A stretch of 46,772 nucleotides of DNA, taken from an uncultured Pelagibacteraceae bacterium (lineage in GTDB: Bacteria; Pseudomonadota; Alphaproteobacteria; Pelagibacterales; Pelagibacteraceae). Below are positions 1 to 46,772 of the stretch, piece after piece (the stretch's first letter is position 1; each line of letters starts with the position of its first letter). The position numbers and the translations under genes are program-made. The notes under the pieces are model-generated. The model did no database searches. It saw nothing but the letters and a program-made list of their open reading frames with translations, and had not been told where the DNA came from. The DNA lies in assembly GCA_902620585.1 (NCBI GenBank), contig CACNJC010000010.1:1-46772 (forward strand), written 5' to 3'.

Positions 1-784
1 ACCCCTTAATCCCCATTTTTGTTTCAATAGATAAAGTACTAACACCATTTCTTGAACCAATTGAACCATTCTCGTTTACATTAAATTTTGGAACTAAAAA
101 TAAACTAATTCCTTTAGTTCCTTTAGGTGCACCTGGAATTTTTGCTAAGACTAAGTGAATAATATTTTCAGTCAAATCGTGATCTCCAGAAGTTATAAAT
201 ATTTTCTGTCCTGTTATTGAAAATGAACCATCAATATTTTTACTAGCTTTAGTTTTAATTAAACCTAAATCAGTGCCACATTGGGACTCGGTCAAACACA
301 TTGTACCGCTCCATTTACCTTCAACTATTTTTGGTAAAAACTTATCTTTAATTGATTGGTCTGCGTGGTGAAGAATACAATTGTAAGCTCCTATGCTTAA
401 TTCACTATATAATTTAAAAGATAAACTTGCTGATGATAACATCTCCTCAAAAAAAGTACTTACAGTTTTAGGCATTCCTTGACCACCATATTTTGGATCA
501 CAAGATAAAGATGTCCATCCATCTGTTATGAATTTTTTATACGCCTCTCTATACCCTGGTGGAGATCTAACTATTCCATTTTCATAAACACATGGACTGT
601 CGTCTCCTATTTTGGCTAATGGATGAACAATTTCTTGATTAATTTTTGCCGCTTGATCTAAGATATCTTTAACTAAATCAGAGCTAATTTCTTTAAATTT
701 TTCTATTTCTTTATAATTCTTATTGTCTTTTAAATTTTCATAAAGAAACATCATATCTTCAACTGGAGCGTTATAAGTGGTCAT
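1..784 (-). CDS. Acyl-CoA dehydrogenase, 3' part missing (window edge)
   Basis: Flavoprotein that oxidises an acyl-CoA to the 2-enoyl-CoA, first step of beta-oxidation. The reading frame is open from an ATG at 784 to the window edge, giving the first 261 residues. It begins MTTYNAPVEDMMFLYENL and carries the N-terminal extension seen in long (about 590-residue) alphaproteobacterial acyl-CoA dehydrogenases, then DPKYGGQGMPK near residue 95 and the FAD-contacting stretch CLTESQCGTDLGLIKTKA near residue 165. The start codon directly follows the TAG of the upstream 3-hydroxyacyl-CoA dehydrogenase gene, so the two are surely co-transcribed. The DMSP enzyme DmdC (methylmercaptopropionyl-CoA dehydrogenase) belongs to this long subfamily, so a role in DMSP demethylation is possible, but the visible part cannot decide the substrate. 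Confidence 0.9.
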   Translation of the reverse strand, partial: MTTYNAPVEDMMFLYENLKDNKNYKEIEKFKEISSDLVKDILDQAAKINQEIVHPLAKIGDDSPCVYENGIVRSPPGYREAYKKFITDGWTSLSCDPKYGGQGMPKTVSTFFEEMLSSASLSFKLYSELSIGAYNCILHHADQSIKDKFLPKIVEGKWSGTMCLTESQCGTDLGLIKTKASKNIDGSFSITGQKIFITSGDHDLTENIIHLVLAKIPGAPKGTKGISLFLVPKFNVNENGSIGSRNGVSTLSIETKMGIKG

Positions 785-3007
785 CTAATTAATTAATGGT
801 TTTCCTGTTTTTAATGTATGAACAATTCTGTCTTGAGTTTTTTTATTTTCGACTAATTTCATAAAACTATTTAATTCTAATTTATACATTTGATCTTCTG
901 TAACTTCTTTATTTAAATCCGTATCTCCACCACTTAAAACATATGCTAATTCTTTACCAACTTCCACACCATGGTCTAGAATCTTTTTATCATTATATAA
1001 CGCTTCAAGTATTTTGTGCATTTTTTCTCTAGCATTTTTACCTGATAGTTTGAATTTACATTCTTTAGAAGTAGATATATCTGGATTATTATAGAGCAAT
1101 TTCCTCGCGGCAGGTAATAGTTCATTTCTATTAATTATCACTTGATGTTTGGTGTCTAAAAACAGAAGAGGTTTTGCTTCTTGAGGTGAGGATGCAGTCT
1201 TTGCATAACCAATTATGTCAAAAACCTTCAATGAAGCATAATCTGGATCTGATTTAGACTCATTTGTTTGAGACCATCTCCATAATAATTCTTTGCAGCC
1301 ACCACCAGCTGGAACTAGTCCAACAATAGTTTCTACTAAACCCATTACAATATTTGTATGTGAAACTACATAATTGCTTTGTAATACAACTTCCTCCCCG
1401 CCACCTAAAGCTAAACCCGATGGAGCTGATATAACTGGATTTTTACAGTACTTAAGATGTTTACACGTTTCTTGAAAATATTTGATAAATTTCTCAACAG
1501 ATTTCAAATCTTTATTTTTTATAAATTTCATTACATAGTTAAGATTTACACCTGCAGAAAACTGCATACTTTCATTAATAATAATCAGAGGTTTGTCAGT
1601 TGCTTTTTTTAAAGCATCCATAGAGTCATAATCTAAAGCATTTGCTTTCGTATTAAATTCAACAATATTAAAATCATTAAATCTAAATATTTCTGCTGAA
1701 TCATTTTTATCTATTTTAAGAACTGTTTTCTTAACCTTTCCAAGAGTTTGTAAATTTGTATATTTTTGTCTTTCACCATAAAAACTTTTTAAATTTTTTT
1801 CTTTAAGTTTCTTTAAAAATTCATTTTCATTTATATTTTCAATTTTTGAAAAGAAATTTTCTAATCCAATAGACTCGAGCATTTCAAATGGGCCCATTGC
1901 CCAATTAAAGCCAAGTCTTAAGGCCTCGTCTATATCATTATACTCATCTGTAATCGATGGAACTAAAGAAGAAGAATATAAAATAATTTTAGATATTACT
2001 GACCAAGCAAATTTACCGTACTTGTCATCTCTGTTTATTAATTCTAAAAGATTAATCTTATCAATTTTCAAATCAATTTTTTTAACTGGAAAATATTTAT
2101 TTTCATTTAAATCAAGAGCTTCTAATATTTTTTTATTTTCTAATTTATTAATTCTGTAGAAACCTCCTTTTCCTTTTCTACCTGTATATCCAGTGTCAAT
2201 TAATTTTTTAATAATAGGTAATCCAGAAACAAATTTTTGAAATTCATCTTTACTTGATAATTCTTTTTGAAAACTTTTCAAAACATCTAACATTAAGTCT
2301 ATACCAATTAAATCATATAAAGCAAAAACTCCTGTCTTTGGTATGCCCATAGGTCGACCAAAAACTGCGTCAGCCTCCTCTACTGATAGATTCATTTTTA
2401 CAGCTTCTGTCATTGCTACCTGCATAGCAAAAACACCAATTCTATTTCCTAGAAACCCAGGTGTATCACCACAAACAATCACACCTTTACCTAATTTAAT
2501 TTCACAAAATTTTTTTAAAGACTCAATTTTGTTTTGATCATTATTCTTATCTCTAACTATTTCGAGTAATCCCATATATCTAACAGGATTAAAAAAATGC
2601 GTAATGCAAAAATCCTTTTTATCTTCTGGGGCAGATTTTTCTGATAAAACTTTTAAAGGTATCGTCGATGTATTTGATGAAACTATCGATTCTTTTTTTC
2701 TTTTATTAAAAATTTTTTTATAGATTTCGTGTTTTATATCAATTCGTTCAACAACTGCCTCAATTATCCAATCGGCGTCAATAACATTATCAAAATCTTC
2801 AGAAATATTTCCAATTTTTAAATTATTTATTTTGTCTTTTTCAAATAGTAAAGGCGGTCTAGATTTAAGAATTCTCTCTTTTGCCCTTTCAACAATTTCA
2901 GTTTTTAAATCTAATAAAACAACAGGTATGTCAGCATTGCACAAATGGGCGGCTATACCACTCCCCATTGTTCCAGATCCAATTACAACAACTTTATTAA
3001 TATTCAT
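785..3007 (-). CDS. 3-hydroxyacyl-CoA dehydrogenase / enoyl-CoA hydratase fusion
   Basis: Bifunctional beta-oxidation enzyme of 740 residues: hydrates 2-enoyl-CoA and oxidises the 3-hydroxyacyl-CoA with NAD. The dehydrogenase half is N-terminal (Rossmann motif GSGTMGSG at residues 10-17, then the C-terminal helical domain with [17 protein letters not shown]). The crotonase half is C-terminal (FSAGVNLN and [10 protein letters not shown], then [15 protein letters not shown]). This domain order is the reverse of FadB/FadJ and is common in Alphaproteobacteria. The frame extends upstream to 3058, but that part lies inside tRNA-Pro; I chose the ATG at 3007 because the NAD-binding strand begins right there. 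It lies 7 nt behind the tRNA 3' end with no visible ribosome-binding site, so it probably shares the tRNA transcript. Substrate range unknown. Confidence 0.92.
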
Positions 3008-3014
3008 ATCGAAA

Positions 3015-3091
<77 letters not shown>

Positions 3092-3101
3092 AACGACTGT
3101 T

Positions 3102-3130
3102 TTTATAGGTTAAATATGCCTTTTTGGCAA
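3102..3130 (-). promoter_or_regulatory. Probable sigma-70 promoter of tRNA-Pro
   Basis: Read on the minus strand: TTGCCA (3130-3125), 17-nt spacer, TATAAA (3107-3102). The predicted start of transcription near 3095 leaves about 4 nt before the tRNA 5' end at 3091, as is usual for tRNA genes. The -35 hexamer overlaps that of the divergent nhaA promoter. Inferred from consensus match only. Confidence 0.5.
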
Positions 3131-3151
3131 TTGAAAGATAGCCACTATAGA
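3124..3151 (+). promoter_or_regulatory. Probable sigma-70 promoter of nhaA
   Basis: TTGGCA (3124-3129), 16-nt spacer, TATAGA (3146-3151). The start of transcription would be near 3158, only about 8 nt before the nhaA ATG at 3166. The -35 hexamer lies within TTGGCAA, whose complement TTGCCAA supplies the -35 of the tRNA-Pro promoter. Inferred from consensus match only. Confidence 0.45.
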
Positions 3152-3165
3152 AGTAAATAATAGCT

Positions 3166-4338
3166 ATGATCCAACACATTACAAAACCTTTTAAATACTT
3201 CTTCAAGTTAGAGGCTGCATCTGGATTAGTTTTGCTTTTTGCCGCTGTCTTAGCTTTGATGATAAGCAATGGTGACTTAAGTGAATTATATTTTTCAACT
3301 TTGGAAAAATATATAACCCTAGGAACTAAAGAATTTGGATTAAAATTAAGTGTACTCCATTGGATAAACGATGTGTTTATGGCAATATTTTTCTTTTTTG
3401 TTTCTTTAGAAATAAAAAGAGAATTCTTACAAGGTGAGCTCTCAAATCCGAAGCAAGCTTTGTTACCAATTATTGGTGCTGTAGGTGGGATGGCTGTTCC
3501 AGCATTATTTTACATTGCGGTAAATTATTCTGATAGCGCAACACTCAATGGTTGGGCTATACCATCTGCTACTGATATAGCTTTTTCATTAGGTGTTTTG
3601 TCTCTATTAGGAAAAAGAGTCCCTGTTTCTTTAAAAGTTTTTTTAACAGCATTAGCGATAATCGATGATTTGGGTGCAATCGTAATAATTGCTTTCTTTT
3701 ACTCAGGTAGTATAAAAATAAAATATCTAGTTTTGATGTTAATTTCAGTAATTGTGCTAACAATGCTTAATAAATTCAAAATTAGAAACTTTTTACCATA
3801 TTTAATTGTTGGAATTTTTCTATGGGATTTTACACATCAATCAGGTGTACATGCAACAATAGCTGGAGTAATATTAGCTCTTACAATCCCACACAATATA
3901 AAAAATAATAAAGAGTCTTTATTATTAAAATTAGAACATGCTTTGTCACCTTATGTGGCTTTTGGAATAATGCCGGTATTTGCTTTTGCCAACGCAGGTG
4001 TCTCTTTGGAGGGACTAACTTTTGCCAGTTTATTAAACCCAGTTCCATTAGGAATAGTTCTGGGTTTATTTTTTGGAAAACAAATTGGCGTTTTTTTGCT
4101 TTCTTATATTGCGGTAAAGCTAAAGTTTGCTGACAAGCCAAACAATTCAACTTGGCCAGCATTTTACGCTGTATCAATTTTAACTGGTATTGGATTTACA
4201 ATGAGTCTCTTTGTAGGAAATTTAGCCTTTGTAAATAATATGGAATATATGGATGGAGTGAAGATAGGTGTTTTAACGGGATCACTTTTATCGACACTTT
4301 TTGGATACTTTTTATTACTTTTATTTTCAAAAAAATGA
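3166..4338 (+). CDS. nhaA: Na+/H+ antiporter NhaA
   Basis: Inner-membrane antiporter of 390 residues, close to the usual NhaA length, exchanging cytoplasmic Na+ for external H+ in sodium and pH homeostasis. Family signatures are plain: MAIFFFFVSLEIKREFLQGEL (residues 72-92), ATDIAFSLGVL with Asp137 (E. coli Asp133 equivalent), and AIIDDLGAI with the ion-binding pair Asp167/Asp168 (E. coli Asp163/164). A lysine in FGKQIG matches the essential TM10 lysine. About twelve hydrophobic segments. The start is the first ATG after a plausible promoter, with little leader. Its TGA overlaps the ATG of the next gene (ATGA), so the scaffold gene behind it is translationally coupled. Sodium antiport fits a marine host. 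Confidence 0.96.
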   Translation: MIQHITKPFKYFFKLEAASGLVLLFAAVLALMISNGDLSELYFSTLEKYITLGTKEFGLKLSVLHWINDVFMAIFFFFVSLEIKREFLQGELSNPKQALLPIIGAVGGMAVPALFYIAVNYSDSATLNGWAIPSATDIAFSLGVLSLLGKRVPVSLKVFLTALAIIDDLGAIVIIAFFYSGSIKIKYLVLMLISVIVLTMLNKFKIRNFLPYLIVGIFLWDFTHQSGVHATIAGVILALTIPHNIKNNKESLLLKLEHALSPYVAFGIMPVFAFANAGVSLEGLTFASLLNPVPLGIVLGLFFGKQIGVFLLSYIAVKLKFADKPNNSTWPAFYAVSILTGIGFTMSLFVGNLAFVNNMEYMDGVKIGVLTGSLLSTLFGYFLLLLFSKK

Positions 4339-4739
4339 TTGACTCAAAGATTATAAAGATTGCATCTTATACTCAAAATGTTGGCTTAAAGAACAAATTT
4401 ACTCACAAGTGTTCAGTAAAAAATACGTTATGTGGTGACTCAATAAAAACTGAATTTATTGTAAATAATTCAAAAATAAAATCAATGCGATATGAAACTG
4501 AGTCTTGTATTCTTTGTGAAGCATCAGCGAGTTTATTTTCAAAAAAAATTAAAAATACTGAAATAAGAACTTTAATTAAAGAAATTAAAGAGTTAAAAAC
4601 AAAAAAGAAAGACTCAAATTATAATTTTCCAAAAAGATTTAAAGAATTTAACCAATTAATTAAAAAAAAGAACATAAACAGATTTAATTGTGTCATATTG
4701 CCTATGGAAGCATTTTTAAAAGCATTTAAAGTGCGTTAA
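4335..4739 (+). CDS. IscU/SufU-like iron-sulfur scaffold protein
   Basis: Protein of 134 residues related to the IscU/NifU N-terminal scaffold family, on which Fe-S clusters are built before transfer to target proteins. Ligand-type residues are visible in family positions: Cys33 and Asp35 (TLCGDS), Cys58 and Cys61 (ESCILCEASAS), and Cys119 (RFNCVILPMEAF). The Lys-rich insertion at residues 75-117 between the second and third ligands resembles SufU more than IscU. No LPPVK-type HscA-binding motif is seen. The start overlaps the nhaA stop by 4 nt. No cysteine desulfurase or Suf gene is adjacent, so its partner must be elsewhere. Family assignment is good; the precise role is inferred. Confidence 0.8.
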   Translation: MIDSKIIKIASYTQNVGLKNKFTHKCSVKNTLCGDSIKTEFIVNNSKIKSMRYETESCILCEASASLFSKKIKNTEIRTLIKEIKELKTKKKDSNYNFPKRFKEFNQLIKKKNINRFNCVILPMEAFLKAFKVR

Positions 4740-4740
4740 T

Positions 4741-5283
4741 GTGAAGAAATACTTTTTAATATTTATTATGTTCGGTTTTTTTACGAATTTGTCTGCTCAA
4801 TATACAAATTTAGCTTACAATTATACATTTAATGGGATTGATGGTAGCAAGATAACTCTAGAAGAATACAAAGGTAAAATAATTGTAGTGGTTAATGTTG
4901 CTAGCAGATGTGGGTACACTCCACAGTATGAAGGACTACAAAACTTATATACTAATTATAAAAATAAAAATTTAGTAGTTATAGGAGTTCCAACTAATAA
5001 TTTTAAACAAGAACCTGGTTCAAATAAAGAAATTAAGGATTTTTGTGAGACAAATTTTGGAATAAATTTTCCTATGACTGAAAAAACTAATGTTATCGGA
5101 AATGATGCGCACCCATTTTACAAATGGGCAAAAGAAAACCATGGAATTGGGGCCATACCAAAATGGAATTTTCATAAAATTGTAGTGGGGAAAGATGGCA
5201 AAGTCTTAGATACTTTCGCCTCATTTACGAAACCAACTTCAAATAAATTTTTAAAAACAATAGAAAAAGAAATTAAAAATTAA
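4741..5283 (+). CDS. Glutathione peroxidase family (thioredoxin-type) peroxidase, exported
   Basis: Thiol peroxidase of 180 residues with an N-terminal signal peptide (residues 1-19, cleavage likely after NLSA), so it should work in the periplasm. The peroxidatic Cys57 is in NVASRCGYT; Trp142-Asn143 of the catalytic tetrad are in PKWNF. The usual Gln of the CNQF block is Asn87 (PTNNF), as in related bacterial proteins with Asp or Asn there. Cys102 (DFCETNFG) matches the resolving cysteine of thioredoxin-dependent members, so thioredoxin or another dithiol rather than glutathione is the likely reductant. GTG start at 4741, 1 nt after the previous stop; an overlapping ATG at 4739 leads straight to a stop and is excluded. 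The 3' end overlaps the convergent MBL gene by 11 nt. Confidence 0.9.
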   Translation: MKKYFLIFIMFGFFTNLSAQYTNLAYNYTFNGIDGSKITLEEYKGKIIVVVNVASRCGYTPQYEGLQNLYTNYKNKNLVVIGVPTNNFKQEPGSNKEIKDFCETNFGINFPMTEKTNVIGNDAHPFYKWAKENHGIGAIPKWNFHKIVVGKDGKVLDTFASFTKPTSNKFLKTIEKEIKN

Positions 5284-6040
5284 AGCTTAGTCCGTCATAT
5301 GCGGGTACTACGTTTGAAGGAAGATTTTTTTTGAGATAATCATAATCTAAATCAGTATGAAGATTTGTTAAAATTGTCTTTTTTGGATTAATAATTTCTA
5401 CTAATTCTAAAGCATCTTCTAAATTAAAATGAGATGGATGTTTTTTGATTTTCAAGCAATCTAATATTAAATACTTTAAGTTATATAAATTTTTTAAAGA
5501 TTTTTTTGGAATTCTATTACAATCACTTATGTAGGCAATTTTTTCAAAAACATAACCAGTAGCTTTAATCATGCCATGTATTACATCGAAAGATTTGATA
5601 GATAGTGTTTTATTTTTTTTTTTAATTTTAAATAAGTTTTTTACAACATTTGGTTTCATTATCGGCTTATAACCAAATCTTTCATAAAAACAATAAGTAT
5701 GAGTTTTTTTCAGAGCTCTAATTGTTCTATGACTTCCGTATACAGGAATCTTTTTATTGTTTTTCCAATAAAAAGGTCTCATCTCAAAAATTCCTGATGT
5801 TTGGTCAGCATGTTCATGAGTATAAATTATCGCGTCTAGAGATTTAATCTTATTTTTAAGAAATTGATTCCTAATATCAGGGGACGTATCAATAGCAACA
5901 GAAATATCTCCGTACTGAATATGAGCAGAGCATCTTGTTCTGATATTTTTTATATTTTTTTTTAGATTTCCTCTGTAATTAGTAATCCACGGTGAGCCTA
6001 GTGAACTCCCACAACCTAATATTGTAAATTTTTTTTTCAA
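5273..6040 (-). CDS. MBL-fold metallo-hydrolase (PhnP-like group)
   Basis: Metallo-beta-lactamase-fold hydrolase of 255 residues. Visible metal-ligand motifs: HEHADQ at residues 75-80 (the final His of HxHxDH is Gln, as usual for this alphaproteobacterial group), His at VIHGM, Asp in AYISDCN, and His in TNLHTDLDYD. The N-terminal ILGCGSSLGSP loop is typical of PhnP/RNase Z-like members that cleave phosphodiesters, but the substrate is not established. It starts with TTG, which overlaps the TGA of tatD (TTGA); no ATG lies upstream of the conserved N-terminus. It is the last gene of the overlapping mltB-to-MBL chain, and its position after tatD is conserved in Alphaproteobacteria. Confidence 0.85.
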   Translation of the reverse strand: MKKKFTILGCGSSLGSPWITNYRGNLKKNIKNIRTRCSAHIQYGDISVAIDTSPDIRNQFLKNKIKSLDAIIYTHEHADQTSGIFEMRPFYWKNNKKIPVYGSHRTIRALKKTHTYCFYERFGYKPIMKPNVVKNLFKIKKKNKTLSIKSFDVIHGMIKATGYVFEKIAYISDCNRIPKKSLKNLYNLKYLILDCLKIKKHPSHFNLEDALELVEIINPKKTILTNLHTDLDYDYLKKNLPSNVVPAYDGLSFNF

Positions 6041-6813
6041 TTTAATTTACCAAAGAGGTTGAAAAAATTTTGAGTTGTTTGGTTTGATAATTCTTTATAA
6101 GAAATGTTTTTTAATTTAGCAAGAAACTTTACGGTGTGAGTAATATAACTTGGTTCATTTGATTTACCACGCAAAGGTTCAGGCGCTAAATATGGAGAAT
6201 CTGTTTCTACCAGTAATCTTTTGATTGGTATTTCTTTAAAAGTTTCAGCTAAATCTTTTGATTTTTTAAATGTAACAACTCCACTAGCAGAAATATATGC
6301 GCCTAGATCAAGAAGCTTGAAAGCAAAATTTTTTGTCCCGGTAAAACAATGGATTAAAATTTTTAATCTTTTTTTTTCAACGGCCTCTTTTAATATTTTT
6401 AAAGTTTCCTCTTCAGCTGATCTTGTATGAACAATCAAAGGTAAATTAGTTTCATGTGAAGCCTCTATATGTTCTTTGAAAAGTGTAATTTGATCATTTT
6501 TTTCTGAGTGATTATAATAAAAGTCTAAGCCAGTCTCTCCAATTCCAATTATTTTTTTACTGAGTTTTAATTTTTCAACTATATTTTTTGATTTAATTTG
6601 TTGATGTTTTTTTGCTTCGTGAGGATGTATTCCATATGTACCGTAAATAGAGTTGTGTTTATTTACTAAATGTAAAATATTTTTATATCCTTTATCTTCA
6701 GTTGATATAGTTAAAATGTATTTAACATTATCATTATTAGCTCTAGTTATTGTTTCTTTTAAAGAAGAAAACATTGGTTCATAAGTTAGGTGGCAGTGAG
6801 AATCTATTATCAT
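6037..6813 (-). CDS. tatD: TatD family metal-dependent hydrolase
   Basis: TIM-barrel metallo-hydrolase of 258 residues; characterised relatives are 3'-5' DNA/RNA exonucleases linked to DNA repair. The metal-binding set is complete: His6 and His8 (DSHCHL), Glu in GIGETGLDFYY, His in LIVHTRSAE, His in LIHCFTGT, and Asp in LVETDSPYLAPEP. The length matches the family. The name reflects the E. coli operon only; TatD is not part of protein export. The ATG overlaps the metG TGA (ATGA) and its stop overlaps the TTG of the MBL gene, so it is translationally coupled on both sides. Confidence 0.95.
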   Translation of the reverse strand: MIIDSHCHLTYEPMFSSLKETITRANNDNVKYILTISTEDKGYKNILHLVNKHNSIYGTYGIHPHEAKKHQQIKSKNIVEKLKLSKKIIGIGETGLDFYYNHSEKNDQITLFKEHIEASHETNLPLIVHTRSAEEETLKILKEAVEKKRLKILIHCFTGTKNFAFKLLDLGAYISASGVVTFKKSKDLAETFKEIPIKRLLVETDSPYLAPEPLRGKSNEPSYITHTVKFLAKLKNISYKELSNQTTQNFFNLFGKLN

Positions 6814-8345
6814 TTTTCTATTTTATTAAACAAAATATCAAGTTCTTTCAACTTTTTATCGTGATCAAAGCAGTTTAAATTATCTATTTCACTTATTAAT
6901 ATATTTTCTTTTTTGATATTCATAGTTTTTAAAACTTTACCAGTAGAAACTGGAATTATTGAATTTAATAAAATGCTTATATTCTTAATTTGTTCAGATA
7001 TTGTGAATAAAATAGTGTGCATTCTTTCTGGGTCATTTTTTTTGACTGACCATGGTTCCAGATCATTAAAATATTTATTAGCTTCAAATGAATAGCTTAC
7101 GACTAATTTAATATATTCATTTAAGTTTTGACTATTCATAAGTTTTATTAAGGTTGGAACATTATTTTTTAACGAGTTAAGTAATTGTAAGTCAACATCT
7201 TTTAATTTTTTTGCTTTTGGAATCTTGTTTGAACAATTTTTTTTTATAAAAGAAAACACTCTTTGACATAAATTGCCATAGTTATTAGCTAAATCGTTAT
7301 TAATACAATTTTTAAGATTTTCCATAGATATGCTTCCATCATTACCTAATGAAACTTCTTTAACGAGATAATATCTTAATTGGTCTACACCATAATTATC
7401 TATAATTTCTATAGGATCTAATATGTTACCTAAAGACTTTGACATTTTTTTATCATCTGAAAGTATCCATCCATGACCAAATATTTTTTTTGGAAGAGGA
7501 AGCTTTGCTGCTAACAAAAAAGCTGGCCAATAAATTGCATGAAATCTTAAAATATCTTTTCCAATTATATGAATATCGGCTGGCCAAAAATTTTTATATT
7601 TTTCTTTTGTAGTATCAGGAAAATTTAAAGCACTGATATAATTTGTTAAAGCATCTAACCAAACATAAATTACATGTTTTTTGTTTTTTGGTACAGGTAT
7701 GCCCCAGGAAAACGATGTACGACTTACTGATAAATCTTTAAGGCCTTTTTCTACAAATTTTACAACTTCATTTTTTCTCGAAACAGGTAAAATAAAATCT
7801 TTATTTTCTTTATAATGTTTCAATAACTTTTTTGACCATGCAGATAGTTTAAAAAAATATGACTCTTCTTCAACCCAATCAACTGTTGAACCAGAAGTTT
7901 TCGAAATTTTCTTTCCATTACTATCTTCAATTTCATCTTCATCATAATAAGCTTCATCGGAAACTGAATACCAACCACTATATTTATCCAAATATATATC
8001 TCCCGACTTAACTAATCTGTCCCAAATATCTTTCACTGATTTATAATGTCTGTCTTCTGTAGTACGAATAAAATCATCGTTTGATAAATTTAAAATTTTT
8101 GTTAATTCTTTAAATTTTTCTGACAATTCATCGCAAAAGACTTTTGGAGATTTTTGGTTCTTTTCAGCTTCTCTTTGTATTTTTAAACCATGTTCATCAG
8201 TGCCTGTTAAAAAAAGAACGTTATATCCCTCTAATCTTTTAAATCTTGCAAATATGTCAGCTATAATACTTGAGTAAGCGTGCCCCATATGCGGATTTCC
8301 AGAGGGGTAATAAATTGGAGTTGTTATATAAAAATTTTTATTCAT
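6810..8345 (-). CDS. metG: Methionyl-tRNA synthetase
   Basis: Class I aminoacyl-tRNA synthetase of 511 residues that charges tRNA-Met. The HIGH-type motif is HMGH at residues 19-22; the KMSKS loop (DDKKMSKSLGN) lies near residue 300. The connective domain carries no zinc cysteines, matching the short MetG group without a C-terminal dimerisation domain that is usual in Alphaproteobacteria. The anticodon-binding helical domain follows to the end. The start overlaps the 3' end of holB by 8 nt, and the stop overlaps the tatD ATG. Confidence 0.97.
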   Translation of the reverse strand: MNKNFYITTPIYYPSGNPHMGHAYSSIIADIFARFKRLEGYNVLFLTGTDEHGLKIQREAEKNQKSPKVFCDELSEKFKELTKILNLSNDDFIRTTEDRHYKSVKDIWDRLVKSGDIYLDKYSGWYSVSDEAYYDEDEIEDSNGKKISKTSGSTVDWVEEESYFFKLSAWSKKLLKHYKENKDFILPVSRKNEVVKFVEKGLKDLSVSRTSFSWGIPVPKNKKHVIYVWLDALTNYISALNFPDTTKEKYKNFWPADIHIIGKDILRFHAIYWPAFLLAAKLPLPKKIFGHGWILSDDKKMSKSLGNILDPIEIIDNYGVDQLRYYLVKEVSLGNDGSISMENLKNCINNDLANNYGNLCQRVFSFIKKNCSNKIPKAKKLKDVDLQLLNSLKNNVPTLIKLMNSQNLNEYIKLVVSYSFEANKYFNDLEPWSVKKNDPERMHTILFTISEQIKNISILLNSIIPVSTGKVLKTMNIKKENILISEIDNLNCFDHDKKLKELDILFNKIEK

Positions 8346-9273
8346 TAGAAAGTTTACTACTTATTGCATTCAATAATGAATTTTGATTAAGATTATATTT
8401 TAAAAACTTATTGATATTATTAACTACAAAAAATTTATCCTCAATAACTTTATCTATATTTTTTATATTTTGACCTTTTAGATTATAGAAATAAATATCT
8501 GTTAAAAGTAAAATCAAATTTATTAAATTTAAATCTTTATTTTTTTTATATAAATTGAGTAATAATTGTATATTTCCTAAAAAACTATCGTTAACATTGA
8601 TTTCATTTTCTTCACAAATTTTATTAAATTTTAAAAAATTTCCAGGTGTTAAATTTAAATTATCGAAACTAAAATTAACTTTTATATCATTTTTTTTTAT
8701 CAGAGAATCGATAATTTGAGACTTTTGTTTTTTATCTAATATTATTTTGAATTCTAATGCTCTGGAATTTATAGTCTTTATCAATGGTTTAGTTTGATTA
8801 TTTATTAATATAAAATAATTATTAGACGAAGGCTCCTCTATAACTTTTAAAAGAGCATTTAAGCTATTATCGTTAAAAAGCTCTATATCGTCTAAGATTA
8901 CAAATCTTTCTTTATTAGTCATCGTGGTCTTTAATATTTTTGATTTTAAATCACGAATGTCATCAACTTTGATGTTTTTGTAGTGATCTCCAGAAAGATG
9001 AATAATATTTGGAAAAACACCATTTAAATACTGTTTGTAAATTGTAGAGTTTGGTAAAATTGTTTTGTTTTTTATATCATAATTATCACGATCAAAAGCG
9101 TAAGTCAGGAAATGATTTACTAATGTAAATTTACCGTTGCCTTTTTTTCCAGAAATCATCAATACTTTTGGAAATTTTTTTGTAATGTACAGATTTATTA
9201 AAAAATCTAATTTTTCGTCTAGTCCAAAAAGAACTAGAGAATTTTTTGGATTAATATAATCGTTTGTAATCAT
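8338..9273 (-). CDS. holB: DNA polymerase III delta' subunit
   Basis: AAA+ clamp-loader subunit of 311 residues, part of the complex that loads the beta sliding clamp. The N-terminus has a P-loop-like GKKGNGKFT near residue 43 and then KVDDIRDLKSKI and NALLKVIEEPSSNNYF, both typical of delta'. The zinc module of E. coli delta' is absent, with no cysteines there. Identification is supported by position: tmk-holB-metG is a conserved alphaproteobacterial order. The C-terminal collar region is poorly conserved. ATGA overlap with tmk. Confidence 0.9.
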   Translation of the reverse strand: MITNDYINPKNSLVLFGLDEKLDFLINLYITKKFPKVLMISGKKGNGKFTLVNHFLTYAFDRDNYDIKNKTILPNSTIYKQYLNGVFPNIIHLSGDHYKNIKVDDIRDLKSKILKTTMTNKERFVILDDIELFNDNSLNALLKVIEEPSSNNYFILINNQTKPLIKTINSRALEFKIILDKKQKSQIIDSLIKKNDIKVNFSFDNLNLTPGNFLKFNKICEENEINVNDSFLGNIQLLLNLYKKNKDLNLINLILLLTDIYFYNLKGQNIKNIDKVIEDKFFVVNNINKFLKYNLNQNSLLNAISSKLSNE

Positions 9274-9917
9274 TTAATCTTTAAATGTTTGCTTACTATT
9301 TTAAATATTTTTTTTTCTAGGTCATTATTATTTGATGATGAGTCTAGTACATAATAATTTTTTTTGTTTTTGGCAATTTTAAGGAAAGATTTTTGAGCTT
9401 TTGAATAAAAGGACTGTGAAAAATTATCGTATCTATTTTTTGTTTTTCTCTTTTTGAGTCTTAATCTAGAGACTTTGGGAGATACTTTTAAAATAAATGT
9501 TATATTAGGTTTAATTCCTTTTAAAATGATTTTATGAATGTAATCAATAAAAGATCTTTTTACTTTTTTTCCATCAATCTGATATGCTATTGTTGAGTCA
9601 ATAAACCTATCACAAATCACGATCCATTTTTTTTTAAGGGCAGGAATTATCTTATTCGTCACATGTTCATTTCTTGCGGCTAAATATAATAAGGTGTCGG
9701 TATATTTATCAAATTTTTCCTTTTTTCCTTTATTGAAATAGTCTTTAAGAATAAGATTTCTTATAGACTCGGCACTTCTAGTCCCTCCTGGCTCACGAGT
9801 TAATAATGCTTTGATTTTTTTTTTTTGTAAAATTTTTTTAAGTTTAAGGCTTTGATAGGATTTTCCACATCCCTCTACTCCTTCAAAAACTATAAAAAAA
9901 GGTTTTTTTTTATACAT
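9270..9917 (-). CDS. tmk: Thymidylate kinase
   Basis: Phosphorylates dTMP to dTDP in the dTTP pathway. The 215-residue protein shows the P-loop GVEGCGKS (residues 13-20), the dTMP-binding TREPGGTRSAE stretch near residue 40, the DRFIDSTIAYQ motif near residue 95, and a Lys/Arg-rich LID (LRLKKRKTKNRYD). Coupling to holB by an ATGA overlap keeps two replication genes together. The 5' end overlaps dacA by 8 nt. Confidence 0.96.
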   Translation of the reverse strand: MYKKKPFFIVFEGVEGCGKSYQSLKLKKILQKKKIKALLTREPGGTRSAESIRNLILKDYFNKGKKEKFDKYTDTLLYLAARNEHVTNKIIPALKKKWIVICDRFIDSTIAYQIDGKKVKRSFIDYIHKIILKGIKPNITFILKVSPKVSRLRLKKRKTKNRYDNFSQSFYSKAQKSFLKIAKNKKNYYVLDSSSNNNDLEKKIFKIVSKHLKIK

Positions 9918-11061
9918 CTCCCCAAATCAAATAATTTAAGGATGTGATTAAACTCTGAAAAAAATTTACTTTTGATATTTTTTCCGAAGCGAATAATGGT
10001 AAAGTTTTAACTATTTCATCTCTTTTTAATATAACTAAATCAGCAATTTTTTGATCTTTATCGATTGGTGCTTTAATTGGACCATTGTATTTGAGATATA
10101 CTTTAAAATTTCGAATATCTTTTTTATTAATAGTTAAATAATAGTCTTCTTTTGGTGCTGCTTTAATTTTATTCTTTTTTCCTAACCAAGTATCTAGCTC
10201 AAAAAATGTATCCTCTTTCTTGGCTATTTCATATGTATTAGAATTTCTGAATCCCCAGTTTAAAAGTTTTAGTGATTGTGAACTTCTAAGTTGTTTTGTT
10301 GGAAACCCCGATCCAACTGCAATTATTCTTCTTTCTTCTTTTTTCATTGAACTTGCTAATGAATATTTTTCTACTGCAAGATATCCTGTCTTGATACCGT
10401 CTGCTCCAACTCTTTTGTATAAAAGTGGATTTCTATTTCCTTGCTTAATAGGGTCTCCGCCTGTTCTATCCCATGTAAAAGATTTTTCTTTATACCATTC
10501 GTAAAAAACTGGATAATTTGTAATTAAGTATTTTGACATTAGTGCAATATCTCTGACTGTTGAATAATTATCTGGACTATTAATCCCTGAAGAATTTGAA
10601 AAATTTGTTGATGCCATACCTATTTCTTCAGCTTTCTCATTCATCATTTCTGCAAAAGCTTCTTCTGAACCTGCAATGCCCTCGGCTAGAGCAACGCAAG
10701 CATCATTTCCGGAAACAATTATAATACCGTAAAGTAAATCTTCTACTGAAACCTCGTCATTGATCATTATAAACATTGATGAATATCCGCTTTCGGACAA
10801 TCTCCAAGCATTTTCTGAAACTACAAATTTATCATCTAATGAAAGTTTGTTTTTTTTTATTAAGTCAAAAGCAATGATTGTTGTCATTATTTTTGTCATA
10901 GAAGCGGGATATATTTGTATATCTGGCTCATATTCATATAAAATTTTATCAGAGTGATAATCAATAACTATCGCAGTTCTAACATCAACTTTTAGTTCAG
11001 CAGAAAAAACTGAAATATAGTTGAAAAAAAATAGTAATATTAAAATTAAAAGTTTATTCAT
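9910..11061 (-). CDS. dacA: D-alanyl-D-alanine carboxypeptidase (peptidase S11)
   Basis: Penicillin-binding protein of 383 residues that trims the terminal D-Ala from peptidoglycan stem peptides in the periplasm. Signal peptide residues 1-20. The three active-site motifs are complete: SMTK (Ser54 nucleophile, Lys57), SGN (117-119) and KTG (224-226). The C-terminal part, from about residue 270, matches the beta-rich PBP5-like domain. The last residues (SLITSLNYLIWGDV) could form the amphipathic membrane anchor of this family. It overlaps rlpA and tmk by 8 nt each. Confidence 0.95.
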   Translation of the reverse strand: MNKLLILILLFFFNYISVFSAELKVDVRTAIVIDYHSDKILYEYEPDIQIYPASMTKIMTTIIAFDLIKKNKLSLDDKFVVSENAWRLSESGYSSMFIMINDEVSVEDLLYGIIIVSGNDACVALAEGIAGSEEAFAEMMNEKAEEIGMASTNFSNSSGINSPDNYSTVRDIALMSKYLITNYPVFYEWYKEKSFTWDRTGGDPIKQGNRNPLLYKRVGADGIKTGYLAVEKYSLASSMKKEERRIIAVGSGFPTKQLRSSQSLKLLNWGFRNSNTYEIAKKEDTFFELDTWLGKKNKIKAAPKEDYYLTINKKDIRNFKVYLKYNGPIKAPIDKDQKIADLVILKRDEIVKTLPLFASEKISKVNFFQSLITSLNYLIWGDV

Positions 11062-11794
11062 TAATTGTTATGTCCAATTCCTCAAAACCAAAATTTTTAA
11101 GATGAATGTAATCATTTTTCATTAAATTAATAGAGTTATAAGGCCCTGATAACAGAGTTATTTTATTAGATTTTTTTGACTTAATATACAATTTTTTACT
11201 GTTAAAAGTTGCAAGTTCTTGTGTGATTCTTTTTTTTAAAAAAAAGGCCGAATCTTTTGAATAAAATTCTCCAATTATTATATAAAATTTATCTTTTGAA
11301 GATTTGTTTTTATTATTGTTATTTTTAGAGATATTATTAATTTTAACTGTTTCCACTGGTGCTTTGTTATGAATTTTTTCTTCCTCTTTATAAATTTTTG
11401 TTTTTTTGGCTACAAACGACTTATTTCTTTTAACCTCTATAACTTCTACCATTGGTAAGTCTAATGTAAGATTAATTTTTTTGGCTACAGGTTCAGTTAT
11501 TAAAATTTTATAAAATTCAGGATATGCTAATCTTTTGCTATTTTTTAAAATTATTGAGTCGTTTGTTTTTATATTAATTATCTTGATCAAAGTTCCAGGT
11601 CTCAATTTATTGTGAGCTATCTGAAGTGAATTATTGTCTAATCTTTTTGCTATCAGTTTATTAATAAAATCTTCTTCATTATATATGTATGCAAAACCTT
11701 TAGAGTTATAAGTTTGATGTAACTTTGAATTAACATAATTTTGTGTACAAGATGTTAAAAAAAATAGAACTAATATTAAAATTTTATATTTCAT
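11054..11794 (-). CDS. RlpA-like lipoprotein with SPOR domain
   Basis: Predicted lipoprotein of 246 residues: signal peptide with lipobox LTSC, lipid-carrying Cys16. Residues 55-115 resemble the RlpA double-psi beta-barrel (QIAHNKLRPGTLIKIINIKT matches the usual AHKTLPFGTxVxVTN). Residues 168-246 look like a SPOR peptidoglycan-binding domain (KFYIIIGEFYSKDSA). In enzymatic RlpA a conserved NDRGPF segment supplies a catalytic Asp; here the corresponding place reads LKNSKRLAYPEF, so lytic transglycosylase activity is doubtful. A Lys/Asn-rich linker separates the domains. Its position between mltB and dacA supports a role in cell-wall remodelling at the septum. Confidence 0.75.
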   Translation of the reverse strand: MKYKILILVLFFLTSCTQNYVNSKLHQTYNSKGFAYIYNEEDFINKLIAKRLDNNSLQIAHNKLRPGTLIKIINIKTNDSIILKNSKRLAYPEFYKILITEPVAKKINLTLDLPMVEVIEVKRNKSFVAKKTKIYKEEEKIHNKAPVETVKINNISKNNNNKNKSSKDKFYIIIGEFYSKDSAFFLKKRITQELATFNSKKLYIKSKKSNKITLLSGPYNSINLMKNDYIHLKNFGFEELDITINE

Positions 11795-12803
11795 TTTTAA
11801 AACGATCTTTAAGTGTGCAGACTGCTAATGCAAATCTTAAAGATCTATTCCAGTTTAATATTTTTTCGTAATTGCTATAAATTAGATAAGCTGGCATATA
11901 AGTATTGGAGCCAGGAATTATATCTTTATCGGGAGTAATAATTGCTGTTAACAAATTATCATTAAGATTTAACTCACTTGTATTTTCAATATACTTTTTA
12001 AAGAATTTCAATTTCTTTTTATTTTTAATATTACGTGCAGAAGAATTAAGATATTTTTTAGGTATATTGTCTTTAAGTTTTATCTTTGTAAAACAAGGAG
12101 TATTTTTTTCCCAGCCAATTTTATTAAGATAGTTAGCTGCCGATGCAAAAGAATCTTCAATATTTTTTAACTCGATAATTTTGTTTTCATTATAATCAAT
12201 TGCATAATTCCTAATTGTTCTTGGCATAAATTGAAAGTTTCCAAAAGCTCCTGCCCATGAACCAAATAATATATTTTTATCAATTATACCATTATCAATT
12301 AGTTTTAATAAAATAAGTAATTCCTTTGTAAAAAAATCACTTCTTCTTTTATCAAAACTTAATGTTGCTAATGAAGAGATTATATCCATTTTTCCTAAAT
12401 ATTTTCCAAAATTTGTTTCAATACCCATAAGTGCTAGTAATAACTCTTTCTCAACTAAAAATTTTTTATCTATATTATCAATTATAGTTTTTTCTTTTTT
12501 ATACAAAGAAATACCTTGTTTAACCTTTTTTTTACCCGTTCTTTTTTTAATATAAGTGAATGTATCCTCGTAAAATTCTGGTTGATACCTGTCATATTCA
12601 ATTACCTTAGGTAAAAATTTAGCATTAGACATAACATCATCAACTACATTTTTTGAAATACCTGAACTTACTGCCTTGTTTTTGAAATCTTTAATCCACA
12701 AGTCAAAATTAGGACTAGCAGCTAACAACGAGGATGAAAAAACTATTAAGAATATATAGGTATTAAAAGATATAAAGTTTTTAAGCATTTTTTTGAATAT
12801 CAT
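11784..12803 (-). CDS. mltB: Lytic murein transglycosylase B
   Basis: Periplasmic enzyme of 339 residues that cleaves peptidoglycan glycan strands, forming 1,6-anhydro ends. Signal peptide residues 1-29 (cleavage near LLAAS), with no lipobox, unlike E. coli MltB. The catalytic Glu129 is in LMGIETNFGK; GSWAGAFGNFQFMP and NYLNKIGW follow in the family order. No C-terminal peptidoglycan-binding domain is seen. The start at 12803 is an ATG; an in-frame ATG at 12788 is an alternative. It is the first of eight overlapping genes running down to the MBL hydrolase. Confidence 0.93.
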   Translation of the reverse strand: MIFKKMLKNFISFNTYIFLIVFSSSLLAASPNFDLWIKDFKNKAVSSGISKNVVDDVMSNAKFLPKVIEYDRYQPEFYEDTFTYIKKRTGKKKVKQGISLYKKEKTIIDNIDKKFLVEKELLLALMGIETNFGKYLGKMDIISSLATLSFDKRRSDFFTKELLILLKLIDNGIIDKNILFGSWAGAFGNFQFMPRTIRNYAIDYNENKIIELKNIEDSFASAANYLNKIGWEKNTPCFTKIKLKDNIPKKYLNSSARNIKNKKKLKFFKKYIENTSELNLNDNLLTAIITPDKDIIPGSNTYMPAYLIYSNYEKILNWNRSLRFALAVCTLKDRFKNEI

Positions 12804-12893
12804 ATAAAAGAGATATTAACTAGTATTTGAAATCCATATGATTATTGTTTTTTAACTACATTGGTAGTAATAAAGATAGTTAATCTATTTCAA

Positions 12894-12983
12894 GGAGAGG
12901 TGGCTGAGCGGTTGAAAGCACTGGTCTTGAAAACCAGCAACGGGGCAACTCGTTCGTGGGTTCGAATCCCACCCTCTCCGCCA
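12894..12983 (+). tRNA. tRNA-Ser (anticodon UGA)
   Basis: 90-nt tRNA with a long variable arm, as for serine. The acceptor GGAGAGG pairs with CCTCTCC, the discriminator is G and the CCA end is encoded (12981-12983). The anticodon loop CTTGAAA between CTGGT and ACCAG gives UGA. The T-arm GGGTTCGAATCCC is intact. The last base abuts the stop codon of the convergent sdhE gene with no spacing. Confidence 0.97.
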
Positions 12984-13238
12984 TCAAATTGTGTATTTTT
13001 TAAATATTTTTGAAATGATATTTTTATCAATATTCTTATCAACAATATCACGATAATAATAATTAAATATCACTTCATCCTCGAAGTCTAAAAATTTATC
13101 TAATTGATTAAGTTGATCTTGATTAAATGAATCAATGTATTTTTTGACAAATCCACTTAATAAAATATCCATCTCTTTTGTTCCTCTATAATTAGATCGA
13201 TATATTAACTTCTTTTTAAATATTTCTAATTCATTCAT
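12984..13238 (-). CDS. sdhE: FAD assembly factor SdhE
   Basis: Small soluble protein of 84 residues (Sdh5/SdhAF2 family) that helps attach FAD covalently to succinate dehydrogenase subunit A. The signature RSNYRGTKEMDILL (residues 14-27, with the key RGxxE) is clear, and the DQLNQLDKFLDFEDEVIFNYY stretch matches the rest of the family. Position beside divergent recG is conserved in Alphaproteobacteria. Only 26 bp separate it from recG. Its TGA directly abuts the 3' end of tRNA-Ser on the other strand. Confidence 0.92.
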   Translation of the reverse strand: MNELEIFKKKLIYRSNYRGTKEMDILLSGFVKKYIDSFNQDQLNQLDKFLDFEDEVIFNYYYRDIVDKNIDKNIISKIFKKYTI

Positions 13239-13264
13239 AGAAGTATTATATTATACATTAATAA
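13239..13264. promoter_or_regulatory. Compact divergent promoter region sdhE/recG
   Basis: The 26 bp between the two start codons hold AT-rich -10-like boxes on both strands: TATAAT twice on the minus strand (13250-13245 and 13255-13250), and TATACA (13252-13257) on the plus strand. From the usual -10 to start distance, transcripts would begin within a few bases of either ATG, so both mRNAs could be nearly leaderless. The -35 regions would lie inside the opposite genes. Confidence 0.35.
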
Positions 13265-15319
13265 ATGAATTTATTAAAAAAAGATATTCTGTTTAGTGAT
13301 GTGAACAAATTAAATGGAGTAGGAAAAAAATTATCTCAATACTTAAAAAATAGAAAAATAGAAAAAATTAAAGATATTTTGCTTAACCTGCCCTATTCAG
13401 AAACAGATAGATCTAAATTAGTAGATTTAGATAAATTAGAAATAGGTAAAATACAAACTATTAAAGTAATTGTTAAAAAACTTAACTTTCCTAGAATAAG
13501 AAACTTACCTAATAAAATTTTTTGTGAAGATAAAACAGGAAAAATTGAAGTTGTATATTTTAATAGTAGAGAGGGTTATTTAAGGAAACTTTTTCCAATA
13601 AATAAATGGGTTATTATAAGTGGAAAAATTGGTTTTTTTAAAAATAAATATCAAGTAACAAATCCAGATTACGTAACGACTCTTGATAAAGAAAAATATG
13701 TAAAAAAGATTATTCCGAAGTACTCATTAACAAAAGGGATAAATGAAAAAAAATACAGATTAATTTCGGATCAAGTAATTGATAATTTACCTGAAGTTAA
13801 AGATTGGTTTGAGCACCAGTTTTTAAAAGAAAACAATTTCTTAAGCTGGAGAGAAAATATTATTGCTTTACATAAAACTAAAGATAGCCAAAATAACCGA
13901 TCTAAAGCGTACAGGAGATTGGTGTTTGATGAAATTTGTGCAAATTTTCTTATATTATCGGAGAATAGAAAAAGAGTAAAAAAAAGGAAAAAAAATAAAG
14001 TTTTCAAATCAATTATTGCTGAGCAAATTTTGAGTAACTTATCATTTGATTTAACAAAAAGTCAAAAAAAAGTTCTTGATGAAATTAATCTAGATTTAAG
14101 ATCAAATTTTAGAATGTTTAGAATAATTCAAGGCGATGTCGGATCAGGCAAAACTATTGTATCTTTGCTCTCAATCGCAAATGTTGTTGAAAGTAATTAT
14201 CAGTGTGCTTTTATGGCTCCAACTGAAATTCTAGCTAGACAACATTTTGATTTAGCTAAAAAAATATTTAAAAAAAATAACATCAATGTGGAATTTCTAA
14301 CAGGAAAAACTGAAAATAGAAAAAGAAAAGAGATTATAAATAATTTAGAAAATGGAAAAATTAATTTAATTTTTGGAACTCATTCTCTATTTCAAAAAAA
14401 AATTATTTTTAGAAATTTAGGTCTAGTAATTATCGATGAACAACATAAGTTTGGTGTTAAACAAAGATCTGAACTTGCAAAAAAAGGTGGGGATGATTGT
14501 GATGTGCTTTTAATGTCCGCTACTCCCATCCCAAGAACAATGATTATGTCATTATATGGAGATATGGATATTTCTAAGATCCTAGAAAAACCTAAAAAAA
14601 GAAAAAAAATACTTACTATAAGTAAGCCGGAAAAAAAAGTTGATGAATTATGGCCATTTATAAAAAAACAAATTAAATTAGATAATCAAGTATTTTGGGT
14701 TTGTCCTTTAATAGAGGAGTCTAGTTTTATAGATTATTCATCTGCTAAAAAGAAATTTGATATTATAAATAAAAAATTTCCAAATCAAGTCGCTTTAATC
14801 CACGGAGCTCTGGAAAAAATTGAAAAAGAAAAAATTCTTGATCAATTTTTGAAAAAAAAAATAGATATATTAGTTTCTACTACAGTGATAGAAGTTGGAA
14901 TAGATTTCCCTAATGCAAATTTAATAATTATTGAAAATGCTAACAAATTTGGATTAGCACAGTTACATCAACTAAGAGGTAGAGTTGGAAGAGGAGATAA
15001 ACAAGGTGTATGTATTCTGTTATTTAAAGAAAGTTTAAGCAAAAATGCTGTTAAAAGAATTAAGATATTAAAAAGTTCGGATGATGGTTTTTATATTGCT
15101 GAAGAAGATATGCGTTTAAGAGGATTTGGTGACATTATTGGCTTTCAGCAAAGTGGTATTAAAAACTTTAGATTTGCTGATCCGGTAGTTCATGAAGATT
15201 TATTTATATTAGCTGAAAAATATATTAAAAAAAATAAAGTCAATGCAAATGAGGATAAATTTAACTTTTTGTTAAAATTATTTGATAAAGCTGAAATTAT
15301 AAATCAAAGAGTTGACTAA
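13265..15319 (+). CDS. recG: ATP-dependent DNA helicase RecG
   Basis: Branch-migrating helicase of 684 residues that remodels stalled replication forks and Holliday junctions. An N-terminal wedge/OB region (NGVGKKLSQYLKNRKI, then GKIEVVYFN) precedes the helicase core: Walker A GDVGSGKT at residues 290-297, the DEQH box at 391-394, SATPIPRT, and C-terminal motifs ATTVIEVGI-type (STTVIEVGIDFPNA) and QLHQLRGRVGRG. The length matches RecG. ATG at 13265 with almost no leader. The stop codon overlaps that of the convergent DUF502 gene by 4 nt. Confidence 0.97.
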   Translation: MNLLKKDILFSDVNKLNGVGKKLSQYLKNRKIEKIKDILLNLPYSETDRSKLVDLDKLEIGKIQTIKVIVKKLNFPRIRNLPNKIFCEDKTGKIEVVYFNSREGYLRKLFPINKWVIISGKIGFFKNKYQVTNPDYVTTLDKEKYVKKIIPKYSLTKGINEKKYRLISDQVIDNLPEVKDWFEHQFLKENNFLSWRENIIALHKTKDSQNNRSKAYRRLVFDEICANFLILSENRKRVKKRKKNKVFKSIIAEQILSNLSFDLTKSQKKVLDEINLDLRSNFRMFRIIQGDVGSGKTIVSLLSIANVVESNYQCAFMAPTEILARQHFDLAKKIFKKNNINVEFLTGKTENRKRKEIINNLENGKINLIFGTHSLFQKKIIFRNLGLVIIDEQHKFGVKQRSELAKKGGDDCDVLLMSATPIPRTMIMSLYGDMDISKILEKPKKRKKILTISKPEKKVDELWPFIKKQIKLDNQVFWVCPLIEESSFIDYSSAKKKFDIINKKFPNQVALIHGALEKIEKEKILDQFLKKKIDILVSTTVIEVGIDFPNANLIIIENANKFGLAQLHQLRGRVGRGDKQGVCILLFKESLSKNAVKRIKILKSSDDGFYIAEEDMRLRGFGDIIGFQQSGIKNFRFADPVVHEDLFILAEKYIKKNKVNANEDKFNFLLKLFDKAEIINQRVD

Positions 15320-15930
15320 TCTATATTTGAAGTACCTGCCGAAACAATAAATTTTGATGCTTGTTCAAAAGTGACATTTAAATAAATCAATTCTTTTTTA
15401 GGAACCATTAATAAAAAACCGCTTGTTGGGTTTGGTGTGGTAGGTAGAAAAACATTTACTAATTCTTCATTAACTTTATCTGATATAATTCCCTTATTGA
15501 TTTGAGTAGCAAATCCAACTGCCCAAACACCTTTTCTTGGATATTCAAGTAAAACAACACTTTTTTGATTCTCTTTATTTTTAGTAAATGTTTCTGTCAT
15601 TTGGCCAATGGCAGAGTAAATTGTTCGGAGAATGGGAATTTTTTTTAAAATATTATTAAATAATTCAAAAAATTTTTTTCCTAAAAAAGAAAGAGATAAC
15701 CATCCTACAAAAGTAATAATTATTAAAGCTATGAAAATTTCTAATCCTGGAATATCAAAAGGTAAATAATTGTTAGGATTTATTTCTTTAGGGATTAATT
15801 TGGTTGATAATTTGATGATAAACAAGGTTAAATACAAAGTGATACCAATAGGAATTAAAACAACCACTCCAGCTATAAAATTATTTCTAAGTCTGGCAAA
15901 AATAGATTTTTTTGTAGTTTTTTCTGACAT
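15316..15930 (-). CDS. DUF502 family membrane protein
   Basis: Protein of 204 residues with two strong transmembrane segments, about residues 17-38 (AGVVVLIPIGITLYL) and 62-84 (IALIIITFVGWLSL). A soluble region follows with the family marks PILRTIYSAIGQMTETF and VFLPTTPNPTSGFL. This is the DUF502 family, found beside recG in many Alphaproteobacteria; no molecular function is established that I can name. The stop (TAG) overlaps the recG stop (TAA) on the other strand. Short cytosolic N-terminus rich in Lys and Thr. Confidence 0.85.
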   Translation of the reverse strand: MSEKTTKKSIFARLRNNFIAGVVVLIPIGITLYLTLFIIKLSTKLIPKEINPNNYLPFDIPGLEIFIALIIITFVGWLSLSFLGKKFFELFNNILKKIPILRTIYSAIGQMTETFTKNKENQKSVVLLEYPRKGVWAVGFATQINKGIISDKVNEELVNVFLPTTPNPTSGFLLMVPKKELIYLNVTFEQASKFIVSAGTSNID

Positions 15931-16020
15931 TTTATGAATAACTTGAGAAAATGATAAAGACCATTATCAATATAAAAATTGCAATTAATAATTTATTATT
16001 TAAAATCATGAATCTTACTT

Positions 16021-16854
16021 ATGTATAACATAAATAGAAGAAAATTTCTTGGCTTATTTGGAGGAAGCTGTTGCTCGTTATTACTTCCTTCTTGTTCAAC
16101 AGTACCTATTACTGAAAGAAAACAATTAACAATAATTCCTGAAGCAAAAATTAATAGCCAAGCTGCAGCTGCTTATGAACAATTTAGAAGAAAATCAAAA
16201 CTTATAAATAGCGGATCTCAATTAAAAGAAGTTCGTGATATAGGTAGAAGAATTGAAGAATCTGTAAGTTCTTTTTTTAATATGAAAAATGAAGAAGATC
16301 CTACAAGAAATTTTCAGTGGGACTATGTTTTGGTTGATAATGATAAAATAGTTAATGCTTGGTGTATGCCAGGAGGAAAAATTGCTGTTTATACAGGTTT
16401 GTTGAAAATTACAAAAAACACTGATGCTTTATCTATAGTTATGGGTCACGAAATAGCTCACGCAGTTGCAAAACATTCTGTTGAAAGAGCCAGTCAAGCA
16501 ATGACTATAAACTTAGGTACAACTGTAGCGGATATTTTCCTAGGTGGAGCTATTAATAGAACACGAAATACAATAGGTCAAAATACTGGAATGGATATAT
16601 TTAGAATTGGAATTTTTAATCCATTTGGCAGAAAACAAGAAACTGAAGCTGATTATCTAGGTTTAATTTTCTCTTCATTAGCTGGTTATGACATTAGAGA
16701 GTCTGTTTTGCTTTGGCAAAGAATGGCTGAAAAAAATAAAGGAAAAGAGCCGCCAGTTTTTCTAAGCACACATCCATCTAGTGCCAAAAGAATTTCTAAT
16801 TTAAAAAATTGGATAAATGAAGTGATTATTAAATATCCTCCAATAAAGTCTTGA
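16021..16854 (+). CDS. M48 family metalloprotease, Tat-type lipoprotein
   Basis: Zinc metallopeptidase of 277 residues. The N-terminus has a twin-arginine-like motif (NRRKFLGLFGG, residues 5-15) followed by a hydrophobic stretch and lipobox LLPSC, so it is probably exported by Tat and lipid-anchored at Cys25. The active site HEIAH (in MGHEIAHAVAKH, near residue 144) and the third ligand Glu in KQETEADYLG are present, and the C-terminal STHPSSAKRI is typical. Relatives such as LoiP/YggG, BepA and YcaL act in envelope protein quality control; which of these it matches cannot be told. The gene ends 5 bp before tRNA-Lys on the opposite strand. Confidence 0.9.
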   Translation: MYNINRRKFLGLFGGSCCSLLLPSCSTVPITERKQLTIIPEAKINSQAAAAYEQFRRKSKLINSGSQLKEVRDIGRRIEESVSSFFNMKNEEDPTRNFQWDYVLVDNDKIVNAWCMPGGKIAVYTGLLKITKNTDALSIVMGHEIAHAVAKHSVERASQAMTINLGTTVADIFLGGAINRTRNTIGQNTGMDIFRIGIFNPFGRKQETEADYLGLIFSSLAGYDIRESVLLWQRMAEKNKGKEPPVFLSTHPSSAKRISNLKNWINEVIIKYPPIKS

Positions 16855-16859
16855 TTTAT

Positions 16860-16935
16860 TGGTGAGCCCTGATGGACTCGAACCATCGACACCCTCCTTA
16901 AAAGGGAGGTGCTCTACCAACTGAGCTAAGGGCCC
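16860..16935 (-). tRNA. tRNA-Lys (anticodon UUU)
   Basis: 76-nt tRNA on the minus strand. The acceptor GGGCCCT pairs with AGGGCTC (one G-U pair), the discriminator is A and CCA is encoded (16862-16860). The anticodon loop CTTTTAA between CCTCC and GGAGG gives UUU. D-loop AGCTCAGTTGGTAGAGC and T-loop GGTTCGAGTCC are standard. Confidence 0.97.
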
Positions 16936-16983
16936 TTAAAAAATATACTTTTATATATTTATTAAAAGAATTTCAAATAATTA

Positions 16984-18099
16984 TTAATTAAAAAAATCAA
17001 TATATCTTTTATAAAAACTTGCAAAAGTGCCACGCTTAATACTTTTTCTGATTTCAAGCATAAATTGTTGATAAAAATTGATATTATGCAAAGAAATAAG
17101 CATTGAAGCCATCATTTCATTAGCCTTTATTAAATGATTTAAATAACTTTTAGAAAAATGACATAAATTTCTTATATTTGTGCTTTCATCCAATGGCGTC
17201 TTATCATTTTGATATTTTGAGTTTTTCAAATTTAGTTTACCTTCCCAGGTAAATGCTAACCCTGTTCTACCAGACCTTGTTGGTAGTACACAATCAAACA
17301 TATCAATCCCAAAATTCACAGCTCCTAAAATATCAGACGGTGTTCCTACTCCCATCAAATATCTAGGTTTATTTTTGGGTAAAAATTTTGTTGTTTCACT
17401 TAAAATATCAAACATTTGAGATTGTGACTCTCCTACTGCAAGACCACCCATTGCATATCCGTCAAAACTTATTTCTATTAATTTATCGATGCTTTCTAAT
17501 CGAAGATCTTTATACAAACCTCCTTGAACAATGCCAAATAAAGCTTTTGTATTATCTCGACCAAATTCAATTTTACAGCGCTTTGCCCAATTTGTTGATA
17601 CATCAATTGCGTTAGATAAAATCTTTTTATCATCTGTTAAAACAGGACATTCGTCTAAAACCATAATTATGTCAGAATTAATTGCTTTTTGAACCTGAAT
17701 ACTTTTTTCTGGACTTAAAATAATTTTTTTTCCATCGATATGAGATTTAAATATAGCTCCTAATTCTTTATCTATCTTATTTAACTTTGATAAAGACATA
17801 ATTTGATAGCCGCCTGAGTCTGTTAGAATTGGTTTGTTCCAATTCATAAATGTATGAAGGCCACCAAATTTTTTTAATATATCTATCCCTGGTCTCAGCA
17901 ATAAGTGATATGTGTTACCTAAAATTATTTGTGTTCCTGTTTCAATAATATCGTCAGTAAAAACTCCTTTAACTGTGCCTTGAGTTCCTACTGGCATAAA
18001 AGCTGGTGTATCAATACATCCCCTAGAAGTATTTATTTTACCAAGTCTAGCATTCACATCTTGAGTTATTAACTCAAAAGAAAATTTATTGTTTTGCAT
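16984..18099 (-). CDS. tgt: tRNA-guanine transglycosylase, zinc site degenerate
   Basis: Swaps guanine for preQ1 at position 34 of GUN-anticodon tRNAs in queuosine synthesis; 371 residues, normal length. Catalytic parts are intact: LTDSGGYQ (general-base Asp), VLDECPV, GGLAVGES (bacterial preQ1-type pocket) and IDMFDCVLPTRSGRTG, which holds the nucleophilic Asp. The C-terminal zinc motif, normally CxCxxC plus a distant His, reads DESTNIRNLCHFSKSYL: all three Cys are replaced and a lone Cys sits one place off. The His in ISLHNINFYQQ remains. It is the last gene of the ssb-gyrA-coaD-ppi-tgt run; queA, usually between ppi and tgt, is missing here. Activity is likely but the fold must be stable without zinc. 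Confidence 0.93.
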   Translation of the reverse strand: MQNNKFSFELITQDVNARLGKINTSRGCIDTPAFMPVGTQGTVKGVFTDDIIETGTQIILGNTYHLLLRPGIDILKKFGGLHTFMNWNKPILTDSGGYQIMSLSKLNKIDKELGAIFKSHIDGKKIILSPEKSIQVQKAINSDIIMVLDECPVLTDDKKILSNAIDVSTNWAKRCKIEFGRDNTKALFGIVQGGLYKDLRLESIDKLIEISFDGYAMGGLAVGESQSQMFDILSETTKFLPKNKPRYLMGVGTPSDILGAVNFGIDMFDCVLPTRSGRTGLAFTWEGKLNLKNSKYQNDKTPLDESTNIRNLCHFSKSYLNHLIKANEMMASMLISLHNINFYQQFMLEIRKSIKRGTFASFYKRYIDFFN

Positions 18100-18104
18100 T
18101 AAGA

Positions 18105-18662
18105 TTATTTTGATCTGAGACTTATAATCTTGTCTGGATCAGAAACAGATCCACTATTTGGGTCACCTTTTTTTATCATATCTACAAACTCCATACCTTT
18201 AACAACTTTGCCAAAAGCTGAGTATTGTCTGTCTAAATGAGGAGCTGACTCAAAACAAATAAAAAATTGACTATTAGCACTATTTGGATCAGCGGATCTT
18301 GCTGCAGATAATATTCCTCTAGAATGTGCGATATCTGAAAACTCCGCTTTAAGATCTGGTAAGTCTGAACCGCCTGTACCAGCTAGAGATAAATTAAAAT
18401 CAGGGCTACTAGAGTTTCCAAATTTAACATCTCCTGTTTGAGCCATAAAGCCATCGATAACCCGATGAAAAACCACATTATCGTATTTACCTTCATCAGA
18501 AAGTTTTTTAAATCTTTTTACGTGATTAGGTGCTTTTTCAGGATAAAGCTCAAGAACTACCTCGCCATATTTTAATTTTAGTATCATAATGTTTTCTTTA
18601 GCAAGTGAATGTGTATTAAGCAAACTAAAAAATAGTATAGAAAAGAAGGCAAATTTCTTCAT
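18105..18662 (-). CDS. Cyclophilin-type peptidyl-prolyl isomerase, exported
   Basis: Prolyl cis-trans isomerase of 185 residues. The N-terminus (KKFAFFSILFFSLLNTHSLA, residues 2-21) is a signal peptide, so it folds proteins in the periplasm. Cyclophilin signatures follow: VVFHRVIDGFMAQTGD, ARSADPNSANSQFFICF and YSAFGKVVKGMEFVD, with catalytic Arg in FHRVI and QFFI contact residues. It overlaps coaD by 1 nt (TAATG) and precedes tgt by 5 nt. The order gyrA-coaD-ppi is conserved in Alphaproteobacteria. Confidence 0.95.
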   Translation of the reverse strand: MKKFAFFSILFFSLLNTHSLAKENIMILKLKYGEVVLELYPEKAPNHVKRFKKLSDEGKYDNVVFHRVIDGFMAQTGDVKFGNSSSPDFNLSLAGTGGSDLPDLKAEFSDIAHSRGILSAARSADPNSANSQFFICFESAPHLDRQYSAFGKVVKGMEFVDMIKKGDPNSGSVSDPDKIISLRSK

Positions 18663-19150
18663 TAAAATTTATTTTTTAACATTTTAACAGTTGATTTAGT
18701 AACAAACTTATTAATATCCCCATTTAATTTGGTAATTTCTTTTACAAAATTTGATGAGATTATTTGATTTTCTACATCTGACATTAAAAATATTGTTTCG
18801 ACGTTTGAACTTAACTTTTTATTCATTCCTGCTAATTGAAATTCATACTCAAAATCTGAAACAGCTCTTAAGCCTCTTATTATTACAGATGCATTATATT
18901 TTTTACACAGGTTGATGGTAAGTGTGTCAAAAGCAACTACTTTAATTCTTTTTTTGTTTAATTTTAAATCTTTGAATAATGAGTTGTTTATAATTGATAA
19001 TCTCTCTTCGATAGAAAAATAATAATCTTTATTTATATTATCAGTTGTACCTACAACGACTCTATCAAAAATCTTAAGTGATTTTTTTATTACATCAATA
19101 TGACCAAAAGTAATTGGATCAAAGGTTCCTGGGTAAATTGCTGTCTTCAT
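18662..19150 (-). CDS. coaD: Phosphopantetheine adenylyltransferase
   Basis: Fourth step of coenzyme A synthesis: 4'-phosphopantetheine plus ATP to dephospho-CoA. The protein has 162 residues, the normal length. The nucleotidyltransferase motif YPGTFDPITFGHIDVI (residues 6-21, HxGH-type FGHI), RGLRAVSDFEYEFQLAGMN and the C-terminal ISSNFVKEI segment are all present. ATG start lies 2 nt after the gyrA stop, so expression is coupled to gyrA. Confidence 0.96.
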   Translation of the reverse strand: MKTAIYPGTFDPITFGHIDVIKKSLKIFDRVVVGTTDNINKDYYFSIEERLSIINNSLFKDLKLNKKRIKVVAFDTLTINLCKKYNASVIIRGLRAVSDFEYEFQLAGMNKKLSSNVETIFLMSDVENQIISSNFVKEITKLNGDINKFVTKSTVKMLKNKF

Positions 19151-19152
19151 AA

Positions 19153-21732
19153 TTATTGAATATTATCCTCTATCTTGATAACAGAGACAACCTTTTCGCT
19201 TCCAGACAGTTTTTTTATTCTTACGCCCTGGGTATTTCTTCCTGCCACCCTTATCTCTTTAACCGCGCATCTCATTATACTACCTTTATCTGTAGACAAT
19301 ATTATTTCGTCTGACTCATTTACTACCAAGGATGCTGCTATATTCCCATTTCTTGGAGAATTTATTATGCCAATGATTCCTTTGCCTCCCCTATTAGTGA
19401 CTCTATAATCTAAATAAGAGGATCTTTTTCCAAATCCATTTTCGGATACAGACAAAATAAAACGATCAATAGCATTTTTAATTTTTTTATCTTTATTTAT
19501 TGTTTTTGTGCTTATGTTTGTATTATCTAAGATTGAAAGTGAAATTACCTTATCTTTATCATTTAAAGAAATTCCTTTTATGCCTTTAGACGATCTGCCT
19601 TTAAATAATCTTAATTTTTTGGACTTAAACCTTATGCACTTACCAAATTTTGTACTTAATAATATGTCTTGGTCATCTTTGCAGATTTTAACACCAATTA
19701 TTTTGTCGTCTTGGTCTAATTTCATAGCGATTTTTCCACTGTTATTTATATTAACAAAATCTTCTAATGTATTTTTTCTGACATTTCCATTAGAGGTCGC
19801 AAAAATAACCATTAAATTTTTCCATTGGGTTTCATCTTCTGGTAAAGGCATAATTGAACTTATAGAATGATGACTTTTTAATGGTAAGATATTAAATATG
19901 GACTTTCCTTTTGAAGCAGCAGTTCCTTCAGGTATTTTGTGAGCTTTAATTTTATATGACAGCCCTTGTGTAGAGAAAAATAGAACTGGAGTGTGTGTGT
20001 TAGCAGTAAATATTTGTACTACAAAATCTTCCTCTCTTGTTGATATTCCTGTTTTGCCTTTTCCACCTCTTTTTTGAGCTTTAAGAGAACTTAATGGACT
20101 TCTTTTAATATACCCTTGATTTGTTATGCTAATAACAACTGACTCTTTTTGAATAGTTTCTTCTATATTATAATTTAAAACAGCATCAATAATTTTTGTT
20201 CTTCTAGGACAACTAAACTTTTCTTTAATATTTTCTAACTCTTTCACAATTAATTTATTAAGCTCTTTTTTTGAATTTATAATTTTAATATACTCAATAA
20301 TTAAATCTGATAACTTATTTAACTCATTAGAAATTTCAGTAATTCCATAGGCTGTTAATTTTTGAAGTCTTAACTCAAGAATGGCATTAACTTGCTCTTT
20401 AGATAGTTGATAGCTTGAAATATTTTTCTTTTTTTCTATTAAAGTAACAAGCTTAATACTTTTTTTAATTTTCCATTTTTTTGCTAAAATATTTTTCTTT
20501 GCAATTTCAGTGTCTTTAGAATTTTTAATGATCTTAATTATTTCATCAATATTTTCTACAGCAGTTGCTAATCCGATCAGTATGTGAGCTCTCTCTTCTG
20601 CTTTTTTTAAATCAAATTTTATTCTTTTTAAAACAGTGTCTTCTCTAAACTTTAAAAATTCAGAAATAAATTCTTTTAAATTTAAAATTTTTGGCTTATT
20701 ATCAACTATTGCAAGTGTATTAAATCCAAACGAACTTTCTATACTTGTTAATTTGTATAACTGTCTTCTAATAGTCTCTGGTTCAACAGATTTTCTTAAT
20801 TCTATAACGACCCTTATTCCTTCTCTATTAGACTCGTCTCTAATATCTCTAATTCCCTCAATTTTTTTATCCCTTACTAATTGTGCAATTTTTTCAATTA
20901 GAGCTGATTTGTTAACCTGGTAAGGAATTGATTTAATAATTAAACACTCTCTACCACCTTTTTTTTCCTCTAAATCTATTTCACCTCTAATTTTAAATGA
21001 ACCTCTGCCTTTGTTGTATCCTTGTTTTAAAATATCTTTTCCTATAATAATTCCACCAGTAGGAAAATCTGGGCCAGGAACATGTTTCATAAGTTGACCA
21101 ATTGTAATATCTTTATTTTCTATATAGGCGATAGTTCCGTTTATAATCTCGCCTAAATTATGTGGAGGAATACTTGTAGCCATCCCTACAGCAATACCGC
21201 CAGCTCCGTTGACTAAAATATTTGGATATTGAGAGGGTAATACCTCAGGTTCCTTTTCAGTTTCGTCATAATTGTTTCTAAAGTTTACTGTATTTTTTTC
21301 TAAATCTTCCGTTAAGTGTTGTGCAATTTTGCCAAGTTTTGTCTCTGTGTATCTCATAGCAGCAGGAGGATCTCCATCTATTGATCCAAAATTTCCTTGA
21401 CCGGATATTAATGGCAAACTCATCGAAAAATCTTGAACTAATCTAACAAGTGCGTCATAAACTGATTGATCGCCATGTGGATGATATTTACCAATTACGT
21501 CTCCGACTATTCTTGCAGACTTTCTAAATGATTTGGACCAGTCATAACCACCTTTGTACATTGCATATATTATTCTTCTATGTACAGGTTTTAGTCCATC
21601 CCTAACATCTGGTAGAGCTCTACTTATAATTACACTCATAGCGTAAGATAAGTAAGACGAACTCATTTCGTCTTGTACAAAAATAGGTTTGAAGCTCTTC
21701 TTATTTTCTTTTTCTATAGTAGATTTTTCCAT
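19153..21732 (-). CDS. gyrA: DNA gyrase subunit A
   Basis: Breakage-reunion subunit of the type II topoisomerase that introduces negative supercoils; 859 residues. The catalytic tyrosine is Tyr128 in AAMRYTETKL. The quinolone region reads GKYHPHGDQSVYDA, so the E. coli Ser83 position is Gln89 while the Asp87 equivalent is kept (Asp93). The GyrA box that wraps DNA is QKRGGKG (usual QRRGGKG). The C-terminal beta-pinwheel repeats run to the end, without an acidic tail of note. Start ATG 5 nt after the ssb stop. ssb, gyrA and coaD appear to be one operon. Confidence 0.98.
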   Translation of the reverse strand: MEKSTIEKENKKSFKPIFVQDEMSSSYLSYAMSVIISRALPDVRDGLKPVHRRIIYAMYKGGYDWSKSFRKSARIVGDVIGKYHPHGDQSVYDALVRLVQDFSMSLPLISGQGNFGSIDGDPPAAMRYTETKLGKIAQHLTEDLEKNTVNFRNNYDETEKEPEVLPSQYPNILVNGAGGIAVGMATSIPPHNLGEIINGTIAYIENKDITIGQLMKHVPGPDFPTGGIIIGKDILKQGYNKGRGSFKIRGEIDLEEKKGGRECLIIKSIPYQVNKSALIEKIAQLVRDKKIEGIRDIRDESNREGIRVVIELRKSVEPETIRRQLYKLTSIESSFGFNTLAIVDNKPKILNLKEFISEFLKFREDTVLKRIKFDLKKAEERAHILIGLATAVENIDEIIKIIKNSKDTEIAKKNILAKKWKIKKSIKLVTLIEKKKNISSYQLSKEQVNAILELRLQKLTAYGITEISNELNKLSDLIIEYIKIINSKKELNKLIVKELENIKEKFSCPRRTKIIDAVLNYNIEETIQKESVVISITNQGYIKRSPLSSLKAQKRGGKGKTGISTREEDFVVQIFTANTHTPVLFFSTQGLSYKIKAHKIPEGTAASKGKSIFNILPLKSHHSISSIMPLPEDETQWKNLMVIFATSNGNVRKNTLEDFVNINNSGKIAMKLDQDDKIIGVKICKDDQDILLSTKFGKCIRFKSKKLRLFKGRSSKGIKGISLNDKDKVISLSILDNTNISTKTINKDKKIKNAIDRFILSVSENGFGKRSSYLDYRVTNRGGKGIIGIINSPRNGNIAASLVVNESDEIILSTDKGSIMRCAVKEIRVAGRNTQGVRIKKLSGSEKVVSVIKIEDNIQ

Positions 21733-21737
21733 GAAAT

Positions 21738-22199
21738 TTAAAATGGAATTTCATCATCTAAATCTGAACTATCTTGATTTAGATTTTCATTAGGTAAAGA
21801 ACTTTTGTTTTCACTAACTAAACTTGAATTATCATTTTTACTATTTCGACTATCTAACATTGTTAAGCTAGAATTATAACCCTGCAATACTATCTCTGTT
21901 GAATATTTATCTTGACCTGATGCTTCATCTCTCCATTTTCTAGTGCTAAGTTGACCTTCAATATACACATTGGCTCCTTTTTTAACATATTGTTGAACCA
22001 CATTTACTAAGCCTTCGTTGAAAATTACTACTCTATGCCATTCAGTTTTTTCTTTTCTCTCTCCACTAGATTTATCTTTCCACGACTGACTTGTCGCAAT
22101 GCTTAATCTTGCTACGCTTTTACCGTTTACCATTTGTTTAATTTCGGGGTCTGCGCCTAAACGACCTATTAATTGTACTTTATTTAAACTTCCAGCCAT
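21738..22199 (-). CDS. ssb: Single-stranded DNA-binding protein
   Basis: Binds and protects ssDNA and recruits partner proteins in replication and repair. 153 residues: an OB-fold over residues 1-110 ([16 protein letters not shown], then [18 protein letters not shown] and [22 protein letters not shown]), a disordered Ser/Asn/Asp linker, and the partner-binding acidic tip DLDDEIPF at residues 146-153. The divergent placement next to uvrA is the classic bacterial arrangement. First gene of the gyrA operon. Confidence 0.97.
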
Positions 22200-22243
22200 A
22201 TTATTTTGAATAAATTTTGATTTTTAATATTTAAAGTCCTAAA

Positions 22244-22273
22244 TTTATATCATATTTGTAAAGTAAATATAAG
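22244..22273. promoter_or_regulatory. Divergent promoter region ssb/uvrA
   Basis: In the 99-bp gap, the minus strand has TATAAA (22249-22244), giving an ssb leader of about 38 nt. The plus strand has TATAAG (22268-22273), with a weak TTATAT (22245-22250) 17 bp upstream, for uvrA. The two overlap, so use of one may hinder the other. No alphaproteobacterial LexA site (GTTC-N7-GTTC) is visible. Consensus match only. Confidence 0.3.
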
Positions 22274-22286
22274 ATGATTATTATTT

Positions 22287-22292
22287 AAAGGA
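22287..22292 (+). promoter_or_regulatory. Shine-Dalgarno site of uvrA
   Basis: AAAGGA, 6 nt ahead of the uvrA ATG at 22299. It is one of the few clear ribosome-binding sites in the window and supports this start codon. Confidence 0.6.
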
Positions 22293-22298
22293 AAAAAA

Positions 22299-25178
22299 AT
22301 GGTGAAAAAAATCGTTGTAAAAGGCGCTAAAGAACACAACTTAAAAAATGTTTCTTTGGAAATTCCAAAGGAAAAATTAGTTGTGATAACGGGTCTATCT
22401 GGATCAGGAAAATCATCACTAGCATTTGATACAATATATGCAGAAGGACAGAGAAGATATGTTGAAAGTTTATCATCATATGCGAGACAATTTTTAGATA
22501 AAATGAAAAAACCCAATGTGGATTTTATTGAGGGTTTAAGTCCTGCTATATCAATTGAGCAAAAAAATACCTCAAAAAATCCTAGATCAACCGTTGCTAC
22601 TGTAACTGAAATTTATGATTATATGCGTGTTTTATTTGCAAGAATTGGTGTTCCTTATTCACCTTTTACTGGAAAGCCAATTGTTTCTCAGCCTATAAGT
22701 GAAATGGTTGATAGAATTAACAAATTACCAAAAAATTGCACAATTTTCTTACTTGCTCCAATCGTTAGGGGGCGAAAAGGTGAATATAAAAAAGAAATTC
22801 TTAATTACAAAAAAAGAGGTTTTACAAAAATAAAAGTTGATGGGAAATATCTTAACATTGATGAGTTTCCCGATCTTAATAAAAAACTTAAACATGATAT
22901 CTCAATAATAGTAGATAGAGTTGTACTTAATTCAAAGGTTGGTAATAGGCTAGCCGACAGCGTTGAAACTGCCGTAAATTTATCTGATGGTTTATTAGTT
23001 GTCGAGTATGAAAATGAAACCTTACCAAAAAAGTTAAGAAAAAAAGAAACCATCATCTTTTCATCAAAATTTTCTTGTCCGGAAAGTGGGTTTACAATTG
23101 AAGAAATAGAACCAAGATTGTTTTCTTTTAATTCCCCTTATGGGGCTTGTGAGGAATGCGAGGGTATTGGACACAACCTTAATGTTGATCCAAATTTAGT
23201 TATATCAAATCCAAAGAAAAGTCTTCAGGATGGAGTGATTGAACCATGGGCTAAGTCAACTTCTTTATACTATGCCCAAACGCTAGCCTCAATTGCAAAA
23301 CACTTTAAAATCTCAATGTCAGAATCTTGGAGAAAAATACCGAAGAAAATTCAAGATATTATTTTATACGGTTCAGATGAGGAAGAAATAAAATTTTTTT
23401 ATGATGATGGTTACGAGTCTTATACAACAAAAAAAACTTTTGAAGGAGTTATAAACAATCTAGAAAGACGTTATCTTGAAACTGACAGTGAATGGAAAAG
23501 AGAAGAAATTTCTCAATATCAAAGTGAGTCAAATTGTGAAAAATGTAAAGGAATGAGGTTAAAAGATGAAGCTTTATGTATAAAGATTAATTCTTTAAAT
23601 ATTAGTCAAGTAACCGAAAAGTCAATTGATGAAGCTCAAAAGTGGTTTTCTAATTTAGAAAATGTTTTAAATGAAAGAGAAAACAAAATTGCTCAGCATA
23701 TACTTAAGGAAATAAACGAAAGACTAAATTTTCTTTTGAATGTTGGCTTAAACTACTTAACTTTATCAAGAGAGTCAGGAACACTTTCTGGTGGTGAAGC
23801 ACAAAGAATTAGACTGGCTTCGCAAATCGGCTCAGGTTTAACTGGCGTACTATATGTTTTAGATGAACCATCAATTGGTCTTCATCAAAGAGATAATAAA
23901 AAATTAATTGCAGCTCTTAAGAAACTTAGAGATTTAGGTAATACAGTTATTGTGGTTGAGCATGATATTGAAACAATGGAAAGTTCTGATCACATTATTG
24001 ATATAGGTCCTGAAGCTGGACTTAAAGGAGGACAGATAGTTGCTGAAGGTGAAGTAAAAGAAATAATTAAAAATAACGATAGCATTACAGGAAATTATTT
24101 ATCAGGAAAAAAATTTATACCTGTCCCTAAAAAAAGAAGATCTGCAAAAAATGGAAGATTTATTGAAATTAGCGGAGCAAGTGGAAATAATTTAAAAAAA
24201 GTAAATTTAAAAGTACCTGTAGGAACTTTTACTTGTGTCACAGGCGTATCAGGTAGTGGAAAATCAACTTTAATATTGCACACGCTATATAATGCTTTTA
24301 ATTTAATGCTAAACAAAAATAAAACTAGGAAAGTTCCTAAAGCTTTTACTGGGTTTAAAGGAACAGAGTTAATTGACAAAATTATAGACATTGATCAATC
24401 TCCAATTGGTAGAACGCCAAGGTCAAATCCCGCGACTTATACAGGTGCCTTTGGTCCAATTAGAGAGTGGTTTGCTGGTTTGCCAGAGTCTAAAGCTAGA
24501 GGTTATAAAGTTGGTAGATATTCATTCAATGTAAAAGGCGGAAGATGTGAAACTTGTGAAGGAGATGGAGTTCTTACATATGAAATGCATTTTTTGCCAG
24601 ATGTATTCATACCATGTGACACATGTAAAGGTGCGAGATATAACAGGGAGACATTAGAAATTAGATTTAAAAACAAGAATATAGCAGAAGTTTTAGATAT
24701 GACTGTTGATGAAGGTTGTGAATTTTTCGAAAACATCCAAAGTATTCGGTCTAAACTGATTACTTTAAAACACGTTGGTCTCGGATATATGAAAATAGGC
24801 CAACAAGCTACTACTTTATCTGGTGGTGAGGCACAAAGAATAAAATTAGCAAAAGAATTATCTAAAAGACCCACTGGAAGAACTTTATACATTTTAGATG
24901 AACCTACTACTGGTTTACATTCTCATGATATAAAAAAATTATTAGAAATTTTACAGGCTTTTGCAAATACAGGAAATACAGTAGTAGTAATTGAACATAA
25001 TTTAGATGTCATTAAAACAGCTGACCATATAATTGATATGGGACCTGAAGGTGGAATAAATGGTGGAAGAATTATCGCAGAGGGTACTCCAGAAAAAGTA
25101 TCTACAATCAAAGAAAGTTATACTGGTAAATTTATAAAAGAAATTATCGGAAACAGTATGATGAAAAAAACAGCTTAA
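22299..25178 (+). CDS. uvrA: Excinuclease ABC subunit A
   Basis: Damage-sensing ATPase of nucleotide excision repair; 959 residues, standard length. Two ABC-type halves are seen. Half one has Walker [10 protein letters not shown] (residues 32-40), a zinc-module region ([19 protein letters not shown] and [10 protein letters not shown]), and signature [14 protein letters not shown] with [12 protein letters not shown]. Half two has GVSGSGKST near residue 653, the zinc module CETCEGDG...[21 protein letters not shown] and [12 protein letters not shown]. All catalytic motifs look intact. Its TAA and the secF TAA on the other strand overlap in the four bases TTAA. Confidence 0.98.
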
Positions 25179-26086
25179 GGTACTATTTTTTCCTCTTTTT
25201 TTTCTAAAGTCTTCGAGCTTACTTTTAAAAATTTTAAAACTGGTGCTGCTACAAAAATTGATGAATAAGTTCCAATTAAAACCCCTAATATCATAGCAAA
25301 TGAAAAACCTCTTAATATTTCACCACCTAAAATATATATAGAAAATAAAGCTAATAATGTCGTTATGGATGTTATAACTGTTCTAGATAAAGTCTCGTTT
25401 ATTGAAAGATTTGATGTTTCAGTAATATTTAGTCTTGTATGTTTATTTAAATTTTCTCGAATGCGATCATAAATAACAACTGTGTCGTTCATTGAATATC
25501 CAACTATAGTTAATACTGCAGCAATAATTGATAGATTTATTTCTAAAGATAAAATTGAAAATATTCCTATAGTAATTATTATATCGTGAAAAAGTGCAAC
25601 AATAGAGCCAATACTAAATTGCCATTCAAATCTTATCCAAATATAAAAAAGCATAGCTAATAATGATAAAGAAATTGCAATTATTCCAGATTGTAAAAGT
25701 TCAGCGCTTACTTTAGGACCTACATTTTCAACTCTTCTAAAATTGATTTCCGAGTTAAGATTGCTTGTTAAAGTTTTTTTAATTTGGGGTATCAATTCGC
25801 TGTTATTTTGTTCTTTTTGTTCTACTTTGATTAAGTAATCACCTTTATTTCCAAATTCTTTAACATTAACATCTCCCAAATTCAGTGAATTTAAACTCGA
25901 CCTTATTTCAGAAATATTTACATTTTTACTTTCACTTCTAAGTTCTATAAGTGTGCCACCTTTGAAATCAATACCAAAATTCAAACCTTTAAAAAATATT
26001 AATAAAACACTCATAGTGAAAAATAGTATTGAGATTAGGTTTGCTTTAAAAAATTTTGAAGAAAAATCTATATTTGTTTTCATCAT
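25175..26086 (-). CDS. secF: Protein translocase subunit SecF
   Basis: Membrane partner of SecD that uses the proton gradient to help SecYEG export proteins; 303 residues. TM1 near residues 15-32 is followed by [15 protein letters not shown] (the conserved GxDFxGG), a periplasmic domain, then five TM segments with [33 protein letters not shown] and the terminal [17 protein letters not shown] motif. Translation starts at the first of two adjacent ATGs, whose A of ATGA overlaps the secD stop. Convergent with uvrA, sharing stop bases. Confidence 0.96.
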
Positions 26087-27627
26087 ATATTAACCTTATC
26101 TTTTTTTTTATTTAAGATTATAAATGATGTTAAATGTCTAGCTAAAAAATAAGCAGAATATAATGTTGTTACAATTCCAATGCCCAGAGTAATTGCGAAA
26201 CCTTTTACTGGACCTGAGCCAAAAGCAAACAGTATGATTGCTGCTATTAATGTAGTTATATTAGCATCTAAAACTGTGATTTTTGCCTTAGAATAACCAA
26301 TATCAAAAGCATGAATTATTGATTTTTCTGTTTTTAACTCTTCTTTGATTCTCTCAAATATTAAGACATTAGCATCAACAGCCATTCCAACAGTTAAAAT
26401 AATTCCTGCTATACCAGGTAAAGTTAAAGTGGCCTCTAAAATTGTTAAAACTCCAATAAGCATAGTTAAATTTGCAACTAAAGCTAAATTAGCAATTAGA
26501 CCGAATATTTTATATTTATAAATCATAAAGAAAATTACTAAGATAAAACCTATAATTAAAGATGTTATCCCCTTCTTGATTGAGTCTGCTCCTAAATCAG
26601 GTCCAACAGTTCTTTCTTCAACAACTGACAAAGGTGTTGGCAAAGCTCCAGATCTTAATAAAAGAGCTAGATCTGTTGCTTCTTGAAAAGAAAAATTTCC
26701 CGAAATCATTCCATTTCCAGAGGTAATAGGTTCATTGATTGTTGGAGCACTTATAATTTTTCCATCTAAAACAATAGCAAGTCTTTTTCCCACACTATCA
26801 GTTGTTGTTCTTCCAAATTTTTGTGCACCAAGTCTGTCTAAAGTAAAAGATACTGTAGGTTGATTAGATTGATTATTAAAATTTGGTTGGGCATCAATTA
26901 AATTTTCACCACTCATTATGATTCTTTTGCTAACATTCAATTCTTCTCCAATTTCTGAAATAAGTTTTTCAACACCAAATTCCACATTATCTGATACCAA
27001 TCTAAAATTTAATTGAGCAGTCTTTCCAAGAAGACTTTTAATTCTTTCTGGATCTTTTAAGCCAGGTAATTCAACTAAAATTCTTTTATCCCCTCTTTGT
27101 AGTATAGTTGGTTCTTTTGTGCCGATATCATCTATTCTACGTCTTACGATTTCAATAGACTGTTTTAATGCAGCATTATTAATTGTCAATAAACCATATT
27201 TTGAAAAAAAAATTTTTATTATATTACTATTAGCAACTTCGAAATCTAATTCAAAAGAATTGTAATTGTCAATGTAAGGATTTAATTCGTTATCTTTTCT
27301 AGAAAAAAATAATGTCTCAAATTTTTTTGTATCATTAATTGAAAAAGTTAAATTTGAGCTATTAATTTTAAAATTTGAGTAAGATAGATTGTTGTCTTTT
27401 AAAAGTTTTTTTATCGGAATAACTTTTGATTGTATTTTTTCTTTTATAAGTGGGTTTGAATTAATTTCTAGAAGTAGGTAAGATCCACCTTGAAGATCCA
27501 AACCTAGATTTAATTTTTTGTCTATAAATTGATTATTCGAGTTTTGAAAATTAAGTATCGCAAAAAAAGATACAAATAAAAAAATAACATAAATTAAAAT
27601 AATATTTATTTTTGAAAAATTTAACAC
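26083..27627 (-). CDS. secD: Protein translocase subunit SecD
   Basis: Protein of 514 residues, six TM segments with a large periplasmic P1 domain. Motifs: LNLGLDLQGGSYLLLEI after TM1, RRRIDDIGTKEPTIQ-like segment (IVRRRIDDIGTKEPTI), GAQKFGRTTTDSVGKRLAIVLDG, and AGIILTVGMAVDANVLIFERIKEEL in TM4, which carries the proton-path Asp. The start codon is GTG at 27627; no ATG lies ahead of TM1. 9 nt downstream of yajC. yajC-secD-secF is the standard order. Confidence 0.96.
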   Translation of the reverse strand: MLNFSKINIILIYVIFLFVSFFAILNFQNSNNQFIDKKLNLGLDLQGGSYLLLEINSNPLIKEKIQSKVIPIKKLLKDNNLSYSNFKINSSNLTFSINDTKKFETLFFSRKDNELNPYIDNYNSFELDFEVANSNIIKIFFSKYGLLTINNAALKQSIEIVRRRIDDIGTKEPTILQRGDKRILVELPGLKDPERIKSLLGKTAQLNFRLVSDNVEFGVEKLISEIGEELNVSKRIIMSGENLIDAQPNFNNQSNQPTVSFTLDRLGAQKFGRTTTDSVGKRLAIVLDGKIISAPTINEPITSGNGMISGNFSFQEATDLALLLRSGALPTPLSVVEERTVGPDLGADSIKKGITSLIIGFILVIFFMIYKYKIFGLIANLALVANLTMLIGVLTILEATLTLPGIAGIILTVGMAVDANVLIFERIKEELKTEKSIIHAFDIGYSKAKITVLDANITTLIAAIILFAFGSGPVKGFAITLGIGIVTTLYSAYFLARHLTSFIILNKKKDKVNI

Positions 27628-27636
27628 GAAAAAGAA

Positions 27637-27921
27637 TTATTTTTTAATTTCTTCTTTTTTAAGTAAGCTTGTTATTGTAGATTTTATAATCTGAACTTTA
27701 ACGTTTTCTCCAATATTCACTTCAATACGATCGTCTTCCATTACCCTCTCAATAGTGCCTATAATTCCTCCTGAAGTTATTATTTCATCGCCTCTTTTTA
27801 GTGAAGCAACCATAGCCTTATGGTCTTTTACCCTTTTCTGCTGAGGTCTAATCAAAAAAAAGTAAAAAATTACAAATATCAGAATTAGTGGTATGAATTG
27901 TGCTATTCCTTGACCGTCCAT
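27637..27921 (-). CDS. yajC: Sec translocon accessory protein YajC
   Basis: Small membrane protein of 94 residues associated with SecDF. One TM segment (FIPLILIFVIFYFFLI, residues 9-24), then RPQQKRVKDHKAMVASLKRGDEII, the family hallmark, and the short beta domain with TSGGIIGTIERV. Located directly ahead of secD, as usual. A 47-nt gap separates it from serS upstream; surE and pcm, which often sit in this interval in Alphaproteobacteria, are absent. Confidence 0.95.
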   Translation of the reverse strand: MDGQGIAQFIPLILIFVIFYFFLIRPQQKRVKDHKAMVASLKRGDEIITSGGIIGTIERVMEDDRIEVNIGENVKVQIIKSTITSLLKKEEIKK

Positions 27922-27968
27922 TAGTGGATAATTATAATAAAAGAGTTAGTTAAACAAGAAAATAATTT

Positions 27969-29216
27969 TCAAATTTTATCTAAATTATTCATATATTTTT
28001 TTAAATTTTTTGGGATGTTAATTGATCCATCTTTATTTTGATAGTTTTCTATCAAGGCTATCATTAATCTTCCTACTGCTAAACCCGAGCCATTTAAAGT
28101 CCCAACAAACTCACTTCCACTAGCGCCTTTATATTTTGTCCCCATTCTTCTTGCTTGAAAAGAACCGCAAGAAGAACAGCTTGATATTTCTCTAAATTTT
28201 TTTTCTGAGGGAATCCACACTTCAATATCAAAAGTTTTTTCAGCACTAAATCCCATATCTCCAGATGATAATAAAATTATTTGATATGGTAACTCAAGTT
28301 TTTTCAAAATACTTTCAGCACAATTTAGCATTCTATCTAGTTCAGACATACAATTTTTTGGTTCCACTATACTTACTAATTCAACTTTATAAAATTGATG
28401 CTGTCTCATCATACCTTTTGTATCTTTTCCATAACTACCAGCTTCTTTTCTGAAACAAGGAGTGGCAGCTACAAATCTTAAAGGGAGGTCCTTAGAACTT
28501 AAACTAGATTTTCTTACTAAATTAGTTAAAACTACTTCCGCTGTAGGAATTAAAAATTTTCTATCTTCTGAATTTTCAAGCTTAACTTCAAACTGATCAT
28601 CTTCGAATTTGGGAAGCTGACCCGTGCCAAACATTACTTCTTCATTTACTATTAATGGAGGTGAAATTTCTTTATAGCCAAACTCATTAATATGTGTATC
28701 AAGCATAAAATTAATTAAAGCTCTTTCTAACAGTGCAAACTTATCTTTAAGAATAACAAACCTAGAACCTGATAATTTTATTGATGTTTCAAAGTCAATT
28801 TTACCATTATCTTTTCCTATATCTACATGAGATTTTATTTCGAAATTAAATTCTTTTATTTGCTTGGACTTTTTTATTAATTTATTAAATTTCTCATTAT
28901 TTCCAACTGGAACATCGTCGGTAGCTATATTAGGAAGATTGTAAATTATTTCATCAATTTTTTTTTGGATTTTTTTTTGATCTATTATTAATTTGTCAAT
29001 TTCTTCTGAAATTTTTTTTGATTTTTCAAAATTTTGTTTTTCTTTTAATTTTGATAAATTTTTTTTTTCTTGCTCTAATGTTTCTTTTTTGCTGATTAAT
29101 TCCCGGTTTCTTTTATCAAGATTACTGAACCCGTTAATATCAAAATTTAAATTTCTATCATTAAATTTTTTTTTAAATAAATCTAAATTTTTTCTTAAAT
29201 CTTTGAGATTATGCAT
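27969..29216 (-). CDS. serS: Seryl-tRNA synthetase
   Basis: Class II aminoacyl-tRNA synthetase charging tRNA-Ser; 415 residues from the ATG at 29216. An in-frame TTG two codons earlier (29222) is less likely. The N-terminal Lys/Glu-rich antiparallel coiled-coil arm spans residues 25-105 (KNLSKLKEKQNFEKSKKI). The catalytic core has motif 2 (FRKEAGSYGKDTKGMMRQHQF) and motif 3 (LNGSGLAVGRLMIALIENYQ). CSSCGSFQARRMG is typical. The start overlaps the end of tatC. Confidence 0.97.
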   Translation of the reverse strand: MHNLKDLRKNLDLFKKKFNDRNLNFDINGFSNLDKRNRELISKKETLEQEKKNLSKLKEKQNFEKSKKISEEIDKLIIDQKKIQKKIDEIIYNLPNIATDDVPVGNNEKFNKLIKKSKQIKEFNFEIKSHVDIGKDNGKIDFETSIKLSGSRFVILKDKFALLERALINFMLDTHINEFGYKEISPPLIVNEEVMFGTGQLPKFEDDQFEVKLENSEDRKFLIPTAEVVLTNLVRKSSLSSKDLPLRFVAATPCFRKEAGSYGKDTKGMMRQHQFYKVELVSIVEPKNCMSELDRMLNCAESILKKLELPYQIILLSSGDMGFSAEKTFDIEVWIPSEKKFREISSCSSCGSFQARRMGTKYKGASGSEFVGTLNGSGLAVGRLMIALIENYQNKDGSINIPKNLKKYMNNLDKI

Positions 29217-29976
29217 CTTCAATTTCTTTTTCTTTATCTTTTTTTTCTGTAAATTTTACAGTTATTATAGATAATTCATAAAGCAATAATAAAGGTATAG
29301 CCAGACCAATTTGTGTAATTGGGTCAGGAGGTGTTAATATAGCTGCAGCTGCAAAAATAATAACAATAACGTATCTTCTTGTTTTTTTTAAATATAAAGA
29401 ATTTACTACACCGATTTTTGCCAATAAATTTAAAAGTATTGGTAATTGAAAACTAATACCAAAGGCAAAAATTAATCTCATAATTAGTGACAAATACTCA
29501 TTCACTTTTGCCTCTAATTGAATTGGTAGAGTTGTGTTAGAGCCAATTGTTTCAAAAGATAGAAAAAACTTAATGGCGAGCGGCATGATTAAATAATAAA
29601 CTAAAAATCCTCCAAATAAAAAAAGAATTGGAGTAAATATCAAATAAGGAAGAAGAGCTTTTTTTTCATTGTTATATAATCCAGGCGCAATAAATTTATA
29701 TACTTGAATTATTAAGACCGGACTTCCTAAAAAAATCGCTGCAAAAAATGCTACTTTTAAATATGTAATAAATGTTTCGTGTAAAGCTGTAAATATCAAT
29801 CTTCTTGAATTTTGATCATCCCTAACAGCGTTTGCATATGGCTCAACCAAAAAATTATATATTTGCTCTGCAAAAATGTATGAGATAATGAAAGCTGCAA
29901 AGATAAAAACTATTGATTTTATAAGTCTTGATCTAAGCTCTACAAAATGGCTTGTAAAGGAATTTGGATTACTCAT
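29209..29976 (-). CDS. tatC: Twin-arginine translocase subunit TatC
   Basis: Core subunit that recognises twin-arginine signal peptides; 255 residues with six TM segments. Conserved features: SHFVELRSRLIKSI at the N-terminus (residues 9-22), a Glu-containing periplasmic loop (FTALHETFITYLKVAFF), PGLYNNEKK (FxxPGL-E motif) and AAILTPPDPITQIGLAIPLLLLYELSI. The frame is open up to 30024, but I chose the ATG at 29976 (MSNPNSFTSHFVEL), which fits the family N-terminus and overlaps the tatB stop by 8 nt. Confidence 0.96.
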   Translation of the reverse strand: MSNPNSFTSHFVELRSRLIKSIVFIFAAFIISYIFAEQIYNFLVEPYANAVRDDQNSRRLIFTALHETFITYLKVAFFAAIFLGSPVLIIQVYKFIAPGLYNNEKKALLPYLIFTPILFLFGGFLVYYLIMPLAIKFFLSFETIGSNTTLPIQLEAKVNEYLSLIMRLIFAFGISFQLPILLNLLAKIGVVNSLYLKKTRRYVIVIIFAAAAILTPPDPITQIGLAIPLLLLYELSIITVKFTEKKDKEKEIEDA

Positions 29977-30199
29977 CTTGTTCTTTTTTTGGTATTTTTT
30001 TCTTACTAGCGTCATCTTTTTCAAAGTCTATTTCATTAGTAACTGATGAAATTTCTCTTTGAAAGCTACTGAAGGAATTTTTTATTTTTGCAACATATGA
30101 ACCTATTTTTTTTAATGCAACAGGAAATTCCTTAGGTCCCAAAACTAAAACTGCAATTATAACTACCGCTAAAATCTCTAACCAACCAATTTGAGGCAT
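29969..30199 (-). CDS. tatB: Twin-arginine translocase subunit TatB, short
   Basis: Protein of 76 residues with one TM helix (LEILAVVIIAVLVLG, residues 7-21), the hinge GPKEFPVALKKIG and an amphipathic helix. The Glu at residue 8 and the GP hinge favour TatB over TatA. The C-terminal cytosolic part is only about 40 residues, much shorter than the usual 100 or more, and ends in a charged tail. Lies between tatA and tatC, in the canonical order. It acts with TatC in signal-peptide binding. Confidence 0.88.
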   Translation of the reverse strand: MPQIGWLEILAVVIIAVLVLGPKEFPVALKKIGSYVAKIKNSFSSFQREISSVTNEIDFEKDDASKKKIPKKEQDE

Positions 30200-30204
30200 T
30201 TTGA

Positions 30205-30402
30205 TTATTTGTTATCGGATTCTGAGTTTTCTGAATTATTTTTATCTTGGTCGTTATTTGAAGAAGTGTCATCTGACATACCTCTCTTAAAACTTTTGAT
30301 CCCTTTAGCGACATCTCCCATCAAACTTGAAATTTTGCCTCTCCCAAAAAGTAGAACAACAATCACAACAACTATAGCTATTTGCCAAAAACTAATTCCC
30401 AT
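30205..30402 (-). CDS. tatA: Twin-arginine translocase subunit TatA
   Basis: Pore-forming subunit of 65 residues. The N-terminus [29 protein letters not shown] is the standard TatA helix and FGxGK hinge; then comes the amphipathic helix [13 protein letters not shown] and an acidic Asn/Ser/Asp tail. The frame extends to a TTG at 30411, but the ATG at 30402 matches the family start. Gap of 5 nt to tatB. Confidence 0.94.
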
Positions 30403-30444
30403 AATTATCAACTATATACAATAATTTTAATTAAATAGATATCT

Positions 30445-31149
30445 TTATTTATCTGTTTCAGGAGTTTTCGTCGGAACAGGAGTTTCTTTCATTACTTCTT
30501 CAATTTCTTCATAAATATTCTGTTTTTCATTTAAAGATTGTTCTTTAAAAAATTTTCCAGTTCCAAAAATAGATTTGTCAATACTAGCAGTATCTATTAA
30601 ACCAGCAGAACCTAGCTCATCGATATTAGGCAGATCAGACAATTTTTGTATATTAAAATGGTTTAAAAAATTCTCTGTTGTTATATATTGTATTGGTTTT
30701 CCAGGGACATCTTTTCTTCCAGCCGGTCTAACCCAATCTAGTTCTAATAATATTTCTAAAGTATTAGCTCCAAATGATACACCTCTTATCTCCTCAATCT
30801 CTGATCTAGTAACTGGTTGATGATAAACAATAATTGCTAATGTTTCAATTGTCGCCTTAGATAATTTTTTTTGAGTTGATTTTTGAAGTGACATCAGTTT
30901 TGAAAGATCTTCAGCAGTTCTAAAAGACCATTTATTTCTTATACAAATTAAATTAATTCCTCTGTTCTTGTAAGTCTCTTTAATTTTTTGTAAAATTTTT
31001 AAAATATCCGAAGTAGTTTTTACTCTGTTTTCGATAGTTTCTACATCTAAAGGCTCTGAAGCTGAAAAAAGTATTGCCTCTACTTGGCGTTCAAGTTTCG
31101 AAACATTTGTTGGAAATGAAATTATATTATTTTTATTTTTATTTTTCAT
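30445..31149 (-). CDS. scpB: Segregation and condensation protein B
   Basis: Partner of ScpA and SMC in chromosome condensation; 234 residues. Winged-helix features: ERQVEAILFSASEPLDVE near residue 20, KLSKATIETLAIIVYHQPVTRSEIEEIRG near residue 97 and GRKDVPGKPIQYITT. The C-terminal tail (residues 165-234) is acidic and of low complexity. It follows scpA by 3 nt and precedes tatA, as in other Alphaproteobacteria. Confidence 0.94.
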   Translation of the reverse strand: MKNKNKNNIISFPTNVSKLERQVEAILFSASEPLDVETIENRVKTTSDILKILQKIKETYKNRGINLICIRNKWSFRTAEDLSKLMSLQKSTQKKLSKATIETLAIIVYHQPVTRSEIEEIRGVSFGANTLEILLELDWVRPAGRKDVPGKPIQYITTENFLNHFNIQKLSDLPNIDELGSAGLIDTASIDKSIFGTGKFFKEQSLNEKQNIYEEIEEVMKETPVPTKTPETDK

Positions 31150-31152
31150 AAA

Positions 31153-31890
31153 CTAAGTCGTTTTTTTTATCAAAATTTTATCAAATATTTTTTCTTGCAA
31201 AATTTCAATTTTACCCTCTTTTGTTAATTCCAAACTAGCCGCAAGTATTCCAGCTATTCCAGTTTTTCGCATTTTTTTATTTGAATAGAATTTTGGTATC
31301 AATTCGTAAATATTTTTCCAGTCAATTATTAAGTCTAAATTACTTCTTATTTGTTTTATTGCAACTTCTGTAGGAAAAACTGGAAGTCTTGGTATATTGA
31401 TTGTTTGAAAAGATTTTTCCATTTGAATGTTTGAATAAGTTTTTAAAAGCTCGTACAAAGAAATATCATAGATTGGGGTATTTATTGATCTAATCCCCCC
31501 TTTCATGCCTCTTGTAAAGATGTGGACACCTAATCTTTTCTTTTGCAACATTTGATCAGAAAGAATTCTAATTAATTCAAGTTTCTTTAATTGCATTTTA
31601 AGTTTTTCAGCCACCTCTAAAGCTTTAAAATCGTCATCTTCGTCCTCTGGTAATAAAAGTTTTGATTTTAAATAAGCTAACCAAGTGGCCATTAACAAGT
31701 GCTCAGAAGCTGTCTCCAAGTTTAAATTTTCCGTTTTTTTAATAAAATCTAAAAATTGGTCTGCTAATTTAGTTATAGATATTTCTGCTAAATCAACTTT
31801 TTGTGATTTAGCTAGGTCAAGCAAAACCTCCATTGGACCTGAGTAATTAGGAATATTAATTGATATCGCGTTTAAATTATTTGATTCCAT
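31153..31890 (-). CDS. scpA: Segregation and condensation protein A
   Basis: Kleisin subunit of the SMC-ScpAB condensin; 245 residues. The family N-terminus YSGPMEVLLDLAKSQKVDLAEISITKLADQFLDFI (residues 16-50) and MATWLAYLKSKLLLPE are plain, and the C-terminal winged helix follows. The acidic DEDDDFKALE segment after the kleisin helix is usual. 9 nt after nagZ. Confidence 0.95.
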   Translation of the reverse strand: MESNNLNAISINIPNYSGPMEVLLDLAKSQKVDLAEISITKLADQFLDFIKKTENLNLETASEHLLMATWLAYLKSKLLLPEDEDDDFKALEVAEKLKMQLKKLELIRILSDQMLQKKRLGVHIFTRGMKGGIRSINTPIYDISLYELLKTYSNIQMEKSFQTINIPRLPVFPTEVAIKQIRSNLDLIIDWKNIYELIPKFYSNKKMRKTGIAGILAASLELTKEGKIEILQEKIFDKILIKKTT

Positions 31891-31899
31891 ATATTAATT

Positions 31900-32844
31900 T
31901 TAACTTAAAAATTTATAAAATTCTGAAGTTTTTTTTGCAGTGAATTTGTCTATAAATGGAAGTTTTTTTATCAGTTTATTACAATCTTTAAAATTTCCTG
32001 CACAGTATAAAACCAAGTTACAACCTGCAGTAAGTGATCTTTTTGCATTAGTGATTAAGTCATATTTTAAAGCCTTCATTGATATATCGTCAGAAATTAA
32101 AATCCCCTTAAAGCCTATTCTTTTTCTAATTATTTGAGAAATAATTTTTTTTGAGAAAGTTGCAACATTAATATTATCCAAATTTGAGTATAGAATATGT
32201 GCGGTCATAGCAAAATGTGAATAATTTTGCTTAAACGGATTAAAATCAACTCTATTCAACTCTTTAAACTTTAAATCAACTTTTGGCATTTTAAGATGAC
32301 TGTCAGAAGAAGCGCATCCATGTCCTGGTATATGTTTAATTACGGTACCAATTTTATTCAAGTGATATTGTTTAACGCAAATTTGACCCAATTTTTTAAC
32401 AATTTTTGTATCGTTAGAAAAACTTCTATTGCCTATTATCTTGTTAGTAATATTTCTTGTTACATCAAGAACAGGCACAGTATTAATATTGATACCAACC
32501 TTATTTAATATATTAGTTAAATTATTAATATAGTGTTTGTAAATAATTTCTGAAATTTCAGGGTTATATCTATAAATATTTCCAAACAATTTTTGATTTA
32601 ATTTATGGTCTATTATTCTACTTAATCTTGTTACAGATCCTCCTTCTTCATCTATCATAATAGGAAATTTTGGGTCACCGCTTGATTTTCTAATATTTTT
32701 AATCAACTCAATTATTTGTGGTAAAGACTTAATATTTCTTTTAAAAAGAATTAATCCCCACGGTTTTTCCTTTTTTATTAGACTTTTTTCCTTAATAGAT
32801 AAGTCAAAACCTTTTATACTGATAATGATTGCTTTTTTTCTCAT
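31900..32844 (-). CDS. nagZ: Beta-N-acetylhexosaminidase (GH3)
   Basis: Cytoplasmic enzyme of muropeptide recycling that removes GlcNAc from anhydromuropeptides; 314 residues. GH3 marks: IMIDEEGGSVTRL near residue 64, KHIPGHGCASSDSHLKMP near residue 166 with the catalytic His/Asp pair, and GILISDDISMKAL with the nucleophilic Asp. The start overlaps the preceding 87-residue gene by ATGA. Position between argS and scpA is conserved. No other recycling genes lie in the window, though mltB would produce its substrate. Confidence 0.94.
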   Translation of the reverse strand: MRKKAIIISIKGFDLSIKEKSLIKKEKPWGLILFKRNIKSLPQIIELIKNIRKSSGDPKFPIMIDEEGGSVTRLSRIIDHKLNQKLFGNIYRYNPEISEIIYKHYINNLTNILNKVGININTVPVLDVTRNITNKIIGNRSFSNDTKIVKKLGQICVKQYHLNKIGTVIKHIPGHGCASSDSHLKMPKVDLKFKELNRVDFNPFKQNYSHFAMTAHILYSNLDNINVATFSKKIISQIIRKRIGFKGILISDDISMKALKYDLITNAKRSLTAGCNLVLYCAGNFKDCNKLIKKLPFIDKFTAKKTSEFYKFLS

Positions 32845-33104
32845 TTAATTTTTAACAAATTCCAAAAATTTCTTTTTTTTTCTTTTTCTATTTCATTAGA
32901 AAATGATGAATTAAATTCGATAACGTCATTTGTGTCGTTATCCAGGATTGGCAGATTTGTTGATTGACTTTTTAAGTTTTCTTGAATGTTTAGCCTATTT
33001 AAATTAACATTTTTAATATTTTTGTTCGATGAATAGTAGTTATATACAATAAAAAAAAATAAAAAAATTATAACGGCTAAAAATAAATCTACAAATCTAT
33101 ACAT
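32841..33104 (-). CDS. Small single-pass membrane protein, unknown function
   Basis: Unrecognised protein of 87 residues. One TM segment at residues 6-23 (DLFLAVIIFLFFFIVYNYY), followed by a polar Asn/Ser-rich region and a short basic end (KEKKRNFWNLLKIK). In many Alphaproteobacteria the slot between argS and nagZ holds a larger SPOR-domain membrane protein; this may be a shrunken remnant of it, but no SPOR domain is seen. It overlaps argS by 1 nt and nagZ by 4 nt, so it is very probably translated. Confidence 0.7.
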   Translation of the reverse strand: MYRFVDLFLAVIIFLFFFIVYNYYSSNKNIKNVNLNRLNIQENLKSQSTNLPILDNDTNDVIEFNSSFSNEIEKEKKRNFWNLLKIK

Positions 33105-34828
33105 TACATTTTTTCAGGAAGTGAAACTCCTAAAATATTCATTCCATTTTTAATAACTATCGCAATTAGATAGATAAATACCAAAGACTCTAATCTTTTA
33201 ATTTTACCGTCTTCAATAAACCTAAATTTGCTATCTTCATTTCCTTTACTCCAGTATGAGTGAAATATTGTTGAAAGTTCGTACAAATAGAAAGGAATTT
33301 TATGAGGTTCAAATTTATAGGCTGCAGAGTCTACTATTTTAGGCCATTCAAAAATTTTTCTTAGTATTTTTTCTTCATACATGTTTGGTAAAAATTTTTC
33401 TGAATTAATTGTAATTTTATCATTTAAATTTTTATTTAATATTCTGAAAATTGAATTAATTCTAGCATATGCATATTGAACATAATATACCGGATTATCT
33501 TTTGTCTTTTCCTTAACCTTATCAAAATCAAAATCTAGCTCAACATCATTACTTCTATTAAGCATCATAAATCTTATAGAATCTTTATTTACTTCATTTA
33601 GTAAATCTTGAACAGAAATAAAATCGCCTGATCTTTTTGACATTTTAAATGGTTTTCCATTTTTATAAAGTTTTACTAATTGACAGACTTTACAATTAAG
33701 TTTTACTTTTTTATTAGATAAAGCTGCCACAGCGGCCGAAATTCGCTTTATATACCCTGTGTGGTCAGCTCCAAGAATGTTTATCAAATTATTAAATTTT
33801 CTCTCTATCTTATTTGAATGATAAGCTATGTCGTTTGCAAAATATGTCCACGAACCATCATTTTTTTGTAAAGCTCTATCTGTATCATCCCCGAATTCAC
33901 TTGATTTAAACACAAGTCTTTTTATTTTTTTCCAATTTTTTAAAACTTCACCTTTTGGTGGAGATAAAAATCCTTCCTCTACATAATTTTTGCTTTGTAA
34001 TTGTTTCACAACTTTATTTACTAAATCTTTTTTTACGAGTTCTGTTTCCGAAAAGAAATTATCGTGAACAATTCCTAATTGTTTTAAATCATCTTTAATC
34101 AAAGACATCGATCCTTTTAAAGATAATCTTTTTAATTCTTCAAAGCAGTCTTTGAGATTATCAGCTTTAATATTTTCATTATCTTTAACAATGTTTGATG
34201 CTATTTCTTTAATGTAATCACCAGGATACAAATTTTCTTTTAAAACAAATTTTTCCTTAAATTTAATTTCTCTTATTCTCAAATAAACTGACTCAACAAA
34301 ACTGTTAATTTGATTTCCATAATCATTTATATAATATTCTTTGACAACTTTATTACCGTTAAATTTAAGCAAATTAGATAAAACATCTCCAAAAATTGCC
34401 CCCCTACAGTGACCTACATGCATTGGGCCTGTTGGGTTGGCCGATACAAACTCTATATTGTAAGTTTCAGCAGATTTTTTAGAGCCATAAGTTTCTTTGT
34501 TGCTAAAAATTATATTTATATTTGAAACTAATCCCTCTTTAGATAATTTAATATTCAAAAACCCGGGACCTGCAACTTCAATTTTTTCAAAATGATCAAC
34601 TTTTTTTAATAATAAATCTTTTATATTGCTAGCTAAATTATTTGAATTCATTTTATTTGTTTTCGCTAAGATCAAAGCAATATTGGAGGACAAATCAAAA
34701 TTGAAATGTTCTGGTGGGACTTCTAGATTAACATTATTAAGCTGTTCAAGATTTTCTAATTTTAAAATATTTTTATTATCTAAAATGATTTTATTTACCT
34801 TTGATAAATAATTTTCAAATATATTCAT
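33104..34828 (-). CDS. argS: Arginyl-tRNA synthetase
   Basis: Class I synthetase of 574 residues. The HIGH region is SANPTGPMHVGHCRGAIFGD near residue 130, the KMSKS-like loop KPFKMSKRSGDFISV lies near residue 390, and the C-terminal anticodon-binding domain has the usual YYVQYAYARINSIFR start. The N-terminal Add-1 domain is present. ATGA overlap with dgt upstream. The alphaproteobacterial order dgt-argS-(membrane protein)-nagZ is retained. Confidence 0.97.
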   Translation of the reverse strand: MNIFENYLSKVNKIILDNKNILKLENLEQLNNVNLEVPPEHFNFDLSSNIALILAKTNKMNSNNLASNIKDLLLKKVDHFEKIEVAGPGFLNIKLSKEGLVSNINIIFSNKETYGSKKSAETYNIEFVSANPTGPMHVGHCRGAIFGDVLSNLLKFNGNKVVKEYYINDYGNQINSFVESVYLRIREIKFKEKFVLKENLYPGDYIKEIASNIVKDNENIKADNLKDCFEELKRLSLKGSMSLIKDDLKQLGIVHDNFFSETELVKKDLVNKVVKQLQSKNYVEEGFLSPPKGEVLKNWKKIKRLVFKSSEFGDDTDRALQKNDGSWTYFANDIAYHSNKIERKFNNLINILGADHTGYIKRISAAVAALSNKKVKLNCKVCQLVKLYKNGKPFKMSKRSGDFISVQDLLNEVNKDSIRFMMLNRSNDVELDFDFDKVKEKTKDNPVYYVQYAYARINSIFRILNKNLNDKITINSEKFLPNMYEEKILRKIFEWPKIVDSAAYKFEPHKIPFYLYELSTIFHSYWSKGNEDSKFRFIEDGKIKRLESLVFIYLIAIVIKNGMNILGVSLPEKM

Positions 34829-35973
34829 TTTATTCTTTTATACAGATTTATTGCATATCTGTCAGTCATGCCAGCTATAAAGTCACAAATTGATCTATCA
34901 ATATTTGATTTATCATACTTACTAACATTTATATATCGCTTTGGATTTTTTTTAATAGATATAAATAATCTATTAATAATTTTTTTTCCTAAATTTGTAT
35001 TATTTCTTACCTTTTTATGGAAATACATTTTTTTTCTTAAAAAACTTTTAATTTTTTTATCAAATACTTTCATTTTTTTTGAAAAATTTACAATTGGATA
35101 TTTTGAATTATATACATCCTCTAACTTTTTTATTTTATATTTTTCTAAATTATTTTGAGTTGTAATAATAATATCTTTTACCATTTCATTAATTACTTCT
35201 CTAATAATTTGTCTTATAATTAAATCAATTGAGAATTTCTTTAGTTTCTTTTTATGTTTATTAATAATATTTTTAAGAACAGGAATATGTTCTAAATCAT
35301 TAAGTATAAATAAGTTTGACTTCAAACCATCCTCAAGATCATGGCTGTTATAAGCAATATCATCTGATATTGAGGCTATTTGAGCTTCCAGTGATGGACT
35401 AAATAAAAATTTAATCTTATTTTTAAAATAATTTTTTCCTAAAATTTTATTATATCTTTTAAGATTTTTAATTGGTCCATTATGTTTTAAAAGTCCATCA
35501 AGAGTTTCCAACGTTAAATTAAGTCCTTTGAATTCATAGTATCTGTTTTCTAAGAATAGAATTGTTCTAATTGTTTGAATATTGTGATCAAAACCTCCAA
35601 ATTTTTTCATACATTTGTTAAGCGCTTCCTCACCGGCATGACCAAAAGGAGTATGTCCTAGATCATGTGCTAAACTTAAAGTTTCGCATAAGTCTTCATT
35701 TAAATTAAAATATTTGGATAGTGTTCTTGCAATTTGAGCTACTTCTAATGAATGTGTGATTCTAGTTCTATAATGATCTCCTGAAGTATTAACAAATACT
35801 TGAGTTTTATGTTTTAATCTTCGAAATGCAGTAGAATGTATTATTCTATCTCTATCTCTTTGAAAGTCTGACCTTAAATCATTTTTTTTTTCTTTAAAAA
35901 ACCTCCCTTTTGATTTCAATGGTACAGCTAGTTTGGATAATAAATGGATTGATTTTTTTTGCATGCTTACCAT
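34825..35973 (-). CDS. dgt: dGTPase-like HD-domain triphosphohydrolase
   Basis: Cleaves dNTPs to nucleoside and triphosphate; 382 residues. HD-domain ligands: His in RITHSLEVAQIARTL, the HD pair in LAHDLGHTPFGHAGEEAL near residue 100, and Asp in SISDDIAYNSHDLEDGL. The N-terminal RSDFQRDRDRIIHSTAFRRLKHKTQVF block is typical of the dGTPase-like group. The frame has ATGs at 35973 and 35964; a TATAAT box at 35983-35978 would start transcripts near 35971, which favours the second. Encoded divergently to erpA. Confidence 0.93.
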   Translation of the reverse strand: MVSMQKKSIHLLSKLAVPLKSKGRFFKEKKNDLRSDFQRDRDRIIHSTAFRRLKHKTQVFVNTSGDHYRTRITHSLEVAQIARTLSKYFNLNEDLCETLSLAHDLGHTPFGHAGEEALNKCMKKFGGFDHNIQTIRTILFLENRYYEFKGLNLTLETLDGLLKHNGPIKNLKRYNKILGKNYFKNKIKFLFSPSLEAQIASISDDIAYNSHDLEDGLKSNLFILNDLEHIPVLKNIINKHKKKLKKFSIDLIIRQIIREVINEMVKDIIITTQNNLEKYKIKKLEDVYNSKYPIVNFSKKMKVFDKKIKSFLRKKMYFHKKVRNNTNLGKKIINRLFISIKKNPKRYINVSKYDKSNIDRSICDFIAGMTDRYAINLYKRIK

Positions 35974-35995
35974 ATAGATTATATACTAGATAATT
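35974..35995. promoter_or_regulatory. Compact divergent promoter region dgt/erpA
   Basis: Only 22 bp separate the two ATGs. The minus strand has a perfect TATAAT (35983-35978) and the plus strand TATACT (35982-35987). Predicted starts fall at about 35971 for dgt and 35994 for erpA, so the erpA mRNA would be leaderless or nearly so. The -10 boxes overlap, so the two promoters may compete. Inferred from consensus match. Confidence 0.4.
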
Positions 35996-36310
35996 ATGGA
36001 AAAAAAATTAGAATTTACTAATAGAGCTAAAAGTCAGATACTAAAAATCACGAAAACTGAAGCTAAAAAATATTTTAGGATTGCGGTTCAGGGTGGTGGT
36101 TGTTCTGGATTTAAATATGAGTTTAGCTTCGATGATAAACTAGAAAAAGATGATGTTTTATTCGATCAAACAATTATAGACAAGTCTTCATTAGACATTA
36201 TTGCGGGATCAACGGTAGATTTTAAAGAAGAGCTAATTGGGCAGTCTTTTGTGATAAATAATCCTAAAGCTTCAGCTTCATGTGGTTGTGGATTATCTTT
36301 TTCAGTTTAA
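35996..36310 (+). CDS. erpA: A-type iron-sulfur carrier protein (ErpA/IscA family)
   Basis: Carries Fe-S clusters to target enzymes; 104 residues, standard length. The three conserved cysteines are Cys36 (GGGCSGFKY), Cys96 and Cys98 (SASCGCGLSFSV). ErpA is favoured over IscA or SufA because the gene stands alone with xthA, away from isc/suf genes, as in other Alphaproteobacteria. Stop and next start overlap by 1 nt (TAATG). Confidence 0.92.
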   Translation: MEKKLEFTNRAKSQILKITKTEAKKYFRIAVQGGGCSGFKYEFSFDDKLEKDDVLFDQTIIDKSSLDIIAGSTVDFKEELIGQSFVINNPKASASCGCGLSFSV

Positions 36311-37086
36311 TGAAAATAATATCTTGGAATGTAAATTCAGTAAGAGCTAGAATAAATAACATTTTAAATTATATTAAAGAAATAAAGCCAGATATTTTGC
36401 TTCTTCAAGAAATTAAAACTCAAGACGAGAATTTCCCTTATAATGAATTTAAAAATTTAGGATATTTAACTTATGTATATGGTCAAAAAAGTTATAATGG
36501 GGTAGCAATTATATCAAAAATAGAGGTCAAAAATATTTCTAAGAATTTTATTAAAGATAGTCTAAATCAGTCGAGAATAATTACTGGAGAAATCCAAGTT
36601 AAAAAAAAGAAAATAGAGCTAATTAATATTTACGTACCTAATGGCAATCCAATAGAAACGGCTAAATATGATTATAAAAAAGATTGGTTAAAAAAATTTA
36701 TTTTAGGAATTAAAAAAAAACTCTCAAAAAATTCAAACTTATTAATAGCAGGAGATTTTAATATTATACCAGAGGAAATAGATGTTTATGATTTTAAAAG
36801 ATATGAAAATGATGCTCTTGGCAAATTAGAAATAAGAAAAAAATTCCGTGAATTATTAAATTTAGGTTTCAAAGATATTTTTCGACTTAAAAATAAAGAG
36901 AAACAAGAATATACTTTTTGGGACTATTTCGCCGGTTCGTGGCAAAAAAATTATGGCATGAGAATTGATCATTTTCTTTTATCAAATAGTTTAATAGAAA
37001 ATATTAAGTCTATTAGAATTAATAAGAATCCTAGATCAAAAATTAAACCTTCTGATCATACTCCTGTTGAATTAGAAATTATTTAG
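36310..37086 (+). CDS. xthA: Exodeoxyribonuclease III / AP endonuclease
   Basis: Base-excision repair enzyme of 258 residues that nicks at abasic sites and trims 3' ends. Motifs: MKIISWNVNSVRARI (residues 1-15), LLLQEIKTQ with the metal-binding Glu, GVAIISK, NIYVPNG, LIAGDFNIIPEEIDV, RIDHFLLS and the final SDHTPVE with the catalytic His. The frame opens at 36280 inside erpA, but the ATG at 36310 matches the family N-terminus exactly. The 3' end overlaps the convergent manC-type gene by 8 nt. Confidence 0.96.
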   Translation: MKIISWNVNSVRARINNILNYIKEIKPDILLLQEIKTQDENFPYNEFKNLGYLTYVYGQKSYNGVAIISKIEVKNISKNFIKDSLNQSRIITGEIQVKKKKIELINIYVPNGNPIETAKYDYKKDWLKKFILGIKKKLSKNSNLLIAGDFNIIPEEIDVYDFKRYENDALGKLEIRKKFRELLNLGFKDIFRLKNKEKQEYTFWDYFAGSWQKNYGMRIDHFLLSNSLIENIKSIRINKNPRSKIKPSDHTPVELEII

Positions 37087-38281
37087 TACGACCATAAATA
37101 TCAGAATATCGAATAATATCGGTTTCTTTTAAAATTGAGCCGAGTTGGACTTCCATTATTTTTACTATTTTTTTGCTTGGATTTTGGATTCTGTGTATTG
37201 CTCCTTTAGGTATAAAAATTGTTTCGTATGGTTTTTTTAAAAAAAATTTTTTGTTTAAAATAATTTTTGGAACTCCCTGTGTAATAACCCAGTGCTCAGA
37301 TCTATGAAAGTGTTTCTGTAAACTCAATATACCTTTTGGCTTTACATTTAATTCTTTTATTAAAAAATTGTTCCCAGTATATAAGTTTGTATAACTGCCC
37401 CAAGGCCTATAATGAATATTTTTTTTGATAAAATATTTCATCTTGTTTTTTTTAAACATTAAGAGAATTTCTTTCCAGCTACCTAGATCTGACCATGGTA
37501 TATTTAATTTAATTGCATTTATCTTATTTGTCTTTTCTAAGATAGCATAATCAAAAGATTTTGACGGATTTTTAATAAATGATTTTCTATTTAGATAATA
37601 AATATTATTTTTAAATTTACTATTTTTAACTGCTTTTAAGGAATTTCTATAAATTTTTTTTTGGTATTTTTTAAAATTAAATATTAATGAGTCTTTTCTT
37701 ATAAGAAACATTCCTGAATTCCAATAGCCTCCTTTTTTAATAATTATTTTGGCTTTTTCTTGTTTAGGTTTTTCAATAAATCTATAAACTTGATTTAAAT
37801 TTTCTTTTTTTTTAGTAATAAAATATCCAAATTGGTCAGAAATTGAACTTGGTTTAATACCAAAAATGAAAATATTTTTATTATTAAGAAATTTTTTATG
37901 TCTTTTTATTTCTTTATTAAATTTACTTACTTTTTCAAGTAAATGATCTGAGGATAAAAATATTATTGGTTGTTTTTCTGGAATATCCTTAATTAAAGTT
38001 GATGATAAAATAGCAGGCGCTGTATTTTTTTTTACTGGTTCTAACACTATCCTGTATCTTTTAATTTTATATTTTTTTAGGATTTTTTTAATATCTTTTA
38101 GATAACCCAGGTTTGTACTGATAATTGGGTAATCAAATATGGAATTTTTTACTCTTTCTAAAGTTTTACCTAATAATGTCCATCCACCGAAATCTATAAA
38201 TTGTTTGGCTTGATGTTTTTTTATACCAGGCCAAAGTCTTGTTCCAGCACCTCCACATAAAATAACTGGTCTAATTTTCAT
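37079..38281 (-). CDS. Mannose-1-phosphate guanylyltransferase / mannose-6-phosphate isomerase
   Basis: Bifunctional-type enzyme (ManC/AlgA/XanB family) of 400 residues that makes GDP-mannose for surface polysaccharides. The N-terminal nucleotidyltransferase domain starts RPVILCGGAGTRLWPG (residues 4-19) with AKQFIDFGG following; RFIEKPKQEKA and GGYWNSGMFLI lie mid-domain. The C-terminal cupin isomerase domain keeps its metal-ligand cluster SLQKHFHRSEHWVITQG and PKGAIHRIQNPS. It is about 70 residues shorter than the usual 470, mainly in the linker. It shares 1 nt with ilvD, so it is co-transcribed with valS-ilvD although unrelated in pathway. Confidence 0.88.
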   Translation of the reverse strand: MKIRPVILCGGAGTRLWPGIKKHQAKQFIDFGGWTLLGKTLERVKNSIFDYPIISTNLGYLKDIKKILKKYKIKRYRIVLEPVKKNTAPAILSSTLIKDIPEKQPIIFLSSDHLLEKVSKFNKEIKRHKKFLNNKNIFIFGIKPSSISDQFGYFITKKKENLNQVYRFIEKPKQEKAKIIIKKGGYWNSGMFLIRKDSLIFNFKKYQKKIYRNSLKAVKNSKFKNNIYYLNRKSFIKNPSKSFDYAILEKTNKINAIKLNIPWSDLGSWKEILLMFKKNKMKYFIKKNIHYRPWGSYTNLYTGNNFLIKELNVKPKGILSLQKHFHRSEHWVITQGVPKIILNKKFFLKKPYETIFIPKGAIHRIQNPSKKIVKIMEVQLGSILKETDIIRYSDIYGRTK

Positions 38282-39999
38282 TAAATTTTTGAATAATCTT
38301 TAACTTCTTTTTTCTTACCTGGGTGAGTTGGTGCTCCTAGATATGCAGGCCCAACTGTCTGAGCATATTTCCATAATGTTCCTGAACCAAATTGTGATTT
38401 TTTTGCTTTCCATTTTTTTTTTCTAGATAACAACTGAGCTTTAGTTAATCTTACATTTATTGTTCCTTTTTTTGCATCTATATCTATTTTATCTCCATTT
38501 TTTAACAATGCTATTGGACCTCCTAATGCGGCCTCTGGACCGACGTGTCCTACACAAAAACCTCTTGTTGCTCCAGAAAATCTGCCATCAGTGATTAATG
38601 CAACCTTTTCTCCTTTTCCTTGACCGTATATTGCTCCTGTAGTCGATAGCATCTCACGCATACCTGGTCCTCCTCTGGGTCCTTCATACCTAATTATAAT
38701 TACATCTCCATCTTTGTATTTTTTAGATTGTACTGCTTTCATTGCATCTTCTTCATTGTCAAAGCATCTTGCTTTGCCAGTAAATTGCAATTTCTTTAAT
38801 CCAGCAATTTTTACTATTGCTCCATCAGGAGCTAAATTTCCTTTCAAGCCTACGACTCCTCCATCTGGTGATAATGGATTGTTGTATTTCCTCAAAACTT
38901 TTTGATTTATATTAAATTCTACATTCGTTAAATTTTCTTTCATAGTTTTTCCAGTAACTGTCATACATTCACCATGAATAAAACCACCGTCGTATAATGT
39001 CTTCAGCAACATTGGAACACCTCCAGCTTCCCACATATCTTTGGCAACATATTTTCCACCCGGTTTTAAGTCTGCAAGATAAGGAGTTTTTTTAAATATT
39101 TTTGCTACATCCATTAAATCAAATTTAACTCCAATTTCGTTTGCTAATGCTGGTAGATGAAGCGCAGCGTTAGTAGATCCTCCAGTTGCTGCTACAATTG
39201 TTGCGGCATTTTCTAAAGCTTTCTTTGTAACTATATCTCTTGGTTTAATTCTTTTTTCTAATAAGTTCATTACTGTTTCGCCACTTTTAAAAGCATACTT
39301 ATCTCTTTCTTCATATGGAGCTGGTGTCCCTGCTGAATAAGGCAATGCTAAACCAATGGCCTCGGATACACATGCCATGGTATTAGCTGTAAACTGTCCT
39401 CCACATGCACCCGCACTTGGGCATGCAACTAATTCTAATTCTCTCAACTCTTCTGATGACATTTTTCCTGAAGAATGTTTTCCAACTGCTTCGAACACGT
39501 CAACAACAGTAACGTCTTTACCTTTAAATTTTCCTGGCAATATTGATCCACCATAAATGAAAACACTTGGAACATTTAATCTTAACATTGACATCATTAG
39601 CCCTGGTAATGATTTATCACAACCAGCTATACCAACTAATGCATCATAGCAATGACCTCTAACAGTTAACTCTGCTGAATCAGCTATGACTTCTCTTGAA
39701 ATCAATGAAGATTTCATTCCTTCATGTCCCATAGCAATACCGTCAGTTACAGTTATTGTGCAAAATTCCCTCGGAGTACCGCCTGACTGTTTAACTCCCT
39801 TTTTAACTGATTGAGCTTGTCTCATTAAAGCTGTATTGCATGGAGCTGCTTCATTCCAAGTTGAAACTACTCCAACAAAAGGTTTAGCAACGTCTTCCTC
39901 TGTTTCACCCATTGCATAATAAAAAGATCTATGAGGAGCCCTATCTGGACCTAAAGAAGTGTGACGGCTAGGTAGTTTTTTCTTATCAATTTTAGACAT
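38281..39999 (-). CDS. ilvD: Dihydroxy-acid dehydratase
   Basis: Fe-S enzyme of valine/isoleucine synthesis that converts 2,3-dihydroxy-3-methyl acids to 2-oxo acids; 572 residues. Cluster cysteines are present in [11 protein letters not shown] (near residue 54), [12 protein letters not shown] (near 128) and [16 protein letters not shown] (near 199). [21 protein letters not shown] marks the C-terminal part. Codon and residue use are less Lys/Asn-rich than in its neighbours, as expected of a highly expressed, conserved enzyme. It follows valS by 2 nt, pairing valine synthesis with valine tRNA charging. Confidence 0.97.
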
Positions 40000-40001
40000 T
40001 T

Positions 40002-42650
40002 TTAATTAATACTAGATACAATACTTCTTAATTTTTCATCTTCAATAGTTAATTCTTTTACTAAATTTTTATCATTTTTAACAATTTCTTTAGGGGCATT
40101 AGTCGTATATGCCTTATTTTTCAGCTTCTTATTGAGGGCAGAAATTTGCTTATTTATACTTTCTATTTTTTGCAATATTCTTTCCTTCTGAGACACTAAA
40201 TCTACATCTTCATTAAATTTAAGGGAAATTTTTTCTTTTAAAACTAAAATATCTATAGAATTTTTATTGTTAATTTTACTTTTGATAACACTGTTTACAC
40301 GTCCAACTTGTTTAACAAGACTAAGGTTTTTATTAACTATTTTTTTAATATTTCCCGATTTTTCATAAAAGGAAATATCACAAAAAAGTTTTGGTGTAAT
40401 TTTTAATTCAGCTTTTGTAGATCTAATTGTAGAAATTAATTCAATTAAATTATTTATATCAATTTGATTTTTAGTAAATTTGCTTATCTTTTTATAATCG
40501 GGCCAATTAGACGAAATTAAATATTCTTTAAAGATCTTTTTATAACCATTAGAAAACCATAATGACTCGGTAAAAAAAGGAATAAATGGGTGAAGAATTT
40601 TAAGTATATTTGCCATCATAAATGAAGAGAAAAATTTTGCTTCTTTAATTTCATCTTTATTTTTAGAATTCAATATTGGTTTTAAAAACTCTAAGTACCA
40701 ATCACAATAAGAATGCCAAACAAATTGGTATACGTGTTTAGCAGCTTCATCAAATCTAAAAATTTCAATACTTTTAGTGACTATATTTTGTGTTTTGATA
40801 AATTCACTAAATATCCAATGATTTATTGAAAGTTTTACTAAATTAAGATTTATTTTTTTATCTAATTTACAATTATTAAGTCTTAAAAAATTATTTGCAT
40901 TCCATATTTTTGTCATAAAGTTTCTATTACCTGTAATTCTATCTTTTGATAATTTCACATCTCTCCCTGGAGATGCCATTGAAATTAATGTGAACCTTAA
41001 ACTATCAGCTCCAAACTCGTTTATTAGCTCTATTGGATCAACTACATTTCCTTTAGACTTTGACATTTTTTGACCCTTTTCATCCCTTACAAGTGCATGA
41101 ACATATACTTTTTTAAATGGAGTATTTTTCTTAAAATAATTTCCCATCATTAACATTCTTGCTACCCAGAAGAAAATGATGTCGAAACCAGTTACAAGAA
41201 CTGATGTAGGATAAAATTTATCTAACTCTTTGGTTTTGGCTGGCCAACCAAGTGTTGCAAAAGGCCATAACGCAGACGAAAACCATGTATCTAAAACGTC
41301 AGTTTCCTGTCTTAATTTAAATTTTTTATTTTTATTTTTTTTCTTAGCTAGGAATTGTGCGTCTTTTTCATTTTCAGCAACAAAGATATTACCACTATTG
41401 TCGTACCATGCGGGTATTCTATGACCCCACCAAATTTGTCGTGAAATACACCAAGGCTCAATATCATTCATCCATTGAAAAAAAGTTTTAGACCAATTAT
41501 TTGGAAAAAACGAAGTTTTTCCATCTTTAACTATCTTAATTGGTTTTTTTGATAATTTTTTTGCATCTACAAACCACTGTTCTGTTAATAGAGGTTCTAT
41601 TATTGAGTTTGACCTATCTCCATATGGAACCTTATTTTTAATGTTTTCGATTTTTACCAGATTACCTTTTTCCTTTAGTTTTTTAATTAAAAGTTTTCTT
41701 GCTTCAAATCTATCTAAGCCATAAAATTCTTTTATTCCATTTTTATTAATTTTACCGTTTTTTTCAAAAATATTAATTAGTGCCAATTTATTTCTTTTAC
41801 CAACTGCATAGTCATTAAAATCGTGGGCCGGGGTGATTTTAACTGCACCCGAACCTTGTTCTGGATCAGCATAATGATCAGTAATTATCTTAATTCTTCT
41901 ATTAACGATTGGGATTAAAACAAATTTTCCAATTAAATTAGTATACCTTTTGTCTTTAGGGTTTACTGCAATAGCGGTGTCTCCCATCATAGTTTCTGGT
42001 CTGGTAGTCGCAATAGTAATTTTTTGATCAGAGTTCTCTATTGAATAATCGATATAATATAATTGGGATTGAACTTCTTTTTGTATTACTTCTAAGTCAG
42101 AAATTGCTGTTTGAAGCTGAGTATCCCAATTAACTAATTTTTTATCCTTATAAATTAACTTATTATTATAAAGGTCTACAAAAACTTTCAATACAGCCTT
42201 AGATAAATCCTTATCCATTGTAAATCTAGTTCTGGACCAGTCACAAGAACAACCAAGTTTTTTAAGTTGATCTAAAATTATTTCACCAGACTCTTTTTTC
42301 CAATCCCAAACTTTTTTTATAAAATTTTCTCTTCCTAAATCTTTTTTGCTAATTCCTTCTTGTAGTAAGTTTTTCTCGACAACAGCCTGTGTTGCAATTC
42401 CTGCGTGGTCTGTTCCTGGCTGCCATAACGTTTCAAGACCCTTCATTCTATTAAATCTAACAAGAACATCTTGCAGACTATTGTTTAAAGCATGGCCCAT
42501 ATGTAACCTGCCAGTTACGTTGGGAGGTGGAATCACAATTGAAAAACTCTTATTTAATTTACTTTTACGAGGTTTGAATAACCCATTTTTTATCCAGAAA
42601 TCTGAGATTATTTTCTCTTGTTCTATATGATTGTATTTTTTAAATTCCAT
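40002..42650 (-). CDS. valS: Valyl-tRNA synthetase
   Basis: Class I synthetase of 882 residues. HIGH-type motif in [18 protein letters not shown] near residue 45, the CP1 editing domain with [17 protein letters not shown] and [14 protein letters not shown], the KMSKS loop [14 protein letters not shown] near residue 535, and a C-terminal coiled coil (residues 815-880, [18 protein letters not shown]) that contacts the tRNA. Promoter-like TATATT at 42672-42667 precedes the ATG. Confidence 0.97.
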
Positions 42651-42666
42651 TTTTTTGAATATTTAC

Positions 42667-42672
42667 AATATA
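42667..42672 (-). promoter_or_regulatory. Possible -10 box of the valS-ilvD operon
   Basis: TATATT on the minus strand, about 17 nt ahead of the valS ATG. No convincing -35 hexamer is seen in the 80-bp gap (42651-42730), which also ends the sulfotransferase gene. Weak evidence. Confidence 0.25.
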
Positions 42673-42730
42673 GTTTATATCAAAAGAATAAAAACCTAAA
42701 AGCGATAGATTAAATTAATTTAAAAAATTG

Positions 42731-43702
42731 TTATTTAATCAGACTTTTATCTTTAAAAGTGACATAAAGATCTTTTGTTTTTTCGTACATATTATCCGAA
42801 AAATTAATATTAATTTCATTTTTATTAAGATTTTTAATGTAATCAAAATTGTGATCTTTGACTTTATCTAAGTTAATTTTATTTAATAAAACTCTCAGAT
42901 AATTTGGATTTACAAGTTCTTCATATATAACAAAAATACAATTTTTATGAGACGAATATTTGTTAAATAATAATTCATAAAATAAAAACCATTGTTCTAA
43001 CCAATAATTGATTTTATTTTGATCATGAAAATTTATTGGTTGATGCCAGGACTTATGGTTTAAACCAAATTCATTATGACCTAGATAATTCATATATCTT
43101 AAAATAAATTTATCTTTTTTTTGTAATTTACTAAAACGCAAATGTTGATTTAGTAAAGAATATGCATGTTGTAGTGGTTCTCTAATAGGAATTAGAAAAA
43201 TAGAATTAGGTAATATTGAGTTTATTAAATTAATTCTTTTATAATTCAGATTATTTTTGCTTAGATATTTAAATTTTTTTTTTGAAAATAGAATTAATTG
43301 AAGATAATTCAATAATTCATTTTTGATAAACTTTTCATCATTTTTAAAAAAAATTTCATCTAAAGCTTCAGGACTATTGATATCATAAGTAATACCATCA
43401 CCATGTAGCCTTTCTTTTTTTAAAATATTTTCTTTATTAAATAAATTAGAAAAATTTGGTGAGAGTACGAAAGGCATGTTTTTATATGTTAAAGATGCAT
43501 GCTGATTAAATGAATAAATAAAATTCAAAATGCTAGTTGTGCCTGATCTTGGTAGACCTGATATAAAAATATGTAATTGATTTTTGATATCATTATTTTT
43601 TAAATAAAAAAACTTTTCAAATTCAAATAAAGATTTGTTAATAAATTTGTTGCCAAGAACAATATCGTGAAACAATTTTTGAATAAAATTATAATTTTGC
43701 AT
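42731..43702 (-). CDS. Sulfotransferase family protein (PAPS-dependent type)
   Basis: Protein of 323 residues with the sulfotransferase fold marks. The 5'-phosphosulfate loop FISGLPRSGTTSILNF lies at residues 46-61 (P-loop 49-56). The 3'-phosphate segment SIFLIPIREPLQHAYSLLNQ, about residues 168-187, holds the Arg and Ser expected to bind the PAPS 3'-phosphate. Family knowledge says these enzymes move sulfuryl from PAPS to hydroxyls or amines of glycans, lipids or small molecules; the acceptor is unknown. No signal peptide or TM helix, so cytosolic. It is the last of four overlapping genes (14-nt overlap) headed by an arylsulfotransferase-family gene, with an APS-kinase-like gene upstream. 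Confidence 0.82.
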   Translation of the reverse strand: MQNYNFIQKLFHDIVLGNKFINKSLFEFEKFFYLKNNDIKNQLHIFISGLPRSGTTSILNFIYSFNQHASLTYKNMPFVLSPNFSNLFNKENILKKERLHGDGITYDINSPEALDEIFFKNDEKFIKNELLNYLQLILFSKKKFKYLSKNNLNYKRINLINSILPNSIFLIPIREPLQHAYSLLNQHLRFSKLQKKDKFILRYMNYLGHNEFGLNHKSWHQPINFHDQNKINYWLEQWFLFYELLFNKYSSHKNCIFVIYEELVNPNYLRVLLNKINLDKVKDHNFDYIKNLNKNEININFSDNMYEKTKDLYVTFKDKSLIK

Positions 43703-44054
43703 TAACTTTTTTTCTAATTTGATGATATATTATAAAAATTAAACTAACCTCAATTAAGCCAATAAAAGATAATACTAAATCTAAGAACGGCCTTGATAAG
43801 GAGCTTAAAAACATCGTTATAATAAGTATTATAAAGATTATCAAAAGTATTTTCAAAGATGTTGTGAATAATGACTTCGCATAACTTAAAATTTTTTTTT
43901 CTTTTTCTAAATCGGATGTATTTTTCAAGTAAAATAAATTGATTATTTTTTTTAATATTTTTAGATTTGATTTTAAAATATCTTTAAGTTTAGAAAATTT
44001 CAAAAATTCATAAACAAAAATTGTAAAACAGATAAGTAATATATGATTAATCAA
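43689..44054 (-). CDS. Three-helix membrane protein of the sulfotransferase operon, unknown function
   Basis: Unrecognised protein of 121 residues. Hydrophobic segments at residues 4-20, 67-86 and 90-111; between the first two is a Lys-rich amphipathic region (22-61), perhaps a cytosolic coiled coil. No catalytic motif. The start appears to be TTG at 44054, overlapping the previous gene by 8 nt; there is no ATG before residue 81, so the start is uncertain by a few codons. It overlaps the sulfotransferase gene by 14 nt. Tight coupling on both sides argues for a role in the same process, possibly an anchor or transport subunit (inference). Confidence 0.65.
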   Translation of the reverse strand: MINHILLICFTIFVYEFLKFSKLKDILKSNLKILKKIINLFYLKNTSDLEKEKKILSYAKSLFTTSLKILLIIFIILIITMFLSSLSRPFLDLVLSFIGLIEVSLIFIIYHQIRKKVNAKL

Positions 44055-44265
44055 TTTTATTTTGACTTTTTTCTTTAATTTCTTTTTTTTTTTTTAATAA
44101 TCTTTTAATAGGAAACCATATTAATCCTAAAATAGCGGCAAAAATTGCAATTATTATTCCTATAGTTGCAGCTATGACTCCTCCACCTACGCCGGGACCT
44201 AAATAGGCAATTGATGGAGTATTCATATTTAAAATTAAAAATATAATTAAAGCTAATTTATACAT
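44047..44265 (-). CDS. Small YLGPG-motif membrane protein, unknown function
   Basis: Protein of 72 residues: signal-like N-terminus (residues 3-20, ending SIA), then YLGPGVGGG (21-29), a long hydrophobic helix (30-51), and a strongly basic tail (KRLLKKKKEIKEKSQ). The layout of signal peptide, glycine-rich motif at the mature N-terminus, TM helix and Lys cluster resembles small bacterial proteins with YIDPG or YLGPG motifs found near envelope-polymer genes; that parallel is from memory and not a family assignment. It overlaps the arylsulfotransferase-like gene by 13 nt and the next gene by 8 nt. Confidence 0.7.
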   Translation of the reverse strand: MYKLALIIFLILNMNTPSIAYLGPGVGGGVIAATIGIIIAIFAAILGLIWFPIKRLLKKKKEIKEKSQNKID

Positions 44266-45602
44266 TTCTTATTCTCCACTAATGATTTAAATTTTTCAAT
44301 AAAAAATTTATCTTCTATGACTCTACTCCAGCTAATAAATCCAATGTTACCATTTTTGCTTCTATTAACAAATTCCCACTCCTTTTCTCCTTTGTTATTG
44401 AATAAAATAATTCTTCCATGATTCTGTTCTTCTACCATTAATGACCCGTCTTTAAAAAAATGAGATAACCCCTGTGTTTCAGTTTTAAAGTTTTCTTTCT
44501 TTAGTTGGTTGTTGAAAATCTTTTTAAAATTTTTTTTTTCAAAATTATAAATCAAAATCTCCGAGTGTTCATTGTTGAAAATAAAATTATTATTGTTAAA
44601 AATTGAAATTTCTTTATTAGAAATAATATCTACATCATGTTGTTCTGCAAATGGTCCAATGATATAATTTAAAATTTTGTTTGTACTAGGTCTATAATGA
44701 ATAATCGCAGATTTGAAACGTATGCTCAAAAATAAATCACCTTTTTTCCAATAATCTCCATCAGTTAAAACAGGCTCGATATCATTCAAATGAATAAGAT
44801 CGCCATTTTTAAAGCTCTGATGATTAAAGCCATAATTTTGTGGTAAAATTTTATTTTCAACTAAAATTTCAAATACGCTTTTCTTATAAAGTATTTTACC
44901 ATCAGAATTAATTTTCATAATTGCATCATCGTGAAAATCCTCAATTTGATATTCATTTATATATTTTGAAAAAGGTCTTAACTGACCCGGTACCCAAATA
45001 TTTTTTTCATGGTCTAGCATTTTGCTATGGTGAAATTTTTCTTCCTCATTTATCCATATCAAATTTGAGCAAAAATCTATTTTAAATTCTATTGAATAAT
45101 CACTATCACTTATTAGTGAACCGTCTTCTAGAACTAATGGGTGTCTATATTCAAATCTAATTGGTGCATCATCTATGTTAAGCCTTGCAAATTCCTTGAT
45201 ATTGCTAAGTCTCTGATTCATTTCGTCTATATTATGTTTATAGGTATGAATTTTTTTGAAATTTTTTAAATCGATCACTTCGACAACTGATCTGCTTAAG
45301 CTGTGATCGTATCTAGGTAATATTAATAGAGCTTCTCTTTGATTTGGTATAAATTGTTGAAAATTCTGTTTATCTTTATGTTTCTTTAATGGTGGTGGTT
45401 TGTTGATATTAAAAGTCTTATATTTAATCATTGTTTTTGCAGTCTTTGGGATTTCAGATAGAAATATTGTTATTTCTTTTAAAGAGTGAAAATTTTTTCG
45501 GCCTTCAAAGTGACCCCTTAATAATGAAGCAAGTAAAATTAAACCAATTATAGATATTACAATTGCTAATAATGCAGGATAAGAGAAGATTTTTTTAAGC
45601 AT
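44253..45602 (-). CDS. Arylsulfotransferase (ASST) family membrane-anchored protein
   Basis: Protein of 449 residues with an N-terminal TM anchor (residues 7-28) and a large outside domain. Repeated short motifs suggest a beta-propeller: HDDAIMKINSDGKILYKKSV, GDLIHLNDIEPVL, WKKGDLFLSIRFKSAIIHY, GPFAEQHDVDII and KNGNIGFISWSRVI. This order (HDD, HLND, GDLxLSxR, QHD) fits the arylsulfotransferase group, whose classic members move sulfuryl between phenols without PAPS. Conserved-looking His residues in HDD, HLND and QHD are candidates for catalysis; I cannot align them to the E. coli AssT His436. It heads a four-gene overlapping operon ending in a PAPS-type sulfotransferase. Confidence 0.75.
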   Translation of the reverse strand: MLKKIFSYPALLAIVISIIGLILLASLLRGHFEGRKNFHSLKEITIFLSEIPKTAKTMIKYKTFNINKPPPLKKHKDKQNFQQFIPNQREALLILPRYDHSLSRSVVEVIDLKNFKKIHTYKHNIDEMNQRLSNIKEFARLNIDDAPIRFEYRHPLVLEDGSLISDSDYSIEFKIDFCSNLIWINEEEKFHHSKMLDHEKNIWVPGQLRPFSKYINEYQIEDFHDDAIMKINSDGKILYKKSVFEILVENKILPQNYGFNHQSFKNGDLIHLNDIEPVLTDGDYWKKGDLFLSIRFKSAIIHYRPSTNKILNYIIGPFAEQHDVDIISNKEISIFNNNNFIFNNEHSEILIYNFEKKNFKKIFNNQLKKENFKTETQGLSHFFKDGSLMVEEQNHGRIILFNNKGEKEWEFVNRSKNGNIGFISWSRVIEDKFFIEKFKSLVENKKCIN

Positions 45603-45635
45603 CTATTTTTAATAGCAAAAAAAGGCACTAATTTA

Positions 45636-45655
45636 TATATAATTGTAATTATATA
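45636..45655. promoter_or_regulatory. Inverted repeat and -10 box ahead of the ASST operon
   Basis: Nine-base arms TATATAATT (45636-45644) and AATTATATA (45647-45655) around a GT centre. On the minus strand this contains TATAAT (45653-45648), which would start transcripts near 45641, about 40 nt before the ASST ATG. The symmetry could be an operator, or chance in such AT-rich DNA. Confidence 0.35.
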
Positions 45656-45684
45656 AAAATTAAAAATTTATGAATATTTAAAAT

Positions 45685-46104
45685 TTACTCTATTTTACTT
45701 AAAGCTTTTGAAATTTTTAGCGCCCAATATTCCGCATTTTTTGAATTTATTTCAAAATCAAACTTGTCAGGATTTACAAACATTTCGTTAGTATCATCAA
45801 ATCTGCTTTTTTTGATGGTATTCATCCAAATTATAACATCAGGATTAAATAATTTTCTAGCCTCAGGTGTTGGACAAATAAAATCAGCTATTACATGAAA
45901 ACCTTTTTTTTTATATTCATTGGCAAATTCAGCCATCCTAATTGCTTGTCGATTTCTTCCTTCAAATGAAAAATCCCAATCATTAGCCTTGGATCTTATC
46001 TTATCTGCGTTTAACCACTTTGCTTTCATTATAGGGACTAATTTTGAAGCTAGGGTAGTTTTGCCTGAGCCAGGAAGACCCATTATAAGTATTTTTTTGG
46101 CCAT
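45685..46104 (-). CDS. APS-kinase-like P-loop kinase, short
   Basis: Protein of 139 residues. Walker A GLPGSGKTT (residues 9-17), then NADKIR (Asp34 region, APS kinase DGDNxR-like), WDFSFEGRNRQAIRMAEFAN (compare the FSxxDRxENIRR helix) and IADFICPTPEARKLF (compare FISPYR). These match adenylylsulfate kinase in order, so it may phosphorylate APS to PAPS. It is about 50 residues shorter than CysC, and its C-terminal lid reads SRFDDTNEMFVNPDKFDFEI rather than the usual FTGIDDPYE. I recall similar short proteins in marine phages, unverified. No ATP sulfurylase gene is in the window. 82 bp ahead of the ASST gene, same strand. Another small-molecule kinase is possible. Confidence 0.65.
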   Translation of the reverse strand: MAKKILIMGLPGSGKTTLASKLVPIMKAKWLNADKIRSKANDWDFSFEGRNRQAIRMAEFANEYKKKGFHVIADFICPTPEARKLFNPDVIIWMNTIKKSRFDDTNEMFVNPDKFDFEINSKNAEYWALKISKALSKIE

Positions 46105-46331
46105 TTTAAAATTTACAATTAATTTTAATACAAATTTTATTATTTATACCATTTAAAATTTTAAATCTTAAATAGTATTTAATTAAAAGAATTACGTAAT
46201 TAGTGTTATTAATTTTTAATAGATTATCAGTTACTAGCTGTACTTTTTTCTTTTGTTGATATAATTATATTCATAATAATGATATTTAGTTATTCCAATA
46301 AAACATAACAATTGGTTAACTCAATTAGATT
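46105..46331. other. Longest gene-free stretch, AT-rich, with two palindromes
   Basis: 227 bp between the kinase gene and tRNA-Cys. No plausible ORF or structured RNA was seen. It contains a 16-bp perfect palindrome ATTTAAAATTTTAAAT (46151-46166), a 12-bp one AATTACGTAATT (46190-46201) and a TATAAT (46260-46265) without a clear -35. Promoters for the divergent kinase and tRNA-Cys should lie here. Confidence 0.4.
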
Positions 46332-46405
46332 GGCCACGTGGCGGAATGGTTACGCAGAGGATTGCAAATCCTTTTATCCCAGTTCGATTCTGGGCGTGGC
46401 CTCCA
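46332..46405 (+). tRNA. tRNA-Cys (anticodon GCA)
   Basis: 74-nt tRNA. The acceptor GGCCACG pairs with CGTGGCC, the discriminator is U and CCA is encoded (46403-46405). The anticodon loop ATTGCAAAT gives GCA, between AGGAT and ATCCT stems. T-arm AGTTCGATTCT is present. 46 nt of A/T tracts separate it from tRNA-Asn, so the two may share a transcript. Confidence 0.97.
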
Positions 46406-46451
46406 AAAAAATTAGTTGTTTTTTTTTTTAAAAAAAGTATGTTCATTTCAT

Positions 46452-46527
46452 TCCTCGGTAGCTCAGTTGGTAGAGCAGTTGACTGTTAATCAATTGGTCG
46501 CAGGTTCGAGTCCTGCCCGAGGAGCCA
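46452..46527 (+). tRNA. tRNA-Asn (anticodon GUU)
   Basis: 76-nt tRNA. The acceptor TCCTCGG pairs with CCGAGGA, the discriminator is G and CCA is encoded (46525-46527). The anticodon loop CTGTTAA between GTTGA and TCAAT gives GUU. D-arm AGCTCAGTTGGTAGAGC and T-arm AGGTTCGAGTCCT are standard. It ends 5 bp from the stop of the convergent regulator gene. Confidence 0.97.
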
Positions 46528-46532
46528 ATAAT

Positions 46533-46772
46533 TTAACCAACTTTTTCAAATTTTGATGTATTGCTTAATATTTGAAAAATTTTGTCCTTTTGTGTTTTTG
46601 ATAAAGATGAAAATGTTCTGCTTAAAAATGAATAATTGAGATCCTCATTAATTGGTTCATTTGAATTAACATCCTTAAATTCTCTATAATCCTCAAAAAA
46701 ATAAATTATCGGTACTTTCAAAAATGAAGAAAGTTGCATTAATCTGTTTGAACTTACGCCATTTGTTCCTTT
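46533..46772 (-). CDS. XRE-family transcriptional regulator, 5' part missing (window edge)
   Basis: The frame stays open from the stop at 46533 to the window edge, so the internal ATG at 46739 is probably not the start. Visible residues begin KGTNGVSSNRLMQLSSFLKV and continue PIIYFFEDYREF. This is the end of a helix-turn-helix (HTH_3/XRE) domain, where alphaproteobacterial members read roughly ENGxNRVSxxRLxxLAxxLxVPxxYFF. A tail of about 50 residues follows (SFLSRTFSSLSKTQKDKIFQIL), perhaps for dimerisation. DNA-binding regulator; target unknown. Its place next to the tRNA pair and the accessory block may be coincidental. Confidence 0.8.
   Translation of the reverse strand, partial: KGTNGVSSNRLMQLSSFLKVPIIYFFEDYREFKDVNSNEPINEDLNYSFLSRTFSSLSKTQKDKIFQILSNTSKFEKVG

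Follow-up and report, generated by a model that had tools for sequence, protein, structure and literature searches.

A conserved four-gene module of SAR11 and other bacteria pairs a PAPS-type sulfotransferase with a membrane-anchored ASST-family propeller

INTRODUCTION

Sulfation outside the cytosol presents bacteria with a supply problem, since the donor PAPS is cytosolic. A two-step solution is known from one antibiotic pathway, and Tang et al. 2013 reportedly described it as the sulfation of caprazamycin by Cpz8 and Cpz4. According to PMC4257720, the PAPS-dependent Cpz8 of Streptomyces acts first and the ASST Cpz4 second. The other ASST with which the propeller described here can be compared is AssT of Escherichia coli CFT073 (PF05935; structures 3ELQ, 3ETS, and 3ETT), for which we took the catalytic H436 and the residues H252, H356, N358, and R374 as the reference. 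Many small aryl sulfates can serve as substrates of ASST enzymes, whose natural acceptors are mostly unknown (PMC13426309).

Here, we describe a compact gene set from a SAR11 genome that, like the caprazamycin pathway, holds a PAPS-type sulfotransferase and an ASST-type propeller together. It differs in that the propeller is membrane anchored, the sulfotransferase has a membrane partner or fusion, and there is an extra protein with a YxGPG motif. Unlike the caprazamycin genes, the module is without antibiotic genes, and its hosts are Gram-negative bacteria of several phyla. In a literature search, we found no description of an ASST-sulfotransferase operon or of a SAR11 sulfotransferase module.

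RESULTS

The window, meaning the whole analyzed stretch of 46,772 nucleotides, is contig CACNJC010000010.1 from an uncultured Pelagibacteraceae bacterium (assembly GCA_902620585.1). Between valS (positions 40002 to 42650, minus strand) and the plus-strand genes for tRNA-Cys and tRNA-Asn (46332 to 46527), it carries five minus-strand genes, which the original prediction, made from the DNA letters alone, had read as a candidate sulfation module. The five open reading frames were confirmed, as were the overlaps of 13, 8, and 14 nt that join the last four. These four encode an ASST-family beta-propeller (44253 to 45602; 449 amino acids), a membrane micro-protein that we call sm1 (44047 to 44265; 72 amino acids), a second membrane protein, sm2 (43689 to 44054; 121 amino acids, with a TTG start and GTG at 44066 as an alternative), and a PAPS-type sulfotransferase (ST) (42731 to 43702; 323 amino acids). 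The fifth gene, for an APS-kinase-like P-loop kinase (45685 to 46104; 139 amino acids), adjoins the module on the same strand after a gap of 82 nt and is not a member of it. Pfam profiles placed the propeller in Arylsulfotran_2 (PF14269; E value, 2.3e-32; 113 bits against a cutoff of 27) and the ST in Sulfotransfer_3 (PF13469; 5.9e-11; 43.5 bits against a cutoff of 27). The two small membrane proteins had been thought to lack a known family, and neither matched any Pfam family above the cutoff; a profile search also gave no NCBIfam family for sm1. We consider it very probable that the four overlapping genes (42731 to 45602) are one sulfation unit.

The propeller was present in only 12 of the 297 genomes of the SAR11 order, at differing chromosomal sites. 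The module was also found in SAR116, a Prochlorococcus single amplified genome, Rhodobacterales, Novosphingobium, Gammaproteobacteria, a Desulfobacteraceae metagenome-assembled genome, and Bacteroidota, and annotated genomes of cultured strains include Novosphingobium capsulatum, Rhodobacter sp. CZR27, Sagittula sp. P11, Tateyamaria omphalii, and Paracoccus saliphilus. Across loci, the overlaps are 13 nt between the ASST and sm1 genes in most cases, 8 nt between sm1 and sm2, and 14 nt between sm2 and ST. The four-gene set is a real conserved module and more than chance, because its gene order and near-identical overlaps recur in dozens of loci. ST and sm1 each lie near 56 of the 68 ASST copies with room downstream (copies not deduplicated), and the same parts are kept despite varied gene order and split or fused sm2-ST. 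There were 50 distinct ASST-ST pairs. Distances of ASST and ST correlate (Mantel r of 0.86), also within SAR11 (r of 0.56; P of about 0.0015). The expectation that homologs would keep company in other genomes thus held for ASST, sm1, sm2, and ST. Five ASST relatives have no neighboring ST or sm1; therefore, the propeller can be useful even on its own.

The four-gene set is a mobile cassette. In one genome, valS directly adjoins the same tRNA genes, which gives the empty site, and other members of the genus have different genes in this spot. The flanks of the SAR11 loci, where neighbors are partly annotated, have no other gene in common with the window. Among such partly annotated neighbors, we saw neither a donor nor an acceptor gene moving together with the cassette, and no type III polyketide synthase as in the caprazamycin pathway was identified beside it. 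An ST homolog of Rhodobacteraceae SC52 lies near an O-antigen ligase and lipopolysaccharide genes, and the Tateyamaria module lies near glycosyltransferases; most module flanks are not glycan clusters. A viral origin was considered and rejected, as two scans of viral contigs and a tblastn search of a phage collection gave no relative; PHROGs had no match for ASST or ST.

The propeller has an N-terminal membrane anchor, a hydrophobic segment at about residues 1 to 33 by hydropathy. Its AlphaFold model (mean pLDDT, 83.8) has the beta-propeller fold common to AssT and Cpz4. Cpz4 was the top Foldseek match (E value, 7e-11) and hence the nearest solved structure, as well as the top sulfotransferase profile match, and AssT structures were within the first ten Foldseek matches (3e-9), with TM-scores of about 0.5 in both cases. 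Only profiles and Foldseek gave such matches: phmmer searches of the PDB with single propeller sequences returned none, and a trimmed propeller profile did not retrieve AssT. One gammaproteobacterial homolog passes PF05935 as well (25.2 bits against 24.2). The candidate catalytic residues are H192 (45027 to 45029), H271 (44790 to 44792), N273 (44784 to 44786), and H322 of the Q321-H322 pair (44637 to 44639), all on the minus strand, together with R295, Q321, and N337. H191, H192, H271, N273, Q321, H322, and N337 are identical in 40 of 40 homologs, and R295 is kept in 36 of them. The QHD, S-x-R, and F-x-N motifs of the propeller align with those of Cpz4; by way of Cpz4 and the motif spacing, H322 would be the counterpart of His436 of AssT. 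With AssT, the protein has in common the propeller fold and probably the H-x-N motif and conserved histidines. It lacks the N-terminal beta-sandwich of AssT, has a transmembrane anchor instead, belongs to PF14269, and in its subgroup usually comes with ST and sm1. The prediction of an ASST-family membrane protein was thereby borne out, with a resemblance to AssT and still more to Cpz4.

Both PAPS-binding motifs expected of the sulfotransferase are kept: the 5'-phosphosulfate loop GLPRSGTT (43535 to 43558, minus strand) and the 3'-phosphate motif R174-x-P-x5-S182 (43157 to 43183, minus strand), with R52, G54, R174, P176, and S182 invariant in 26 homologs. Foldseek found tyrosylprotein sulfotransferases TPST1/2 nearest to the AlphaFold model of ST. 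They share the PAPS motifs with it, but the similarity is weak (TM-score of about 0.4; 11 to 20% identity), and the module ST differs from them in its split or fused sm2 membrane domain. ST itself has no transmembrane segment. By hydropathy, sm2 has two or three hydrophobic segments, and its profile matches inside three sulfotransferase open reading frames of 470 to 484 amino acids; in other lineages, sm2 is often fused to the N terminus of ST. The micro-protein sm1, which adjoins ASST or ST across phyla, has a signal-peptide-like start, a YLGPG motif (44191 to 44205, minus strand), one transmembrane helix, and a lysine-rich tail. The tyrosine and the first glycine of YxGPG are present in 49 of 49 distinct homologs. 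Judged from this layout, sm1 should span the membrane with the motif outside and the basic tail inside.

The kinase had been predicted to resemble APS kinase and to be part of the module. It does match APS_kinase (PF01583; 4e-9; 37.1 bits against a cutoff of 21.1), having the P-loop and the N-terminal half of CysC, but the match covers only positions 4 to 90 of the 152 in the profile (60%), the last third is absent, and the score against the NCBIfam equivalog apsK (TIGR00455) is 28.4 bits against a cutoff of 138.7. The kinase is present in 210 of the 297 genomes of the order, mostly without the cassette. A working kinase that belongs to the cassette and makes its PAPS would fit with the shared strand, the 82-nt distance, the presence of the kinase somewhere in the genomes of 11 of the 12 carriers, and the link of its family to aprA in 20 of the 20 sampled genomes of one family (f2), which makes APS a plausible substrate. 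We nevertheless regard it as very improbable, given the missing last third, the wide distribution, and the fact that the kinase lies next to the cassette in this genome only and in none of the 11 other SAR11 carriers. On this synteny and distribution, the kinase is outside the module, and the five-gene prediction stands for ASST, sm1, sm2, and ST only. The kinase may still supply PAPS while unlinked to the module, because its family is elsewhere linked to aprBA as well as to a small nucleotidyltransferase of the HxGH type.

We looked for the source of PAPS elsewhere in the genomes. The ATP sulfurylase gene whose search had been proposed (PF01747) was absent from the window's own genome, which is 85% complete, and from all 12 SAR11 carriers, and no ATP sulfurylase of either kind was found in the 12; therefore, PAPS needs another route there. 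The SAR11 carriers have AprA. In SAR11, the likeliest supply would be formation of APS from sulfite by AprBA, followed by a kinase such as the 139-amino-acid one. Outside SAR11, PAPS is normally on hand, because 8 of the 9 module genomes searched have a full-length APS kinase and 8 of the 9 have a strong CysD/CysH-type match. No PAPS reductase was seen in SAR11 carriers. PF01507 matches were rejected as candidates, as they cover about 77 positions of open reading frames of about 524 amino acids that fit GuaA in size and place. Sulfotransferase reactions are reversible, and with the usual route to PAPS closed to SAR11 carriers one could imagine an inward system: outside, the propeller would strip sulfate esters of their sulfuryl groups, and inside, ST would use these groups to convert PAP to PAPS. 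We find this barely credible: with no PAPS reductase in the carriers, PAPS would be useful for sulfation alone, and most non-SAR11 carriers make PAPS normally.

DISCUSSION

The module probably sulfates something outside the cell, and the best reading, at a probability of roughly one-half, is a relay in which two enzymes together bring the sulfuryl group across the inner membrane. At the cytosolic face, ST, held to the membrane by sm2, would transfer a sulfuryl group from PAPS to a carrier that is membrane soluble or aryl, as the motifs of ST suggest. The carrier would then cross or reorient in the membrane, possibly aided by sm1. At the outer face, the anchored propeller would take the group on an active-site histidine, which from conserved residues and homology is probably H322, and pass it on to an acceptor, which would be a glycan, a lipid, or a molecule that is secreted. 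We infer the donor, the acceptor, the direction, and the feeding of the propeller by ST. The arrangement of an inside ST and an outward-facing ASST agrees with the original prediction and is favored because of the topology (an anchored propeller, ST without transmembrane segments, and such segments in sm2 and sm1 by hydropathy) and the Cpz8/Cpz4 precedent. The moderate TM-scores of the predicted models, about 0.5 to Cpz4 and AssT and about 0.4 to TPST, count against the relay, as do the lack of a donor or acceptor gene among the partly annotated neighbors, the propellers that stand without ST or sm1, and the lack of an ATP sulfurylase in the SAR11 carriers.

The two enzymes could instead work in parallel, with the cytosolic ST sulfating a surface glycan or lipid precursor and the periplasmic propeller separately sulfating the exported product with aryl sulfates from seawater as the donor. 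The broad acceptance of aryl sulfates by ASST enzymes (PMC13426309), the propellers without ST, and the glycan-related neighbors in SC52 and Tateyamaria are consistent with this. We think it rather unlikely, as across phyla both enzymes are closely coupled to one and the same pair of small membrane proteins, which suggests a shared intermediate, and glycan clusters are missing from most flanks.

Phenol sulfation is known from the ASST and SULT families, and together with the patchy, mobile distribution this might point to a detoxification unit: foreign phenols or steroids would be sulfated by ST in the cytosol, and outside, the propeller would get rid of the sulfate or exchange it. Such a role seems improbable: it leaves sm1 and sm2 without a clear part, streamlined SAR11 cells are an unlikely home for it, and ST resembles TPST more closely than it does the SULT enzymes of detoxification.

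A tentative generalization, which we hold to be less likely than not, is a general and portable Gram-negative device for sulfation outside the cell. In it, PAPS would remain cytosolic, the sulfuryl group would pass through the membrane on a common carrier of aryl or lipid nature, and a sulfohistidine propeller would hand it over. One candidate for the carrier is a quinol, which would suit such dissimilar hosts as SAR11, cyanobacteria, and Bacteroidota; another is the tyrosine of sm1 that is invariant and lies near the N terminus of the mature protein.

The module turns PAPS supply in sulfurylase-free SAR11 into a concrete question. A compact four-gene version of the two-step solution, common to SAR11 and several other phyla, would give a role to two unnamed membrane families, sm1 and sm2, and could readily be tested in the cultured Rhodobacterales and Novosphingobium. 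It would also mean that the ability to sulfate across the membrane is widespread among bacteria.

Gene block and chromosomal location

We confirmed five minus-strand ORFs, as originally predicted, between valS (40002-42650) and a tRNA-Cys/tRNA-Asn pair (46332-46527). They encode an APS-kinase-like protein (139 aa, 45685-46104), an ASST-type propeller (44253-45602), two small membrane proteins, sm1 (72 aa, 44047-44265) and sm2 (121 aa, 43689-44054), and a PAPS-type sulfotransferase (ST; 323 aa, 42731-43702). The last four genes overlap by 13, 8, and 14 nt, with a gap of 82 nt between them and the kinase gene. Profile searches matched three ORFs, to Arylsulfotran_2, Sulfotransfer_3, and, in part, APS_kinase, and assigned sm1 and sm2 to no family above the cutoff.

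The prediction had joined all five into one sulfation module, of which the four-gene unit is supported and the membership of the kinase is not borne out. The kinase is found in 210 of 297 Pelagibacterales genomes, most of them without the cassette, lies beside it in none of the other carriers, and aligns to APS_kinase positions 4-90 only.

The valS-tRNA-Cys interval (42651-46331) is a variable insertion spot within the genus. It is empty in genome G108, where valS is directly beside the tRNAs, and is occupied by sugar ABC transporter genes in G106, G226, and G186 and by other genes in G304 and G306.

Distribution of the cassette

The propeller is present in 12 of the 297 Pelagibacterales genomes, and in the larger stretches around it nearly all 11 other carriers retain ASST, sm1, sm2, and ST. 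Among these stretches, the ASST gene is divergent in L020 and L021, sm2 is not detectable in L022, L018 is cut short by the end of its contig, and no ST match exists in L023, the most distant locus. Beyond the cassette, their flanks have no close homologs in the window, so the cassette lies at other chromosomal places.

Scanning species genomes with the alignment of the propeller gave 62 loci. A search anchored on ASST placed ST close to 56 of the 68 ASST copies whose downstream stretch was long enough, and sm1 likewise close to 56 (duplicates counted; the distinct ASST-ST pairs number 50). Among the hosts are SAR116, a Prochlorococcus SAG, Pseudomaricurvus, Neptuniibacter, a Desulfobacteraceae MAG, and several Bacteroidota, as well as the annotated cultured strains Novosphingobium capsulatum, Rhodobacter sp. 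CZR27, Tateyamaria omphalii, Paracoccus saliphilus, and Sagittula sp. P11. Tateyamaria and Paracoccus carry sm1, the fused ST, and ASST in that order. Some lineages, Gammaproteobacteria and Bacteroidota among them, have a longer ST of 450-497 aa whose N-terminal membrane portion is sm2 or stands in its place, a fusion that links sm2 with ST. Distances between ASST sequences correlate with those between ST sequences (Mantel r, 0.86 for the full set; 0.56 in SAR11 alone, p about 0.0015). Tandem duplicate propellers occur at L083:8280-11326, L089:9905-12755, and L092:8363-11314, with neither ST nor sm1 near those of L083 and L089.

Candidate active sites and a proposed two-step model

The propeller has a hydrophobic anchor (residues 1-33), and the best Foldseek match of its AlphaFold model (pLDDT 83.8) is Cpz4 (9KF4/9KF6), with which its Q-H-D and S-x-R motifs align; AssT structures 3ETT, 3ETS, 4P04, and 4P05 are within the first ten matches. 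H191, H192, H271, N273, S293, Q321, H322, N337, and G378 are identical in all 40 homologs, and R295 is kept in 36. In AssT, His436 is the sulfohistidine, accompanied by His252, His356, Asn358, Arg374, and Thr501 (PMC13426309); the propeller has the same H-x-N spacing, a likeness by spacing and not by residue alignment.

Both PAPS motifs of ST are invariant in 26 homologs, and its nearest solved structures are TPST1/2 (TM about 0.4). In sm1, the Y and first G of YxGPG are kept in 49 of 49 sequences; a single TM helix and then a basic tail come after the motif. Judging from sequence, many homologs seem to have a signal peptide whose end lies immediately ahead of this tyrosine.

The nearest precedent for the ST-ASST pair is caprazamycin biosynthesis, in which a phenolic sulfate ester from PAPS-dependent Cpz8 is the donor for the ASST Cpz4 (PMC4257720). 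By analogy, ST with sm2 would load a carrier at the cytosolic side of the membrane, to be unloaded on the outside by the anchored propeller. The genes of the module, their topology, and the intact residues of active-site type are observed, and the carrier, direction, and acceptor are inferred. That the carrier is a common one is our guess, suggested because only module parts cotravel in hosts differing greatly in lipids and quinones. The main rival to such a relay is that ST and ASST act in parallel on one surface molecule.

PAPS supply

ATP sulfurylase (PF01747) is absent from all 12 SAR11 carriers, and their PF01507 matches resemble GuaA. In "Ca. P. ubique," sat and cysDN are reported missing, and cysC and aprA are tabulated for the same five strains (PMC5069961). 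In all 20 sampled genomes of family f2, the kinase-family gene and aprA are about 1 kb apart. AprA, which is able to turn sulfite into APS, is present in 12 of 12 carriers. Usually after the kinase, or fused to it, is a ~124-aa HxGH nucleotidyltransferase (motifs GRWQPFHDGH ... ISATKIR; loci L119:2322-7496, L121:1-3493, L137-L148, L025:1123-1902, and, in the window's own genome, G000:C5:44028-47592), which lies inside the aprBA operon in each of 12 genomes sampled from the window's genus and is paired or fused with the kinase elsewhere in SAR11. The kinase (97.5 bits) and a nucleotidyltransferase (L116:6894-7268, 85.7 bits) both match the fused phage family phrog_10255, so in some phages the two form a single gene.

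Because AprA is in all carriers and the kinase and nucleotidyltransferase are linked to aprA/aprBA, a sulfite-APS-PAPS route in SAR11 carriers is plausible. The kinase may participate in it, though not as a cassette member. The nucleotidyltransferase is a candidate for the ATP sulfurylase that sat-less SAR11 lack, or for some other enzyme that processes APS. Outside SAR11, by contrast, a full-length APS kinase is present in eight of the nine searched genomes that carry the module. ATP sulfurylase exceeds the cutoff in 14 of the 297 SAR11 genomes, none of which has the ASST/ST cassette; a longer APS kinase is beside it at G101:C5:124393-125539, G241:C2:27053-28181, and G220:C9:5410-7924.

As far as the searched literature shows, the four-gene unit is undescribed, and it is best called a variant of two-step sulfation.
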